A stretch of 64,000 nucleotides of DNA from Jeotgalibacillus aurantiacus (GTDB lineage: Bacteria; Bacillota; Bacilli; Bacillales; Jeotgalibacillaceae), in NCBI RefSeq assembly GCF_020595125.1, contig NZ_JACNMS010000002.1:620001-684000 (forward strand), given 5' to 3'. Below the pieces are notes generated by a model, which was not told where the DNA came from, made no database searches, and saw nothing but the letters and a program-made list of their open reading frames with translations. Shown here piece after piece: positions 1 through 64,000 of this stretch. Made by a program: the position numbers and the translations under genes. Every line of letters begins with the position of its first letter. Position 1 is the first letter of the stretch.

Positions 1-271
1 CATGAGGTGCTCTGACTTCCTCGACCGGGAAGATCTCCTGATAGTCATTAAACTGCGCCCAGATATAGCCAAAAATACTGGCTTCAGCCTGTGAGACTGT
101 CATCAATGAGAAATCCCCTTCACTCGCTGTTTTGTTGTCTACATTCACAATATCATCAAGAGCAAATGCACTTCCCGGCTTTTGAATATAGTATGGAAGT
201 GGATAAAAACTCCCAAATGCTGTGACTAATAGCAGAATTATCATAATGATGGTAAATTTTTTATTATTCAT
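1..271 (-). CDS. sepM: SepM/YlbL-type PDZ serine protease, N-terminal part
   Basis: Only the first ~90 codons lie in the window; the gene runs off the left edge. The reading frame starts at an ATG at 271 and overlaps the end of the patatin gene by 8 bp, so the two are probably translationally coupled. It begins with a short basic stretch and one hydrophobic segment (about residues 5-22, rich in I, L, V), which fits a membrane-anchored protein with an extracytoplasmic protease domain. The following PYYIQKPGSA-like stretch and the position next to ylbK match YlbL of Bacillus, a Lon-type serine protease with a PDZ domain. The catalytic domain is outside the window, so the activity itself is not visible. 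Confidence 0.8.
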   Translation of the reverse strand, partial: MNNKKFTIIMIILLLVTAFGSFYPLPYYIQKPGSAFALDDIVNVDNKTASEGDFSLMTVSQAEASIFGYIWAQFNDYQEIFPVEEVRAPH

Positions 272-1058
272 TGACCGCCTGATACTCCTTCCAACGTTCG
301 ATTTCCATATAAATGTCATGCAGCGCCTCTTCTGCTGATTCTTCACCCAGCTTGATAATTTCCTTTGCATATTGAAAAGTTTTACCACTGTATTGTTCAA
401 CTTTTGGTGAGATAAGAATATTGGCGCTAGTTGATTTCAAATGAACTATTTCTGTCTGCAGGATGTCGATACTTTGCATAATCACATCGTAAATGGTGTT
501 AATTTCTGCGTTCTTTTTCACTTGGGAGACGTCTACTCCTATTACAATATCTGCTCCCATATCCCGGCAAACGGCTGATGGAACCCTGTCGATAACGCCT
601 CCGTCGACAAGCAGCCTTCCTTCTGATTTTTCAGGCACAAAAATACCCGGGATGGAAGTACTTGCCCGAACTGCTGTATCGATCGGACCTTGTGTGAAGA
701 TCACTCTTTCAGCTTTGATAATATCTGTTGCCACAATGGACAGCGGGATGTTTAAATCTTCAATATTTTTGCCGTGAGTAAACAGCCGGACAAACTGCTT
801 GAATTTTTCCCCTTGTATAAATCCCATCCTTGGTACAGTCAGATCCATAAAATATTTATTTCTGAATGTACCTGCCAACCGGTACAAATCATCAATTTCA
901 TGACCTGCTGAGTAAAGCGCACCAACCAGGGAGCCCATACTGCTTCCCGCCAGACAATCAACCTGGATCCCTTCTCGTTCCAGTACTTTTAAAACACCGA
1001 GATGGGCAAATCCTCTTGACCCCCCGGATCCGAGTGCCAGACCAATTTTAGGTTTCAT
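264..1058 (-). CDS. ylbK: Patatin-like phospholipase YlbK (RssA family)
   Basis: 264 residues. The N-terminus carries the glycine-rich oxyanion-hole motif (GSGGSRG, residues 10-16), the nucleophile elbow GSSMG (38-42, Ser40 as nucleophile) and the second dyad residue in VDGG (Asp152). This is the complete catalytic set of bacterial patatin-like hydrolases, which cleave acyl esters of lipids; the natural substrate of YlbK is not known. There is no signal peptide or membrane segment. ATG start with a GGAAGGGAG ribosome site. It is the upstream partner of the sepM-like gene and is divergent from ylbJ, as expected for this conserved Bacillales locus. Confidence 0.9.
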   Translation of the reverse strand: MKPKIGLALGSGGSRGFAHLGVLKVLEREGIQVDCLAGSSMGSLVGALYSAGHEIDDLYRLAGTFRNKYFMDLTVPRMGFIQGEKFKQFVRLFTHGKNIEDLNIPLSIVATDIIKAERVIFTQGPIDTAVRASTSIPGIFVPEKSEGRLLVDGGVIDRVPSAVCRDMGADIVIGVDVSQVKKNAEINTIYDVIMQSIDILQTEIVHLKSTSANILISPKVEQYSGKTFQYAKEIIKLGEESAEEALHDIYMEIERWKEYQAVNE

Positions 1059-1183
1059 ACGGTTCTCCCTTCCAAAAGCGGCTGACGTTCTATGATTGTG
1101 AAAAAATCATACGATAAATGAAACTTAACTATATTTTATCATTGTCTGAATTTAAAAAGAAATGATGAGTCGCGGGGGATGTT

Positions 1184-2311
1184 ATGAAGATCAAGGAACA
1201 CATTCTGTCAGCCCTATTTTTCTTCTTTTTATTATTTATATTACTTCATCCTGATATTACGCTTAAAGCTTCTGCAGAAGGCATGAAATTATGGGCAGAA
1301 GTTGTATTCCCGGCTCTTTTTCCATTTTTCGTTTTATCCGCATTAATCACACATATCCACTGGACAGACTACGTGTCTAATTTGTTCACTTTTTTCATGA
1401 AGCCGGTATTTAATGTGTCAAAAAAAGGGTCTATTGTTTTATTAATAGGTGTTTTTTCAGGCTTTCCCGTCGGTGCCAAGATGACCGCAGAGCTTTATCA
1501 TAACAATCTGATCTCTTTATCTGATGCAAATAAGCTGCTTTGTTTTACAAACGGAGCAAGCCCCATGTTTTTAATTGGAGCCGTAGCAGGCGGTTTCCTT
1601 CACAGCCCTGCTGCAGGTATTACCATCTTTCTGTGTCATTTAACCGGGAACCTTTTAATCGGAGTTGCTGCCGGCAGACTGATAAAGGGTGAATCCCTGT
1701 CGTCACCCGAGTCCCGGCAATCATTAAAAATGCCATTAATTCCTGAATTCCAAAAAGCGGTCTCCCAATCAGTTCAGCAATTAATCATCATTGGGGGATT
1801 AATTATCTTTTTTTCAGTTGCTGCCTCTATCCTTGAGCATTCTTTTTTCTTTCATACCATAAACAGTGTCCTTACCTGGATCAAGCCGGATTCCCATTAT
1901 TCTGAAGAGATTGTGTCGGCTTTCATAACAGGTTTAATAGAAATGTCAAATGGAGCTGATTTATTGTCGGAGCTTCATTTATCTTTTGATGATCGTGTTC
2001 TTCTTATTCTTGCGATTGTCTCATTTGGCGGTTTATGTGTACATTTTCAGGTAATGAGTTTTATCTTACATACACCAATCAGCTATAAGGTTTATCTCCT
2101 GTCGAGAATCGTACATCTTTTTCTGTCTCCTGCTCTTTATCTTATTTATACTTCAATTGCTTCAAACCCGTCTGCTACGCCTGCTTTTATTCCGGATGTG
2201 CAGCAGCTCGATACATTTACTACCACTGCAATCCTTATTACAATAACAGGCTTGTGTCTGGGTGTTTATTGTCTTCTTCAGCTCCATAAAGCAGGGGACA
2301 GAAGAGCATAA
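1184..2311 (+). CDS. ylbJ: Sporulation integral membrane protein YlbJ
   Basis: 375 residues, strongly hydrophobic with roughly 8-10 predicted membrane segments and a nucleoside-recognition-like (Gate) architecture. YlbJ of B. subtilis belongs to the sigma-E regulon and is needed for a heat-resistant spore. The start is the ATG preceded by CGGGGGATG. A CATACGAT octamer at 1108-1115 resembles the sigma-E -10 element (CATACAnT), but I see no convincing -35 partner, so this is only suggestive. The gene is monocistronic, divergent from ylbK and convergent with coaD, with a shared terminator. Its presence is one of the main arguments that the organism forms endospores. Confidence 0.9.
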   Translation: MKIKEHILSALFFFFLLFILLHPDITLKASAEGMKLWAEVVFPALFPFFVLSALITHIHWTDYVSNLFTFFMKPVFNVSKKGSIVLLIGVFSGFPVGAKMTAELYHNNLISLSDANKLLCFTNGASPMFLIGAVAGGFLHSPAAGITIFLCHLTGNLLIGVAAGRLIKGESLSSPESRQSLKMPLIPEFQKAVSQSVQQLIIIGGLIIFFSVAASILEHSFFFHTINSVLTWIKPDSHYSEEIVSAFITGLIEMSNGADLLSELHLSFDDRVLLILAIVSFGGLCVHFQVMSFILHTPISYKVYLLSRIVHLFLSPALYLIYTSIASNPSATPAFIPDVQQLDTFTTTAILITITGLCLGVYCLLQLHKAGDRRA

Positions 2312-2356
2312 TAAAAAGGGAGCCCGGCAAATTAAACCGGGCTCCCTTTTTATTAT
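2308..2356. terminator. Bidirectional terminator between ylbJ and coaD
   Basis: A 20-bp perfect inverted repeat (arms 2308-2327 and 2337-2356; GGGAGCCCGG core) is flanked by A-runs on the left and T-runs on the right. It can end both convergent genes. Confidence 0.92.
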
Positions 2357-2359
2357 GAT

Positions 2360-3431
<1,072 letters not shown>

Positions 3432-3538
3432 CTATATCACCACAATTCATCATTTCGCCCCTAATCCTACCATATTTACAGCAGGCAAACTAGCCCCAAC
3501 ATAGTACATAACCATATCGAGTAACAAACTGAGCCAGA

Positions 3539-3634
3539 TAAAAAGCGTCATAGATCTGAATTTAACCCGGCTCACCTATTCTGCTTTAAACAGTATAGTC
3601 TGCCTGATATTAAATTCAATATCTTATGACGCTC
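3539..3634 (-). terminator. Long hairpin ending in T-run behind the stalk-domain gene
   Basis: The 212-bp gap before rsmD holds an imperfect inverted repeat with arms at about 3544-3565 and 3610-3633 (outer part AGCGTCATA/TATGACGCT) and an intervening loop of about 44 bp. Read on the minus strand, the right-hand arm is followed by TTTTTA. It probably ends transcription of the gene at 3644-5023. The rest of the gap shows nothing. Confidence 0.6.
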
Positions 3635-3643
3635 TAATCTGAT

Positions 3644-5023
3644 TCAATTCTGACTGATTAAAATCGTTTCATTTTTATCAATCGATGTTAAAAACAGCCT
3701 CTGCACCCATCGCTCCTGAATATAAGGCTCACCCTTAACTGATATAACCGGGGATGAATTCAGGGTTAACTGTTCGTTATTATAAGTAAAAGACGGCTGA
3801 TCCATGTAAAACATGTAAGTATTCTGATCTTTGATGACACTTATAGCGGAGTCTTCATTGACTTCTGTTTCATACCCTAACGCATTTAATAAAGGAGTCA
3901 GTAAATAATAAGCGGTTCCGTCCCGGTTTATCATGACCGCCCCATCAACCGGTTCTTCATTCACTTCAATAACGCGGCTGTCTATACTGTAATAAGGAGT
4001 AAATTCAGCTGAAGAGCTGTTGTCTGTAAAAAATGTTGTGCCTTCACCTGTAAGTTCTGAGAATTTCTGATCAAATATTGCCGGTTCAATCAGCGTTTCT
4101 TCAAGCGTCAGCAGCCAGCTTTCCCATTCCAGCTGTTCTTCCCCTGACAACTGCCCTTGAATCACTTCAATTGCCTGTAATCCTTTATCAGAAAGTGGAT
4201 CCTCTCCAAATATGCCGCTGATCATCACATCGATAAGAAATGACTGATCCTGTGTCACGGCGTAGTGATCCATCACATATTTTTCGTAAAGAAATCGCGT
4301 GACAGATGATGGATCATAGCCATCCTGAAGTACCAGGATTTCGTCTAACTGCGCGCCGGATAGTTCACTGGAATGAACAACGGTCACATACACATCCTTC
4401 AACTGATCTCTTCGCTCCTCCACTTCCGGTTCCTGCGTGGAATAAATATTCATGTTCCGGGTCTGGTAAATTGGTAAAGAGTTTTGCAGCCAGACTAATT
4501 CACCTGCATCCCCTCTCCCTTCAAAAGCGGTATATTGAATCAGTTCCAGTGTTTCAGCACCTTTATACGGAAGACTGGATATCCATTGTCCCTCTGACAG
4601 CAGCTGATCTGTAATGGATACAGTAGTGAAATGGATATCTGCTGATTCTAACGTCACCACCCAATTGTCGAGCATGATGGGTTGTCCAGTTGTAACAGGA
4701 ATTGTGTAAGAAAGCGTAATATCACCGGCTTTTCCTTCAGACAAGAGCAACAGATCTTCGCTGATCCGCTCACAATTTTCCATCGGACATGCCCTGCCCG
4801 TGGATGTCTCAGGCCAGCTGATCGTAAACACCTGATCAGGAACACGGTGAAAAGTCTGTTCAACAATGAGTGAATCCGGTTTTTTAATCAGATCAATGGT
4901 TTGTGAAAGAGATGTTATTCCCTCAGAGGCATGAACTTCATGATAACCTTTCCATTGCCAGTAGGTTAACCCCCCTGCTGACAGCAAAAGTAAAAAGACA
5001 AATAACGACAGCAACCACTTCAT
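3644..5023 (-). CDS. Secreted or membrane-anchored stalk-domain (copper amine oxidase N-like) protein
   Basis: 459 residues, function unknown. One N-terminal hydrophobic helix (about residues 4-18) suggests export or membrane anchoring. The middle is mixed alpha/beta with no motif I recognise. The last ~100 residues, with EVNEEPVDGA, a YYLLTPLLNALGYE-like stretch and PYIQERWV, look like the 'stalk' domain of many Bacillales surface proteins. An ATG at 5038 is possible, but GGATGTGAT, close to the consensus ribosome site, covers that codon and sits 7 nt before the ATG at 5023, which I chose. It is a single gene located between rsmD and the small ylb genes. Confidence 0.6.
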   Translation of the reverse strand: MKWLLSLFVFLLLLSAGGLTYWQWKGYHEVHASEGITSLSQTIDLIKKPDSLIVEQTFHRVPDQVFTISWPETSTGRACPMENCERISEDLLLLSEGKAGDITLSYTIPVTTGQPIMLDNWVVTLESADIHFTTVSITDQLLSEGQWISSLPYKGAETLELIQYTAFEGRGDAGELVWLQNSLPIYQTRNMNIYSTQEPEVEERRDQLKDVYVTVVHSSELSGAQLDEILVLQDGYDPSSVTRFLYEKYVMDHYAVTQDQSFLIDVMISGIFGEDPLSDKGLQAIEVIQGQLSGEEQLEWESWLLTLEETLIEPAIFDQKFSELTGEGTTFFTDNSSSAEFTPYYSIDSRVIEVNEEPVDGAVMINRDGTAYYLLTPLLNALGYETEVNEDSAISVIKDQNTYMFYMDQPSFTYNNEQLTLNSSPVISVKGEPYIQERWVQRLFLTSIDKNETILISQN

Positions 5024-5088
5024 CCCATCACATCCCATTTTTTCTTTATTATACGACAGGTAGGATGAAAGGTCTATATTTTAATCAT

Positions 5089-5391
5089 TCACCCGTCAAA
5101 TTGACTACCAAATATATCAATTTGACCGGGAACACTACTTTCAAACTGATCCAGCAGTTCGTTCACTGGAGCTGAATATCCTAAAAGTGCGAGCTCGTTC
5201 TCAAGGTGCTCGAGAGAAATTCCTTCCCATTCCTCGCCTTTGGCTGCCTCAATGACCCCGTATGCGACAAGAGCTGAAATGATCGCAGGTACAAGCCACT
5301 TATCATCAACCGCTGAGTGTTCTGATTCTTTTACAGGGAGAAAATAGAGAAGCAGTAGAATAGCAACAACAATAAATGATAAAATATACAT
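5089..5391 (-). CDS. Small single-pass membrane protein, unknown
   Basis: 100 residues. The N-terminus is hydrophobic (MYILSFIVVAILLLLYFLPV) and a second weakly hydrophobic stretch (about 31-45) follows; the acidic C-terminal half is probably soluble. The start at 5391 is favoured over upstream in-frame ATGs because GGTGAGGTGA precedes it at correct spacing. It is divergent from the 129-residue gene at 5452 with only 60 bp between the starts. I do not recognise the family. Confidence 0.6.
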   Translation of the reverse strand: MYILSFIVVAILLLLYFLPVKESEHSAVDDKWLVPAIISALVAYGVIEAAKGEEWEGISLEHLENELALLGYSAPVNELLDQFESSVPGQIDIFGSQFDG

Positions 5392-5451
5392 TCCAGTCAC
5401 CTCACCCATTGGATTTAATTTCTTATGAATGCATTGAAAGGATGTCAAAAT

Positions 5452-5841
5452 ATGATCCAGCGATTTATAGAACTCGGAGAAGGGTATTCAGATATTTATG
5501 AACTGATAGAATTAATGAAAGCGAACCGGCACCGGGCAGAAAGACTGCTCGTATTGGAAACGGAGAATAAAAAAGGGAAAAAGCTTTCACTTGCACTCGT
5601 ACTGAAAAAAACAGATGAGGGGAATTTCCAGGCGATCTACTTATGCCGGGAAGGGATTCCCATTCTCGATGGAAAGAAATCAGAAAGGCTGAAGCTCACT
5701 GAAGAAGCAGCTGAAGGTCTCGGGATTCCAGTCATTACATTGACGGTTCAACCATCAGACCGGTTTGCAGAAAAAGAATTGTATTATCAGTACCTGACAG
5801 GCATCCTCAGGATGAACCGTTACCTTTCACCCCTGTCATAA
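5452..5841 (+). CDS. Conserved Bacillales protein (DUF7147-like)
   Basis: 129 residues, soluble, without signal or membrane segment. Its N-terminus (MIQRFIELGEGYSDIYEL) and C-terminus (GILRMNRYLSPLS) match from memory a small family conserved next to ylbF/ylbG in Bacillus, sometimes mislabelled methylthioribose kinase. I see no kinase motif and assign no activity. The start is the ATG behind AAAGGATGT; an in-frame ATG at 5425 lacks a ribosome site. It is followed by a strong bidirectional terminator. Confidence 0.7.
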   Translation: MIQRFIELGEGYSDIYELIELMKANRHRAERLLVLETENKKGKKLSLALVLKKTDEGNFQAIYLCREGIPILDGKKSERLKLTEEAAEGLGIPVITLTVQPSDRFAEKELYYQYLTGILRMNRYLSPLS

Positions 5842-5847
5842 TCGGGT

Positions 5848-5894
5848 AACTAAAAAGCGGGCAGCTTCTTAAAGGAAGCTCCCGCTTTTTAGTT
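5848..5894. terminator. Bidirectional terminator
   Basis: The inverted repeat AAAAAGCGGG-AGCTTC / GAAGCT-CCCGCTTTTT lies between the convergent genes ending at 5841 and 5896 and has A/T runs on both sides. Confidence 0.9.
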
Positions 5895-5895
5895 G

Positions 5896-6171
5896 TCAAA
5901 GACCCATTTTGTAATCATACTCTTTCGCTTTATCCGGCTTTGCATTTTCATATTCTGTTTTAATAAATGGCCGGAGAGATACTTCAACCGATTTTACATA
6001 AGAATAATTCGACAGTTTTTCTGTCAATTTTTCAATTTCACTTTGATTGCAGTATAATAAAACATATTTCATTTTTCTTGAAACGTAATGAACATTACCA
6101 AATCGGCGTAATGTTTTTGCATGCTTTAAGCTGTGCAGCCAGACAATTAATCCTTGACGTTCAATTAGCAT
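5896..6171 (-). CDS. ylbG: YlbG family protein (UPF0298)
   Basis: 91 residues, soluble. The conserved core includes [29 protein letters not shown] and the C-terminal [11 protein letters not shown], all characteristic of YlbG of Bacillus. Function is unknown, although it is conserved beside ylbF. The ATG at 6171 lies 8 nt after AGGTGAGGT; the longer frame would start with the GTG buried in that ribosome site, so it is rejected. In B. subtilis ylbF and ylbG are neighbours; here they are separated by two plus-strand genes. Confidence 0.85.
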
Positions 6172-6204
6172 AAATAAGTACCTCACCTATTTTTCTTATT
6201 GTAA

Positions 6205-6213
6205 ATTGTAGCA
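6205..6213 (-). promoter_or_regulatory. Extended -10 promoter for ylbG (candidate)
   Basis: Read on the minus strand, TGcTACAAT (TGn plus a 5/6 match to TATAAT) lies about 35 nt before the ylbG start. I see no clear -35 element. Confidence 0.45.
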
Positions 6214-6250
6214 CAATAAAACAGGAATCGGCAATGGTGGAGGAGTCGGC

Positions 6251-6565
6251 ATGGACTTAAATGAAATCTGGTCAATCTTTACTTCGGAACTGTTAAAGGA
6301 CGAACGGATCGAACAGGCAGAATGGCAAAAGAAAGCAGGGATCCCTTTTCTTTATCTTTCAACTTCAATTTTCAAACAGGAAGAACTTGAGTATGTCATA
6401 AAAAAATGTGCTGTCAGAGCAATGAGAGGAAAAAGACTGAATGCAGAAACTGTCTTTGTCAGAAGACATGACGGGGATTACGTATACAGGCACCGTTTTT
6501 ATGTACCGCTTGAAAAAATGTTTTGCTGTGGTAACCTCTGCTCAGACTGTATACGCTTCAAATAG
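6251..6565 (+). CDS. Small conserved protein with C-terminal CCGNLCSDC motif
   Basis: 104 residues, start ATG with GGAGGAG 5-6 nt upstream. The N-terminal ~85 residues are soluble and rich in charged residues. The last 14 residues contain four cysteines (CCGNLCSDC), which suggests metal or Fe-S binding or a redox role. I do not recognise an assigned function. It stands alone between ylbG and the GDPD gene, a few kb from the cysteine-rich YlbF; a functional connection is only speculation. Confidence 0.65.
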   Translation: MDLNEIWSIFTSELLKDERIEQAEWQKKAGIPFLYLSTSIFKQEELEYVIKKCAVRAMRGKRLNAETVFVRRHDGDYVYRHRFYVPLEKMFCCGNLCSDCIRFK

Positions 6566-6650
6566 CTTTACGTTTGTATAGAAACGTCCGGTCATGCTAC
6601 CATTAATTAGAGAATGACCGGCAATTACATATCGAAATGGAGGACTTAAT

Positions 6651-7553
6651 ATGGGTAAAAAATTAACGATCGGACTTGCACTTGCAGCTTCAGGAGCTGC
6701 TCTGTGGGCTGGAACAAAAGCCGTTTCAAAACCGGTAAAACGTCCGGCAAAACCTTTCTTTGAAGGCGAAAAGCCAAGAGTCTTTGCCCATCGCGGCGGC
6801 AGCGATCTTGCACCGGAAAGTTCTTTGGCAGCTTTTCAGGCTGCGGCAGACCTTGGCGTGCACGGGTTTGAAATTGATATCCGAATGACAAAGGATGAGG
6901 AACTGATCGTTTTCCACGACCAGTTTATTGACCGTACAACAAACGGCGCAGGAAGAGTTGCAGATTATACACTTGAAGAATTAAAGGAATTTGATCTTGG
7001 CTATCACTTCAGAGACCTGTCCGGCAGCCAGTCCTTCCGTGACAAAGGCGAGAAAATCCTGAGTCTGAAGGAGCTTTTTGAAGCCTTCCCGAATCACCTG
7101 TTCAACATTGATATGAAGGAAGATCCTGATACGTACGAAGGCAGCCTTATGCCATCAAAATTATGGAGACTGATTGAAAAATCAGGCGTTGAAGATCGCG
7201 TTCTCGTCACAAGCTTTTACGATGAACAGATTGATCGCTTCTCTCTTTATGCTCAGGAAAGAGTAGCAATCGGAGCAGGTGAAAACGAAGCCCGCAAAGC
7301 CTTCTCACTTTATAAAAGCGGTTTTGGACACCTCTATCACCCAAGAGCTGATGCACTCCAGATCCCTGTAAAGTACGGTGTCGTTCCACTTGACTCACAA
7401 GGCTTCATTGAATTCTTAACATCACTTAACATCCATATTGACTACTGGACAGTCAATGACGTTGAAACCATGGACCGCCTCATCCGCTACGGTGCAGACG
7501 GCATCATCACAGACCGCCCGGACATCGCCATGCAACTTTTATCAAACGACTGA
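6651..7553 (+). CDS. Glycerophosphodiester phosphodiesterase family protein
   Basis: 300 residues. After an N-terminal hydrophobic segment (about 5-22, likely membrane anchor or uncleaved signal) comes the GDPD TIM-barrel with the catalytic HRGG motif (His47, Arg48), metal ligands E74 and D76 in FEIDIR, and the second catalytic histidine in FHD (His89). Such enzymes hydrolyse glycerophosphodiesters to glycerol-3-phosphate and an alcohol. The C-terminal WTVND and GADGIITDRPD motifs are also standard. The exact substrate cannot be told. Good ribosome site (GGAGGACTTAAT). Monocistronic, with its own terminator. Confidence 0.88.
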   Translation: MGKKLTIGLALAASGAALWAGTKAVSKPVKRPAKPFFEGEKPRVFAHRGGSDLAPESSLAAFQAAADLGVHGFEIDIRMTKDEELIVFHDQFIDRTTNGAGRVADYTLEELKEFDLGYHFRDLSGSQSFRDKGEKILSLKELFEAFPNHLFNIDMKEDPDTYEGSLMPSKLWRLIEKSGVEDRVLVTSFYDEQIDRFSLYAQERVAIGAGENEARKAFSLYKSGFGHLYHPRADALQIPVKYGVVPLDSQGFIEFLTSLNIHIDYWTVNDVETMDRLIRYGADGIITDRPDIAMQLLSND

Positions 7554-7558
7554 TCAAT

Positions 7559-7597
7559 CATAAAAAAGGGACAGCTCTCGAGTTGTCCCCTTTTTAT
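7559..7597 (+). terminator. Terminator of the GDPD gene
   Basis: AAAAAGGGACA-GCTCTCGAGT-TGTCCCCTTTTTA hairpin starts 8 bp after the stop codon. Confidence 0.9.
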
Positions 7598-7636
7598 TTC
7601 GTATTTAGGAGGAATTATGTAATGCCTTTAAGAGCC

Positions 7637-7877
7637 GGACCGGACTCATCCTTCGCTTTCCTTTGTCTAGCTCCGGCGACTAGCCCCTCGAGGTCATAAG
7701 TCAAAGCTGAACGAGGGCGAAGGTCAGCCCTCTTTTCACCTTCGTCTTATGCTTGTCGGGGCTGGACGAGTCGCCTCCACTTTTCTGAAGGCCGCGCGGT
7801 GAGCCAGCTATTGCTGCGCAATACGCTGTCTCACCTGTCGCTTCTCTGCCGCAGGAGTCTACGGATGAGTACGGTCC
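7637..7877. repeat. Family A palindromic repeat split by a second (family B) repeat
   Basis: The outer arms GGACCGGACTCATCC (7637-7651) and GGATGAGTACGGTCC (7863-7877) are complementary except for one position. The right half (GCCGCGCGGTGAGCC through the CACCTGTCGC segment) matches the other family A copies. About 125 bp of different sequence (about 7661-7788) interrupts the left part. It begins TTTGTCTAGCTCC and is itself palindromic (GGCGACTAGCCCC ... GGGGCTGGACGAGTCGCC). This fills most of the 363-bp gap between the GDPD gene and ylbF; the remainder shows nothing. Confidence 0.8.
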
Positions 7878-7916
7878 TTAGTGTTAAATAATGAGCGGCA
7901 TTCATATAAACCTTGC

Positions 7917-8357
7917 TTATGCCGAACAAGAACACCCTCCACCTGAACCGCAGCCACCACTGCAGCCGGAATCAAAAAAGGCATTACCCGTCGGAATCTT
8001 CACACTCTCAGATACAGACTTCCCGATAATCGTGCTTACTTCATCAAGCAGCTGCTGAAGCTGATTTTCAGCCACTCTGAAGGTCGCAACATGATCATCC
8101 ATATCCATATCACGTTTCGTCTCCCTAATCTCCTTCATCACCCTCGAGTAATCAGGATGATATCTTCCAAATCGCTGCACCTCTTCGTACAGCTCTTTTA
8201 AAGAATTAAATTTATATATTTTATCCATTGATTCACGGGATGATTTTAATGCCTGATAGCAATGAAAATAATGCGCAGCCTCTTCAGACTTTAAAATCAT
8301 TTCAGCCAGTTCATCAGATACATCAAGCAGTTGAATACTTTCCATGGTTGCCAGCAT
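7917..8357 (-). CDS. ylbF: RicF/YlbF, subunit of the RicAFT (YmcA-YlbF-YaaT) complex
   Basis: 146 residues, mostly helical, with the conserved QRFGRYHPDY and VPTGN motifs of YlbF. The C-terminus is a cysteine- and glycine-rich tail (SGCSGGCGSGGGCSCSA; four cysteines). In B. subtilis, YlbF with YmcA and YaaT forms a complex carrying [4Fe-4S] clusters; it affects sporulation, competence and biofilm formation and acts with RNase Y on mRNA maturation. RNase J1 (rnjA) is also in this window but not adjacent. The start MLATMES matches the family N-terminus. Confidence 0.9.
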   Translation of the reverse strand: MLATMESIQLLDVSDELAEMILKSEEAAHYFHCYQALKSSRESMDKIYKFNSLKELYEEVQRFGRYHPDYSRVMKEIRETKRDMDMDDHVATFRVAENQLQQLLDEVSTIIGKSVSESVKIPTGNAFFDSGCSGGCGSGGGCSCSA

Positions 8358-8408
8358 CTCAGCACCTCCATCTCCATCATAACATGTAATGAGCTTTCAG
8401 GAAATTGA

Positions 8409-8735
8409 TCATTCCTGCTTCCACTGACTCATAAATGACTGATTTTTTGATTGCTGGTTATGCTGAATATGCCCCAGCACATCATTCAGCAGGTCTATAA
8501 CGTCCTGCACCTGACTTGTATAAGACTCAATCTGCTCACGATCCAGTTCCTTAAACTTCTTTTTCAGTGTATGGATAAACGTATCTGATGTATCCTGTTC
8601 CTGATCTTTAAAAAGGATCCATTCCTCATACAATTCCTGCCACGAGACCTCTCTCTTCCTTCCTTTTTCAATCAAATGCGGATTTTCTGTAAGATATTTT
8701 TTAAACGCAGCTTTCTCAGCACTTAATGGACTCAT
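8409..8735 (-). CDS. ylbD: YlbD-like putative spore coat protein
   Basis: 108 residues, soluble and highly charged. The N-terminal half (FKKYLTENPHLI...WQELYEEW) resembles YlbD of Bacillus, annotated as a coat protein. The C-terminal half is a predicted helix (KKKFKELDREQIESYTSQVQ). It is shorter than B. subtilis YlbD. Start ATG after GGAGGGGGATCAC. It sits 51 bp upstream of ylbF on the same strand; the usual ylbE between them is absent. The similarity is modest outside the N-terminal motif. Confidence 0.7.
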   Translation of the reverse strand: MSPLSAEKAAFKKYLTENPHLIEKGRKREVSWQELYEEWILFKDQEQDTSDTFIHTLKKKFKELDREQIESYTSQVQDVIDLLNDVLGHIQHNQQSKNQSFMSQWKQE

Positions 8736-8816
8736 CGTGATCCCCCTCCATCAGACCTTGATGGAATTATGATATGATGAACAAGAAAAATCTGTACTTC
8801 TGTCAGGAGGAGAAAA

Positions 8817-9308
8817 ATGAATTTTACAGATGAGAATCCCGTGACATCCTTTTATGAAAATGCGTCTGAAGAAGAACGCAAGATTATGGAACAGGTAGTA
8901 AACGGCTTAATAGACAAACGTAAGGGTCTTTATACATCCAATGTCAGTGCTTTATTCAATCTAAAAGCAGAAAATGAGGAAGAGATTCTTACAATACATA
9001 TGCAAGTAACGCCTATGCTTTATAATTCTCTTGGCATTGTTCACGGCGGAATAACAGCAACAGCGATAGACACTGCGATGGGGACGCTCGCAAATCGCGC
9101 AGCCCCCGAAGGATTTGGTGCTGTTACGAGTCAACTGACTATTCATTACACAGCGTCCGTGTCAGGACCACATGTAAAAGCTCATGCACGAATCATCCAC
9201 ACCGGATCTAAAACAATGGTTCTTGAAGGATGGCTGAGTGGACCGGACAATAAAAGACTGGCCCACGCAACAGCATCATTTTTTCTGATTCCCTCAAAAA
9301 AGGAATAG
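8817..9308 (+). CDS. PaaI-type hotdog-fold thioesterase
   Basis: 163 residues. The hotdog signature GIVHGGITATAIDTAMG is at about residues 79-95. These enzymes hydrolyse acyl- or aryl-CoA thioesters in the cytoplasm; the substrate cannot be inferred. The ATG is preceded by AGGAGGAGAAAA. An extended -10 element (TGaTATGAT at 8770-8778) lies 40 bp upstream. Monocistronic, facing the ylbC gene, with a shared terminator. Confidence 0.82.
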   Translation: MNFTDENPVTSFYENASEEERKIMEQVVNGLIDKRKGLYTSNVSALFNLKAENEEEILTIHMQVTPMLYNSLGIVHGGITATAIDTAMGTLANRAAPEGFGAVTSQLTIHYTASVSGPHVKAHARIIHTGSKTMVLEGWLSGPDNKRLAHATASFFLIPSKKE

Positions 9309-9344
9309 ACTCATCAGAAATCAGTTATGACATCTAGCTTCTCA

Positions 9345-9381
9345 TGAAAAAAAGCCGACATGATAGCTAGTCGGCTCTTTC
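9345..9381. terminator. Bidirectional terminator, overlaps the ylbC stop codon
   Basis: AAAAAGCCGAC - 10 nt - GTCGGCTCTTTC. The ylbC stop codon (9367-9369) is in the loop. Confidence 0.75.
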
Positions 9382-10485
9382 AATTTCAGGCTGAGATGCA
9401 GTTTCATTATCTGAGGGTGGTATTTCAAGAAAATTTTGTGTGAAATACAACCCGTAAACACCTAATCCCGTATGAGTATACTTGTCATCAAGCATCGTAT
9501 TCCTGTGTTCCATTGAATTCATCCAAGCGTGTACGACTGATGGGGCAATATCAAACTGATAAGCAGTATTCTCTGCTGCGGACTCATAAGGCTCTTTGAC
9601 GTTCGTCAGTCTCTCTTCAAGTGAGCTTATTTCTTCCGTATCTTCCTCAACGTCTTCATCCGTACTTTCCTGCCCCATGGAAATGCTGTATTCTCTTGCA
9701 GCATCTGAGGCTGCTTCATTCCGCTCAAGCGCTGACAGCCCATTCTCTTTTCTGATAAAATTAACCATATCAAAAAGCTGTTCTTCTCTCGCTCTGTTAA
9801 CTTCTTCAAGGTTTTGAGGCAGTTCCTGGTCTGGTTCTGAGATTCCCTCCTGCTCAGTCGGTTCTTTTTCATATGGTCTCTGACTGATCAGTGTTTGTTT
9901 ATCCATAAAATAGACACCCATTAGCCGGTTTGTTGTTGAGTCGATCAGTAACTGTGCATATAAATCGTCGTATGGTACAAGCAGTCTCGAATGGAGATCC
10001 TGTTCACTTAATTCAAATTGATAGGACTCCTCTCCATCTTCAACAAATATCTCAGTTGTAATCATTGTGAAACGGTATATTTCATCCACAGGCTGCCCTG
10101 AATAGTAAGGGGAGCTGTCAACTCCATTCCCCATTGCAAAAATAGCAGATATTTTTTGGTCTCTGATTGCCGCCTGCAGGTAATAGTCTTCACTCTTATA
10201 GATCATCCAGGTTTGACCAAATTTTCCCGGGTCCATTCTGTCGGGCTCTCCCCATTCCTGCTTGAACTCCTCAAGAGATCTCCCCACATACACAGATATA
10301 CCTGATTTTGGCCTTGTCAGACTGTCTGTATAGGCAGGGATATTGTCTTCCTGACTGTCCCGGCCTGTCTCCGTTGTAAAGGATTCATTCTCAAGAATAT
10401 CGTTCTCCTGAAAGGAAGGGCCGCTATAAAAGCCAATGAGGAGGATAACGAGTATGACTACTCCTATTCTGATCACAGCTTTCAT
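9367..10485 (-). CDS. ylbC: YlbC-like CAP-domain secreted or membrane-anchored protein
   Basis: 372 residues. An N-terminal hydrophobic segment (about 5-21) acts as anchor or signal. Residues ~55-195 form the CAP-associated N-terminal domain (VYVGRSLEEFKQEWGEP..., SPYYSGQPVDEIYRF). An acidic linker (~200-230) leads to a C-terminal CAP/SCP domain (LFDMVNFIRKENGLSALERN, AWMNSMEHRNTMLDDKYTHTGLG). It matches YlbC of B. subtilis in architecture and location. The CAP domain here has an insertion of acidic residues (TDEDVEEDTEE). Function is unknown. Confidence 0.85.
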   Translation of the reverse strand: MKAVIRIGVVILVILLIGFYSGPSFQENDILENESFTTETGRDSQEDNIPAYTDSLTRPKSGISVYVGRSLEEFKQEWGEPDRMDPGKFGQTWMIYKSEDYYLQAAIRDQKISAIFAMGNGVDSSPYYSGQPVDEIYRFTMITTEIFVEDGEESYQFELSEQDLHSRLLVPYDDLYAQLLIDSTTNRLMGVYFMDKQTLISQRPYEKEPTEQEGISEPDQELPQNLEEVNRAREEQLFDMVNFIRKENGLSALERNEAASDAAREYSISMGQESTDEDVEEDTEEISSLEERLTNVKEPYESAAENTAYQFDIAPSVVHAWMNSMEHRNTMLDDKYTHTGLGVYGLYFTQNFLEIPPSDNETASQPEIERAD

Positions 10486-10689
10486 ATTTCTCCCCCCAAA
10501 TCGTTATTATCTTTATTATACATAGCCATTCTCCATATGAATAGCGCAAAGTACCGTAAGCAATGTCATGGTTTTGCCACAAAAAACTTTAAATTACGCT
10601 GTGACACAATTGCAACTTCTTTTTTTTTCGACTATTATTAAGCTTGAGATGATTTATTTACTTAAGCATTGACAGGAGGGAATTTTCTT

Positions 10690-11049
10690 ATGCGTTTTGA
10701 AAATACTGGATTAGAAACGTTAATCGTTGAACTGGACCGTTTAGACGATATTATGAAAGAACATGGCATGATCCGTGCCGGACAATGGGATTGGGAACGT
10801 GTTACATATGACCGTAAGTTTGAAATTCGCGAGGGTACTTTCTACCTGCGCATTTTCGGTTTTACTGAAACAGGTGACGTAGGTTCTCATGATGCAGACA
10901 TTAAATTAATGACACCACTACTCGGTAAACATTACTATCCACACGGTGTTGAATATGGAGAAGGCGAAGAGTTTCCGGAACACCTTGTACAGACCTGCGA
11001 AAAGATCCTCGTTGCGCTTCAGGCAGAACTTTCCCAGGTTGCACTTTAA
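10690..11049 (+). CDS. YugN-like family protein
   Basis: 119 residues, soluble. The conserved YugN motifs are seen: an N-terminal RFENTGLETLI, AGQWDWERVTYDRKFE, and the central YLRIFGF...GDVGSHDADIKLMTPLLGKHYYPHGVEY. Function unknown. The ATG at 10690 follows AGGAGGG by about 9 nt; an in-frame start 7 codons earlier lies on top of that ribosome site. The 204-bp divergent region before it contains A/T-rich sequence but no clear promoter pair. Confidence 0.8.
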   Translation: MRFENTGLETLIVELDRLDDIMKEHGMIRAGQWDWERVTYDRKFEIREGTFYLRIFGFTETGDVGSHDADIKLMTPLLGKHYYPHGVEYGEGEEFPEHLVQTCEKILVALQAELSQVAL

Positions 11050-11054
11050 ACACA

Positions 11055-11085
11055 AAGGAGCCATGTTGCCGTGGCTCTTTTTTAT
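11055..11085 (+). terminator. Terminator of the yugN-like gene
   Basis: AAGGAGCCA-tgttgcc-gTGGCTCTTTTTT hairpin starts a few bases after the stop. Confidence 0.75.
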
Positions 11086-11162
11086 ACCTTCATCCACCTT
11101 ATTTAATGTATTAATATCCGGAATCGGCTCCGGACATAAAAAGATTTGAGAGGAGCCCTGAA

Positions 11163-12221
11163 TTGAATAAGTTTTTTACGAAGAAAAACTTGATGACAGT
11201 TTTTGCTGTTCTTTTTGTTCTCGTTCTGCTGTATTTCATCTTGCCGGTATCCGTTCCTTTAATACTTGCTCTCGTTACAGCGCTTATACTGGAACCTCTC
11301 GTCAAAATGCTGGAAAAGCGCTTCAAAGGGAATCGTCAGGCATCGGTTGGGATCGTCTTTGTATTATTCCTTGGTATTCTGGGAATGATTCTTTATTTTT
11401 CAGTAACAAGGCTTGTTGGTCAGGCAATCAGTTTTGTTGAAAATACACCGGATTACATTAATGAGCTGACTGAATGGTGGAGCAATGTCCAGCAAAATAT
11501 GAGCGACCGGTTTGCAAGGGTTCCTGATGACGTAATTGAACAGACAAACAATGAAATCAGCAATTTTCTGAATGATTTCAGAACGAGTATAACCAATTCA
11601 ATTAATGCGGAATCTGTAACCGGACTCGTAACGAATATCCCGGATTATCTCGTCAGCTTTTTAGTATTTCTAATAGCTTTATTCCTGATCATGATCGACC
11701 TGCCGAGGATCCAACACTCCGTATACAGTCATCTTAAAGAACAAACAGCTGAAAAAGTAAGGTTTATGACTGCCAGATTGTCAAAAGTCATTTTCGGATT
11801 TGCAAAAGCTCAATTCCTTGTCAGCTTGCTAATTCTTGCCGGTGCGTTAATCGGTTTGTTTATTATCGCTCCGGAAGTTGCAATCGTGATGGCCATTATC
11901 ATCTGGATCATTGACCTTATTCCGATTATTGGTTCCATTGTCATCCTGGCACCTTGGGCTGCATTCCAGTTGATCACAGGAGATGTGGAACAGGGTACTC
12001 AGCTCGCTATTTTGGCAATTGTCCTTCTCGTCATCCGTAGAACAGTTGAACCAAAAGTGATGGGAAGTCATATCGGACTCTCTCCACTTGCGACTCTGAT
12101 TGCGATGTTTATAGGATTAAAGCTATTTGGCATACTTGGCTTTATTATCGGACCACTTCTTTTAATCATTTTCAACTCTGCAAAAGAAGCAGGTATTATC
12201 AAGCTCGATTTCAAAATTTAA
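11163..12221 (+). CDS. AI-2E/PerM family transporter-like membrane protein
   Basis: 352 residues with about eight membrane segments: two at the N-terminus, one after residue ~60, and a cluster from ~155 to the end, separated by a long soluble loop (~90-150). The pattern LIALFLIMIDLPRI and GPLLLIIFNSAKEAG is typical of the AI-2E transporter (UPF0118, TqsA/PerM/YtvI) family. Substrates vary within the family (Na+/H+ exchange, autoinducer export), so none is assigned. The start is a TTG seven nt after GAGGAG; there is no better ATG before MTVFAV. Own terminator follows. Confidence 0.85.
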   Translation: MNKFFTKKNLMTVFAVLFVLVLLYFILPVSVPLILALVTALILEPLVKMLEKRFKGNRQASVGIVFVLFLGILGMILYFSVTRLVGQAISFVENTPDYINELTEWWSNVQQNMSDRFARVPDDVIEQTNNEISNFLNDFRTSITNSINAESVTGLVTNIPDYLVSFLVFLIALFLIMIDLPRIQHSVYSHLKEQTAEKVRFMTARLSKVIFGFAKAQFLVSLLILAGALIGLFIIAPEVAIVMAIIIWIIDLIPIIGSIVILAPWAAFQLITGDVEQGTQLAILAIVLLVIRRTVEPKVMGSHIGLSPLATLIAMFIGLKLFGILGFIIGPLLLIIFNSAKEAGIIKLDFKI

Positions 12222-12230
12222 CTTATCTTC

Positions 12231-12260
12231 AAGCCGTTCATGTCAGATGAACGGTTTTTG
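12231..12260 (+). terminator. Terminator of the AI-2E family gene
   Basis: CCGTTCAT-gtcag-ATGAACGG followed by TTTTT. The rest of the 244-bp gap up to ctaM is A/T-rich and shows no further gene or repeat apart from the ctaM terminator. Confidence 0.8.
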
Positions 12261-12432
12261 TATGTTTTTTAATACTCATATGTTCTTTAATAAAAGTTTA
12301 CCTCAAAAAAGAATTCATTCTGAAAAAGAACCATAATTGCCGTTAGATTTCATTTTCCTATTTAGTGGAAAATAACATTGTTCAGAGCTTAGGGAACTGC
12401 GATCAAAGGAATGCCCAACACGATTTATAAAC

Positions 12433-12468
12433 TAAAAAAAGCCCGGAGTGTAATCCGGACTTTTTTTA
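12433..12468 (-). terminator. Terminator of ctaG-ctaM
   Basis: Read on the minus strand, AGTCCGGA-ttacac-TCCGGGCT is followed by a run of seven T, immediately behind the ctaM stop codon. Confidence 0.88.
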
Positions 12469-12927
12469 TCCACCAATAATTGCTTTAATAACAGAAGTTG
12501 TTTCCCCACCACGGTAAAATACGTACAACAAAAGGTAAACCATCACGCCCGTAGAAGCGGTAAAAAACCAGATAATTGAAGTAATTGGTCCGATTTTACG
12601 ATGCTTTTTAATGCGATCTTTATATCCAAGCCAGATCGTCACAAGACCGAATACTGCACCTGTTGTAGCAAGGATGATATGGAAAATCAAAAACACTGTG
12701 TAATAAATCTTAATATCATCAGGTCCACCAAAAGCTGTATTTCCGACAAACACGGTTCTGCTCATGTAAATGATAAAAAAAGTTAAAGCCGCAATCGCCG
12801 CAGCAAACATCGTCTTCTTATGTGCTTCGATTTTGCGCTTTCGAACCAGCACCCAGCCGATTGCCACTAATACTGCGCTCAAAACAATAAAGATTGTACT
12901 CAACGTTGGTAAAATAGGTAACGTCAT
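12466..12927 (-). CDS. ctaM: DUF420 membrane protein CtaM (YozB), oxidase assembly
   Basis: 153 residues with four or five membrane helices. DUF420 proteins (YozB in B. subtilis, CtaM in Staphylococcus) are needed for active heme-copper oxidase, probably in heme or copper assembly in the membrane. Histidines in helices (FHIILATTGAVFG; RKRKIEAHKKTMF; IKKHRKIG) are typical of the family. It lies 25 bp after ctaG in the same direction, so ctaG and ctaM form a two-gene assembly operon next to the caa3 genes. Last gene before a strong terminator. Confidence 0.85.
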   Translation of the reverse strand: MTLPILPTLSTIFIVLSAVLVAIGWVLVRKRKIEAHKKTMFAAAIAALTFFIIYMSRTVFVGNTAFGGPDDIKIYYTVFLIFHIILATTGAVFGLVTIWLGYKDRIKKHRKIGPITSIIWFFTASTGVMVYLLLYVFYRGGETTSVIKAIIGG

Positions 12928-12952
12928 CGTCTAAATCCTCTTTCTCTTCGTA

Positions 12953-13870
12953 TTATTCGCTTCGCAGCTCTCTAGCCTCATAAAGAGACGCATTGAGCGC
13001 ATCCTCTTCTGATTTTTCTTTCCGGTACCACTCAAAGAATACCTGAGCCAAAATGTAACCATAGATAATTTCCTGAATGATCTTCATAATGACTCCGCCA
13101 ACCTGCTGATCTTCAAGAGGAGGCATATTACTGAACAGTTCAGGTCCGGTTACACCGATTGACTGAAGCCCCTGTAAAGTTCCAGCCGGTACACAGAGTG
13201 CCATTGCCTCAAGCCACGCACCGCCATTAAAGAAGGTTTCATACATCGGACTATTGGCAAAAATAATGAGGGCACACGCCGGTGTCAAAAGTATACCGTC
13301 TGCAAATATATAACCAACCTTTTTCAGTCCGCTCAGCTTATATTCTCCTTCAAGCGTGTTAACCAATGGCCACCACATACAAAACGCCAGAATGAAAATA
13401 GATCCTGTTACAACTGAATGAAGAGCCATATCTACTTTGATCGTATCAAAAATCAATGGAATATGATAAAAAGAAAATGCTCCATTAAATACAATCAATG
13501 CAACTAAGGGTTTTGTAAGGAAATTAAACACCTGTTTAAGAACAGCAATGTTTAAAAACGCTTTCCACATATAATTCGGAATAGCTGCAATTAATAATGG
13601 CGGGACGAGTAAATAAAAAATCCCCATCTGAACCATATGAACAGAAAACAGAATATGCCCCCAGACATCCACCGGAGATCCTTTAATAATATAAATTGTT
13701 ATCATAGCAGTCAGAAACAAAATCGTTTCCTTTTTTGTTAACGGACGAGAATCCTTGAATTTGTGACGCCACTTCGTAGCAGCTAAAAAGAAAAGCACTG
13801 TTAACAAAGTTAATGCGATGAAAAAGTAAGGACTCCATAACGCCTGGAACCCAAATATGCTAATCGACAT
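12953..13870 (-). CDS. ctaG: Cytochrome c oxidase assembly factor CtaG
   Basis: 305 residues, about seven to eight membrane segments. Conserved segments include SPVDVWGHILFSVHMVQMGIFYL and the FYHIPLIFD and HSVVTGSIF regions with histidines within helices. In B. subtilis CtaG is required for caa3 oxidase formation, thought to deliver copper to the Cu centres. ATG start after AAGGTGCC. A convincing vegetative promoter lies 39-67 bp upstream, so ctaG is transcribed separately from ctaCDEF. Confidence 0.93.
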   Translation of the reverse strand: MSISIFGFQALWSPYFFIALTLLTVLFFLAATKWRHKFKDSRPLTKKETILFLTAMITIYIIKGSPVDVWGHILFSVHMVQMGIFYLLVPPLLIAAIPNYMWKAFLNIAVLKQVFNFLTKPLVALIVFNGAFSFYHIPLIFDTIKVDMALHSVVTGSIFILAFCMWWPLVNTLEGEYKLSGLKKVGYIFADGILLTPACALIIFANSPMYETFFNGGAWLEAMALCVPAGTLQGLQSIGVTGPELFSNMPPLEDQQVGGVIMKIIQEIIYGYILAQVFFEWYRKEKSEEDALNASLYEARELRSE

Positions 13871-13908
13871 CAGGCACCTTCCTTTCCGGGTAAAGTCTCT
13901 CTTTCCCT

Positions 13909-13937
13909 ATTATAAGTCCACCCGCAAACAACTTCAA
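13909..13937 (-). promoter_or_regulatory. Sigma-A promoter of ctaG-ctaM
   Basis: On the minus strand: -35 TTGAAG (13937-13932), 17-bp spacer, -10 TATAAT (13914-13909). The predicted start is near 13902, leaving a leader of about 30 nt. Confidence 0.75.
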
Positions 13938-14203
13938 CGCGACCAGATGACGGTTTATTGAACAAAAGCCCATACAGCACACTCCGATTGATCAATAGAC
14001 CGCACTTCACTGTCAAAAAAACAAAGTAAGTCCCATGTACGACTCTGATCATACAAATAAACCGCTTTATGTTCCTAAAAAACAACTCCTGTGATCTAGC
14101 CACACGAACGGTCTCATAAATCACAGCACATGTTATTGTCTTAAACAATACAGTAGTACCTAGAGATTCGTAAGCTTAATATAAAAATGACATAATTCTC
14201 TCA

Positions 14204-14316
14204 GGGTCGGATTCACCCGTAGACTCCTGTGGCGGAAAGGGTCAGGTGAAACCGACTGTGCGAAGCACAGGCGGGTTCACCGCCCGGCCACGGAAAGCGA
14301 AGGGTGAATCCGACCC
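14204..14316. repeat. Family A palindromic repeat (reverse orientation)
   Basis: Arms GGGTCGGATTCACCC (14204-14218) and GGGTGAATCCGACCC (14302-14316) are perfectly complementary. The inner hairpin CTGTGC-gaa-GCACAG and the GGAAAG/CGGAAAGCG segments match the other copies in inverted orientation. It occupies the centre of the 495-bp gap between ctaF and ctaG; the rest of that gap holds the ctaG promoter and no convincing gene. Confidence 0.85.
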
Positions 14317-14331
14317 GGCTCCTTTAAAATC

Positions 14332-14363
14332 AAAAAACCGGCCAAAACAGGCCGGTTTTTTAA
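14332..14363 (-). terminator. Terminator of the ctaCDEF operon
   Basis: AAAAAACCGGCC-aaaaca-GGCCGGTTTTTT, directly behind the ctaF stop; symmetrical, so it could work in both directions. Confidence 0.92.
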
Positions 14364-14365
14364 CA

Positions 14366-14695
14366 TTACCACCAGACAATCGTAAGGAAAGTCAAAACAG
14401 TAATAAAGGCGATCAACGCGCCGGAATATAAGAACAATGCAGCTGTTCCATGCCCTTTATGACTCATGTGCATAAAGTAATAAAGCTGAAGAACAACCTG
14501 TGCTCCTGCCAGCAGAAGCAATAAAGGAAACGCATAATACTTGTCAAAATCCGCGATGACAACAATAAACGCAATAAACGTCATAAAGATCATTGTTGCG
14601 AATGAAGTCACCTGCATGCGCATCTCATCGCGTGCTTTACGTCTTCTATACTCGTAGTTTACTTTAGGGTTCGCTGAAGTTGATTCATGTGCCAT
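14366..14695 (-). CDS. ctaF: caa3 oxidase subunit IV (CtaF)
   Basis: 109 residues with three membrane helices after a charged N-terminus (NYEYRRRKARDEMR). The last two helices (LLLLAGAQVVLQLYYFMHMS) carry the signature of bacterial cytochrome c oxidase subunit IV/CyoD-like proteins. It stabilises the oxidase rather than taking part in catalysis. Last gene of ctaCDEF, 4 bp after ctaE; its ribosome site is weak (GGGATAAACTG), so coupling to ctaE is likely. Confidence 0.93.
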   Translation of the reverse strand: MAHESTSANPKVNYEYRRRKARDEMRMQVTSFATMIFMTFIAFIVVIADFDKYYAFPLLLLLAGAQVVLQLYYFMHMSHKGHGTAALFLYSGALIAFITVLTFLTIVWW

Positions 14696-14699
14696 CAGT

Positions 14700-15332
14700 T
14701 TATCCCACCATTCCCATTAAGTATACAACCGTGAAGATGAATACCCAAACAACGTCGATAAAGTGCCAGTAGAGTGAAGCTACAAAGAACTTCGGTGCGT
14801 TGTAAAGGTTCAAACCACGCTTGGCATTACGTACCAGTAACAGAGTGAACCAGCCGAGACCCACAACAACGTGAGCTCCGTGGAATCCTACAAGTGTATA
14901 GAACGCTGATCCAAAGGCACTACTGGTAAATGTGTGATGAAATTCATGAACATAATGATTAAACTCATAAATCTCAAATCCAAGGAAGGCAGCACCAAGG
15001 AATACTGTAATCAGTAACCATGTCTGCATCTTCTTATAGTTATGGTTTTTCATATGATACATTGCGTAAACGCTTGTCAATGACGATGTTAAAAGAAGCA
15101 TTGTCATAATGAATACAAGCGGCAGTTCAAACATATCTGCTGCAAGATAGTGGTCCGAGCTTGGAACACTGTCTTTAAGCGCAAGATACGTTGCAAATAA
15201 AGAAGCAAACAGTACAGTCTCTCCACCAAGGAAGAGCCAGAAACCTAGAAATTTGTTTTTACCTTCAAGGGTTGTTTTTTCAGGAGATTCCGGCCACGTT
15301 CTGGACGTGAATTTCTGATTCATATCATCCAT
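14700..15332 (-). CDS. ctaE: caa3 oxidase subunit III (CtaE)
   Basis: 210 residues, five membrane helices. The TFPASPEK-like N-terminus (here TWPESPEKTTLEGKNKFLG) and the C-terminal SLYWHFIDVVWVFIFTVVYL are near-invariant in Bacillus CtaE. The ATG at 15332 overlaps the ctaD stop as TAATG, indicating coupling. An alternative ATG lies three codons later (15323) behind the same AAGGAG and cannot be excluded. Part of ctaCDEF. Confidence 0.95.
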   Translation of the reverse strand: MDDMNQKFTSRTWPESPEKTTLEGKNKFLGFWLFLGGETVLFASLFATYLALKDSVPSSDHYLAADMFELPLVFIMTMLLLTSSLTSVYAMYHMKNHNYKKMQTWLLITVFLGAAFLGFEIYEFNHYVHEFHHTFTSSAFGSAFYTLVGFHGAHVVVGLGWFTLLLVRNAKRGLNLYNAPKFFVASLYWHFIDVVWVFIFTVVYLMGMVG

Positions 15333-17224
15333 TACTCCTTACCCCCTTTATCCGTGTCATCCATTAACTCTTCTTTATGGATATGGTAACCGTGATCATC
15401 TTTCAATGAACGCACAGCCATTGATCCAAGTGTAATCAGCATACCGATAATTAATACTGGCAGTGACCATACAAATTCTTCCCCACCTGATTCACGCCAG
15501 TCAATCTGATACATCGCTCCGAATGCAGCAATGAACAGACCAAGTGACATTACGAATGGAATAAACGAGTTATTCGGCATGTGAATATCACCAAGCGGCT
15601 CAGCCGGTGTCATTTCAGTACGACCTTCCATTTTTTCAATCCATAATGGATCAAGTCCGCGGACTAATGGAAGCTGCTTAAAGTTGTAATAAGGCGGTGG
15701 TGATGGAATTGCCCACTCAAGAGTACGTCCATCTCCCCAAGGATCGTTTCCAACACGTACATTCTTAATTTGTGTAATGACGATGTTGTAAAGAAGTACA
15801 AGGACACCAAGTGCCATGAAGAAAGCACCTACGGTTGAAATCATGTTGAACAGGTCAAGACCTTGTCCAGGAAGGTATTTCCAGATACGACGCGGCATCC
15901 CCATCAGACCAAGGAAGTGCTGTACAAAGAACGTTCCATGGAAACCGATCAGGAATAACCAGAATGTAACTTTACCTAACGTTTCGTTCAGCATCGTACC
16001 GAACATTTTCGGCCAGTAGAAATGCGTTCCGGCAAGAAGTCCAAGTACAACCCCACCAATGATTACATAGTGGAAGTGAGCAACTACAAAGTAGGAATCG
16101 TGGTACTGGTAGTCAGCTGCAGCTGATGCAAGCATAACCCCTGTAACCCCACCTGCTACGAATGAAGGAATAAACGCAACTGCATATAGCATTGGCGTTG
16201 TGAAACGGATGCTTCCTCCCCACATCGTTAACAGCCAGTTAAAGATCTTAACCCCGGTCGGTACAGCAATCGCCATTGTCGCAACAGCGAAAATTGCGTT
16301 AGCTGTTGGCCCAAGACCCGTTGTGAACATGTGGTGAGCCCATACCATGAATCCAAGGAACCCGATAAGAACCGTTGCGAATACCATCGCAGCGTATCCG
16401 AACAGGCGCTTTTTAGAAAATGTAGAGATAATATCAGAAAAGATACCGAATGCCGGTAAAATCAGAATGTATACTTCCGGATGACCGAATATCCAGAATA
16501 AGTGCTCCCAGATAATCGTATTACCACCCATTGATACTTCAAAGAAATTCGCCCCAAACATACGGTCAAACAGCATCAGGAACAGTCCAACCGTTAGTGG
16601 CGGGAATGCAAAAAGAATAAGTGCAGATGCTACAAATGTTGACCATGTGAACAGCGGCATACGCATATACGTCATACCTGGTGCACGCATGTTGATGATG
16701 GTTACAAGGAAGTTAATTCCAGCAATCAGCGTACCTGCACCGGAAATCTGAAGTCCCAGTACATAAAAATCAATCCCGTGTCCAGGTGATTCAATAGAAA
16801 GTGATGCATAGGACGTCCAACCTGCATCAGGTGCTCCCCCCATGAACCATGACAGGTTAAGGAATACTCCTCCGAAGAAGAACAGCCAGAAACCAAGCGA
16901 GTTCAGGAATGGGAATGCAACGTCACGTGCTCCGATCTGAAGTGGAACAACAGCATTCATAAATGCAAAGAGCAGAGGCATGGCTGCCAGGAAAATCATC
17001 GTGGTTCCATGCATCGTAAGTAATTCGTTATACAGCCCTGCGCTGACAAAATCATTATCAGGTACAGCAAGCTGAATACGGATAAACATGGCTTCTAATC
17101 CGCCAACCAGAAAGAAAAATCCGCCAGAAATCAGATAAAGAATCGCGATTTTCTTATGGTCGACCGTTGTGAGGTAGTCCCATAGGACTGATAAAAAACC
17201 TCTTTTTTGTGCAACGGTACTCAC
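15332..17224 (-). CDS. ctaD: caa3 oxidase subunit I (CtaD)
   Basis: 630 residues, 14 or so membrane segments. The catalytic subunit binds heme a, heme a3 and CuB. Visible signatures: MHGTTMIF (heme a ligand), the WIFGHPEVYILILPAFG motif with the CuB-ligand histidine and cross-linked tyrosine, WAHHMFTTG (CuB ligands) and HDSYFVVAHFHYVI (heme a3 and heme a ligands). The extended C-terminus after residue ~500 is the usual Bacillus CtaD extension with extra helices. The start is a GTG eight nt after GGGAGG. It follows ctaC by 26 bp. Confidence 0.97.
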   Translation of the reverse strand: MSTVAQKRGFLSVLWDYLTTVDHKKIAILYLISGGFFFLVGGLEAMFIRIQLAVPDNDFVSAGLYNELLTMHGTTMIFLAAMPLLFAFMNAVVPLQIGARDVAFPFLNSLGFWLFFFGGVFLNLSWFMGGAPDAGWTSYASLSIESPGHGIDFYVLGLQISGAGTLIAGINFLVTIINMRAPGMTYMRMPLFTWSTFVASALILFAFPPLTVGLFLMLFDRMFGANFFEVSMGGNTIIWEHLFWIFGHPEVYILILPAFGIFSDIISTFSKKRLFGYAAMVFATVLIGFLGFMVWAHHMFTTGLGPTANAIFAVATMAIAVPTGVKIFNWLLTMWGGSIRFTTPMLYAVAFIPSFVAGGVTGVMLASAAADYQYHDSYFVVAHFHYVIIGGVVLGLLAGTHFYWPKMFGTMLNETLGKVTFWLFLIGFHGTFFVQHFLGLMGMPRRIWKYLPGQGLDLFNMISTVGAFFMALGVLVLLYNIVITQIKNVRVGNDPWGDGRTLEWAIPSPPPYYNFKQLPLVRGLDPLWIEKMEGRTEMTPAEPLGDIHMPNNSFIPFVMSLGLFIAAFGAMYQIDWRESGGEEFVWSLPVLIIGMLITLGSMAVRSLKDDHGYHIHKEELMDDTDKGGKE

Positions 17225-17250
17225 ACGTTATACCTCCCTTTTGAAATCAA

Positions 17251-18360
17251 TTATTCACTATAAACTTTTAAGCTCATTAAGTATTCAGTTAAAGCATCAA
17301 GATCCTCATTTGAAAGCTTATCTTCATTGTAGACAGGCATTTTGTTGCCAGGCTTCAGCTCAGAAGAATTACGGATCCAGTTTTTAATATTTTCAGCTCT
17401 TACTTCTTCTGACTCACGGTTATCAAGAATACCGGCAGTATAAGAACGCTCACCGAATGTAGTCAGGTTAGGTGCAACTGCTACTCCAGCACCCTGAGTC
17501 GGATTTACAGCGTGACAGGAGATACAATTCTGCTCCTGGTACACTTCGTATCCACGCGCTACTGTTTCATCATCAAAAGTAGGATCTCCTTGCTCTCCAG
17601 CTTCCTGCATAGACGCAACCCACTGGTCAAACTCGTCAGGACTCAGCGTTTTTACCTTAAAGTCCATAAGAGCATGTGATGGACCGCAAAGCTCAGCACA
17701 TTTACCGTAAAACAGATTGTCTGCGTCCTGTGCTTTCTCACCATCAAAGCTTAAGTAAAACGTATTCATATTATCAACGTTTGTATCAATCTTTCCTCCT
17801 ACAGCAGGAATCCAGAATGAGTGCTTTACATCAGATGCAATCACGTTAAAATAAACGTTCTCATCTGTAGGTACCACAAGCTCCTGACCTGTTACAATTC
17901 CCTGATCCGGGTAGGAGAACTCCCACCAGTACAGGTTTGCACGCACGTCAACAACTAGTGCTTCACGGTTGCCTTCTTCATCTTCAACTTCCATACCCTG
18001 TGTATCACCGAGTTCAAATGTCAATGCAACAGTTGGTACTGCTAGAATCAGCAGAAGGATAATCGGAATAACTGTCCAGATGACTTCCAGACGGTGACTT
18101 CCCTCAACCTGTTTTGGAATAAAATCCTCGCCCAGCTTAGAGCGACGGAACTTAGTAATGGCAATTACATATACAATTGCGACAACAATGATTACAAGAA
18201 CCATAATTGCTACACTAAGCATCATCAGATTAAATTGTTTCTGAGCCACTTCACCAGCAGGCTGAAGTGTTGACAGGAACGGCTCTCCACAGCCGGACAA
18301 GATAAACGCTAACGCCGCTACAAGCGGTAGGAAACGCCATTTCTTCAGTCCATTTTTCAT
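17251..18360 (-). CDS. ctaC: caa3 oxidase subunit II with fused cytochrome c (CtaC)
   Basis: 369 residues. A lipoprotein signal ends in LSGC (Cys24). Two membrane helices (~42-70 and ~92-115) are followed by the cupredoxin CuA domain with CAELCGPSHALM, and a C-terminal cytochrome c domain with the heme-binding CISCH (279-283) and a late methionine ligand in KMPVY. The fusion makes this a caa3-type enzyme that takes electrons from cytochrome c or through its own heme c. First gene of ctaCDEF, 92 bp downstream of ctaB. Confidence 0.97.
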   Translation of the reverse strand: MKNGLKKWRFLPLVAALAFILSGCGEPFLSTLQPAGEVAQKQFNLMMLSVAIMVLVIIVVAIVYVIAITKFRRSKLGEDFIPKQVEGSHRLEVIWTVIPIILLLILAVPTVALTFELGDTQGMEVEDEEGNREALVVDVRANLYWWEFSYPDQGIVTGQELVVPTDENVYFNVIASDVKHSFWIPAVGGKIDTNVDNMNTFYLSFDGEKAQDADNLFYGKCAELCGPSHALMDFKVKTLSPDEFDQWVASMQEAGEQGDPTFDDETVARGYEVYQEQNCISCHAVNPTQGAGVAVAPNLTTFGERSYTAGILDNRESEEVRAENIKNWIRNSSELKPGNKMPVYNEDKLSNEDLDALTEYLMSLKVYSE

Positions 18361-18452
18361 AGCTTAATTAAACCCCTCTTTCATTTGAATATTTCTAGTG
18401 ATGGAGATTGTTCTATATGGATTTCTTATTAAGAAAGAATTCCCAGTGTTCA

Positions 18453-19367
18453 TTAAATGAAAGTAATCAGCACCATACTGGTAAACAGAATGGTTAAATA
18501 ATTCAGTGAGTAAACAAACATGAGCGTTGCCCACTTATGATCATTTTTCATTTTATTTCCGGCTAACGCCAGAGCCAGCCAGCCAATATTCAATACTGTT
18601 GCAAGCACGATAAAAATGGTGCCCAGCGAAGGCAGCAGAAACGGCAGCGGGAACAGTGCAACGACCCATAAAAGCATCGATTTCTTTGTTCTCGAAAACC
18701 CTTTCACAACTGGAAGCATAGGAATTCCAGCCGCTCTGTATTCCTCCACTCTTCTCATCGCAATGGCATAAAAGTGAGGCGGCTGCCATACAAACATAAT
18801 TAAAAACAGTGCAAGCGGCATTGCCCCGAGACCCGGGTCAACTGCGGCCCATCCGATTAACGGTGGCACAGCACCAGATACACTGCCTACAATCGTATTG
18901 CTCACATATTTACGTTTAGTCCACATCGTGTACAGCACAACATAGGCGAACACACCAGCAAGACCGATCAGACCTGCCATGGCTGTTGTCATAAACAGCA
19001 TGATTTCACCAAGAATGATGAATCCGATTCCAAGTCCAAGCGCTCGTGAAGGTGCAACACGGCCTGTTACCGTTGGACGGTTTTTTGTCCGTTCCATTAA
19101 AGGATCAATATCCCGGTCTATGTAGTTGTTAATGCTGCATGACCCGGCAACAATCAGAGAAGAACCAATCAGTGTGAGTAGCATAACATCTATGGAACTG
19201 ACAAAAGCAGTTTCAGTAAAATACAATGCCAGCCATAGGCCTGTAAATGTGGTAATAAAATTGGAATTCACAATCCCAATTTTGATAAGAGCGAGGAAAT
19301 CTTTCCAAGCAGTTGTTTCAGAAAAATCTGCCCCTTTTACAGCCGACACAACTCGACTATTTGACAC
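18453..19367 (-). CDS. ctaB: Protoheme IX farnesyltransferase (heme O synthase)
   Basis: 304 residues, nine predicted membrane helices. CtaB adds the farnesyl tail to heme B, giving heme O. The prenyltransferase motif [19 protein letters not shown] is complete, as is the second loop with DRxxD-like [26 protein letters not shown] start lies behind GGAGGGG; an overlapping ATG is in another frame. It reads into ctaC and is divergent from ctaA, whose enzyme uses its product. Confidence 0.95.
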
Positions 19368-19398
19368 ATTTTCCCCTCCTCTCCAAACTTGCTAATAC

Positions 19399-19404
19399 AT
19401 TATA
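19399..19404 (-). promoter_or_regulatory. -10 element upstream of ctaB (candidate)
   Basis: TATAAT on the minus strand 32 bp before the ctaB start; no good -35 hexamer is found, which would suit an activator-dependent promoter. The 341-bp ctaB-ctaA interval also has a TATAAT on the plus strand (19546-19551), likewise without a correctly spaced -35. In B. subtilis this interval is under ResD control, but I cannot verify a ResD site here. Confidence 0.4.
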
Positions 19405-19708
19405 CTACATCTACTATAAAGGATAGCGAACATGATTTCTATATTTAAAATGAAATTCAGACAACTTCCCATTTACAGCCTGCACGTAAATGTAACAATT
19501 CTTTCACATCTTTTTGAAAAATAGAGAAAACGAATTATTTTTGTATAATGATCCTCAATGTGAAAGTTATATGTCACAACGGTTGAATAATCTGTGTCTA
19601 TTTATGAAAAAAGCTACACGTGACGTCCATTCTGTACCATAATAGAACTAATGCAATGAAACGGACGGTCCTTTATGGACTTTACTATAAGTAAGAAGGT
19701 GACTGAAT

Positions 19709-20632
19709 TTGCAATCTAAATGGCTGAAGCTTTTAGCCGTAACGACCACAGTTGTCATGCTGATGGTCCTGTTAGGCGGAGCACTTGTAACAAAAACAGA
19801 TTCCGGACAGGGATGTGGTCAGTCCTTCCCACTCTGTCACGGGCAGATCATTCCTGACGAACTGCCCCTAGAAACCATCATCGAACTCGCTCACCGTGTT
19901 GTATCAGCAGGTGCAGGCTTTCTCGTCCTTGCTTTATCAATCTGGTCATGGCGTGCAATTGGACATATCAGGGAAACCAATTTCCTTGCTATACTGGCTT
20001 TCTTCTTCCTGATGCTGCAGGCTTTACTCGGTGCAGGAGCCGTTGTCTGGGGGCACTCAGATATCATCCTGGCTGCTCACTTCGGGATCTCCTTAATCTC
20101 TTTTGCAGCCGTATTACTTTTAACACTATTAATCTTTGAAGTAGACAAAAAATTTGATGCGTCTACTTTAGTCATTGACAAACGGATCCGATATCATACC
20201 GTCGGCCTGATGGTTTACATTTTCGGTGTGGTCTATTCAGGTGCATTCGTCCGCCATACAGAAGCAAGCCTTGCCTGCCCAGACTGGCCATTCTGCGTAA
20301 ACGACAGCTGGTCCTCCGTTTCCCTGAACTACCTTCAGTGGATCCAGATGGGACACCGCATGGCTGCGGCACTAATTTTTATATGGATTGCTTACGTAGC
20401 TTATATTGTTTATAAAAACTATAAACATCAGAAGGTTATGTATTACGGATGGATGATCGCTTTCGGTCTCGTCACTGCACAGGTCATTACAGGCGCACTC
20501 GTTGTCGTAACAAAACTCAACCTGCTGCTCGCCCTTACCCACGCATTAATTATCTCTCTATTATTCGGTTTACTAAGCTACTTCCTGCTACTCATATCAA
20601 GAAGTAAAATAAACATCAAAAAAAGAAGCTGA
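19709..20632 (+). CDS. ctaA: Heme A synthase (CtaA)
   Basis: 307 residues, eight membrane helices in two four-helix halves. CtaA oxidises the C8 methyl of heme O to a formyl group. The invariant histidines are seen in ELAHRVV and WGHSD (N-half) and in MGHRMAA and LTHALI (C-half). Cysteine pairs lie in the two extracytoplasmic loops ([17 protein letters not shown]). The start is a TTG with AAGAAGGTGACTG upstream; no in-frame ATG exists before the first helix. It is divergent from ctaB and followed by a strong terminator. Confidence 0.95.
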
Positions 20633-20650
20633 TATCAGCTTCTTTTTTTG
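20618..20650 (+). terminator. Terminator overlapping the ctaA stop codon
   Basis: AAAAGAAGCTGAT-ATCAGCTTCTTTT with T-run; the stop codon TGA (20630-20632) is within the stem. Confidence 0.88.
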
Positions 20651-20659
20651 ATTTTTTTT

Positions 20660-20709
20660 AAAACCGTAACGGGGGACTCCTCCGCTTTCCTTTATCTAGG
20701 CCCGGTTTT
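20660..20709. repeat. Short form of the palindromic repeat (mini-element)
   Basis: Arms AAAACCG (20660-20666) and CGGTTTT (20703-20709) enclose CTCCGCTTTCCTTTATCTAGG. This resembles the left end of family A joined to the left end of family B, as in the composite copy at 7.65 kb. Confidence 0.55.
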
Positions 20710-20716
20710 ATGCAGA

Positions 20717-23700
20717 TTAACTGTCTTTCTTCAACTTAATAAGAAGATCTCCCGGCGATAGTGTTTCGCCGCTTTCAACGAAAATGTCTTCAACCGTTCC
20801 ATCAAATGGTGCCTGTACCGTTGTTTCCATCTTCATGGCCTCCGTAATAAGCAGGTGGTCACCCTGCTTGACCTGATCACCTTTAGATACAACAACTTGC
20901 AGCACTGTTCCAGGCATCGTTGCCCCGAGCTCCTCAGGATTCGAAGGATCCACTTTCTGCTTCACTGCAACCGTGGACTTAATGCTTTCATCACGGATCA
21001 CAATTTCACGCTGCTGACCATTTAAGTCAAAATACAGAACGCGCGTGCCGTCTTTACGCGGCTCACCAATTGATACAAGCTTAAGAATCAGCGTCTTACC
21101 TGTTTCGATCTCGACTTCAATTTCCTCATCAAGCTTCATGCCATAGAAGAAGGTTGGCGTATCAATGACTGAAACGTCACCAAACTGCTGTGTCATTTCG
21201 GTATATTCTTTAAACACCTTTGGATACAGGGCATGCGCCAGTGCATCAAAGTTCGTAACAGGACGGCCAAGCTCATGGAACATTTCTTCCTTCAGCTTAT
21301 CAAAATCAACCGGCTCCATTAATTCACCCGGACGAACCGTGATCGGCTTTTTACCTTTTAGAATCACTCTCTGCAGATCTTCTGGGAAACCTCCGTGAGG
21401 CTGTCCAAGATAACCTGAGAACAACTCAATGACTGAGTCAGGAAAGTCGATTGAATTCCCCTTTGCGATTACACTCTCCTCATCCAGATCGTTTTGCACC
21501 ATAAACAGTGCCATGTCACCGACAACCTTTGAAGACGGTGTTACCTTCACAATATCTCCAAACATCTGATTTACACGTGCATACATATCCTTCACTTCTT
21601 CCCAACGGCCGCCAAGTCCGACAGCTTTCGCCTGTTGCTGAAGGTTCGAATACTGTCCGCCCGGCATTTCATGCTTATAAATTTCAGAGTGAGGAGAATT
21701 CATGCCGCTTTCAAATGGTGCGTAATACTTACGAACGTCTTCCCAGTAATGAGAAAGCGTCTCGGAATGATCTACGTCCACTTTCAACTGACGTGTATTT
21801 CCTTTCAGTGCATATGCCAATGAACTTGCACTCGGCTGGGAAGTCAGTCCACTCATTGAGCCCAGTGCTGTATCAACGATGTCTACTCCGGCTTCAACGG
21901 CGCGCGCATATTGGAAAATCCCATTTCCGCTCGTATCGTGCGTGTGAAGATGGATTGGAAGATCAACCGTATCTTTAAGCTCTGAGATCAGGCGGTATGC
22001 TGCCTCAGGCTTAAGCAGTCCAGCCATATCCTTGATTGCTAAAATATGTGCGCCTTGGTTTTCAAGTTCTTTGGCAAGTGCTTTATAGTAATCAGTATCA
22101 TATTTTGTTCTTGTAGGATCAAGAATATCTCCTGTATAACAGATGGCTGCTTCAGCCACTTTACCAGAGTCACGTACAGCCTCAATCGCTACTTCCATTC
22201 CCTTGACCCAGTTCAGGCTGTCGAAGATACGGAAGACGTCGATTCCTGCATAGGCTGATTTCTGAACGAATTCCTGGATCACATTATCAGGATAGTTCTT
22301 GTAGCCGACGGCATTTGATGCACGAAGGAGCATCTGGAACAGTACATTTGGAATTTTTTCACGAAGCGTTAGCAGCCTCATCCAAGGGTCTTCCTTCAGG
22401 AAGCGGTACGCAACGTCGAAGGTTGCCCCTCCCCACATTTCAAATGAAAACAGCTCACTTTGCATACGTGCAGATGCATCTGCAATATGCTTCAGATCTA
22501 CAGTTCTTACACGTGTCGCCAACAGGGACTGGTGCGCATCACGGAAAGTTGTATCCGTTACGAGAACATCCTTCTGCTCTTTTACCCATTCCTTTAATCC
22601 GTCAGCTCCACGCTCATCCAGGATCTGTTTTGTTCCTGCAGGAGGTTCAGCAAGCAAATTGACTTTCGGAATTCTTGGCTGTCCAAAATCCGGCTTTTCA
22701 CCTTTATCAATTCCCGGGAACCCATTTATCGTTACATTTCCGATGTAAGCAAGCATTTTTGTCCCGCGGTCTTTCCGCTTAGGAAACAGGAAAAGCTCCG
22801 GCGTCGTATCGATAAAGGATGTATCATACTCACCATTCAGGAAGCTTTCATGCTTCACTACATTTTCAAGGAATGGGATATTCGTTTTAATTCCACGAAT
22901 TCGGAATTCCTGCAAATTTCTGACCATTTTGGCTGCAGCCTGCTCAAATGTCAATGCCCAGGTCGATACTTTAACAAGAAGTGAATCATAATGAGCTGAA
23001 ATTTCAGCACCCTGATAGCCGTTACCTGCATCCAGACGAACCCCAAATCCTCCTCCGGAACGGTAGGCCATGATTCTTCCAGAGTCAGGCATGAACCCGT
23101 TTAATGGATCTTCAGTTGTTACACGCGACTGAATCGCAAAGCCATTCAGCTGGATCTTATCCTGCACAGGGATTCCCATCTTTTCACCATGAAGTGAATG
23201 CCCTTCAGCAATCATGATCTGGGACTGAACAATATCAACGCCCGTGATCATTTCTGTAATCGTGTGTTCAACCTGCACGCGTGGATTTACTTCAATAAAG
23301 AAAAATTCATTGTTTGCTACAAGAAATTCTACTGTCCCTGCATTTACATATTGAACATTCTTTGCAAGCTTAACAGCCGCATCACAGATTTCATCGCGGA
23401 GTCCTTCAGGAAGAGAAACAGACGGTGCCACTTCTACAACCTTCTGGTGACGTCGCTGAATGGAGCAGTCACGCTCATACAGATGAATGATTGTACCATC
23501 ATGATCACCAAGAATCTGCACCTCAATGTGCTTAGGATTTTCTATGAATTTTTCCACATATACTTCGTCATTGCCAAACGCAGCTTTTGCCTCAGACTTT
23601 GCACGGTCATAGGATTCCTTTACATCCTTAGCTGAACGGACAATTCGCATGCCGCGTCCGCCTCCGCCGAGTGATGCTTTAATAATAAATGGAAAGCCAT

Positions 23701-24160
23701 GTTCTTCACCGAACTTCTCAACTTCTTCAAGGCTCGAAACCGGGCCATCGCTACCCGGAATAACCGGAATACCTGCATTAATAGCCTGTTGTCTCGCTTT
23801 CACCTTATCTCCAAACATATCCAGATGTTTAGAAGTCGGTCCAATAAACGTAATTCCTTCTTCATCACAGCGTCGGGCAAAATGAATGTTTTCAGACAGG
23901 AATCCATATCCCGGGTGAATCGCATCAACGCCTGCACGTTTTGCAATTTCAATGATACCCTCAATATCCAGGTATGCATCAATCGGTTTTTTACCTTCTC
24001 CTACTAAGTATGCTTCATCTGCTTTGAAGCGGTGGAACGAACCGCTGTCCTCTTTAGAATAGACAGCGACCGTTCTTATGTTCAGTTCCGTACATGCACG
24101 GAATACTCGAATCGCAATTTCTCCACGATTGGCTACTAATACCTTACTGATTTTCTTCAT
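20717..24160 (-). CDS. pycA: Pyruvate carboxylase
   Basis: 1147 residues, standard length. The order is biotin carboxylase (1-~450; ATP-grasp with KASLGGGGRGMRIV and EVNPRVQVEH), carboxyltransferase (~530-~800; TTFRDAHQSLLATRVRT, metal-binding HLHTHDTSGN), central domain, and biotin carboxyl carrier (TEAMKMETT, biotinylated Lys near 1110). It makes oxaloacetate from pyruvate, bicarbonate and ATP, feeding the TCA cycle. The ATG at 24160 is 8 nt after GGAGG; the TTG just before it is less likely. Located between ctaA and ftsW as in B. subtilis. The enzyme is normally activated by acetyl-CoA and inhibited by c-di-AMP; that cannot be seen here. Confidence 0.98.
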   Translation of the reverse strand: MKKISKVLVANRGEIAIRVFRACTELNIRTVAVYSKEDSGSFHRFKADEAYLVGEGKKPIDAYLDIEGIIEIAKRAGVDAIHPGYGFLSENIHFARRCDEEGITFIGPTSKHLDMFGDKVKARQQAINAGIPVIPGSDGPVSSLEEVEKFGEEHGFPFIIKASLGGGGRGMRIVRSAKDVKESYDRAKSEAKAAFGNDEVYVEKFIENPKHIEVQILGDHDGTIIHLYERDCSIQRRHQKVVEVAPSVSLPEGLRDEICDAAVKLAKNVQYVNAGTVEFLVANNEFFFIEVNPRVQVEHTITEMITGVDIVQSQIMIAEGHSLHGEKMGIPVQDKIQLNGFAIQSRVTTEDPLNGFMPDSGRIMAYRSGGGFGVRLDAGNGYQGAEISAHYDSLLVKVSTWALTFEQAAAKMVRNLQEFRIRGIKTNIPFLENVVKHESFLNGEYDTSFIDTTPELFLFPKRKDRGTKMLAYIGNVTINGFPGIDKGEKPDFGQPRIPKVNLLAEPPAGTKQILDERGADGLKEWVKEQKDVLVTDTTFRDAHQSLLATRVRTVDLKHIADASARMQSELFSFEMWGGATFDVAYRFLKEDPWMRLLTLREKIPNVLFQMLLRASNAVGYKNYPDNVIQEFVQKSAYAGIDVFRIFDSLNWVKGMEVAIEAVRDSGKVAEAAICYTGDILDPTRTKYDTDYYKALAKELENQGAHILAIKDMAGLLKPEAAYRLISELKDTVDLPIHLHTHDTSGNGIFQYARAVEAGVDIVDTALGSMSGLTSQPSASSLAYALKGNTRQLKVDVDHSETLSHYWEDVRKYYAPFESGMNSPHSEIYKHEMPGGQYSNLQQQAKAVGLGGRWEEVKDMYARVNQMFGDIVKVTPSSKVVGDMALFMVQNDLDEESVIAKGNSIDFPDSVIELFSGYLGQPHGGFPEDLQRVILKGKKPITVRPGELMEPVDFDKLKEEMFHELGRPVTNFDALAHALYPKVFKEYTEMTQQFGDVSVIDTPTFFYGMKLDEEIEVEIETGKTLILKLVSIGEPRKDGTRVLYFDLNGQQREIVIRDESIKSTVAVKQKVDPSNPEELGATMPGTVLQVVVSKGDQVKQGDHLLITEAMKMETTVQAPFDGTVEDIFVESGETLSPGDLLIKLKKDS

Positions 24161-24190
24161 CAAATCTACCTCCTACAAGATCATAAGCTG

Positions 24191-25447
24191 TTATTGAAAC
24201 TGATTTCTTCCAACTCTCTTTTGTGCATACACAGGTTTACTGTCCTGAACTGGCACAGGGGCTTCTTTTTTGTTGTTGGTAAAGTACCTTTCCTCATATT
24301 TCACAAACATTGATACATTCAGCAAAAGCCCCATTGAAAGGGACAGCAGAATTAGTGAAGAACCTCCATAGCTGATAAATGGAAGTGGCACACCTGTGAT
24401 TGGAATCAGCCCGGACATTCCGCCGAGATTGATAAAGGCCTGAATCCCGATCATACTTGAAATTCCCACTGCGAGCATCCGGCCGAAACGGTCTCTGCTT
24501 TTCATACCTGTTACAATCCCCCTGAGTACTATGTACATCAGACCAATCAGCACAAAACCGACCCCAAGGATTCCGAGTTCCTCAGCAATGATGGCCATGA
24601 TAAAATCCGTATGTGGTTCCGGCAGAAAGCCCAGCTTCTGAACACTCTGACCGAGCCCGGTTCCCCATATTCCACCATTACCTATTGCGTAATAAGATCC
24701 GACAAGCTGCCAGCCGTTATCACTAATATGAGCAAATGGATCCTGATAAGCCGCTATTCTTCCAATTCTTTCCTCGGAAAAAATCGTCTGAAAAAGATCA
24801 CGTTTAAACAATAACAATACCCCGCCAATAACTGTGATGAAACCTGCGGCTAGTCCTGCAACCTTCAGCATGCTCTTAACCTTCATTCCTGACGCAATAA
24901 TAACGCTCAATCCGATAGCAAAAATAATCGCTGCTGTACCAAAATCCGGTTCCGTTGCAACCAGAAAACAGGCAAAGACAAGCACGACAATCGGCGGCAT
25001 AACCCCTTTGTTAAATTCATCAATATAGGACTGCTTTTTAGCGTAAACCGCAGCTAAATAAACAATCATCCCCAGTTTCGCGAATTCAGACGGCTGCAGT
25101 CTGAATCCACCGATCACAATCCAGCTCTGAGCGAAGTTGATTTCTGTTCCAATGATATGAACAAGAACTAATAGTCCAAACATCAGGCCAAAAATCAACA
25201 TCAGCATTCCCTTTTCCTTGTAAATCTTATAAGGAATAAATGCCATCACCATAAAGCCGATGATGCCGATGATTAAATGCCTCAGCTGGTTTTGATAAAA
25301 GTGGTCGGGTGGCAGGTCAAGCACTTCCACAGCGTGGACCATTCCCGCACTATAGACCATGACAACTCCAAATACTGCTAAAAGTATGTATACAGCCATT
25401 AATGAATAGTCATAAGACCTGAACATTCTTTTCAGAATGGTCGACAT
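24191..25447 (-). CDS. ftsW: FtsW, septal peptidoglycan glycosyltransferase (SEDS family)
   Basis: 418 residues, ten membrane helices. SEDS signatures: MVYSAGMV early, RLQPSEFAKLGMIVYLA, TEPDFGTAAI with the catalytic-type aspartate, and the C-terminal PITGVPLPFISYGGSSLI. It polymerises glycan strands at the division septum with a class B PBP. The neighbourhood (ylaN upstream, pycA downstream) identifies it as FtsW rather than RodA. The ATG at 25447 has a weak GGGA site; an ATG five codons earlier (25462) has none. pycA begins 30 bp after its stop. Confidence 0.92.
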   Translation of the reverse strand: MSTILKRMFRSYDYSLMAVYILLAVFGVVMVYSAGMVHAVEVLDLPPDHFYQNQLRHLIIGIIGFMVMAFIPYKIYKEKGMLMLIFGLMFGLLVLVHIIGTEINFAQSWIVIGGFRLQPSEFAKLGMIVYLAAVYAKKQSYIDEFNKGVMPPIVVLVFACFLVATEPDFGTAAIIFAIGLSVIIASGMKVKSMLKVAGLAAGFITVIGGVLLLFKRDLFQTIFSEERIGRIAAYQDPFAHISDNGWQLVGSYYAIGNGGIWGTGLGQSVQKLGFLPEPHTDFIMAIIAEELGILGVGFVLIGLMYIVLRGIVTGMKSRDRFGRMLAVGISSMIGIQAFINLGGMSGLIPITGVPLPFISYGGSSLILLSLSMGLLLNVSMFVKYEERYFTNNKKEAPVPVQDSKPVYAQKRVGRNQFQ

Positions 25448-25511
25448 TGCGATCAGTCCCATCTTGTATATTTATTCAACGAGAATCGTTAAAAATCCTC
25501 TATTTTCGATA

Positions 25512-25550
25512 TAAAAAAACCCAAACAATCAAAAAATATTGTTTGAGCGG
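25512..25550 (-). terminator. Terminator behind ylaN
   Basis: On the minus strand CAAACAAT-attttttg-ATTGTTTG is followed by GGTTTTTTT. Confidence 0.75.
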
Positions 25551-25557
25551 TAATTGA

Positions 25558-25839
25558 TTATTTATTGGTAAAAGCATCATGAAGAACCGACATCTCTTTT
25601 TCAAGAGAATCCATTAACGATTTTCCATCTGCTTCATCCACAAGCCCGAGCCTGACGGCGAATTCTATTTCACGGGATAACCCAAACATTTGCGTATCTA
25701 ATACCTCTTCGTACAATGGACACTGGGGCATCGTTAAGTTATCCATTTGAACTTTGATTAGCTGCGCTATTTTTTCGGCATCTTTGCGTAAAAGCTCGTA
25801 GGCTTTTTCACGATGATCGATTTTCATCTCTGATGTCAC
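25558..25839 (-). CDS. ylaN: YlaN family protein (UPF0358)
   Basis: 93 residues, helical and soluble. The segment [19 protein letters not shown] followed by [19 protein letters not shown] is almost invariant in YlaN of Bacillus and Staphylococcus. YlaN has been reported to bind Fe(II) and relieve Fur-mediated repression. The longer frame with an extra ten residues is rejected: GTG at 25839 lies behind GGGGGGATC and gives exactly the family length. It is separated from ftsW by a terminator. Confidence 0.93.
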
Positions 25840-25985
25840 ACTGATCCCCCCAATCCATTCTTGTTGCAATTCACCATTTTGATGACTGCTCTTTCATAAA
25901 GTTTAGCGTTTTAACGGCAAAATTGCAAGCGGCGCCGCGCTCACTCAGTCAGAATTTAAGAGGATCTTATTGTACACAGACGAAT

Positions 25986-26014
25986 GTGACAAGCTTCCAT
26001 AATCCATGTATACT
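25986..26014 (+). promoter_or_regulatory. Sigma-A promoter of the gene at 26048
   Basis: -35 GTGACA (25986-25991), 17-bp spacer, -10 TATACT (26009-26014); predicted start near 26021. Confidence 0.7.
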
Positions 26015-26047
26015 TTTATGAGAAGAAACAGAACAGGGGGCTTTAAC

Positions 26048-26548
26048 ATGAGCGACATCATTCCTTTATCCGGTGCAGTAAAGTATCAGCTGACACTGGA
26101 TCCGGGTGTATGGATTTTTGATGACCGGAAAATTGATCTTAAAACTTATTTCGATACAGAACAGGTGGAAATTGATGAAATTGAGCAGTATTCAAAAGCA
26201 GTAGCAGAACACTTTTCACGCGAAATTAAAGAAGGGGCACAGCTCCCAAAGCAGGGATCAGGTAACCAGAAGAAATATGAAAAAGAAAAGCTGATGACAG
26301 GAACATTCGGAATAAAACTGAAACCTTTCATCTTAAATGCAGAGCCTGAGTCTTACGCAAGTAAAGTCGTCATTTCAACAAAAGACAGTGTCCATTCCTT
26401 CAGCATTCAGGAAGCTTTTGAGTTGATTGCTGCCTTTTCAGAAGAAGGAAAGCCTTTACGCGAAGATGGACCTATTCACATTCTCTACCCTGATGGTTCT
26501 AACAAATCGAACCCGATCAGGAATGTAAGAAAAATCACCGTTTCCTAA
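26048..26548 (+). CDS. Conserved hypothetical protein, possibly YlaL-like
   Basis: 166 residues, soluble. It opens with MSDIIPLSGAVKYQLTLDPG, VWIFDDRKIDL, and ends with HILYPDGSNKSNPIRNVRKI. It resembles a small Bacillales family that sits near ylaN (YlaL, sometimes labelled peptidyl-prolyl isomerase). I see no isomerase motif and give no function. The ATG at 26048 follows AGGGGGC by 6 nt; an in-frame ATG 14 codons upstream overlaps the promoter's start region and lacks a ribosome site. Monocistronic between a promoter and a terminator. Confidence 0.72.
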   Translation: MSDIIPLSGAVKYQLTLDPGVWIFDDRKIDLKTYFDTEQVEIDEIEQYSKAVAEHFSREIKEGAQLPKQGSGNQKKYEKEKLMTGTFGIKLKPFILNAEPESYASKVVISTKDSVHSFSIQEAFELIAAFSEEGKPLREDGPIHILYPDGSNKSNPIRNVRKITVS

Positions 26549-26549
26549 C

Positions 26550-26588
26550 AAAAAAGATGATGCAGCACGCCGCATCATCTTTTTTGTT
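26550..26588. terminator. Bidirectional terminator
   Basis: AAAAAAGATGATGC-agcacgcc-GCATCATCTTTTTT, between the convergent genes ending at 26548 and 26606. Confidence 0.9.
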
Positions 26589-26605
26589 CAGTAAATTTTT
26601 CTGAC

Positions 26606-27061
26606 TTAATATTTTCTTAACTCCTCCATCACCTGCTCATCAAGCCTTCTCGCCGCCTCTTCATCATACGTTTTCGCAAACGCAGGTTCAGTCACAATTT
26701 TTGCCCCATAAAACATAACGTCCCTCACTTCGTCAATGGACAATTGAATGATTGATAGCCCGATTGGCACATCTGAAGAAGATTGTCCAGCCTCCTGTGC
26801 TTTTCCACTGATCGAAAATGTACTTCCGGAAGCAATAATAGATAAAGAGCAAAGAGGCTGCTTCTTAATGTTTTGAATAATTCGCGAACGGTGATCAACC
26901 GCAAAAAGAATGGTCGACTCATCTTTAGCATGAACCCATGATAGCGCAGCAACATTCGTACCGCCAGATTGATGATCCACTGTTGCCAATTGAACAAATC
27001 GCTCATGTAAAAACTCTTCATATAAAGAAGGAATAAGTTTATCCTCTACACGGTTTGCCAA
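26606..27061 (-). CDS. Pyridoxamine 5'-phosphate oxidase-like (split-barrel flavin-binding) protein
   Basis: 151 residues. The N-terminal half (FVQLATVDHQSGGTNVAALSWVHAKDE, then LFAVDHRSRIIQNI) has the pattern of the PPOX/split-barrel FMN-binding fold: a first strand reading 'LATVD', a second 'PNVAALSW', then an 'RSRIIQNI' helix. Members include FMN-dependent oxidoreductases and heme- or F420-binding proteins; the specific activity is unclear. The start is TTG behind GGAGTGG. It faces the preceding gene across a terminator. Confidence 0.7.
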   Translation of the reverse strand: MANRVEDKLIPSLYEEFLHERFVQLATVDHQSGGTNVAALSWVHAKDESTILFAVDHRSRIIQNIKKQPLCSLSIIASGSTFSISGKAQEAGQSSSDVPIGLSIIQLSIDEVRDVMFYGAKIVTEPAFAKTYDEEAARRLDEQVMEELRKY

Positions 27062-27197
27062 TAATGTTCCACTCCTTTTTCTGCTTATTATATCTTATTT
27101 CAAAAGCGACTGACAGAATAATCCGGACACAGTTATGTAAATAGACCGATTAATGATATACTGATGAAAAGCAGACAGCTGAGGGGAGTTTCTCATA

Positions 27198-27401
27198 ATG
27201 AGGGTAAAATGTTTTATCTGTGATAAAATTGAATCCATCGAAGATTTCAGTCCGCTGGCAAAAAAACTGCGTAATCGTCCGATTCACACTTACCTTTGTG
27301 AAGATTGCAATGAAAGAATTGCACAAAAAACGAAAAAGCGGGTTGCCACCGGAAATTTCAAGTTTTATAAAAGCTCAAGAAAAATTGAAAAAGATTTTTA
27401 A
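27198..27401 (+). CDS. ylaI: YlaI family zinc-ribbon protein (DUF2197)
   Basis: 67 residues. Two CxxC pairs (CFICDK at 5-10 and CEDCNE at 34-39) form a zinc ribbon; the C-terminus is lysine-rich. It matches YlaI of B. subtilis, function unknown. ATG start after GAGGGGAG. An extended -10 (TGaTATACT, 27154-27162) is just upstream. In B. subtilis ylaI directly follows ylaH; here 11 kb with the ilv-leu genes separate them. Confidence 0.85.
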   Translation: MRVKCFICDKIESIEDFSPLAKKLRNRPIHTYLCEDCNERIAQKTKKRVATGNFKFYKSSRKIEKDF

Positions 27402-27406
27402 ACAGA

Positions 27407-27446
27407 AAACAGGACAGCACCATCATAGGTGCCGTCCTGTTTTTGT
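27407..27446 (+). terminator. Terminator of ylaI
   Basis: AAAACAGGACAGCACC-atcat-AGGTGCCGTCCTGTTTTTG. Confidence 0.9.
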
Positions 27447-27593
27447 ATTGGAATGACAGCGTGCAATTTTCAAAAGGTATGGTATACAATGGATATACTG
27501 AAGTGATTTGCTTACGATGATCGGAGGTTCATTTCCGGAAATAAGGATGAATAATGTAACCGAATCCTCTTTAAACAGATTCTATGATGCTTT

Positions 27594-27758
27594 CGACATA
27601 ATCCGGAGTGTTAGAGACATAAATCAAATGTCTATCAACATAATTTCTTATCTTTATAACAATTTGACCCCTTTGTAATAGTTTATCGACATAAACAATG
27701 TGAATATCGACATAAACAGCTTGCATAGCGACATAAATGACCATGCTATCGACATTAA
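27594..27758. repeat. Direct-repeat array of 21-bp period, CGACATAA-type units
   Basis: Seven units of a 9-bp core (consensus CGACATAAA) begin at 27594, 27615 and 27636, then 27687, 27708, 27729 and 27750. Within each block the spacing is exactly 21 bp; the blocks are offset by 51 bp. The best-conserved units read TATCGACATAAAC. Only the core repeats; the 12 bp between cores vary. The array lies in the 540-bp gap between ylaI and the ilvA terminator, where I see no convincing gene. Confidence 0.8.
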
Positions 27759-27867
27759 GGTCCGCGTCACCAAAATGAGAAAAGTTTTTCCATCATTGCA
27801 TTTCCGTACTTTATGTTCGCTTAACTTCCAAACGACATAGTTTCATACAAAAATCCAAAGCAAGTCT

Positions 27868-27912
27868 ACAAAAATGTGCCGGGTCATTCCGTTGGCAATG
27901 ACCCGGCACGGT
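27868..27912 (-). terminator. Terminator of the ilv-leu operon
   Basis: GTGCCGGGTCATT (27876-27888) and AATGACCCGGCAC (27897-27909) form a perfect 13-bp stem; on the minus strand ATTTTTG follows. It lies 30 bp behind the ilvA stop. Confidence 0.88.
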
Positions 27913-27942
27913 TTTATAAAAACTGATCCGTTATGATTTTGA

Positions 27943-28821
27943 TCAAATGATTAACTTGCTTTTCGGTTTTTTCGTTTGGCTGACGAGCTCCTGGCATTGC
28001 ACAAGCTTTGATACATCAAAGTTTCCTCCACTGACAATCACTCCTGTCTCCCCGGATGTATAAGGTAAAGACCCGCTCAGGATGGCTGCAACACCCGCCG
28101 CTCCTGCGCCTTCCACTAACATTTTTTCTCTTTCAAGCATAAATAGAATGGCTTCTGCGATCTCTGCTTCTGTAACGGTTACCATTTCATCAACATATTT
28201 TCTGATGATCGATAACGTCAGCTCACCGGGAGACTTCACTTTAATCCCTTCAGCGATGGTTGGTAAAAACGGTACACCAAGGCTGTCCTGACCGTAAAAG
28301 GAAGCCGCAATTGCAGGTGCTGAAGCGGATTGAACCCCGATCACTTTAACGGAAGGTTTGATTGCTTTTACAGCAAGTGCTGTTCCTGCAAGAAGCCCTC
28401 CTCCGCCTGCCGGTACGAAAATTCTCTCGAGATGCGGACATTGCTGAAGCATTTCCAGTGCTGCTGTCGCCTGTCCTTCAATGATTTTCAAATCATCAAA
28501 TGGATGTATAAACACCGCTCCGGTCTCAGACTGACGCTTCATGGCTTCAGCATATGCTTCATCAAAAGATTCACCTGTCAAAACGACTTCTGCGCCATAT
28601 TCCTTCGTCGCATTCACTTTTGAATCCGGTGTGGATAAAGGCATAAAAATCGTAACCGGTACATTTCTTTTCTTACCGGCGAGTGCAACACCCTGGGCAT
28701 GGTTCCCGGCTGAAGCCGCGATAATGCCGCGTTTGCATTCTAGCTCAGTTAATGAAGCGATTTTATTGTACGAACCTCTTACTTTAAAAGAGCCGGTCTT
28801 CTGAAGGTTTTCAAGCTTCAT
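27943..28821 (-). CDS. ilvA: Threonine dehydratase, 5' end disrupted
   Basis: Threonine ammonia-lyase makes 2-oxobutanoate for isoleucine. The PLP-lysine motif [27 protein letters not shown] and the C-terminal SGGNFDV are intact. It lacks a long regulatory domain, so it is a short form. Problem: homologous residues continue upstream of the ATG at 28821 (QDVW, HRTPCKQS, DAAETLSGVV are readable in the same frame back to about 28915). Yet that frame has no ATG, GTG or TTG before a stop at 28957-28959. An ATG at 28952 behind GAGAGG is in a different frame and meets a stop after 19 codons. Either a frameshift removed the true start (pseudogene or sequence error), or translation begins at 28821 without ~45 residues. 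Last gene of the operon. Confidence 0.8.
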
Positions 28822-28972
28822 CCATACATCCTGACCCGTTTTTTGATTCAGGGTAAGTGATTGTTTACATGGTGTCCTGTGAACAACACCGCTTAATGTT
28901 TCTGCTGCGTCAAATAATGCACCTGTGTCGTAGAAATTCCCAAGTCGATCATCCTCTCAAATGTTATCCGTT

Positions 28973-29551
28973 TTAATGATGCTGCTCTTCATACTGCCTG
29001 ATTGCGTCTTCGTATTGGAATGTAATCGATATTTCATCCCAGCCGTTTAACAGCATCTGTTTCCAGTAAGGATCAATATCAAATGTCCACTGTTCCCCAT
29101 TGTAGTGAATACTCTGTGATTCAAGGTCTACCGTGACACTTTGCTTTTCTTTCCCACCTTCTAAAAGCTGTTTCACTTTACTTTCCTCAAGCCGGATTGC
29201 GAGTATCCCGTTTTTTACACAGTTGTTGTAAAAAATATCGGCAAAGCTTGGAGCAATAATGATTTTAAAACCATAGTCCTGCAGAGCCCATGGTGCATGT
29301 TCACGTGAAGACCCGCACCCGAAATTATGTCCCGCAACAAGAATCTCTGAATCCTTGTAGGGAGGCTGGTTCAGAATAAATTTTTCGTTTGGAGAACCAT
29401 CAGCGTTGAAGCGCCAGCCATAAAAGAGAAACTGACCGAACCCTGTACGTTCAATTCTTTTTAAAAATTGCTTTGGAATGATCTGATCCGTATCAACATT
29501 TATACGGTCAAGCGGTGTAATCGTGCTGCTCAGTTTTTTTACAGGCTCCAT
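28973..29551 (-). CDS. leuD: 3-isopropylmalate dehydratase small subunit
   Basis: 192 residues. LeuD with LeuC isomerises 2-isopropylmalate to 3-isopropylmalate. Typical motifs: an N-terminal TPLDRINVDTDQIIPKQFLK, HNFGCGSSREHAPWAL (substrate-binding swivelling domain) and FYNNCVKNGIL. ATG behind GAAAGGAGG. It lies 15 bp after leuC in the same operon; the ilvA reading frame begins shortly downstream. Confidence 0.96.
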   Translation of the reverse strand: MEPVKKLSSTITPLDRINVDTDQIIPKQFLKRIERTGFGQFLFYGWRFNADGSPNEKFILNQPPYKDSEILVAGHNFGCGSSREHAPWALQDYGFKIIIAPSFADIFYNNCVKNGILAIRLEESKVKQLLEGGKEKQSVTVDLESQSIHYNGEQWTFDIDPYWKQMLLNGWDEISITFQYEDAIRQYEEQHH

Positions 29552-29566
29552 CTGTCAGCCTCCTTT

Positions 29567-30973
29567 CTATGCGTGTACGTTGACCATTGATCTGACATCG
29601 GTGAAACGTCCGTTTACAGCTGCCGCTGCTGCCATAGCGGGGCTGACGAGATGCGTTCTCGCTCCTGCTCCCTGGCGGCCTTCAAAGTTACGGTTCGAAG
29701 TGGAGGCACAGCGCTCCCCTGCCGGAACGATATCATCATTCATCGCAAGACACATGCTGCATCCGGACTCACGCCATTCAAATCCAGCTTCTTTAAAGAC
29801 CTGATCGAGTCCTTCCTGTTCAGCCTTCATTTTTACGGTAAATGATCCCGGAACCACAATGGCAGTGACGTTTGGATGAACCTTGCGTCCTTCAATCACC
29901 TTAGCTGCAGCGCGTAGGTCGCCAATGCGGGAGTTTGTACACGAACCGATGAAGACGTGCTGGATTTCTATATCTGAAAGAGCCTGGCCTTCCTTCAGAT
30001 CCATGTACTCGAGTGCCTGCTTTAATTCTTCTTGTTTTCCTGCATCATCATAGTCTTCCGCGTGTGGAATGGCTGATGAAATACCTGATCCCATCGAAGG
30101 GTTGGTCCCCCACGTTACAAACGGTTCGATTTCATCTGTATGAATCTTAAGCGTCCGGTCATATTCGGCACCCGGATCCGTAGCATAATCAAGCCACTTT
30201 TCTTTTAATGCTTCATATTCGTCATCCGGAACATGTGCACGTCCTTTCAGATAATCCGCTGTCGTTTCATCCGGACTGATCAGACCCGCTCTTGCTCCTG
30301 CTTCAATGGACATGTTACAGATGGTCATACGCTCTTCCATTGTCATTTTACGAATCGCGTCACCCGTGTATTCCACTACATAACCGGTTCCGGCATCCAC
30401 ACCGAATTTTGCGATGATTGCAAGAATGACATCTTTTGCTGTCACGCCGAAACCAAGCTCACCTTCAATTCGGATCTCCATTGTTTTCGGCTTGGACTGC
30501 CAAAGTGTCTGTGTGGATAAAACGTGCTCCACTTCACTTGTTCCAATCCCGAAAGCCAGTGCCCCGAAAGCGCCATGTGTTGATGTATGGCTGTCTCCGC
30601 ATACAATTGTTTTGCCGGGTTGTGTTAACCCAAGCTCAGGCCCGATAACGTGAACGATACCCTGATCCGGATGGTGCATATGTGCAAGCGGAATACCGAA
30701 TTCCTTACAGTTATCAGCAAGCGTGCTCATCTGCTGTTTGGAAATGGGATCTTTAATTACATCACGATTTTTTGTCGGGACATTGTGGTCCATTGTCGCA
30801 AAGCTCAAATCAGGACGTCTTACCTTTCTCCCTTTAAGGCGGAGACCTTCAAACGCCTGAGGTGAGGTCACCTCGTGAATCAGGTGAAGATCAATATATA
30901 AAAGATCCGGTTTACCGGACTCCTGATGAACAACGTGGTTGTTCCAGACTTTTTCTATAATTGTTTTCGCCAT
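29567..30973 (-). CDS. leuC: 3-isopropylmalate dehydratase large subunit
   Basis: 468 residues, aconitase family. The three cluster cysteines are visible in FIGSCTNSR (one) and [10 protein letters not shown] (two), giving a [4Fe-4S] site; [13 protein letters not shown] and the [13 protein letters not shown] region are also conserved. It forms the leucine-pathway isomerase with LeuD. GGGAGG ribosome site; 18 bp after leuB. Confidence 0.97.
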
Positions 30974-30991
30974 TTAAAGTGCCTCCCATTC

Positions 30992-32092
30992 TTACACATA
31001 AGCAGATAGAATGTGATCTGATACAAATTCCCTTTCAAGCTCTTCTACTACTTTATCTGTAAATGCTGTTGTTGATAAAACTTTATGTCCGGATTTCTGG
31101 ACGTCGGTTGTACAGTATCCATCTTCAAAAACGCTGTATACTGCCGCTTCCACCGCCGCTGCTTCTGTCTCCATTCCGAAAGAGTATTTCATCATCATGG
31201 CAACAGACAGGATTGCAGCGGAAGGGTTCGCAATGTTCAAGCCTGCAATATCAGGTGCTGACCCGTGGACTGGTTCGTAAAGGCCAAAGCCGTCTGAACG
31301 GATACTTGCTGACGGCAGCATGCCGAGCGATCCGGTTAAAACAGAAGCTTCGTCACTTAAAATGTCACCGAAAAGATTTTCTGTTACGACAACATCAAAT
31401 GAGCCTGGCTGTGTGATCAGCTTCATGGCCGCTGCATCTACAAGCAGATGTTCAACTTCCACATCCGGGTAATGCGATTTTTTCTCCTCAACGACTTCTC
31501 TCCAAAGCTTACTTGTTTCAAGCACATTGGCTTTATCCACTGATGTCACTTTTCCTTTACGGAGTCTGGCAAGCTCAAAGCCTTGCTCAACGATCCGCTC
31601 GACTTCCTCTCTGGAATAACTCATTGTATCAACGGCACCATTGTGCGTTTTACGCTTTGGTTCACCGAAGTAAAGACCACCAGTCAGTTCACGAACGATC
31701 ATCATATCAACATCTTTAGACAGATGATCCTTTAAAGGAGAGGCTTCACTCATTCCTTTAATCGCTTTTACAGGTCGAAGGTTGGCAAATAATCCGAAGT
31801 GTTTTCTGATCCCGAGAAGCCCGCGTTCCGGACGCAGCTCAGAAGGGTTCTGATCCCATTTCGGACCGCCGACTGCTCCTAATAGTACTGCGTCACTTTT
31901 TTCACAAAGCTCTACCGTTTCCTTTGGCAGAGGATTTCCTGTCTGATCAATAGCAATTCCGCCAATCAGACCCTTTTCAATCTGAAACGTATGATCAAAC
32001 CGGCGTCCAATCGATTGGAGGACCTTCACGGCCGATTCTGTTACTTCCTGTCCGATTCCATCTCCATGCAGAACTGCTACTGTTTTTTTCAT
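30992..32092 (-). CDS. leuB: 3-isopropylmalate dehydrogenase
   Basis: 366 residues. It oxidatively decarboxylates 3-isopropylmalate with NAD+. Seen are the N-terminal VLHGDGIGQEV, the substrate-binding LRPERGLLGIRKHFGLFANLRP, VRELTGGLYFG, and the NAD site EPVHGSAPDIAG. Normal length. Ribosome site GGGGAG; 15 bp after leuA. Confidence 0.97.
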   Translation of the reverse strand: MKKTVAVLHGDGIGQEVTESAVKVLQSIGRRFDHTFQIEKGLIGGIAIDQTGNPLPKETVELCEKSDAVLLGAVGGPKWDQNPSELRPERGLLGIRKHFGLFANLRPVKAIKGMSEASPLKDHLSKDVDMMIVRELTGGLYFGEPKRKTHNGAVDTMSYSREEVERIVEQGFELARLRKGKVTSVDKANVLETSKLWREVVEEKKSHYPDVEVEHLLVDAAAMKLITQPGSFDVVVTENLFGDILSDEASVLTGSLGMLPSASIRSDGFGLYEPVHGSAPDIAGLNIANPSAAILSVAMMMKYSFGMETEAAAVEAAVYSVFEDGYCTTDVQKSGHKVLSTTAFTDKVVEELEREFVSDHILSAYV

Positions 32093-32107
32093 GATGTATT
32101 CTCCCCT

Positions 32108-34676
<2,569 letters not shown>

Positions 34677-34690
34677 CTAAGTATGTGGGT

Positions 34691-35203
34691 TTATAAAATA
34701 GATAATTGCTGTGACGGTGTTTTCTGGTTTTCCCTGACAAAAGCTGTTGCTCCCGTCCTTGTCAGTTCTTTAATTCCATATGGTCTTACTAAATCAATAA
34801 AGGCTTCAACCTTTTCCGGATCACCTGTTACCTGTACCGTTATGACATTCTTACTCATATCAATAACGGTTGCCCGGAAAGGTTCAATAATACTGGTGAT
34901 TTCACTCCGGACTGCCGGAGGTGAAAGCACCTTAATCAGTGCCAGCTCTCTTGTGACAATTGCTTTGTCCGTAATGTCATTTACCTTTAACACATCAATT
35001 TGCTTCTGAAGCTGCTTTAACAGCTGTTCAAGTTTCCTTTGATCTTCTACATGAACGACAAATGTCATTTTCGAGATGCCCGGTTGCTCTGTATGTCCGA
35101 CTGTGATACTTTCGATGTTGAACTGCCTTTTCATCAGCAGCCCTGTGACGCGGTTTAGCACGCCACTCTGATTGATCACGGTAGTCGTGATAACTCGCTT
35201 CAT
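34691..35203 (-). CDS. ilvN: Acetolactate synthase small (regulatory) subunit
   Basis: 170 residues. The N-terminal ACT domain ([23 protein letters not shown]) binds valine as feedback inhibitor and activates the catalytic subunit; the C-terminal domain follows from ~80. The start overlaps the ilvB stop as ATGA, which secures a balanced ratio. Confidence 0.96.
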
Positions 35204-36945
35204 TCTTTCACCCCTAACATTTCGTGAAGCCCTTTGCCTGGTGCAACCATCGGGTAAACATTTTCAATCTGTTTAACCCGGCAATCGATCAATACCGGCT
35301 TATTGGACTTTAATGCTTTTTCAAATACCTGATCAGCTTCTTCAACCGTGCTCACTTTATAGCCCTCGATATCATAAGCTTCAGCAAGTTTTACAAAGTC
35401 AGGCTGGGAAGGCATCAGTGATTCAGAATATCTTTCTTCATAAAAGGTTTGCTGCCATTGACGAACCATTCCCAGACACTGATTATTTAAAATGATGACT
35501 TTGACAGGAATCTGACTTTCCTGCAGCAGCGACAGCTCCTGCAGCGTCATCTGAAATCCTCCGTCACCTGTAATCGCAACAACCGTTTCTTTCGGTTTTG
35601 CCAGCTGTGCCCCGATCGCTGCCGGGAAACCAAATCCCATGGTTCCAAGCCCTCCTGAGGTTACCCAGTGATCCGGGTTGTTAAATTTATAATATTGAGC
35701 TGCCCACATCTGATGCTGTCCAACATCTGTTGTGACGATGGCATTTCCGCCGGTATGCTTGTGGATCATTTCAATCGCCTGCTGAGGAAGGATTCCTTCT
35801 TCAGACTGCTTGTAGAATAGAGGAAACTCCTCTGTCAGCTTATTCAGGTGATTGGTCCATTCACTGAATCCATCTGTTACAACACCGAGATTTAAAAGGG
35901 ACTGAAGCGCCTCTTTTGCATCTGCCACAATCGGGATATCCGTTGGAACGTTTTTTCCGATTTCAGCTGGATCAATATCGATATGAACGATGTGTGCATT
36001 CGGTGCAAAGTGATCAAGATTTCCTGTTAACCGGTCGTCAAATCTTGCACCGAAGTTGATAAGTAAATCGCATTCACAAATGGCCATGTTGGCTGCATAG
36101 GTTCCATGCATACCTGCCATTCCAAGAAACTGAGGGTGATCCCCTTTGATGGTTCCTAATCCTAACAGTGTGTTTGTAATTGGAATTTTTGACTGTTCAA
36201 CAAATTTCACTAAATCTTCAGACGCTTTGGCGTGCAGCACACCTGCTCCAGCCAGAATCAAAGGCTTTTTCGCTTTCTGGATCGCCTGTGCCACCTTTTG
36301 AATCTGCAGAAAGTTTGGCGATGTTGTCGGCTGATAACCCGGGAGATCCACTTCAGTCTGCTTTACTTCTGACAGCGTGAAAATTTCATTTGAAACATTT
36401 TTAGGAATATCGACTAGAACAGGTCCAGGTCTGCCGGTAGAAGCGATATGAAATGCCTCATGAATGATTCTTGGAAGATCGTTTACATCCTTGACCTGAT
36501 AGTTATGCTTCGTGATTGGCTGTGTAATGCCTACAATGTCCGCCTCCTGAAAGGCGTCTGTACCGATGACTGCACTGGCTACCTGACCGGTAAATACAAC
36601 AAGCGGCAGGGAATCCATCATGGCATCAGCAATGCCTGTTACCAGGTTCGTTGCACCAGGGCCTGATGTTGCAATTACAACCCCCGTCTTACCGGAGACT
36701 CTTGCGTACCCTTCAGCCGCGTGAATGGCCCCCTGTTCGTGTCTGGCCAGAATGTGAGGAATCGGATTCTTGTATAGAGCATCATAGATAGGAAGTACAG
36801 CTCCACCCGGATAACCGAAGATCATTTCCACCCCTTCATTTTGAAGGGATTGTATAAATACATCTGCACCCTGTGCCGCTGACTTTTCCACATCTCCACC
36901 AAGTGCTTTCATCTGATCATGCTTTTCGTTTACCTGCACGCTCAT
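35200..36945 (-). CDS. ilvB: Acetolactate synthase large subunit
   Basis: 581 residues, ThDP-dependent. [14 protein letters not shown], with the catalytic glutamate in RHEQGA, is at the N-terminus; the ThDP/Mg motif [12 protein letters not shown]...NN is near 440-470. First step of valine/isoleucine synthesis from pyruvate. The ATG at 36945 lies behind a strong GAAGGAGG. First gene of the ilvBNC-leuABCD-ilvA operon, controlled by the T-box leader just upstream. Confidence 0.97.
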
Positions 36946-36998
36946 CGATTAGCGCCTCCTTCAATCACGTTTCATCTGTTTTATTTTTATAATCAAAA

Positions 36999-37265
36999 TA
37001 AAAAAAGTCCTTCAAGCCCATACAAATAGATCATGGATCCTTTGTATAGGGATGAAAGACTTTTCATGGTACCACCCTACTTCGCAGCTGTTGCTGCCTC
37101 CTGAACAGATAAACTGTTCACTGATAACGAACACTTTCATGTCCGTGAGCACCTACTGAAAATTTCAGTGCCCCACTCCGAGGGGATGTCATACTCAGCT
37201 AGTAATACCGGGTTCCACCATCCTCGGCTCTCTGTAAATACCGCTTACTGAATACTTTAACCTCA
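36999..37265 (-). ncRNA. T-box riboswitch leader, probably Leu-specific
   Basis: On the minus strand the conserved T-box motif AGGGTGGTACCATG is at about 37078-37065. Stem I with AGAGAG and the base-pair TTCAGT/ACTGAA is upstream. A terminator (AAGTC..., AGTCCTTCAAGCCCATACAAA arm, then a run of seven T) ends near 36999. The terminator competes with an antiterminator formed by the T-box. A CTC (Leu) triplet at 37182-37180, on the 3' side of stem I, is a plausible specifier, as expected for ilv-leu operons, but I did not prove its place in the specifier loop. Confidence 0.9.
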
Positions 37266-37271
37266 TCAATG

Positions 37272-37300
37272 ATTTAACGTATGATTGCTTTAACTCACAA
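37272..37300 (-). promoter_or_regulatory. Promoter of the T-box-ilvB operon (candidate)
   Basis: -35 TTGTGA (37300-37295), 17-bp spacer, -10 TTAAAT (37277-37272), four of six matches each. It lies between the ilvE stop and the leader. Confidence 0.45.
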
Positions 37301-37319
37301 AAGTTGATAGATAAATGAA

Positions 37320-38219
37320 TTACCCTGCATGTAATGTTGAATTATATACCTTGACTCCGTCTTCTATCACAAGTTCACGGAATTCTTTTAAAAGATCTTT
37401 TGTCACTTTACCCGGTTCGCCTTCACCAATCTGGCGCCCATCCACTTTAACCACTGCAATCACTTCTGCAGCTGTTCCAGTAAGGAAAACTTCATCTGCC
37501 ACATACACATCGTGTCTTGTGAAAACAGCTTCCTCCATTTGATAACCTTTTTTCTTAGCCAGTTCAATGATTGCGTTTCTTGTAATACCTTCCAGCGCCC
37601 CAACATATCCTGGCGGCGTGAGAATCTTATTACCTCTAACAATGAATATATTATCGGCAGAACCTTCAGCTACATATCCCTGGTCATTCAGCATAAGGGC
37701 TTCAGGAACACCAGCGAGACCTGCTTCGATTTTAACGAGAATGTTGTTCAAATAATTCAGTGATTTCACTTTAGGACTTAATACATCAGAACGGTTTCTT
37801 CTGCTCGCAACCGTTACAATTTCAATTCCAGTTTCATAAAGCTTCTTCGGAAATAGTGCTAAGGATTCTGCAATGACAATGACGCTCGGTCTCTTACAAG
37901 TAAAAGGATCAAGCCCAAGATTGCCAACGCCCCGTGAAACAACTAATCGAATATAACCGTTTGTCAGGTTGTTCTTTCTGAGTGTTTCAATGACAATTTG
38001 TTTCATTTCCTCTTTCGTATAAGGGATTTCAAGCAAAATTGACTTTGCTGAATCATATAACCGGACAAGATGCTCTTCGAGTCGAAAGACATTTCCATCA
38101 TAGGAACGAATCCCTTCGAACACCCCATCGCCATATAGGAATCCGTGGTCATAAACGGAAATTTTCGCATTTTCTTTTGTGACGTATTCGCCGTCAAGAA
38201 AGATTAATTGTTCACTCAC
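37320..38219 (-). CDS. ilvE: Branched-chain amino acid aminotransferase
   Basis: 299 residues, class IV PLP aminotransferase. Motifs: VYDHGFLYGDGVFEGIR at the N-terminus, PLP lysine in VKSLNYLNN, and the cofactor-binding EGSADNIFIV and GTAAEV. It makes Val, Leu and Ile from their keto acids. GTG at 38219, 8 nt after GGAAGGAG, gives the usual SEQLIFLDGE start; upstream ATGs are not preceded by ribosome sites. It lies ahead of the T-box in the same direction, so it can be expressed without amino-acid starvation, from its own strong promoter. Confidence 0.95.
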   Translation of the reverse strand: MSEQLIFLDGEYVTKENAKISVYDHGFLYGDGVFEGIRSYDGNVFRLEEHLVRLYDSAKSILLEIPYTKEEMKQIVIETLRKNNLTNGYIRLVVSRGVGNLGLDPFTCKRPSVIVIAESLALFPKKLYETGIEIVTVASRRNRSDVLSPKVKSLNYLNNILVKIEAGLAGVPEALMLNDQGYVAEGSADNIFIVRGNKILTPPGYVGALEGITRNAIIELAKKKGYQMEEAVFTRHDVYVADEVFLTGTAAEVIAVVKVDGRQIGEGEPGKVTKDLLKEFRELVIEDGVKVYNSTLHAG

Positions 38220-38284
38220 CTTATTCACTCCTTCCATCAACATAATATCGAGTATCAGTGCTTGATATGCTTGAATTGTTGACA

Positions 38285-38313
38285 ATCATAACGCGGATAT
38301 ACAAGTCCGTCAA
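38285..38313 (-). promoter_or_regulatory. Strong sigma-A promoter of ilvE
   Basis: -35 TTGACG (38313-38308), 17-bp spacer, -10 TATGAT (38290-38285); predicted start near 38278, leader about 60 nt. Confidence 0.82.
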
Positions 38314-38326
38314 CAGGCTAATTTAT

Positions 38327-38373
38327 AATTTTTAGACAAATTAGAATATTTAATTAAATTGTATGCGTTTTCA
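38327..38373 (-). promoter_or_regulatory. Candidate CodY box and CcpA cre site upstream of ilvE
   Basis: AATTTTTAGACAAAT (38327-38341) matches the CodY box AATTTTCWGAAAATT at 12 of 15 positions. TGTATGCGTTTTCA (38360-38373) matches the cre consensus TGWAARCGNTWNCW with one mismatch. Both lie upstream of the -35; the cre is centred about 88 bp before the predicted start, a position compatible with activation. Both are inference from consensus only. Confidence 0.4.
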
Positions 38374-38461
38374 TGATTGATATAGAGGGATTTTGAATTT
38401 TTTAAAATTTTTTTATTTAACGCGCCTATGTGAGGTGTGAGAGGGGAGGTTTTATAAAACC

Positions 38462-38576
38462 GGACCGGGGGCATCCTTCGCTTTCCGCGGCCGCGCGGTG
38501 AACCAGCTAACGCTTCGCGTTACGCTGTTTCACCTGTCGCTCCTCTGCCGAGGGAGTCTACGGATGCCCCCGGTCC
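38462..38576. repeat. Family A palindromic repeat
   Basis: Arms GGACCGGGGGCATCC (38462-38476) and GGATGCCCCCGGTCC (38562-38576) are perfectly complementary. Inner hairpin AACGC-ttc-GCGTT. It lies in the 620-bp interval between ilvE and ylaH; besides this and the ilvE promoter region I see no gene there. Confidence 0.88.
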
Positions 38577-38796
38577 TCTAGATTTTTTAAAAAATCTGAT
38601 AACAATTCTAACGGGAAATTGACATGAGGCATCTCTCCCGCAGACGGGCGATTAGTCGAATGGATGGAATGATGAGATAATGCGGTTTTGCGGGGGAGTG
38701 ATTGAATTATTCTTTAGTTAGAAAGAATACATTTTTGAAACGATGGAATGATTTAAAGAGTCTACTGCGGCAGAATGAGCTGAAACACATGACTGA

Positions 38797-38838
38797 AATA
38801 AAAAAAGAAGGATCGACGCGTGTCGATCCTTCTTACAT
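38797..38838 (-). terminator. Terminator of typA-ylaH
   Basis: AAGAAGGATCGAC-gcgt-GTCGATCCTTCTT; on the minus strand TTTTTTATTTC follows. Confidence 0.9.
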
Positions 38839-38839
38839 A

Positions 38840-39148
38840 TCATACGTTACCTTTAGCCTGTTCACGTCGCAGTCTGATCTTGTAAATGATCAGAATGAGA
38901 GCTGCAATGATCAGTCCTTCTGTAACCGGCAGGAAAATGGCCAGGAACGTCAGAACGGTACAGCCTGTGATCAGGAAAAGGTAGATTAAAGCATTTTTAA
39001 GCAATGGCAGCTTTTTCGCAAAGCCAAGCTTATAAACTAAAATTGATAGAAGCACGATCGTGATGTATAGATACCACATACCTACATCAGGATTTGTATC
39101 TACACGGTACAGTGCCGGGAAAAACGAGAGACGATCTTCCACATTGAC
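38840..39148 (-). CDS. ylaH: YlaH-like membrane protein
   Basis: 102 residues with three hydrophobic segments (about 24-42, 53-70 and 75-92) and a basic C-terminus (YKIRLRREQ). Family YlaH, function unknown. The ATG at 39148 is 12 nt after GAGGAG; the TTG five codons upstream directly touches that site and is less likely. It lies 26 bp after typA, as in B. subtilis, and ends at a terminator. Confidence 0.82.
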
Positions 39149-39173
39149 CATGGAGACTTTCAACTCCTCTTAA

Positions 39174-41018
39174 TTAGTTACCCATTTCAGCGTATTTCTT
39201 TTTCTTTTGAGAACGTTCACGCTCGTTTTTGTCCAGGATCTTTTTACGGATACGGATGGACTCAGGCGTGATTTCACAAAGCTCATCATCGTTCAGATAC
39301 TCAAGTGATTCTTCAAGCGTCATCAGTCTTGGCTTTTTAAGGGTCGTTGTCTGCTCTTTGTTGGCAGAACGGATATTGTTGGCTGCTTTGATTTTCGTAA
39401 CGTTTACAGTCAGGTCATTGTCACGCGTGTGCTGTCCGACAACCATTCCTTCATATACTTCTGTACCTGGTTCGATAAATATCGTACCGCGGTCTTCTAC
39501 ACCAAGGATGGCATACTGTGACGCCTGCCCTTTATCCATAGAAACAAGTACACCTTCTCTTCGTCCACCTACACGGCCCTGTTGCATCGGCTGGTAGCTG
39601 TCGAATGAATGGTTGATGATTCCATAACCACGTGTAAGCGTCATGAATTCAGTCGTATAACCAATCAGGCCACGTGCAGGGATCATAAATACAAGACGCA
39701 CCTGTCCGTTACCGTTATTAATCATATCAAGCATTTCACCTTTACGCTCACCCATTGATTCAATAATTGAGCCTGTGTATTCTTCAGGAACATCAATTTG
39801 AACGCGTTCAACCGGCTCAGAGCGCACACCGTCGATTTCACGGACAATAACCTCAGGCTTCGATACTTGGAGCTCATATCCTTCACGACGCATATTTTCG
39901 ATCAGAATAGACAGGTGAAGCTCACCACGTCCTGATACAACCCATGCATCCGGTGAATCAGTCGGGTCTACACGAAGGCTGACATCTGTCTCAAGCTGCG
40001 CTAAAAGACGCTCTTCAATTTTACGGGCAGTAACAAATTTCCCTTCACGGCCTGCAAATGGGCTGTTGTTAACAGAGAAAGTCATCTGAAGAGTTGGCTC
40101 ATCGATACGAAGAACCGGCAGTGCATCCTGGTGATCAACCGGACATACCGTTTCACCGACGTTGATATCTTCCATTCCGGAAACTGCAATTAGATCTCCC
40201 GCTTTTGCAGACTGAACTTCAACACGTTTCAGCCCCATAAAGCCAAAGATTTTTGTCACACGGAAATTTTTGAATGATCCATCAAGCTTCATCAGCGAAA
40301 CCTGCTGACCTACTTCGATTGTTCCGCGGAATACACGTCCGATTCCGATACGTCCTACATAGTCATTATAATCTAAAAGAGCAATCTGGAATTGAAGCGG
40401 CTCTTCGCTGTTGTCTACTGGAGCAGGGATGTTTTCAACGATCGAGTCATACAGACATTCCATCGTTTCATCCTGTTGTTCCGGATCAAGACTTGCTGTT
40501 CCATTAATAGCCGATGCGTAAACAACCGGGAATTCAAGCTGGTCTTCGTTAGCATCAAGCTCGATAAACAGCTCAAGAACCTCATCAATTACTTCAGCTG
40601 GACGTGCAGCGTCACGGTCAATTTTGTTTACGACAACGATTGGTGTCAAGTTCTGTTCAAGGGCTTTCTTCAATACGAAACGTGTCTGAGGCATACAGCC
40701 TTCGTATGCATCCACAACAAGCAGAACGCCATCAACCATTTTCATGATCCGTTCTACTTCTCCTCCGAAGTCTGCGTGTCCCGGTGTATCAAGAATATTG
40801 ATGCGGGTATCTTTATATTGAATCGCAGTATTTTTTGCTAAAATGGTGATACCGCGTTCTCTTTCAAGGTCATTCGAATCCATTGCACGTTCTTCTACAT
40901 GCTCATTTGAACGAAAGATACCTGATTGTTTTAAAAGCTGGTCTACTAAAGTTGTTTTTCCGTGGTCAACGTGAGCAATGATTGCAATGTTTCGAAGGTC
41001 TTGCCTGATATTAGTCAT
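39174..41018 (-). CDS. typA: Translational GTPase TypA/BipA
   Basis: 614 residues. G-domain motifs: AHVDHGKTT (G1), RERGITI (G2), DTPGHADF (G3), NKID (G4). EF-G-like domains and the BipA C-terminal domain follow ([31 protein letters not shown]). It binds the ribosome in the manner of EF-G and acts in 50S assembly, stress and cold adaptation. Good site CAGGAGTG before ATG. Followed by ylaH. Confidence 0.97.
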
Positions 41019-41062
41019 TATTTCACTCCTGTTTTAACGTTCTAATCTATTCTAACTGTACT

Positions 41063-41071
41063 ATTGTATCA
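41063..41071 (-). promoter_or_regulatory. Extended -10 promoter of typA (candidate)
   Basis: TGaTACAAT on the minus strand about 45 bp before the typA ATG; no good -35 hexamer. Confidence 0.45.
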
Positions 41072-41130
41072 CAATAGGTGGAAATAAAGAAATGGATTAT
41101 GTAAAATATACGTATATGAGGAGGATGACG

Positions 41131-41316
41131 ATGAAAAACGGTAACGGAATTTTTCTTTTTTTAGCGATTCTTGCTGTCGTTGCAATGTCTGCGATCGGGA
41201 TCGCGATTGCTGAGCGCAGCGTTACGGGCATTTTAATTTCTCTGGTTGTATTTATCATGATATTCGGACTTGGATTTAAAACAAAAAAGAAAATGCGGGA
41301 GCAGAGTGCTGAATAA
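41131..41316 (+). CDS. ylaF: YlaF-like small membrane protein (DUF5325)
   Basis: 61 residues. Two hydrophobic helices (FLFLAILAVVAMSAIGIAIA and GILISLVVFIMIFGLGF) and a basic, charged C-terminus. It matches YlaF in size, topology and position beside typA. ATG at 41131 after GAGGAGGATGACG; the longer frame has no ribosome site. Function unknown. Monocistronic and divergent from typA. Confidence 0.82.
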   Translation: MKNGNGIFLFLAILAVVAMSAIGIAIAERSVTGILISLVVFIMIFGLGFKTKKKMREQSAE

Positions 41317-41321
41317 CCGCA

Positions 41322-41362
41322 AAAAAAGAGACTGAACCAGTGGATGGTTCAGTCTTCTTTTA
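41322..41362. terminator. Bidirectional terminator ylaF/yktC
   Basis: AAAAGAGACTGAACCA-gtggat-GGTTCAGTCTTCTTTT. It overlaps the 3' end of yktC. Confidence 0.88.
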
Positions 41363-42173
41363 TTGTTTTATGATTAAAATATTTACTCAGATATTCAGTA
41401 TAAATTTCATCATGAAGGGTCGCATTACCGGCAAACACCGGAGAGCTGTCGATCAGATTCAGTGGGTGGTTTGACAGATCCGTCATCTTGCCCCCAACTT
41501 CCTCGATGATGACTTTTCCTCCCGCTACGTCCCAAGGCGCAAGACGCATGGTCATATATCCATCAATACCACCCGTCGCAATATATGCAAGCTCTAGGGC
41601 CGCTGAACCATAAGACCTTGTTCCACGTGCTTTTCTGACCAGCGGAGTAAACGCTTCGAACGGAATTCTTTCATGAGGAGCTACCCATGTAGCATTCAAT
41701 GCCAGAATTGATTCCTCAAGCTTCACCTCTTTTAACGGTGAGAGCTTCCTGTCATTTAAATAAGCTCCTTCTCCCTTTGAAGCCCAATATAATTCATCAT
41801 GAACCACATCATAAATATATCCGAGAACGCCTTCCCCTTCCTCGTACACGCCAATTGATATCGCAAAATTCCGCTGCTGATGAACAAAATTCATTGTTCC
41901 GTCGATTGGATCAATAATCCACACGGTACCATCAAGTGATGTAACCTGATCTCCAAAGCCCTCTTCACCGAGAATTTTATGATCTGGATACTTACCCTGT
42001 ATTTCTTTTACAAAAAAGCGTTCGATTTGTTTGTCCATATTCGTTACAAGATCGTTTGCATTACTTTTTGTTTCTATATTAAGAACGTCATCAAACGATT
42101 TAATAATGGTCTGACCGGCTTTTTTAATTAATTCCTTTGCAAAACGGTCCATTTCATTCCGGGTCTGATTCAT
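41349..42173 (-). CDS. yktC: Inositol monophosphatase family protein (YktC/SuhB-like)
   Basis: 274 residues. Metal-binding motifs: EEG (GEEGFGD), DPIDGTMNFVH (with the preceding VWII) and WDVAGGKVIIEEVGG. It dephosphorylates inositol phosphates or related sugar phosphates; the physiological substrate in Bacillus is uncertain. SD GGAGG nine nt before ATG. It lies between typA/ylaF and yktB/yktA, exactly as yktC in B. subtilis. Confidence 0.9.
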   Translation of the reverse strand: MNQTRNEMDRFAKELIKKAGQTIIKSFDDVLNIETKSNANDLVTNMDKQIERFFVKEIQGKYPDHKILGEEGFGDQVTSLDGTVWIIDPIDGTMNFVHQQRNFAISIGVYEEGEGVLGYIYDVVHDELYWASKGEGAYLNDRKLSPLKEVKLEESILALNATWVAPHERIPFEAFTPLVRKARGTRSYGSAALELAYIATGGIDGYMTMRLAPWDVAGGKVIIEEVGGKMTDLSNHPLNLIDSSPVFAGNATLHDEIYTEYLSKYFNHKTIKED

Positions 42174-42251
42174 AAAGGGGTACCTCCTGCCAATGATATC
42201 TTGCCTATACAGTAGCTGAATGACTGTCTCAAGGCAAGGAAAACGGCTAAA

Positions 42252-42307
42252 TTCAGCAAGGCTAAGACGAACGCTTTTGTAAAAGCGTTCGTCTTAGCCT
42301 TGCTGAA
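42252..42307. repeat. Perfect 27-bp inverted repeat
   Basis: Two perfect 27-bp arms (42252-42278 and 42281-42307) are separated by only GT. The arms begin TTCAGCAAGGCTAAGACG. No long T-run follows on either strand (TTTAGCCGTTTT on the minus strand). It lies 22 bp behind the small gene at 42329-42529 and may act as its terminator. Confidence 0.85.
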
Positions 42308-42328
42308 CAATAACATCCTTTAAGTTTT

Positions 42329-42529
42329 TCATGCGATAAAACCATTGAGATCGAGGAGTTCGCGACGGATGGAAAAGAGTTTATCTTTTGCCCGGTCCAT
42401 AGCTGCTCTGTCCTCATTTTCCATTGCTTCAAAAAGCACAGCCAGTTCGTAATCCAGTTCCATGCGAAGCACAGCCAGTCTTTCCTGTTTGTAGTCTCTT
42501 TTTCTTGTTACCTGGATGACCTGTTTCAT
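42329..42529 (-). CDS. Small helical protein, unknown
   Basis: 66 residues, very rich in charged residues and without hydrophobic segment; a helical hairpin is likely (ERLAVLRMELDYELAVLFEAM followed by a turn and DRAKDKLFSIRRELLDL). The ATG at 42529 is 9 nt after AGGAG; the ATG two codons earlier is too close to the site. I do not recognise the family. The context between yktC and yktB suggests a conserved Bacillales small gene such as B. subtilis ykzI, unproven. Confidence 0.65.
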   Translation of the reverse strand: MKQVIQVTRKRDYKQERLAVLRMELDYELAVLFEAMENEDRAAMDRAKDKLFSIRRELLDLNGFIA

Positions 42530-42726
42530 GCCCATGCACTCCTCTCTCTTTTTGATCTTCTTTACAGCATCTTATTCAGTACACTTCAGTTTATTCACGG
42601 TGAATGCCTGTGCTAGAATAAATTTAATCTTTGCCTGACAGGCTGGTCCGTTAATTTTATTATAGCCATAATTCAGACAACTCAAACTGCCAGTTTGTTT
42701 TTGGAGCATATAACGGAGGTTTTTTC

Positions 42727-43362
42727 ATGAAAACTGCATTCACAGAAAAAGAATTTGATGTCTTTCTTACTCCCGGTCTTGATGAAAGAATGGAGTTAAT
42801 AAGAGAACGTATTCAGCCTGTATTCAGATCACTCGGAGAAGAGCTGGTGCCATACCTGGAGCGGGAATTGGACGAAGAGCTTTATCTTCATATTGCTAAA
42901 CATGCCAGACGGTCTGTCAATCCGCCAAAGGATACGTGGATGGCCGTCTCACCTAATAAACGGGGCTACAAAAAATTACCGCACTTCCAGGTTGGATTAT
43001 GGGATGACCATCTGTTTATCTGGGTTGCATTTATTTATGAGCTTCCTGAAAAACAGAATATCGCGAGGGAAATGATTGAATCATTTGACCAGGTCGTAAA
43101 GATTTTACCTGAGGATGGATGGATTTCAGTAGATCACACGAAAAAAGAGGCGAAAAAAATAAGCGAAATGAATGAAGGAGATTTTCTTCACGTGCTTGAA
43201 CGGTTTGAAAACATTAAAAAAGCTGAGTTTCTTGCCGGGAGAAGAATTAACAAAGAGTCTGACATTGTGTCAGATCCTGATCAGCTCATTCCACTCATTA
43301 AAGAAACATTTAAAGAGCTGATTCCTTTGTACAAGCTTGCGCTGACTGCCCAGCAGAAATAA
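42727..43362 (+). CDS. yktB: YktB family protein (DUF1054)
   Basis: 211 residues, soluble. Conserved stretches HAKHARRSVNPP-like (here IAKHARRSVNPPKDTW), PHFQVGLWDDHLFIWVAFIYELP and WISVDHTKKEA define DUF1054. Function unknown. Start ATG after GGAGGTTTTTTC. Convergent with yktA, sharing a terminator, and beside yktC as in B. subtilis. Confidence 0.9.
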   Translation: MKTAFTEKEFDVFLTPGLDERMELIRERIQPVFRSLGEELVPYLERELDEELYLHIAKHARRSVNPPKDTWMAVSPNKRGYKKLPHFQVGLWDDHLFIWVAFIYELPEKQNIAREMIESFDQVVKILPEDGWISVDHTKKEAKKISEMNEGDFLHVLERFENIKKAEFLAGRRINKESDIVSDPDQLIPLIKETFKELIPLYKLALTAQQK

Positions 43363-43365
43363 ATA

Positions 43366-43424
43366 AAACGGCCGGTTACCCGGGACTCACATAAGTGAAC
43401 CCATGTAACCGGCCGCTTTTTATT
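43366..43424. terminator. Bidirectional terminator yktB/yktA
   Basis: CGGCCGGTTAC (43369-43379) and GTAACCGGCCG (43405-43415) with CTTTTTATTT behind; a smaller TCAC/GTGA hairpin lies inside. Confidence 0.88.
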
Positions 43425-43692
43425 TCATCGAAAAGTTTTGTCCCGCTTCCGTTTCACGGGCTTTTTTTTGAGCCCGGTAAATTGAGTAACCGCTCATTTC
43501 GCTAAATTCCCTGTCTATGGTTTTTTCTTCTGACTTTGAGGGAACAATCTCTTTAAACCGTCTGTAAAGGGTCATAAAGTCATCACGGTTGACCGATTTC
43601 TCGTAAGCTCTTTCCACTGCTCCATAAAACTTAACAGCGTCAACGATCTCCTCTGTCGACCAATCCATTGAAATAGGGTATTGATATTCCAT
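43420..43692 (-). CDS. yktA: YktA family protein (UPF0223)
   Basis: 90 residues, soluble and helical. The N-terminus [21 protein letters not shown] and the motif [14 protein letters not shown] define UPF0223 (YktA). Function unknown. Start ATG behind AGGAAG. The next gene, speA, is divergent; their starts are ~118 bp apart. Confidence 0.9.
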
Positions 43693-43730
43693 TTTTCACG
43701 CTTCCTTTCAAAAACACCCGCAGAGATTTA

Positions 43731-43759
43731 TTTTCATTTACTGCAGGAAATGCTATAAT
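43731..43759 (+). promoter_or_regulatory. Promoter of speA
   Basis: -35 TTTTCA (43731-43736), 17-bp spacer, -10 TATAAT (43754-43759) with extended TGc before it; predicted start near 43766. Confidence 0.72.
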
Positions 43760-43809
43760 TCTTCTGTTGTCTATAAGGTAACAATACCCTTAATGAGGTG
43801 AATATTCAA

Positions 43810-45330
43810 TTGTCTAGCACACCTTCATCACTATTAAATGTACTTCGTGAAGACCGTACACTGACACAGTATGATACGCCGCTCTTTACAGGACTGAAAA
43901 AGCATAGTGAACGAAATCCAGTACAATTTCATATTCCAGGCCATAAAAAAGGTGCAGGCATGGATTCGGAGTTCAGAGAATTTGCTGGAGATAATATATT
44001 ATCAATTGATTTAATTAATATTGCACCACTTGATGATCTGCATCAGCCAAAGGCGATGATTAAAGACGCACAGGACCTTGCTGCCAAAGCATTCGGTGCT
44101 GACCATACATTCTTTTCTGTTCAGGGAACATCAGGCGCAATTATGACGATGGTCATGAGCGTATGTGGTCCCGGCGAAAAAATCATTGTTCCACGAAATG
44201 TTCATAAATCGGTGATGTCCGCGATTGTTTTTTGCGGTGCGATCCCGGTGTTTGTTCATCCGGAAGTAGATAAAGAACTTGGTATCTCTCACGGTATTAC
44301 ACCTGAGTCCGTTTCACACGCACTCGAACAGCACCCTGATGCAAAGGGTGTACTGGTGATTAACCCGACTTATTTCGGGATCGCAGCGGACCTGCGTGAA
44401 ATCGTGAAAATAGCACATGCAAACCACGTTCCGGTTCTCGTTGATGAAGCACACGGTGTCCATATTCATTTCCATGATGAACTTCCTGTTTCAGCCATGC
44501 AGGCGGGAGCAGATATGGCTGCAACAAGCGTTCATAAACTTGGCGGGTCCATGACACAAAGTTCTGTTTTGAATGTAAAGGAAGGGCTTGTTTCTTCTAA
44601 AAGAGTTCAAACGATCTTAAGCATGCTGACAACCACTTCCACCTCCTATCCCCTTCTTGCTTCTCTGGATACAGCGAGAAGACAGCTGGCTACGGAAGGA
44701 AAAGAGCTGATTGATCAGACAATCAGACTTGCTGAGTCTATTAGAGAAAGATTATCCGGCATCGAACAGATCCGCTGCATCGGGAAAGAAATTCTCGGTA
44801 CACCCGCAACGTTCGATTACGATCCGACAAAGATCATTATTTCTATTAAAGAGCTTGGTATCACAGGCTATCAGGCAGAGCTCTGGCTGCGAAAGAATTT
44901 TAATCTCGAAGTTGAGCTTTCTGACCTGTATAACATTTTATGTATCGTGACGCCTGGAGATACGGAGCATGAAGCGTCTATTCTGATCGAAGCCATGCAT
45001 GCACTGTCGATTGAATACAGACACGGTAAAGACTTTGATATCCCTGAAGTGATGCTTCCCGATATTCCACTGCTGGCACTCAGTCCACGTGATGCTTTTT
45101 ATTCTGAAACAGAGCTCTTACCTATAGAAGAGACTGCCGGCAGAATATGTGCTGAATTTATTATGGTCTATCCTCCAGGAATCCCGATTTTTATTCCGGG
45201 TGAAATTATTACGGAGGAAAACCTGAATTATATCCATGAAAATATAGCAGCAGGACTTCCTGTACAGGGTCCTGAAGATGAAACACTTAAAAAACTGCGC
45301 GTCATTAAAGAACATCGCGCTATTAAATAG
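43810..45330 (+). CDS. speA: Arginine decarboxylase (SpeA type, Orn/Lys/Arg decarboxylase family)
   Basis: 506 residues, fold-type I PLP enzyme. Signatures: PVQFHIPGHKKGAGMD, FFSVQGTSGAIMTM, VDEAHGVHIHF (PLP aspartate) and SVHKLGGSMTQSS with the PLP lysine near residue 243; the usual C-terminal domain follows. In B. subtilis the homologue makes agmatine from arginine for polyamine synthesis. The start is probably the TTG at 43810, 8 nt after GAGGTGA; a GTG at 43798 lies inside that site. Terminator follows directly. Activity on lysine or ornithine cannot be excluded by sequence. Confidence 0.93.
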   Translation: MSSTPSSLLNVLREDRTLTQYDTPLFTGLKKHSERNPVQFHIPGHKKGAGMDSEFREFAGDNILSIDLINIAPLDDLHQPKAMIKDAQDLAAKAFGADHTFFSVQGTSGAIMTMVMSVCGPGEKIIVPRNVHKSVMSAIVFCGAIPVFVHPEVDKELGISHGITPESVSHALEQHPDAKGVLVINPTYFGIAADLREIVKIAHANHVPVLVDEAHGVHIHFHDELPVSAMQAGADMAATSVHKLGGSMTQSSVLNVKEGLVSSKRVQTILSMLTTTSTSYPLLASLDTARRQLATEGKELIDQTIRLAESIRERLSGIEQIRCIGKEILGTPATFDYDPTKIIISIKELGITGYQAELWLRKNFNLEVELSDLYNILCIVTPGDTEHEASILIEAMHALSIEYRHGKDFDIPEVMLPDIPLLALSPRDAFYSETELLPIEETAGRICAEFIMVYPPGIPIFIPGEIITEENLNYIHENIAAGLPVQGPEDETLKKLRVIKEHRAIK

Positions 45331-45335
45331 AAAAC

Positions 45336-45372
45336 AAAAAGAGACTGACATTTTTTCATCAGTCTCTTTTTC
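45336..45372 (+). terminator. Terminator of speA
   Basis: AAAAAGAGACTGA-cattttttca-TCAGTCTCTTTTT. Confidence 0.9.
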
Positions 45373-45442
45373 CCCTTTTTATTCATGACGGACACTTAAT
45401 TGCGTCGCTAAGCCGTTTCACTTACTCCCATCCCCATATGTT

Positions 45443-45456
45443 TGTAAGCGCTTCCC
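45443..45456. promoter_or_regulatory. cre-like CcpA site (candidate)
   Basis: TGTAAGCGCTTCCC matches TGWAARCGNTWNCW at 13 of 14 positions. It lies between the 3' ends of two convergent genes, so a role is not obvious. Confidence 0.3.
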
Positions 45457-45497
45457 TGCTATTTTAACCCAAATACCTGAAAGATACAACAGCTTTT

Positions 45498-46349
45498 TTA
45501 GCGGTCAATCCCTTTAATTAACACAGGGTCCACAATGTCATATCCTTTTCCGCGAAGTCCATCCACGATACCGGGTAACGCTTCATTCGTCCATTCCCGA
45601 TCATGCATCAGCAGGTTCGCTCCGTTTGTCAGAAATTCTGTATTGACCATGATATCCTGTAAAGCGGCTGCATGTTGATAATCCGCTTCCCAATCATATC
45701 CGTAAGTCCAATTCATCAGCACCATACCTTCTTGTGCAGCCAATTGTTCACTGAAGTCAGTATTGGCACCAAACGGAGCCCTGAAAAAGACAGGACGTTC
45801 CCCAATAATTTCTTCAACGCGATCACTTAATGATACGATCTCTTCACGCTGTTCCTCTTCTGTAAGATCTCTCAGATTCGGGTGGGAATATGTATGATTA
45901 CCGATCGGGAAACCAAGTTCATGAATTTCCTTCAGCATCGCTTCCTCTTCCGGCGTATCAAGAAAATGCCCATTTACAAAAAAGATAGCAGGTGCGTCTT
46001 TCTCTTTTAACGTATGAGCCATTTCAACTGCATACTGATCAGGTGCATCATCAATCGTTAAAAGAACGACGTTGGATGGCGCATCACTTAAAGGTTCTAC
46101 AGTCCAGATCGCTGGATTGATCTCATATTGAGGTTCAGTCATTTCCGGTTCTTCCTGTAAAGCTTCTGTTTCTTCAGGAGCTTGTTCTGTCTGCTCCGTT
46201 TGTTCCCCGGCAGATTCGACGTCTTCTGTCTGCACTGTTTCGAGTGCTTCTTCGGATGTGTTTGTTTCTTCTGTTGTGCTTGCTTCTTCTGAACTGCAGG
46301 CTGCTGTGAGCAGAACTGCCGTTACGGCTGCAGGGACTAAATATTTCAA
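45498..46349 (-). CDS. Polysaccharide deacetylase lipoprotein
   Basis: 283 residues. Lipoprotein signal with TAACSS lipobox, then a ~60-residue Thr/Glu/Gln-rich spacer that reaches out from the membrane, then a NodB-type carbohydrate esterase domain. The domain has TIDDAPD (catalytic base Asp and metal Asp), the zinc-ligand pair in GNHTYSHPNL, RAPFGAN, and a late LLMHDRE histidine. It probably deacetylates cell-wall glycans. TTG at 46349 is 6 nt after AAAGGTGAGG; a GTG within that site is rejected. It lies convergent to speA. Confidence 0.88.
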   Translation of the reverse strand: MKYLVPAAVTAVLLTAACSSEEASTTEETNTSEEALETVQTEDVESAGEQTEQTEQAPEETEALQEEPEMTEPQYEINPAIWTVEPLSDAPSNVVLLTIDDAPDQYAVEMAHTLKEKDAPAIFFVNGHFLDTPEEEAMLKEIHELGFPIGNHTYSHPNLRDLTEEEQREEIVSLSDRVEEIIGERPVFFRAPFGANTDFSEQLAAQEGMVLMNWTYGYDWEADYQHAAALQDIMVNTEFLTNGANLLMHDREWTNEALPGIVDGLRGKGYDIVDPVLIKGIDR

Positions 46350-46439
46350 CTGTAACCTCACCTTTCCAATATGTATAACCCAAGTGTAGCATAGATTTTA
46401 CTTTCATTTCCGGTGGAATTTAATTCAGTCTAAAAAGTC

Positions 46440-46550
46440 GGGCTGTGCCTATCCTACGCTTTCCGTGGCCGGGCGGTGAACCCCTTGTGCTCCGCACAAT
46501 GGTTTCACCTGACCCTTTCCGCCACAGGAGTCTTCGGATAGGCCCAGCCC
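46440..46550. repeat. Family A palindromic repeat (subtype II)
   Basis: Arms GGGCTGTGCCTATCC (46440-46454) and GGATAGGCCCAGCCC (46536-46550), one mismatch. Inner stem TTGTGC-tcc-GCACAA. The next stem level is GGGCGGTGAA/TTTCACCTGACCC. It lies in the 408-bp gap between the deacetylase and lpdA. Confidence 0.85.
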
Positions 46551-46609
46551 TTGTTGTTATTAATATACTTCCTTGTTGAATTATCGAACTAGATGACGGG
46601 AAGTTTGTA

Positions 46610-46653
46610 CGTCCCCGCCCGTCGGAGCTAGACAAAGGAAAGCGAAGGGGACG
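46610..46653. repeat. Short form of the palindromic repeat (mini-element)
   Basis: CGTCCCC (46610-46616) and GGGGACG (46647-46653) enclose, in reverse orientation, CTTCGCTTTCCTTTGTCTAG. This is the same left-end junction as in the elements at 7.65 and 20.68 kb. Confidence 0.6.
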
Positions 46654-46712
46654 ACCGAACCGGTTATTCTTCGGACACTTATAATTACGCATTATCTTCA
46701 TTGAAGAGATAT

Positions 46713-46752
46713 TAAAAACGGGACAACCCGTGTAAGGGTTGTCCCGCTGGTG
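46713..46752 (-). terminator. Terminator of the pdh operon
   Basis: CGGGACAACCC-gtgtaa-GGGTTGTCCCG; on the minus strand TTTTTAATATC follows the stem. Directly behind the lpdA stop. Confidence 0.9.
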
Positions 46753-46757
46753 TTACA

Positions 46758-48167
46758 TTATTTTACGATGTGGATTGGTGTTCCAAGGGCTACTTCTGCA
46801 GCTTCCATTGAAATTTCACCTAATGTCGGGTGAGCGTGGATTGTCATTGCAACGTCTTCAGCTGTCATGCCAGCTTCGATTGCAAGACCAAGCTCTGCGA
46901 TAATATCAGAAGCACCGTCACCGGCAATTTGAGCACCGATGATCAGGCCGTCTTCCTTGCGTGTCACAAGCTTAACGAAACCTTCAGTCTGGTTAAGTGC
47001 AAGTGCACGTCCGTTTGCAGCGAATGGGAATTTTGAAGCTACTACTTCAATGCCTTCTTCTTTCGCCTGAGCTTCGTTGTATCCGACTGTTGCCAGTTCA
47101 GGATCCGTGAAGCATACTGCAGGGATTGCAAGGTAGTCAACTTCAGACTTCTCGCCGCCGATTACCTCAGCTGCCACTTTACCTTCGTAAGAAGCTTTGT
47201 GAGCAAGAGGTGGTCCGTCTACGATATCTCCGATTGCGAAGATATTGTCAACGCTTGTACGGCACTGCTTGTCAGTTTTGATTACGCCACGGTCAGACAT
47301 TTCAATACCAAGCTGATCAAGACCGATTTCATCTGTGTTTGGACGGCGTCCTACTGTTACAAGAACGTATTCAGCGTCTACAGATACTTCTTCACCTTTC
47401 GCTTCGTACTTAACCGTTACGCCGCTGTCTGTTTCTTCAACGCCTTTAGCCATTGCTTTTGTAATGACATTAACGCCTTTTTTCTTAAGTCCTTTTTTAA
47501 CAATCGTTGTCATCTGCTTTTCGAATCCGCCAAGGATATCGTCAGCACCTTCAAGAATTGTTACTTCAGTACCCATGTTTGCATAGGCTGAACCAAGCTC
47601 AGTTCCAATGTATCCTCCACCGATGACAACAAGGCTCTTAGGAATATCCTTAAGCGCAAGTGCACCTGTAGAATCAAGAACGCGGTCTGAGAACTTGAAA
47701 GATGGGATTTCGATTGGACGCGATCCTGTTGCAATGATCGCATTTTTGAATTTGTACGTCTGAGCAGAGCTGTCATCCATTACGCGAACTGTTTCGTTAT
47801 CAACGAAGTAAGCTTCGCCGCGTACGATTTCAACTTTGTTTCCTTTAAGAAGTCCTTCAACTCCACCAGTAAGCTTTTTCACTACACCGGCTTTCCATTC
47901 CTGAGCCTTCTCAAAGTTAATTTTAACGTTCTCAGCAACGATACCCATATCGTCTGAATGCTGAGCCTGCTCATAACGGTGACCGATTGTGATCAGCGCT
48001 TTTGATGGGATACAGCCGACATTTAAGCAAACACCGCCAAGGTTTTCTTTCTCGACGATTGTCACTTTTTGTCCAAGCTGAGCTGCACGGATTGCAGCTA
48101 CATATCCTCCGGGACCTGATCCAATGACGAGAGTATCTGTTTCAATAGGGAAATCTCCAACTACCAT
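46758..48167 (-). CDS. pdhD: Dihydrolipoamide dehydrogenase (PDH E3)
   Basis: 469 residues. FAD motif [12 protein letters not shown] at the N-terminus, redox-active disulfide [16 protein letters not shown] motif [16 protein letters not shown] second site ([10 protein letters not shown]) and C-terminal HAHPTLGE with the catalytic His-Glu pair. It reoxidises the lipoyl groups of E2 with NAD+. It also serves other 2-oxoacid dehydrogenases. Last gene of pdhABCD, 4 bp after pdhC. Confidence 0.97.
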
Positions 48168-48171
48168 GGTT

Positions 48172-49506
48172 TTACGCCTCCATTAGTAAAAGTTCTGGAT
48201 CGTTCAATAAACGTTTGATGTGGTTCAACGCATTTTGAGCCGTTGCACCATCAATCATACGGTGATCGAAGCTCAATGATAATGCTAACACAGGAGCGGC
48301 TACAATTTCACCATTTTTTACAACAGGTTTTTCCGCAATTCGACCAATTCCGAGGATTGCAACCTCAGGATGGTTGATAACCGGTGTAAACCACTGGCCT
48401 CCGGCAGATCCGATATTTGTGATTGTGCATGATGCACCTTTCATTTCATCACCGGACAATTTACCGTCACGCGCTTTACCAGCGAGCTGGTTGATTTCAT
48501 CAGAAATACCAAATACAGATTTGCGATCAGCATTTTTAACAACTGGTACAACAAGACCTTTTTCAGTGTCTGCAGCGATACCGATGTTGTAGTAGTGCTT
48601 CTGAATGATTTCCTGTGCTTCATCATCAAGTGATGTGTTCAGTACAGGGTACTCACGCAATGCAGAAACAAGTGCTTTTACCACGTATGGAAGGAATGTC
48701 AGCTTGATGTCTTTTTCAAGCGCGATTTCCTTGAACTTCTTACGATGTGCAACAAGCTTCTCAACATCTACTTCATCCATAAGTGTTACGTGAGGGGCAG
48801 TGTGCTTAGAGTTAACCATTGCCTTAGCAATTGCTTTTCTCATTCCGCTCATCTTCTCACGTGTTTCAGGGAAGTCACCTTCAGGTACAGAAGGAGTTGA
48901 TTTCGCTGCTTTTTCTTCTTTTTGCTCAGCAGGCTTGTCTTCAGACTTCGCTTCTGCCGGTGCAGCAGTATCACCTTTCAAATAAGAATCGATATCTTCT
49001 TTTGTGATACGGCCATTTTTACCTGAACCTGATACGTAGCGGATATCCACATCGTTATCTCGTGCATATTTACGCACAGAAGGCATTGCAATAATGCGAC
49101 GGTCTGGATCTACGTCTTCAGCAGGTTTTGCTTCAGCAGCAGGCTCTGATTTTTCCTCTGCAGGCTTATCTTCTGTCTTTTCTTCCTGCTTAGGCTCTTC
49201 TTTTTTCGGCTCTTCCTTCTTATCGTCATCATCACTGTCAGAACCTTTGAATTTAAGGTCCTCATAACCAGGCGCGTCAAATTTGATGAGCGTGTCGCCT
49301 ACTACCGCAACGCTTCCTTCTTCAACAAGAATTTCTTCTACTGTTCCTGCAACAGGAGAAGGAATCTCAACTACCGCTTTATCGTTTTGCACTTCACAAA
49401 GTACATCGTCTTCTTCTACCTTGTCTCCGACAGCAATGAACCATTTTACAATTTCACCTTCGTGAATTCCTTCACCAATATCAGGTAATTTAAATTCAAA
49501 TGACAA
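48172..49506 (-). CDS. pdhC: Dihydrolipoamide acetyltransferase (PDH E2)
   Basis: 444 residues. One lipoyl domain (1-~80, lipoyl Lys in QNDKAVVEI), an acidic Lys/Glu/Ala-rich linker (~88-125), a peripheral subunit-binding domain ([33 protein letters not shown]), a second flexible linker and the catalytic domain with HRMIDGA. It forms the core of the complex and transfers the acetyl group to CoA. TTG at 49506 with GGAGG nine nt upstream gives the family start [13 protein letters not shown]; the longer frame has no site. Preceded by an intercistronic hairpin. Confidence 0.96.
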
Positions 49507-49587
49507 TGTCTTCAACCTCCTGCTTAAATTAATTTTTAAATGTATATCGCAGATCACACGTTGGTGATCATTTCTTTATGGAAAGGG

Positions 49588-49612
49588 AAAACGGAGAATG
49601 GATCTCCGTTTC
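49588..49612 (-). other. Intercistronic hairpin between pdhB and pdhC
   Basis: AACGGAGA-atgga-TCTCCGTT; on the minus strand TTCCC follows, so it is not a strong terminator. It may affect mRNA stability or the amount of pdhC-D transcript. Confidence 0.55.
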
Positions 49613-49614
49613 AA

Positions 49615-50592
49615 TTAAAACTCAAGTACTTTTTTAGCTGTAGCTACTACATCTTTAACGTTTGGAAGCCATACTGATTCAGCCTGAGAGAATGGGAACA
49701 CAGTATCTGCTGCTGCTACGCGCAGAACAGGTGCTTCAAGGCTTAAAATGGCACGGTCGTTGATTTCAGCTACAACGCTTGCTGCAATACCAGCCTGCTT
49801 TTGTGCTTCCTGAACCACGATTGCACGGTTTGTTTTTTCAACAGACTTGATGATTGTTTCGATATCAAGCGGCTGAATCGTACGAAGGTCAATAACTTCA
49901 ACTGAGTGACCATCTTTTTCAAGCTGCTCAGCTGCTTTCAATGATTCGTGAACCATTGCACCGTACGTTACGATTGTAAGGTCAGTACCTTCGCGCTTAA
50001 CATCCGCTTTTCCGATTTCGATTGTGTACTCTTCTTCAGGTACATCTTCACGGAATGAACGGTAAAGCTTCATGTGCTCAAGGAAGATAACCGGATCGTT
50101 GTCGCGGATTGCAGAGATCAGAAGTCCTTTTGCATCCGTTGGCGTTGAAGGAATAACTACCTTCAGACCAGGCTGCTGAGCCATCAGACCTTCAAGGCTG
50201 TCTGCGTGAAGCTCAGGCGTGTGTACGCCTCCTCCAAATGGAGAACGGATTGTGATTGGAGAGCTGTATTTGCCGCCGCTGCGGTAGCGCATACGTGCCA
50301 TCTGACCGCTCACTGCATCCATTACTTCGAATACGAATCCGAAGAACTGGATTTCAGGAACTGGGCGGTAGCCTTCTAATGCAAGTCCGATTGCAAGGCC
50401 GCCGATACCTGATTCTGCAAGAGGTGTATCGAATACACGATCTTCCCCGAATTCTTTCTGAAGACCTTCAGTCGCACGGAATACGCCTCCGTTTAAACCA
50501 ACGTCCTCACCAAACACAAGTACATTTTCATCATTTTTCAGTTCTGTGCGGAGAGCGTCTGTGATCGCCTGAATCATCGTCATTTGTGCCAT
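49615..50592 (-). CDS. pdhB: Pyruvate dehydrogenase E1 beta subunit
   Basis: 325 residues. Very close to Bacillus PdhB throughout ([18 protein letters not shown] start; [50 protein letters not shown]). With PdhA it forms the ThDP-dependent E1 that decarboxylates pyruvate and acetylates lipoyl-E2. ATG at 50592; an alternative ATG is three codons later. Three bp after pdhA. Confidence 0.97.
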
Positions 50593-50595
50593 GGC

Positions 50596-51708
<1,113 letters not shown>

Positions 51709-51885
51709 TCAGTCCACCTATCCTTTCGGGTTTGTTTGATCTTTCGTGCCAGGCGTTTCGCCAAAAAACACAATTACTTTTTATTTTTCCACAAATCAGG
51801 CCGCAGAAAACCTAAACGGTTAAATTTGTTCCTCTGTACTATTTTACGCCTGATTCGGAGTAATACAACTTAACTCACGATTTAA

Positions 51886-51914
51886 AGTTTACATGAGAGT
51901 ATTATTGACGTCAA
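51886..51914 (-). promoter_or_regulatory. Promoter of the pdh operon (candidate)
   Basis: -35 TTGACG (51914-51909), 17-bp spacer, -10 TAAACT (51891-51886); the start would be near 51879 with a leader of about 170 nt. The 396-bp gap between pdhA and ykyA contains no gene. Confidence 0.6.
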
Positions 51915-52104
51915 CGATAAAGTGCTATGTGAATTCCCGCACTTATTTTCCCAGTTAAAAACAATCCTATTTAACATCTGTTTCACCAAAACCAAAAAAC
52001 TGTACTAGTATAATCGAACACTTTCATTTCTGTTATATGTCTAATTTTCTCCTCCAAATCGGAATATGCAACTAAATATGACAATATAAAAAGAGCAGGT
52101 CTCC

Positions 52105-52755
52105 CTACTCTTCTGTTTCGATTTCAGCCATCTCATAAAATGCTGACTTCAGTTCGTTGTATTCTGTTGTCGCTTCATTAAAAGCATCGTTCAGTTCGAT
52201 AATCGCGGAATTCTGTTCATTTACAAGCGTGATCTGATTTTCCAGCTCTTCAAGCTCAAGGTCTTCCTCTTTAAGCATATTATAAAGTTCGCGGTTCAAT
52301 TCAAGGCTCTCTGTGTAAGCTGCCGATAAGTCCTCATGCAGTGCATAACGCTCGTTCATCGTTTCAACCATTGATTTAACATGGTTTTGCAGATCTTCAG
52401 TCTCTAAATCTTCAATGAGCGGTTCAACGTCCTGAAAGACTTCAGATGACTGGTTCACAGCTTCCGCTTCAGCGTTCAGCTGCTCTTCTCTTTCATCAAG
52501 ATTGGCCAGCGCCTCATCAGCCAGTTCACTCACTGTTTCAAATTCTTCCATGCTTAAGGCCATGATTTCATTGTATAGCTCCTGCTCAGCTGCCTCAAGT
52601 TCTCTTAATTCATTCTGCGCCTGAACATAACCTTCTTCTTCTGTCACAGCGCTTTCCAGTATTTCACCTATCTCTTCTTCAGCCTGCGAACCGAAAACAC
52701 AGCCGCTTAAAAATATTGAAGACACGCAAAGAGTGCTGAATATGTATGTTTTCAC
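52105..52755 (-). CDS. ykyA: YkyA-type putative cell-wall-binding lipoprotein
   Basis: 216 residues. Signal peptide with lipobox LSGC (Cys near 18). The rest is nearly all alpha-helical, Glu-rich and without proline, so a long coiled coil is expected. Architecture and position upstream of pdhA match YkyA of B. subtilis. Function is unknown. GTG at 52755 lies after TTGAGGGGG with about 10 nt spacing; TTG six codons upstream would include the ribosome site. A clear promoter is just upstream. Confidence 0.8.
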   Translation of the reverse strand: MKTYIFSTLCVSSIFLSGCVFGSQAEEEIGEILESAVTEEEGYVQAQNELRELEAAEQELYNEIMALSMEEFETVSELADEALANLDEREEQLNAEAEAVNQSSEVFQDVEPLIEDLETEDLQNHVKSMVETMNERYALHEDLSAAYTESLELNRELYNMLKEEDLELEELENQITLVNEQNSAIIELNDAFNEATTEYNELKSAFYEMAEIETEE

Positions 52756-52788
52756 GAATTGTAACCCCCTCAATTGATAACAATTAAT

Positions 52789-52817
52789 ATCATATAGATG
52801 ATTCCCTTAAACTTCAA
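52789..52817 (-). promoter_or_regulatory. Sigma-A promoter of ykyA
   Basis: -35 TTGAAG (52817-52812), 17-bp spacer, -10 TATGAT (52794-52789). Confidence 0.75.
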
Positions 52818-52879
52818 TCCCTTTTGAGCGACTTTCCTGTTCTGATAAAGCCACTGGCGTTTTTTGTTTACACGAAATC

Positions 52880-52888
52880 TGATATGAT
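52880..52888 (+). promoter_or_regulatory. Extended -10 promoter of def
   Basis: TGaTATGAT, 43 bp before the def start; weak T-rich -35 region at 17-bp distance. Confidence 0.55.
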
Positions 52889-52930
52889 TAGGAACAGGCT
52901 GTATAAACACGCACAGGAGGATAAAACAAT

Positions 52931-53485
52931 ATGATTACAATGGAAGATATCGTTAGAGACGGACATCCTGTTCTTCGTCAAAAAGCAGAAGAAGTCTCCC
53001 TTCCGCCCAGTGAAGAGGACAAGCAGACACTGCTTTCAATGCTGGATTACATTAAAAACAGTCAGGATCCGGACATTGCCGAGAAATATGGGCTGAGACC
53101 AGGGATCGGACTTGCAGCTCCGCAAATCAATGTATCTAAAAGGATGTTTGCCCTGCACCTTGAAGACGGGAGTAACCGCACATATAGCTTCGCCTTATTC
53201 AACCCGAGAATCGTCAGTCATTCTGTCGAGAAGGCTTACCTGACTTCCGGAGAAGGCTGCTTATCTGTTGATGAAAATATTCCCGGATACGTCGTGCGCT
53301 ATTCCCGCGTGACAATTAAAGGATTTGATCAGGATGCCAAAGAAGTAAAGCTGCGTTTAAAGGGGCTTGCTGCCATTGCTGCGCAACATGAGATGGATCA
53401 CCTGAATGGCATTATGTTTTATGACCATATTAATAAGAAGGATCCTTTTTTCGAACCAACTGATGCAGAACCGCTTGAAAGATAG
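52931..53485 (+). CDS. def: Peptide deformylase
   Basis: 184 residues. It removes the formyl group from nascent proteins. All three motifs are present: GIGLAAPQ (58-65), EGCLSV (Cys110, metal ligand) and QHEMDHLNG (His153, Glu154, His157). The insert before motif 1 and the length are typical of the Gram-positive type 2 (DefB/YkrB) enzyme. ATG behind ACAGGAGG. Monocistronic or read into the small gene at 53578. Confidence 0.96.
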   Translation: MITMEDIVRDGHPVLRQKAEEVSLPPSEEDKQTLLSMLDYIKNSQDPDIAEKYGLRPGIGLAAPQINVSKRMFALHLEDGSNRTYSFALFNPRIVSHSVEKAYLTSGEGCLSVDENIPGYVVRYSRVTIKGFDQDAKEVKLRLKGLAAIAAQHEMDHLNGIMFYDHINKKDPFFEPTDAEPLER

Positions 53486-53527
53486 TATTTACGGAATTCA
53501 TTACATGGTCTTGTCAAGAACCTTATC

Positions 53528-53556
53528 TTTACAGATTGCCTGAACAGAGGTATGAT
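53528..53556 (+). promoter_or_regulatory. Sigma-A promoter of the 23-codon gene
   Basis: -35 TTTACA (53528-53533), 17-bp spacer, -10 TATGAT (53551-53556), each five of six matches; predicted start near 53563, only ~15 nt before the ATG. Confidence 0.72.
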
Positions 53557-53577
53557 ATAGGTAAGGAGTGATCCGCG

Positions 53578-53649
53578 ATGTTGAAGAAGCTTAAACGAAA
53601 GCTTGCACGACAGTGGAGAGACATGCTGCGTAAAAAGACAATTGCCTGA
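53578..53649 (+). CDS. Very small basic amphipathic peptide gene, unknown
   Basis: 23 codons, ATG to TGA. The ribosome site AAGGAGTGATC (53563-53573) is near-perfect and 9 nt from ATG. It has its own promoter and a weak hairpin terminator. The peptide begins MLKKLKRKLARQW and ends DMLRKKTIA. It has six Lys, four Arg and a single acidic residue; leucines and isoleucine are spaced to give an amphipathic helix. I do not recognise a family. It could be a ribosome- or membrane-associated small protein, a toxin-like peptide or a leader peptide. It lies between def and rpoY-rnjA. Confidence 0.65.
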   Translation: MLKKLKRKLARQWRDMLRKKTIA

Positions 53650-53658
53650 GTCCCTGTA

Positions 53659-53687
53659 AGCCCTTCATTTCAGGAGGGCTGTTCTTT
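53659..53687 (+). terminator. Weak terminator behind the 23-codon gene
   Basis: AGCCCTTC (53659-53666) and GGAGGGCT (53673-53680) form an 8-bp stem with GTTCTTTATG behind. Confidence 0.5.
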
Positions 53688-53742
53688 ATGTTCAGGGAAA
53701 GGTTATGTAAAAGCTGGTTATACTGATAAATGAAATGATAAT

Positions 53743-53767
53743 AAGAGCGGAATTTTTCCGCTTTTTA
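53743..53767 (+). terminator. Terminator/attenuator-like hairpin in front of rpoY-rnjA
   Basis: AGCGGAA (53746-53752), loop TTT, TTCCGCT (53756-53762), then TTTTAG. It ends 30 bp before the rpoY start, so it ends upstream transcription or regulates the rpoY-rnjA leader. Confidence 0.65.
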
Positions 53768-53796
53768 GTACTTTATATAGAAGGAGAGAATAAAAA

Positions 53797-54006
53797 ATGA
53801 TTTTTAAAGTGTATTATCAGGAAGAAGCAACAGAGGTGCCAGTAAGGGAGAAAACAAAGGCAATCTATGTTGAGGCAGAGACTGAAGAAGAAGTACGTAA
53901 AAAACTAAGCGGACGTAATTACAATATTGAACTTGTTCAAAAGTTAGAGGGCAAATACTTGGAATATGAACAAAACCATGAAAATTATCGTCTGGAACAG
54001 CTTTAA
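53797..54006 (+). CDS. rpoY: RNA polymerase epsilon subunit
   Basis: 69 residues, soluble. The motif sequence FKVYYQEEATEVPVREKTKAIYVEA and the terminal YLEYEQNHENYRLEQL are characteristic of epsilon (formerly YkzG), a small subunit bound to the beta' region of RNAP in Firmicutes. ATG after AGAAGGAGAG. Three bp before rnjA, an arrangement conserved in Bacillales. Confidence 0.93.
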   Translation: MIFKVYYQEEATEVPVREKTKAIYVEAETEEEVRKKLSGRNYNIELVQKLEGKYLEYEQNHENYRLEQL

Positions 54007-54009
54007 TAA

Positions 54010-55677
54010 ATGAAATTTGTAAAAAATGACCAGACCGCTGTGTTTGCCCTCGGCGGACTGGGTGAGATCGGAAAAAACACGTACGGCGTTCAGTTTCAGG
54101 ATGAAATTATTCTGATTGATGCCGGTATTAAATTTCCTGAAGATGATCTTCTTGGAATCGACTATGTTATCCCTGATTACACGTATTTAGAAAAAAATGT
54201 GGATAAAATCAAAGGACTATTTATTACCCATGGTCACGAAGATCATATTGGCGGAATTCCATACTTACTCCGACAGGTTAACGTTCCTGTATACGGTGGT
54301 AAGCTTGCACTGGGCCTTCTTAAAAACAAGCTGGAAGAGCACGGACTGCTTCGTACAACAAAACTTCATCCAATTGGCGAAGATGATGTCATCAAGTTCA
54401 GAAAAACAGCCGTGAGCTTTTTCAGAACAACGCACAGTATTCCGGACTCCTATGGAATTGTTGTGAAAACTCCTCCAGGTAACATTGTTCATACCGGAGA
54501 CTTTAAGTTTGATTTCACACCGGTTGGAGAACCTGCCAACCTGACGAAAATGGCTGAGATCGGAAAAGAAGGTGTCCTTGCCCTTCTTTCAGACAGCACA
54601 AACAGTGAAGTACCGAACTTCACGCTTTCAGAACGTAAGGTTGGAGACAGCATCGATAATATTTTCCAGAAAGTGAACGGAAGAATTATTTTTGCTACGT
54701 TTGCATCTAATATTTACCGCCTTCAACAGGTCACGGATGCTGCTGTGAAACACGGCCGTAAGGTAGCTGTTTTCGGCCGGAGTATGGAAAATGCGATTAA
54801 CATCGGACATGAACTCGGCTATGTGAATGCACCAAAAGATACGTTTATTGATGCACATACGCTGAACAGACTTCCGTCAGACAAAGTCGTGATTCTTTGT
54901 ACTGGAAGTCAGGGTGAACCAATGGCAGCTCTTTCAAGAATTGCAAATGGTACACACCGTCAGATTCAGATTATTCCTGGGGACACGGTTGTCTTTTCAT
55001 CATCACCGATTCCTGGAAATACCATCAGCGTAAACCGGACGATTAACCTTCTGTATCGCGCAGGAGCCGATGTTATTCACGGTTCACTGAACGACATCCA
55101 TACGTCAGGTCACGGCTCTCAGGAAGAGCAGAAGCTGATGCTGCGTCTGATTCAGCCAAAATTCTTTATGCCGATTCACGGTGAATACAGAATGCAGAAG
55201 ATGCACGTAAACCTTGCTGTTGACTGTGATGTTCCGGAGGAAAACTGTTTTGTCATGGAAAATGGGGATGTTCTTGCACTAAGCAGTACAGAGGCATCGG
55301 TTGCAGGTAAGATCCCATCCGGAAATGTATACATTGATGGCAGCGGAATTGGTGATATCGGAAATATCGTTCTTCGCGACAGAAGAATTCTTTCTGAGGA
55401 AGGCCTTGTCGTTGTCGTAGTCAGCCTGAACCTGAATGAGCACAAAGTTGTTTCAGGACCTGACCTGATCTCCCGCGGATTTGTTTATATGAGGGAATCC
55501 GGCGAACTTATTCACCAGGCGCAGTATTTGCTCCAGAAGCATCTGAATAAGGTGCTTTCGAATAAGACGAGCCAGTGGTCTGAGATTAAGAATGAAATTA
55601 CGGATACGCTTGAGCCTTTCCTTTATGAAAAGACGAGACGCCGTCCGATGATTTTACCGATTATTATGGAAGTATAA
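54010..55677 (+). CDS. rnjA: Ribonuclease J1
   Basis: 555 residues. Metallo-beta-lactamase/beta-CASP nuclease with HGHEDH (His74, His76, Asp78, His79), the later HTGDFKFD and SDSTN motifs, beta-CASP part with [14 protein letters not shown], and C-terminal domain ([12 protein letters not shown]). It has 5'-to-3' exonuclease and endonuclease activities in mRNA decay and rRNA maturation. The operon with rpoY and the neighbouring ktrC match B. subtilis rnjA. Its own ribosome site is weak (GGAACAGCTTTAATAA), so coupling to rpoY is likely. Confidence 0.96.
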
Positions 55678-55714
55678 AAAAGGGAGACTGCTCACAATGC
55701 AGTCTCCCTTTTTG
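55675..55714 (+). terminator. Terminator of rpoY-rnjA
   Basis: AAAAAGGGAGACTGC-tcacaat-GCAGTCTCCCTTTTT; overlaps the stop codon. Confidence 0.92.
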
Positions 55715-55727
55715 AATTTAAATAACC

Positions 55728-55844
55728 GGGGAGGTTCGCATCCTCCGCTTTCCGTGGCCGCGCGGTGAGCCAGCTAGTGCTTCGCACTACGCTGTCTCAC
55801 CTGTCGCTCCTCTGCCACAGGAGTCTGCGGATGCGAACCTCCCC
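55728..55844. repeat. Family A palindromic repeat
   Basis: Arms GGGGAGGTTCGCATCC (55728-55743) and GGATGCGAACCTCCCC (55829-55844), perfect 16 bp. Inner stem AGTGC-ttc-GCACT. It begins 14 bp after the rnjA terminator. The rest of the 379-bp gap to ktrC shows nothing except the ktrC terminator. Confidence 0.88.
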
Positions 55845-56011
55845 TCATTTATAAATAACAATATTTTAAAATGGTAATTAATTGGAATAAATCACTTAAA
55901 ACAGATTTAATACGCTAACAGCATTGCCGATCCATTAACCCAAAAGGCTTCAAATGTCACTTTCATGAAACAAGGAGCCTAAAAATACTAAGTTCTCCGC
56001 TCCTTACCATA

Positions 56012-56056
56012 CAAAAAAATCCGGACCACGTGATGTTGATTGTGGTCCGGATTTTG
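56012..56056 (-). terminator. Terminator of ktrC
   Basis: AATCCGGACCAC (56018-56029) and GTGGTCCGGATT (56042-56053); on the minus strand a run of seven T follows. Confidence 0.9.
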
Positions 56057-56722
56057 TCAGGAGCTTTGCATGACGCGTTTTTCGAAGCGGTTGATATCAT
56101 TATCTGCTCCGATGACGATCAGGATATCATTTTTTTCTATGACATCGTTTGCCTGTGGGGACACGATGATGTTATCTCCCCTTTTGATGGCGACAATGTT
56201 GATTCCGTATTTTGCACGGATATCGAGATCAATGATGGTATTGCCGATGAGCAGGCTGTTAGCTGCGATTTCAACGATAGAATGTTCATCAGACAGTTCA
56301 AGATAGTCGAGCACGTTATTTGAGACGATATTGTGTGCAATACGTTTACCCATGTCACGTTCAGGGTGTACTACTTTATCTGCACCGATTCTGCGCAACA
56401 CCTTTTCGTGATAATCATTTTGTGCCTTGACCGTTACTTTATTAACACCTATTTCTTTTAACATCAGTGTTGTTAGGATACTGGCCTGAATATCATCACC
56501 TATCGCTACGATGACATGGTCAAAGTTACGAATCCCAAGACTTCTGAGAACTGACTCATCCGTTGAATCTGCCATTACCGCATGTGTGGCAATGTTTGAG
56601 AATTCGTCGACTTTATCCTCGAACTTATCAATGGCCATAACTTCCATGCCCTGTTCAACGAGTTCACGTACAATACTGCCTCCAAATCGGCCGAGGCCGA
56701 TCACCACAAATTCTTTTTTCAC
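56057..56722 (-). CDS. ktrC: Potassium uptake gating subunit KtrC (RCK domain)
   Basis: 221 residues, exactly the size of B. subtilis KtrC (YkqB). N-terminal RCK_N Rossmann domain with GLGRFGGS (nucleotide binding), VMADSTDE and IGDDIQASILTTL; the C-terminal RCK_C domain starts near 140. It gates the K+ channel KtrD (not in this window) and binds ATP/ADP and c-di-AMP. GTG at 56722 lies 8 nt after GGAGG; the longer frame starts within that site. Facing rnjA as in B. subtilis. Confidence 0.93.
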   Translation of the reverse strand: MKKEFVVIGLGRFGGSIVRELVEQGMEVMAIDKFEDKVDEFSNIATHAVMADSTDESVLRSLGIRNFDHVIVAIGDDIQASILTTLMLKEIGVNKVTVKAQNDYHEKVLRRIGADKVVHPERDMGKRIAHNIVSNNVLDYLELSDEHSIVEIAANSLLIGNTIIDLDIRAKYGINIVAIKRGDNIIVSPQANDVIEKNDILIVIGADNDINRFEKRVMQSS

Positions 56723-56786
56723 TAGCCATTCCTCCACTTTCTGAATCCTGCTCTTATTTTATCACAGGAAATTTCAGAAAATGAAA

Positions 56787-57800
56787 TTATTTTTTCCCTT
56801 TTACGTAATCTGCATCAAAGAGGAATAGTCTCATCAGCAGGTATAAAGACGGAATAAGCAGGCACAGGCCAAGTATAAAGACAATAACGAGTGCTGTACC
56901 CATCGTTTCGTTAACAACGCTACCTTCAATCGTGATAAATGGATACAGGATATAAGGCAAGTGCGAAGCCCCGTAACCAAAGAATGCAAAGAAGAATTGA
57001 AGCATCACCATGATGAACGCAGTACCGTATCTTTTTCCTGAGTAAATTAAAAATGCAGCGATCAGGAAAAATAATAGAGAAAGTCCGAACATCCACCATA
57101 AATCCAGGGCTCTTCTAAAGTGCTCCACGTTATGATCGCGCAGTCCAGCAAAAACGAGAAGACTTGCCCCGATCGTTGGTGCACTCCACCATAGTGCAAA
57201 CTTTCTCATGATCGCACGCGAATCAACATCCTCGGCTCGGTCTGCATAATAAGTCAGAAATGATGCGCTGATAAATAGAACAGAAACGATCGCCAGCGCA
57301 ACTACACTCCATGAATACGGACTGGTGAAAAGTTCACCTGCCAGGAAGACAACACCTTCAGAAGTTTCTTCAAGATATCCTCCTTCAGAAATGGTCAATG
57401 CCGTTGATAAAGCTGCCGGTATCAATAATCCTGTTGCGCCGTATAAAAACAGATAAACGGTATTGTCTTTTGATCCGTAATTTCCGAATGCGTAAAAGGA
57501 TCCGCGGATCGCAATTAATATGATCGCCACTGATCCCGGCAGAAGCAGTGCTGTTCCGTAGTAGTAGGCTGTGTCAGGAAAGAACCCGACAAGACCGACA
57601 AAGAAAAAGACAAAAAATACATTGGTTACTTCCCACACAGGTGACAAGTAACGGCTGATTAACTTACTCATAATATGTTCACGTTTTGAGACCCTTGCAT
57701 AATAAGCAAAAAAACCGGCCCCAAAATCAATCGATGCTACAATTAAATATCCATATAAAAAGAGCCATAATACCGAAATCCCGATGACTTCCAAGCTCAT
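56787..57800 (-). CDS. cydB: Cytochrome bd-type ubiquinol oxidase subunit II
   Basis: 337 residues, eight or nine helices. The start SLEVIGISVLWLFLYGYLIVASIDFGAG is typical of the YthB/cyanide-insensitive bd subunit. GYGASHLPYILYPFI near the C-terminus is conserved. ATG at 57800 after GGGAGGGAATATC. It is separated from cydA by 77 bp holding a long hairpin. Confidence 0.9.
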   Translation of the reverse strand: MSLEVIGISVLWLFLYGYLIVASIDFGAGFFAYYARVSKREHIMSKLISRYLSPVWEVTNVFFVFFFVGLVGFFPDTAYYYGTALLLPGSVAIILIAIRGSFYAFGNYGSKDNTVYLFLYGATGLLIPAALSTALTISEGGYLEETSEGVVFLAGELFTSPYSWSVVALAIVSVLFISASFLTYYADRAEDVDSRAIMRKFALWWSAPTIGASLLVFAGLRDHNVEHFRRALDLWWMFGLSLLFFLIAAFLIYSGKRYGTAFIMVMLQFFFAFFGYGASHLPYILYPFITIEGSVVNETMGTALVIVFILGLCLLIPSLYLLMRLFLFDADYVKGKK

Positions 57801-57830
57801 GATATTCCCTCCCATCTTTTATGTATAAGC

Positions 57831-57876
57831 ACAGGAACAACTGATTCTGCACATGCAGAATCAGTTGTCATCCTGT
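57831..57876 (-). other. Intercistronic stem-loop between cydA and cydB
   Basis: A perfect 15-bp stem (57837-57851 with 57854-57868, 2-nt centre) is extended by ACAGGA/TCCTGT (57831-57836 and 57871-57876). No T-run follows on the minus strand, so it is probably not a terminator; mRNA processing or stability is more likely. Confidence 0.75.
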
Positions 57877-57877
57877 T

Positions 57878-59221
57878 TTACAGTTTACCTCCAGGGAAGC
57901 GCTGTTCCAGTTCTGCTTCAGCCGGTTTGTTTCTGAACATCTTCAACAGTACACGTACACAGAAGAAGCCAAGTACAGCATACAGTGCAAGGAACAATCC
58001 GAATGCAATACCCACTGAGCTTGAAGTGGTTGCTGCTTCATCCACCGTCATGATCCCTCTGAGAATCCAAGGTTGACGTCCAACTTCTGCGTAAACCCAG
58101 CCGAATTCAACCGCCAGCATTGCAAGCGGTCCACTCGCAATGATCCCCATCAGCAGGAATTTATTATGTTCATTAAATCGTTTAATAAAGCTGAACAGGA
58201 CGAAAATTCCTGCGATAAACATGGAGTACATACCGATTGAAACCATCAGGTCAAATGCATAGTGTACCCATAAAGGTGGGCGCTCTTCTTCAGGGAATTC
58301 ATTTAGACCGATGACTTCGGTATCAAACGAATTACCCGCAAGAAAACTCAATGCGCCAGGAATCCGGATTTCATTACTGATTTCATTGTTTTCATCAATG
58401 GTTCCGAAGACAATGAGATCCGCATTGGACTCAGTTTCAAAATGCCACTCGGCAGCAGCTAATTTTTCAGGTTGCTCTTTAGCAAGGAACTTAGCTGAAA
58501 GATCACCTGCGAGCGCTGTACCGGCTGTAAAAATCAAACCGGCAATCATCGTCATTTTCAGCGCTTTTTTATGGTAAGTAAAGCTGCCTTTTTTCTTTAA
58601 AATCATAAATGCTGCTATTGCAGCAAGAATTAAAGCCGATGTCATATAACTCGATGTCAAAACATGAAATACTTTTGTCGGTGTCGCAGGATTAAACATC
58701 GCTGCGAGCGGATCAATGTTTACCGCTTCTCCATCAAGAAGATCAAAGCCCTGCGGTGTATTCATAAATGCGTTTACCGTTGTAATGAAGAACCCTGATA
58801 AAGTAGCCCCAATCACAATCGGTATATTCAACAGCCAGTGCAGCCATCTGTTTTTAAAACGGTCCCATGTGTAAAGATAGATTCCAAGGAAGATTGCTTC
58901 AAAAAAGAAAGCAAATGTTTCCATGAACAGCGGCAGTGCGATTACTTGTCCAGCCAGCTGCATAAAGCTCGGCCACAGTAATGACAGCTGCAGACCAATT
59001 GCTGTACCGGTCACAACTCCAACCGCTACTGTGATTGTGAAGCCTCTTGCCCATCGTCTTGCAAGCAGAAGATAGTGTGGGTCATTTTTCTTTATACCCA
59101 AAAATTCCGCAATGGCAATCATGACCGGGATTCCGACACCTATCGTTGCAAAAATTACGTGAAACATTAATGTTGCTGCCGTGAGCAGCCTGGTGAGCGT
59201 AACGCCATCTAAATCTAGCAC
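57878..59221 (-). CDS. cydA: Cytochrome bd-type ubiquinol oxidase subunit I
   Basis: 447 residues, about nine helices. The heme b595 ligand His lies in LMFHVIFATIGVG; GRQPWILRG is the conserved quinol-site motif. The Q-loop is short, as in YthA-type (CIO-like) enzymes. It oxidises quinol and reduces O2 without proton pumping and gives a low-oxygen or stress route beside the caa3 enzyme. GTG start behind GGGAGGG. The upstream region holds a promoter and a Rex site. Confidence 0.92.
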   Translation of the reverse strand: MLDLDGVTLTRLLTAATLMFHVIFATIGVGIPVMIAIAEFLGIKKNDPHYLLLARRWARGFTITVAVGVVTGTAIGLQLSLLWPSFMQLAGQVIALPLFMETFAFFFEAIFLGIYLYTWDRFKNRWLHWLLNIPIVIGATLSGFFITTVNAFMNTPQGFDLLDGEAVNIDPLAAMFNPATPTKVFHVLTSSYMTSALILAAIAAFMILKKKGSFTYHKKALKMTMIAGLIFTAGTALAGDLSAKFLAKEQPEKLAAAEWHFETESNADLIVFGTIDENNEISNEIRIPGALSFLAGNSFDTEVIGLNEFPEEERPPLWVHYAFDLMVSIGMYSMFIAGIFVLFSFIKRFNEHNKFLLMGIIASGPLAMLAVEFGWVYAEVGRQPWILRGIMTVDEAATTSSSVGIAFGLFLALYAVLGFFCVRVLLKMFRNKPAEAELEQRFPGGKL

Positions 59222-59327
59222 TGGTATTCCCTCCCGATTTCCAACTTATTGTTATCTTTACTATACCACTAAGCGATCATCACCATATAACAGGAAGAAT
59301 GTTTGTGATATGTTGAACATGAATATT

Positions 59328-59345
59328 TTGTGACATCCTTCACAA
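59328..59345 (-). promoter_or_regulatory. Rex operator of cydAB
   Basis: TTGTGACATCCTTCACAA is a near-perfect palindrome of the Rex type (TTGTGA-N6-TCACAA). A weaker half-site, TTGTGATATGTTGAACAT, lies at 59303-59320. Rex senses the NADH/NAD+ ratio and represses bd oxidase genes in Firmicutes. Confidence 0.8.
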
Positions 59346-59358
59346 ACTATTTGCTTAT

Positions 59359-59388
59359 AGTATACATCCTGCTCATAAAAAAAATCAA
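59359..59388 (-). promoter_or_regulatory. Promoter of cydAB
   Basis: -35 TTGATT (59388-59383), 18-bp spacer, -10 TATACT (59364-59359). The start would be near 59352, so the Rex site covers about +7 to +24. Confidence 0.65.
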
Positions 59389-59390
59389 TG

Positions 59391-59424
59391 AATAAAGCCC
59401 TCTGAAATGTATCAGAGGGCTTTA
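59391..59424 (-). terminator. Terminator of the ABC exporter operon
   Basis: AAAGCCCTCTGA-aatgta-TCAGAGGGCTTT, 29 bp behind the stop of the second exporter gene and touching the -35 region of cydA; the T-tract is weak. Confidence 0.7.
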
Positions 59425-59452
59425 TCTGTTTATAAATTTGTCAAAATTTCAT

Positions 59453-61264
59453 TTAAGCTTCTTTTTGCATCGTGAACTGTGACTGAACCAGACCGTGATA
59501 GATGCCTTTGCGTTCCATCAGCTCCTGATGATTGCCGTATTCCATCAGGTTCCCGTGATCAAGAACATAAATTTTATCAGCATCCCGAATAGTTGACAGT
59601 CTGTGCGCAATAATGATGGCTGTACGTCCTTCAAGAAGAGTGGACAGCGCCTTCTGAATGATCACTTCAGTTTCTGTATCAATAGAAGCCGTCGCCTCAT
59701 CCAGAATGATAATCCTCGGGTCAGCAAGCAGTGCACGGGCAAATGAAATTAATTGCCTTTCCCCTACCGACAGGATATTGCCACGCTCTTCTACTTCTGT
59801 ATCGTACCCTTTAGGCAGCCGTTCAATAAATCCGTGCGCCCCAACTGCCTTGGCAGCATCAATAATCTGCTCATCCGTTGCATGAGGAAAACCAAACCGG
59901 ATATTATCTTTAATGGTACCCGAGAAAATAAATGTATCCTGCAATACGATCGAAATTTGAGACCTGAGACTTCTTAAAGACACATCTTTCAAATCATGGC
60001 CGTCCATTTTAACAGAACCGGCAGTTGGATCATAAAAGCGGGTAACAAGGTTGGCAATCGTCGTTTTACCCGATCCAGTGTGACCAACCAAGGCAATGGT
60101 TTCACCGGCTTTAATAGACAGTGAAAGCTTATTTAATGCCTTACGATCTTCAGTATAAGCAAACTCAACGTTTTCAAAGTCAATTTTCCCTTTAATTTCT
60201 TTCAACTCAACAGCGTTTTCTTTTTCAGCGACGTTCGGTTTTTCATCCAGAAACTCGAAGATCCGCTCAGAAGAAGCCATCCCCATTAACAACTGGTTAT
60301 AGACCATACCAAGTCTTGAAATCGGCTCCCAGAACATGCCTACCATGAAGGCAAACGTAACAAATTCACCGATCTGCAAGCTGCCGCTTTGAATCAGGTA
60401 GGCACCATACCAGATGAGAATCGCCGACCCTACTGCATTTGTCATTTCAACGAGAGGCCGGAAGGTTGCATTCTTCTTCGTCGCATCCTGCCAGCTTTCA
60501 AACGTTTCCGTATTTACACCATTAAAATAAGCTGCATTTTCTTTTTCCTGCGTAAAGGATTGTGTTACACGCATTCCCTGAAGACTTTCATTCAGGTGAG
60601 AATTCAGCTTTGACTGCTTTAGACGCACCGTCTGCCATGAACGTCTGATTTTCTTTCTCAATTTAGTTGAAATCAAAAACATTAACGGCAGAACAATCAT
60701 GACGGCAAGCGCCAGCTGCGGGCTGATCGTAAACAGGATAATGAAAATCCCAATCAGCATCAACGCATCCATCAGCAGGTTAATAACCCCATTCGTAAAC
60801 AATTCCTGTAAGGAGTTAATATCATTCATAATCCGGACCAGAATAGATCCCGCCGAACGCTGATCAAAGAAGCGGTTACTCAGCCACTGTACGTGCGTAA
60901 ATAAATGCTTTCTCAAATCATAAATCACACTTTGACCAAGTATATTCATCCATTTTATCCTGAAAATATTGGCTACATAGTTAACAATATAAAGCCCTGC
61001 GATGACACCAACAAGCAGGAGAAGCAAGTCTCCGTCCTTTGACATGATCGCTTCATCAATCACATAAATCCCGATCATAATTGGAATCACAAGCCGGACT
61101 GCAGTTGTAATTAAAACCATTAAAACAGAAAGAGGCAGAAGCTTTTTTGTATAAGGCTTCAAATAGTGCAGCAGCCTCCAAAGCTGCATCCAGTTAAACG
61201 GCTTCTCAATCACCTGATCGGTGGAATAATGAAATCTTTCTTTTGCATTTGACGCTTTACTCAT
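59453..61264 (-). CDS. ABC exporter half-transporter, subunit with catalytic Walker B and degenerate signature
   Basis: 603 residues. Six membrane helices (~40-310) and a C-terminal nucleotide-binding domain: Walker A GHTGSGKTT, signature LSVGE in place of LSGGQ, Walker B IIILDEATAS with the catalytic glutamate, and H-loop AHRLST. Similar to YfiC, YheH/BmrD and LmrD-type halves of heterodimeric multidrug exporters. ATG overlaps the stop of the partner gene by 4 bp (ATGA), so both are made together. The substrate is unknown; drug or lipid-like export is likely by family. Confidence 0.9.
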   Translation of the reverse strand: MSKASNAKERFHYSTDQVIEKPFNWMQLWRLLHYLKPYTKKLLPLSVLMVLITTAVRLVIPIMIGIYVIDEAIMSKDGDLLLLLVGVIAGLYIVNYVANIFRIKWMNILGQSVIYDLRKHLFTHVQWLSNRFFDQRSAGSILVRIMNDINSLQELFTNGVINLLMDALMLIGIFIILFTISPQLALAVMIVLPLMFLISTKLRKKIRRSWQTVRLKQSKLNSHLNESLQGMRVTQSFTQEKENAAYFNGVNTETFESWQDATKKNATFRPLVEMTNAVGSAILIWYGAYLIQSGSLQIGEFVTFAFMVGMFWEPISRLGMVYNQLLMGMASSERIFEFLDEKPNVAEKENAVELKEIKGKIDFENVEFAYTEDRKALNKLSLSIKAGETIALVGHTGSGKTTIANLVTRFYDPTAGSVKMDGHDLKDVSLRSLRSQISIVLQDTFIFSGTIKDNIRFGFPHATDEQIIDAAKAVGAHGFIERLPKGYDTEVEERGNILSVGERQLISFARALLADPRIIILDEATASIDTETEVIIQKALSTLLEGRTAIIIAHRLSTIRDADKIYVLDHGNLMEYGNHQELMERKGIYHGLVQSQFTMQKEA

Positions 61265-63027
61265 CGGCTTGCCCCCGCTTTCATACTGGCCGCCAGTTCA
61301 ATCTGATCTTTATACTGAATATCATAAATTCTTCTGTACTGTCCTTCTGTTTTGATCAATTCATCGTGTTTTCCCCGGTGGGTGATGCGCCCATTTTCAA
61401 AAACAAAAATTTCATCAGCATGTTTTAATGAAGAAATCCGGTGCGCAATAATAAAGGTTGTTCTTCCGCGCATAACTTCCTTTAATGCTTTTTGAATTTC
61501 AAATTCAGTCTGCATATCCACCGCACTTGTTGCATCATCCAAAATTAAAATCCCCGGATCAAGGCAGATCGCTCTCGCAATCGCAATACGCTGTTTCTGC
61601 CCTCCTGATAATCCGAGCCCTCTTTCTCCCAGCATCGTATCGTAGCCTTTAGGAAGCTCCATAATGAAATCATGAGCCTGCGCACGTTTTGCTGCCTCAA
61701 CAATCTGATCCATTGTCGCGCCTGGATTTCCAAATGCGATATTTGATTTGATTGTTGATGAAAAAAGAAATGACTCCTGCAGAACAAAACCAACATTTTT
61801 TCTTAAAGACTGGACCGTGTACTCATTGACGTTTTTACCGTCGATCAGCACGCTTCCTTCACTCGGTTCATAAAAACGCGTCATTAACTGTGTAATACTC
61901 GTCTTTCCTGAACCTGTTGCCCCAATCAGACCAACCGTCTGTCCACTTCTCACTTTAAAGGAAACCTGGTCCAGCGCTTTTTCAACATCCTCAGTATAAC
62001 GAAGTGTGACATTGTCAAATTCAACTTCTCCATCTGTGTTTTTCATTTCGATGGCATGCGCTAGTTCTTTTATGGTTTCTCCCGCTTCAAGAATTTCAAG
62101 CAGTCTTTCACCGGAAGCCTTGGATTGTGAAAACTGGTTAATCGTAAAACCGAGGTTCATAATCGGCCAGATAATAAATCCAACTAGGCTGTAAAAAGCG
62201 GTAAGCTCACCCGGAGTCAACTGTCCGTTCACCACAAGAAAGCCACCATACCCAAGCAGCAGGACGACACTTACATTTCCGAGAAACTCCATCAGTGGAA
62301 AATACTTCGCCCAGACATCCGAAGTGAATATATACTTTTCCTTATAATCTTCATTGGAAGAATTGAATTTTCCAATCTGGTGTTCCTCTCTCGAAAGTGA
62401 TTTAACCGTATTGATCCCACTGATATTTTCCTGAACATTTGTATTCAGCCGTCCGAATGACTGACGGACGCCACGAAACGCCGGATGTACTTTTTTATCA
62501 AACTTATATACTGCGATCGCTAAAAATGGAATTGAAATCATCGTCACAATCGTCAATGGCACTGAATAATAAAGCATGAGTCCAGTTGTGACAACAAGCA
62601 GTAAAATCAGCCGGATCAATTCTGCAAATCCGAACGAAAGGAAAAAGCGGAAACCTTCCACATCCGCGGTAAGACGTGACATAATATCCCCGGTCTTCGC
62701 ATTATCGTAATACTGAAATGGCAGGCTCTGAAGCTTATCATACAAGCGCTTTCTCAAATCATATACAGAGATAATGCCAAATAAATCACCATTATATTGA
62801 GAAATAAAGGTCGCTACCCCTTTTACAGCCATCAGCCCGATAAAACCAAATGCCAGGTAAGGTACGATCTCATACCTGCCCTGACCGACCACTTCATCAA
62901 TGGTTAATTGGAGAATGATCGGATAAACGACCGTGATCAGCGTCATCACAAATAGAAAGATAATGGAAATAATAAAATGACGTCTATGAGGCCAGTAAAA
63001 CTCTTTTAATTTCTGAAAAACATCCAT
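61261..63027 (-). CDS. ABC exporter half-transporter, partner subunit with Asp in Walker B
   Basis: 588 residues. Six helices and an NBD: Walker A GATGSGKTS, canonical signature LSGGQKQR, Walker B ILILDDATSAVD with Asp instead of the catalytic Glu, and AHRISS. It is the YfiB/YheI/BmrC-type partner of the gene that follows. Together they give one hydrolysing and one degenerate ATP site. ATG behind GGAGAGGGGG. First gene of the operon, preceded by operator-like repeats. Confidence 0.9.
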   Translation of the reverse strand: MDVFQKLKEFYWPHRRHFIISIIFLFVMTLITVVYPIILQLTIDEVVGQGRYEIVPYLAFGFIGLMAVKGVATFISQYNGDLFGIISVYDLRKRLYDKLQSLPFQYYDNAKTGDIMSRLTADVEGFRFFLSFGFAELIRLILLLVVTTGLMLYYSVPLTIVTMISIPFLAIAVYKFDKKVHPAFRGVRQSFGRLNTNVQENISGINTVKSLSREEHQIGKFNSSNEDYKEKYIFTSDVWAKYFPLMEFLGNVSVVLLLGYGGFLVVNGQLTPGELTAFYSLVGFIIWPIMNLGFTINQFSQSKASGERLLEILEAGETIKELAHAIEMKNTDGEVEFDNVTLRYTEDVEKALDQVSFKVRSGQTVGLIGATGSGKTSITQLMTRFYEPSEGSVLIDGKNVNEYTVQSLRKNVGFVLQESFLFSSTIKSNIAFGNPGATMDQIVEAAKRAQAHDFIMELPKGYDTMLGERGLGLSGGQKQRIAIARAICLDPGILILDDATSAVDMQTEFEIQKALKEVMRGRTTFIIAHRISSLKHADEIFVFENGRITHRGKHDELIKTEGQYRRIYDIQYKDQIELAASMKAGASR

Positions 63028-63062
63028 GTGTTTTCCCCCTCTCCTGTTAAAGCATACTATTA

Positions 63063-63163
63063 AATATATCGGTTATCGAAATATTTTTCCACCTTTATTT
63101 TGAATTTTTTATCATTTGTTTATTTTCTAACACTTGTTGATTATATAGGATATCGAAATATAA
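63063..63163 (-). promoter_or_regulatory. Operator-like repeats upstream of the ABC exporter operon
   Basis: The segment TATCGAAATAT occurs at 63074-63084 and 63151-63161. Each is part of an imperfect palindrome: AATATATCG-gttat-CGAAATATT (63063-63085) and TTATAT...ATATAA (63141-63163). The second overlaps a TATAAT -10 on the minus strand (63145-63140). A repressor of the MarR or TetR kind is plausible, none is encoded nearby. Confidence 0.4.
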
Positions 63164-63271
63164 ATGATCAGTCGAATGACTGAGATCATATTAGCAAGAG
63201 CCGGTCTAGGACCATCCTTCGCTAGAGGCAGACCTCTAAGTTTTCACATAAGTTATCATTTAGCTAAAAAC

Positions 63272-63386
63272 GTGCAGGGGGCATCCTTCGCTTTCCGCGG
63301 CCGCGCGGTGAGCCAGCTAGCGCTTCGCGCTACGCTGTCTCACCTGTCGCTTCTCTGCCGCAGGAGTCTTCGGATGCCCCCTGCAC
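63272..63386. repeat. Family A palindromic repeat
   Basis: Arms GTGCAGGGGGCATCC (63272-63286) and GGATGCCCCCTGCAC (63372-63386), perfect 15 bp. Inner stem AGCGC-ttc-GCGCT. A fragment resembling its left end (GGACCATCCTTCGCTAGAGG) lies just upstream at about 63210-63230. No gene is found in the 611-bp gap between the exporter and the peroxiredoxin. Confidence 0.88.
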
Positions 63387-63585
63387 TTTTGAGGTTTTTC
63401 AAAAATAAGGAGTGCAGAATAGAGATCTGCAAATAGTATTCCCTTTCCTTCCGGTGCTTTGAAGGCGGATTTAGATAGAAAATGAACACCTTTAGTTTAA
63501 TGGACAGGTCAAAATCAGAAGCGCTAGAGTGGTATGGATAGACATTGTCCTGGTATATTAGGGAACTTATCTGTGGTGGATCGGC

Positions 63586-63626
63586 AAAAAAAGAGACAGC
63601 TCTATATCACGAGCTGTCTCTTTTTG
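63586..63626 (-). terminator. Terminator of the peroxiredoxin gene
   Basis: AAAAAGAGACAGCTC-tatatcac-GAGCTGTCTCTTTTT; symmetrical. Confidence 0.92.
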
Positions 63627-63638
63627 GTTATGTTTGAA

Positions 63639-64000
63639 TTATAGAGTTTTCTGGCCTGGCTTCCAGTTAGCCGGGCAAAGTCCGCCTGTTTGAAGGGCCT
63701 GAAGTACGCGAAGTGTTTCATCTACATCACGGCCGATGTTGTTGTGGAACACTGTCTGGTACTGCAGTTCACCTTCAGGGCTGATGATGTATAGTCCGCG
63801 AAGTGCGATTCCTTCTTCTTCAATAAGGACACCGTATTCACGTGATACCTGATGGTTTGTATCTGCTGCAAGTGGATATTTCAGTTCGCCAAGACCATTG
63901 TCTTTACGCTCTGTGTTGATCCATGCAAGGTGTGTATGGATTGTATCAGTAGAAACCCCGATAATTTCTGCATCAAGGTCTTCGAATTCGTCGTAACGAT
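63639..64000 (-). CDS. 2-Cys peroxiredoxin (AhpC/TSA family), C-terminal part
   Basis: The last ~120 residues are in the window; the 5' end is beyond the right edge. Visible features are the IIGVSTDTIHTHLAW segment, YPLAADTNHQVSREYGVL, ALRGLYIISPEGELQYQ and the resolving cysteine in GGLCPANWKPG near the C-terminus. This is a typical 2-Cys peroxiredoxin that reduces H2O2 and organic peroxides; YkuU of B. subtilis is the likely equivalent. The peroxidatic cysteine is not in the window. Confidence 0.88.
   Translation of the reverse strand, partial: RYDEFEDLDAEIIGVSTDTIHTHLAWINTERKDNGLGELKYPLAADTNHQVSREYGVLIEEEGIALRGLYIISPEGELQYQTVFHNNIGRDVDETLRVLQALQTGGLCPANWKPGQKTL

Follow-up and report, generated by a model that had tools for sequence, protein, structure and literature searches.

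A stretch of 64,000 nt of Jeotgalibacillus aurantiacus DNA (hereafter the window; C2:620001-684000 of a 3.5-Mb genome in 19 contigs) contains six copies of a hairpin-forming repeat with outer arms that vary between copies and pair within each copy. Compensatory change between repeat copies is usually taken as proof of a functional RNA, and the question raised by this locus is where such pairing comes from; the family is a natural test of whether stem covariation arises from selection, from template switching, or from the mode in which an element is copied. The repeat is a multi-copy, mostly intergenic, modular palindrome with a conserved core and with arms that are free in sequence and complementary to each other, and in placed copies the arms and the core drift to about the same extent, with pairing seldom restored. 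We read it, with about as much belief as doubt, as a non-autonomous mobile DNA repeat of ~115 bp, REP/MITE-like, that must fold into a long imperfect hairpin to move.

Anatomy of the Repeat

The six copies described in the sequence-only reading lie at the positions given there, each between ORFs of at least 100 aa (6/6), and their outer arms are exact partners in four of the six, as had been claimed, with one mismatch each in the copies at 46440 and 7637 (table 1). The four levels of covarying stems that had been listed were found again across 46 genome copies (alignment columns 5-16/106-117, 29-30/92-93, 36/81, and 44-53/61-71), and the interruption noted in the copy at 7637-7877 proved to be a second hairpin module of ~128 bp that occupies the same spot in other copies. 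Adjoining the copy at 63272, an apparent truncated left half of another copy (GGTCTAGGACCATCCTTCGC) lies at window positions 63203-63222.

Table 1. Features of the repeat copies in the window.
Feature	Position	Strand	Evidence or remark
Left outer arm, GTGCAGGGGGCATCC	63272..63286	+	Exact partner 63372-63386; unchanged in sister species G004
Core of the 63272 copy	63287..63371	+	Alignment and pair counts, RNA and DNA folding
Core parts of the 63272 copy: 3-nt internal loop (GNA on the bottom strand), CTTTCC/GGAGTC stem, GCGGC/GCCGC stem, inner domain			
Triloop of the inner domain	63324-63326		GAA on the bottom strand
Right outer arm, GGATGCCCCCTGCAC	63372..63386	+	One change in G004
Whole copy with foot bases, class I	63269..63389	+	Covariance-model match of 144.6 bits; foot frequencies in 101 copies
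Class I copy with inserted module, arms GGACCGGACTCATCC/GGATGAGTACGGTCC (1 mismatch)	7637..7877	+	Same composite in G004
Inserted module A, second hairpin repeat (TTTGTCTAGCTCC...CCTCCACTTTTCTGAA), between CGCTTTCC and GGCCGCGCGG	7662..7789	+	
Class II copy, arms GGGTCGGATTCACCC	14204..14316	-	Covariance-model match
Class I copy, arms GGACCGGGGGCATCC	38462..38576	+	Covariance-model match
Class II copy, arms with 1 mismatch	46440..46550	+	Covariance-model match
Class I copy, 16-bp arms GGGGAGGTTCGCATCC	55728..55844	+	Covariance-model match

The element reads, in order, as a foot AAACC, an arm that is 15 bp long (16 bp in some copies), a symmetric internal loop of 3 nt (TNC/TNC), the stems CTTTCC/GGAGTC and GCGGC/GCCGC, and an inner domain containing a triloop; then come the matching halves, the second arm, and TTT. 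AAACC before the arms and TTT after them are the consensus of 101 copies. Among 115 J. aurantiacus copies, 68 belong to class I (GCG/CGC) and 44 to class II (GGG/CCC), and 3 are unclassified. RNA folding of two copies gave z values of -8.6 and -7.7. On the bottom strand, each side of the 3-nt internal loop reads GNA in 101 of 102 copies. The apical triloop likewise fits GNA in 142 of 182 J. aurantiacus and G004 copies (31 unresolved, 9 other); d(GCGNAGC) is a known ultra-stable DNA minihairpin. With DNA energies the bottom strand is the more stable in all 74 perfect-arm copies (mean -41.8 vs. -37.3 kcal/mol) and with RNA energies in 53 of the 74, copies that have one core in common and are thus not independent in this comparison.

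The 182 arm-paired elements comprise 167 of the usual core length, 13 with an extra hairpin module (the copy at 7637 among them), one mini version, and one span of two tandem copies. The extra modules are of two kinds with common ends and lie between CTTTCC and GGCC; they make up a second hairpin repeat family with ends TTGTCTAGCT.CG ... CCTCCGCTTTTC, two versions, and one fixed spot. At 618.9 kb the module is present in J. aurantiacus and absent from the G004 counterpart (126 bp). The longest arm-paired element is 240 bp (the search extended to 6 kb where the stretch allowed, most stretches being ~2 kb), and no gene-bearing version between paired arms was found among the 182 elements, most of them in stretches of ~2 kb.

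Distribution of the Family

A covariance model built from 46 J. aurantiacus copies identified at least 150 members of the family in the genome (150 of 150 scored candidates), and a BLAST search of the same genome gave 44 matches (40 of 170 candidates scored). Covariance-model matches are present in 24 of the 31 genomes searched, J. aurantiacus included, and absent from 7; genome G007 has 133. We drew 30 loci from six genomes of other families; among those examined, one was empty and one was truncated. The cores of the loci examined retain CGCTTTCC or a near variant as well as GGAGTCT, and the arms are genome-specific and mutually alike among the copies examined in G030, G024, and G021. A search of 72,556 plasmid records found relatives on three plasmids of Priestia megaterium and one of Bacillus badius, with 77-79% identity over query bases 14-101, which corresponds to the core without the outer arms; a search of 50,697 phage records gave no match to the repeat.

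At gathering scores, an Rfam scan of the window matched none of the repeat copies; its sole match is a T-box leader at 37045-37278 on the minus strand (101.1 bits). An Rfam search of 63150-63500 returned one match with an E value of 0.86, far under its cut-off. The repeat family was not found in literature searches, which proves nothing about its being unpublished, and the exact 11-base core word led to one unrelated Caenorhabditis elegans paper.

Covariation between Copies

We aligned 46 of 50 copies, dropping three long composites and one aberrant copy. In this alignment 97.7% of 2006 cells pair versus 84.2% in shuffles, and the covariation score is 0.348, compared with 0.096 +/- 0.006 over 500 shuffles and with 0.042-0.071 after partners were offset by 1-3 columns; because the score lies far above both controls, the covariation is not due to chance. 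Nor does recent copying of whole elements, which the sequence-only reading had named as a possible source of all the pairing, account for it, since the 73 perfect-arm copies of the genome carry 58 distinct arms. Within-genome paralogs (restricted to perfect-arm copies with the most frequent core length) differ by 37.5% in the arms and 8.7% in the core in class I (n = 36), and by 38.0% and 9.3% in class II (n = 16).

Over the 15 arm pairs of the 46 copies (690 cells), 487 cells hold the commonest pair, 173 a two-sided change, and 5 a one-sided change (G-U), and 25 are unpaired, a class that includes pairs that wobble on the other strand, so that true intermediates there are somewhat more numerous, if still far below 173. 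One-step arm differences comprise 12 transversions and 6 transitions, which is not what stepwise change via G-U pairs predicts. Arm mismatches read on the bottom strand are G.T in 27 cases and A.C in 7, or 39 to 13 when G.A and C.T are added, with mismatches common to an ortholog counted once and seven of other kinds outside that comparison. Twelve J. aurantiacus copies with at least 4 arm mismatches were left out of the counts limited to 2 or 3 mismatches; by our reading six of them are composites in which an inserted module has the true left arm upstream of it and two are degenerate, and the other four (L030, L037, L042, and L086) look like recombination chimeras.

Genome G007 repeats the arm covariation independently with different and longer arms. 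Of 31 of its copies examined, 14 have GCTG and CAGC, and in 12 of these 14 the outer pentamers, which vary, pair with each other; on a simpler count that gives 11 of 14 pairing, the shuffle mean was 1.4 and the maximum 6.

The main rival to a mobile hairpin is template switching (quasipalindrome correction) during DNA replication, in which the hairpin would stall the polymerase and one arm would be copied from the other, so that both arms are written at once and covary without selection for pairing. The available text of PMC8794818 describes template switching for hairpins, and such writing of both arms can yield covariation. Changes that are two-sided, rich in transversions, and poor in wobble intermediates are what it would produce. 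The conserved internal mismatches of the core stay uncorrected, however, and template switching alone gives no account of the high copy number or of a core common to families.

Change at Single Loci in a Sister Species

The nearest same-genus relative among the genomes compared is G004, also a Jeotgalibacillus. We aligned C2:580-744 kb of J. aurantiacus with C29:370-519 kb of G004, added further loci, and removed duplicates, resulting in 115 and 98 copies, respectively, of which 49 form one-to-one pairs with both flanks matching. Strict orthologs, for which we required each 40-bp flank to be 85% or more identical and the arms to have no more than 3 mismatches, account for 15 of the 49 pairs. 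In these, changes are found at 7 of 450 arm sites (1.6%), 19 of 1250 core sites (1.5%), and 39 of 1196 sites of the adjacent 40-bp flanks (3.3%). The arm-to-core divergence ratio is thus ~4 between copies and ~1 at a locus, which we take to mean that arms are set at copying or exchange and then drift. The 225 arm columns of the strict pairs hold 5 one-sided changes and 1 two-sided change, and 2 arm mismatches are common to both species and so have been left unrepaired. With the flank threshold lowered to 70% (22 pairs), there are 9 one-sided and 4 two-sided columns, and three of the latter four belong to a single pair, L148/L184, in which the core class changed too.

Pairing, then, seems to be established mostly at the making or exchange of a copy and to be little upheld from then on. 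These counts stand against template switching as well, given the excess of one-sided changes and the mismatches unrepaired in both species; in its favor, two pairs at orthologous loci differ as T-A to G-C on both sides, which is unlikely to have come about by two independent hits. Two-sided changes at two single loci (14201 and L038) suggest some re-pairing in place. Taking both sides together, we rate template switching as somewhat unlikely. The element changes about half as fast as its flanks, which would allow for constraint in place or for gene conversion, the ortholog numbers being small; placed copies may therefore not be free of constraint, which would tell against the mobile reading.

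The sequence-only reading had offered selection for a folded RNA or DNA hairpin, or a mobile element that must form one. Both the covariation and the hairpin hold up, and of these options the mobile element that needs to fold is the best fit. The case for selection of an RNA on each copy in place is weakened, both because one-sided changes outnumber two-sided ones and mismatches go unrepaired in strict orthologs, and because G-U arm cells are rare (5 vs. 173) and transversions exceed transitions among one-step differences.

Exchange, Apparent Rearrangement, and Candidate Empty Sites

Several loci of the window itself differ between the two species. In G004 the 63272 locus retains its arms and lacks 59 bp, with TCGCT at both gap ends, and the copy at 14204..14316 has one arm pair altered on both sides and one base altered on one side. 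The 38462 locus carries a class II element in G004, where the two species have just the 6 outermost bp of the arms in common; the 46440 locus carries a composite class I element; and the 55728 locus carries a class II-like element (its class was not called by the script), followed 163 bp on by a stretch with the J. aurantiacus left arm. The two species likewise carry different elements at the same place at L148, L152, L060, L147, and other loci.

Other pairs differ in part of the element. Arms are identical in L021/L176, where the core is class I versus class II, and in L044/L082, where the core differs by, among other things, two compensated pairs; L146/L105 are different elements at one place with 10 arm bases in common; and the arms of L030 and L037 pair across loci. 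The copy at 685442 and its G004 counterpart have identical arms that point in opposite directions, which suggests a small inversion. Copies thus appear to recombine with one another, with core swaps, chimeric arms, and an apparent small inversion, and the covariation is accompanied by these and by local deletions. Outside the window, at C2:581560-581720 (L084:1560-1720), we observed a cloverleaf-like cluster in which an outer stem, GATTTTGACTGATC/GATCAGTCAAAATC, surrounds three palindromes; in G004 the three are in inverted order with many compensatory differences. The cluster is a possible footprint of template switching and counts in favor of that process.

We found no excess of common flank words beyond the palindrome's own that would indicate a target-site duplication (101 copies), and no pristine empty site. 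Just two candidate empty sites were identified, both with part of a left arm. They were considered as evidence that arms derive from the target; the 8-11 left-arm-like bases that they hold are GC-rich scraps in an AT-rich flank, however, and the sites are likelier to be deletion scars. As arms differ by locus, we also considered insertion of a core into pre-existing terminator hairpins, which was rejected on the grounds that arms are usually 15 bp and agree in foot bases and in a GC-rich consensus, and that a pattern scan of the J. aurantiacus and G004 loci found just two core-less arm-type hairpins, one terminator-like and common to G004 and the other probably a deletion. At C2:705639-705686 (L087), right after a stop codon, lies a hairpin that has an arm of the element type (GTGCCGGGCCATTCC) but no core; it recurs in G004 with changes and is apparently a terminator.

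Genomic Context and Strand

Gene context was taken from simple ORF calling, in which 17 of 101 copies touch an ORF so called. The neighboring genes of the 101 copies are convergent in 38 cases, tandem in the sense of the bottom strand in 34, tandem in the sense of the top strand in 18, divergent in 7, and unresolved in 4. The coding-majority strand is the bottom strand at 68 copies and the top strand at 38, with 35 mixed (P = 0.005). A terminator-like hairpin is present within 150 bp of 40 of the 101 copies (to the left of 30, to the right of 11, and thus on either side of 1) versus 5 of 198 control pieces.

These data bear on a structured RNA that would act as a terminator, stability, or processing element, whose fold would be the object of selection, and for which the bottom strand in 3' regions would be the most likely source. 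The orientation of the bottom strand and its G.T bias would also fit such an RNA, as would the strong RNA fold, the excess of bottom-sense over top-sense tandem contexts, and the slower change of the element than of its flanks. The position of 38 of 101 copies between convergent genes argues against it, as do the terminator-like hairpins near 40 of the 101, the few G-U intermediates set against many two-sided changes, the infrequent re-pairing of ortholog arms, the exchangeability of class and core at a locus, and the lack of an Rfam family; we consider a structured RNA improbable.

DNA gyrase or Pol I bind REPs of Escherichia coli, and the repeat might similarly serve a host protein as a binding site on the chromosome, kept for nucleoid or supercoiling functions. 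The many copies at gene ends, the convergent bias, and the half-flank rate of change agree with such a site. Replication was considered in G007 with dnaA as the origin and the opposite point as the terminus. The fork runs with the bottom strand at 79 of the 133 copies and with the top strand at 54 (P = 0.037), a bias that is weak (P = 0.13 when the two replichores are compared). None of the 133 matches falls in G007:C1 1.6-2.0 Mb, around the presumed terminus, which would also suit a host-protein site, though among 200-kb bins, which hold up to 28 matches, 0.2-0.4 Mb is likewise empty.

Loci turn over within the genus in a manner that does not suit a site kept by the host. We compared the 44-64 kb part of the window (three copies) with the matching stretches in five more species from its genus, of which G006 covers two copies. 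The gaps matching those three copies contain no match at E <= 0.001; a single weak match (E = 0.39) lies in the G009 gap of copy 55728, and G006 and G009 have matches in a gap where J. aurantiacus has none. Considering also that the arms vary freely and that 7 of 31 genomes lack a match, we regard a host-protein site as very improbable.

A Proposed Mobile Hairpin and Its Putative Enzyme

Y1 transposases and integron integrases read folded single strands. For the mobile DNA hairpin that we prefer, we infer a single-stranded step and an enzyme encoded outside the element that would read the folded strand, most likely the bottom one with its GNA apical triloop and GNA/GNA internal loops. Recognition would keep the core and the need to pair alone would keep the arms, so that live lineages would have compensated arms and placed copies would decay. 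We count toward this reading the greater DNA stability of the bottom strand, its GNA loops and G.T mismatches, its excess on the coding-majority strand and its weak bias toward the fork in G007, the predominance of convergent over divergent neighbors, the core or class swaps with unchanged arms, and the independent arm pairing of G007. The negative results for a mobilizing enzyme, for a gene-bearing version (in stretches of mostly ~2 kb), for a target-site duplication, and for a pristine empty site count against it, as do the two-sided changes at 14201 and L038. Template switching may be how arms get written.

A search for a REP-type transposase (RAYT), which the sequence-only reading had suggested, tied no mobilizing RAYT to the family. 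The J. aurantiacus genome has two Y1 matches, C1:175170 and C1:206422, with no copy nearby among the 150 copies listed. The Y1 family occurs in 24 of the 31 genomes, but G001, G005, G007, G017, and G024 have the repeat without a Y1 match (G001, G005, and G007 with many copies), and G012, G013, G018, G025, and G027 have Y1 matches without the repeat, and mobilization by RAYT was rejected on these grounds.

We tentatively propose, while thinking it rather unlikely, that the arms are rewritten as a complementary pair at each copying, for example by fold-back or hairpin-primed synthesis in transposition. If so, the mobile unit would be a fold plus a core that gains new arm sequence at nearly every site, and arm identity would date and trace single transposition events. 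Sister genomes separate the two meanings of compensatory change, near-perfect arm covariation between copies and mostly none at one locus over time.

Comparison with Known Systems

Integron attC sites are recognized as a folded bottom strand, by structure more than by sequence. The repeat would resemble them in its proposed recognition as a folded bottom strand and by structure, and differs in that no cassettes were seen.

With REP/BIME elements and their RAYTs, as described in the available part of PMC3733652, the repeat has in common intergenic imperfect DNA palindromes in high copy number, inverted neighboring copies, and conserved foot bases (here AAACC). The REP/BIME elements of that account are 20-40 bp long and GTAG/CGTC-tagged, whereas the repeat is ~115 bp with arms that vary between copies, and a GTAG or CGTC foot was not found in 101 copies (foot AAACC left, TTT right). 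A RAYT gene flanked by the repeat is a feature of REP/RAYT systems; here no RAYT is linked to the 150 copies listed. Bacterial MITEs (bcr1, NEMIS, RUP, ERIC, and SPRITE), in the available parts of PMC3733652 and PMC10969869, are similarly non-coding, non-autonomous, hairpin-forming, and multi-copy. Unlike MITEs, the repeat has no fixed terminal inverted repeat, as the distinct arms of its perfect copies illustrate, and neither a target-site duplication nor a parent transposon was found. Bhal-1 of Bacillus halodurans, a stem-loop family of 74 bp and 36 copies according to the available text of PMC2267715, is another structured Bacillales repeat and possibly kin, a comparison made by description only. 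In kind, the repeat is REP-like and MITE-like; it differs in having no foot tag of a known type, target duplication, or transposase tied to it, and is set apart by its free arm sequence together with a core common to families of the order.
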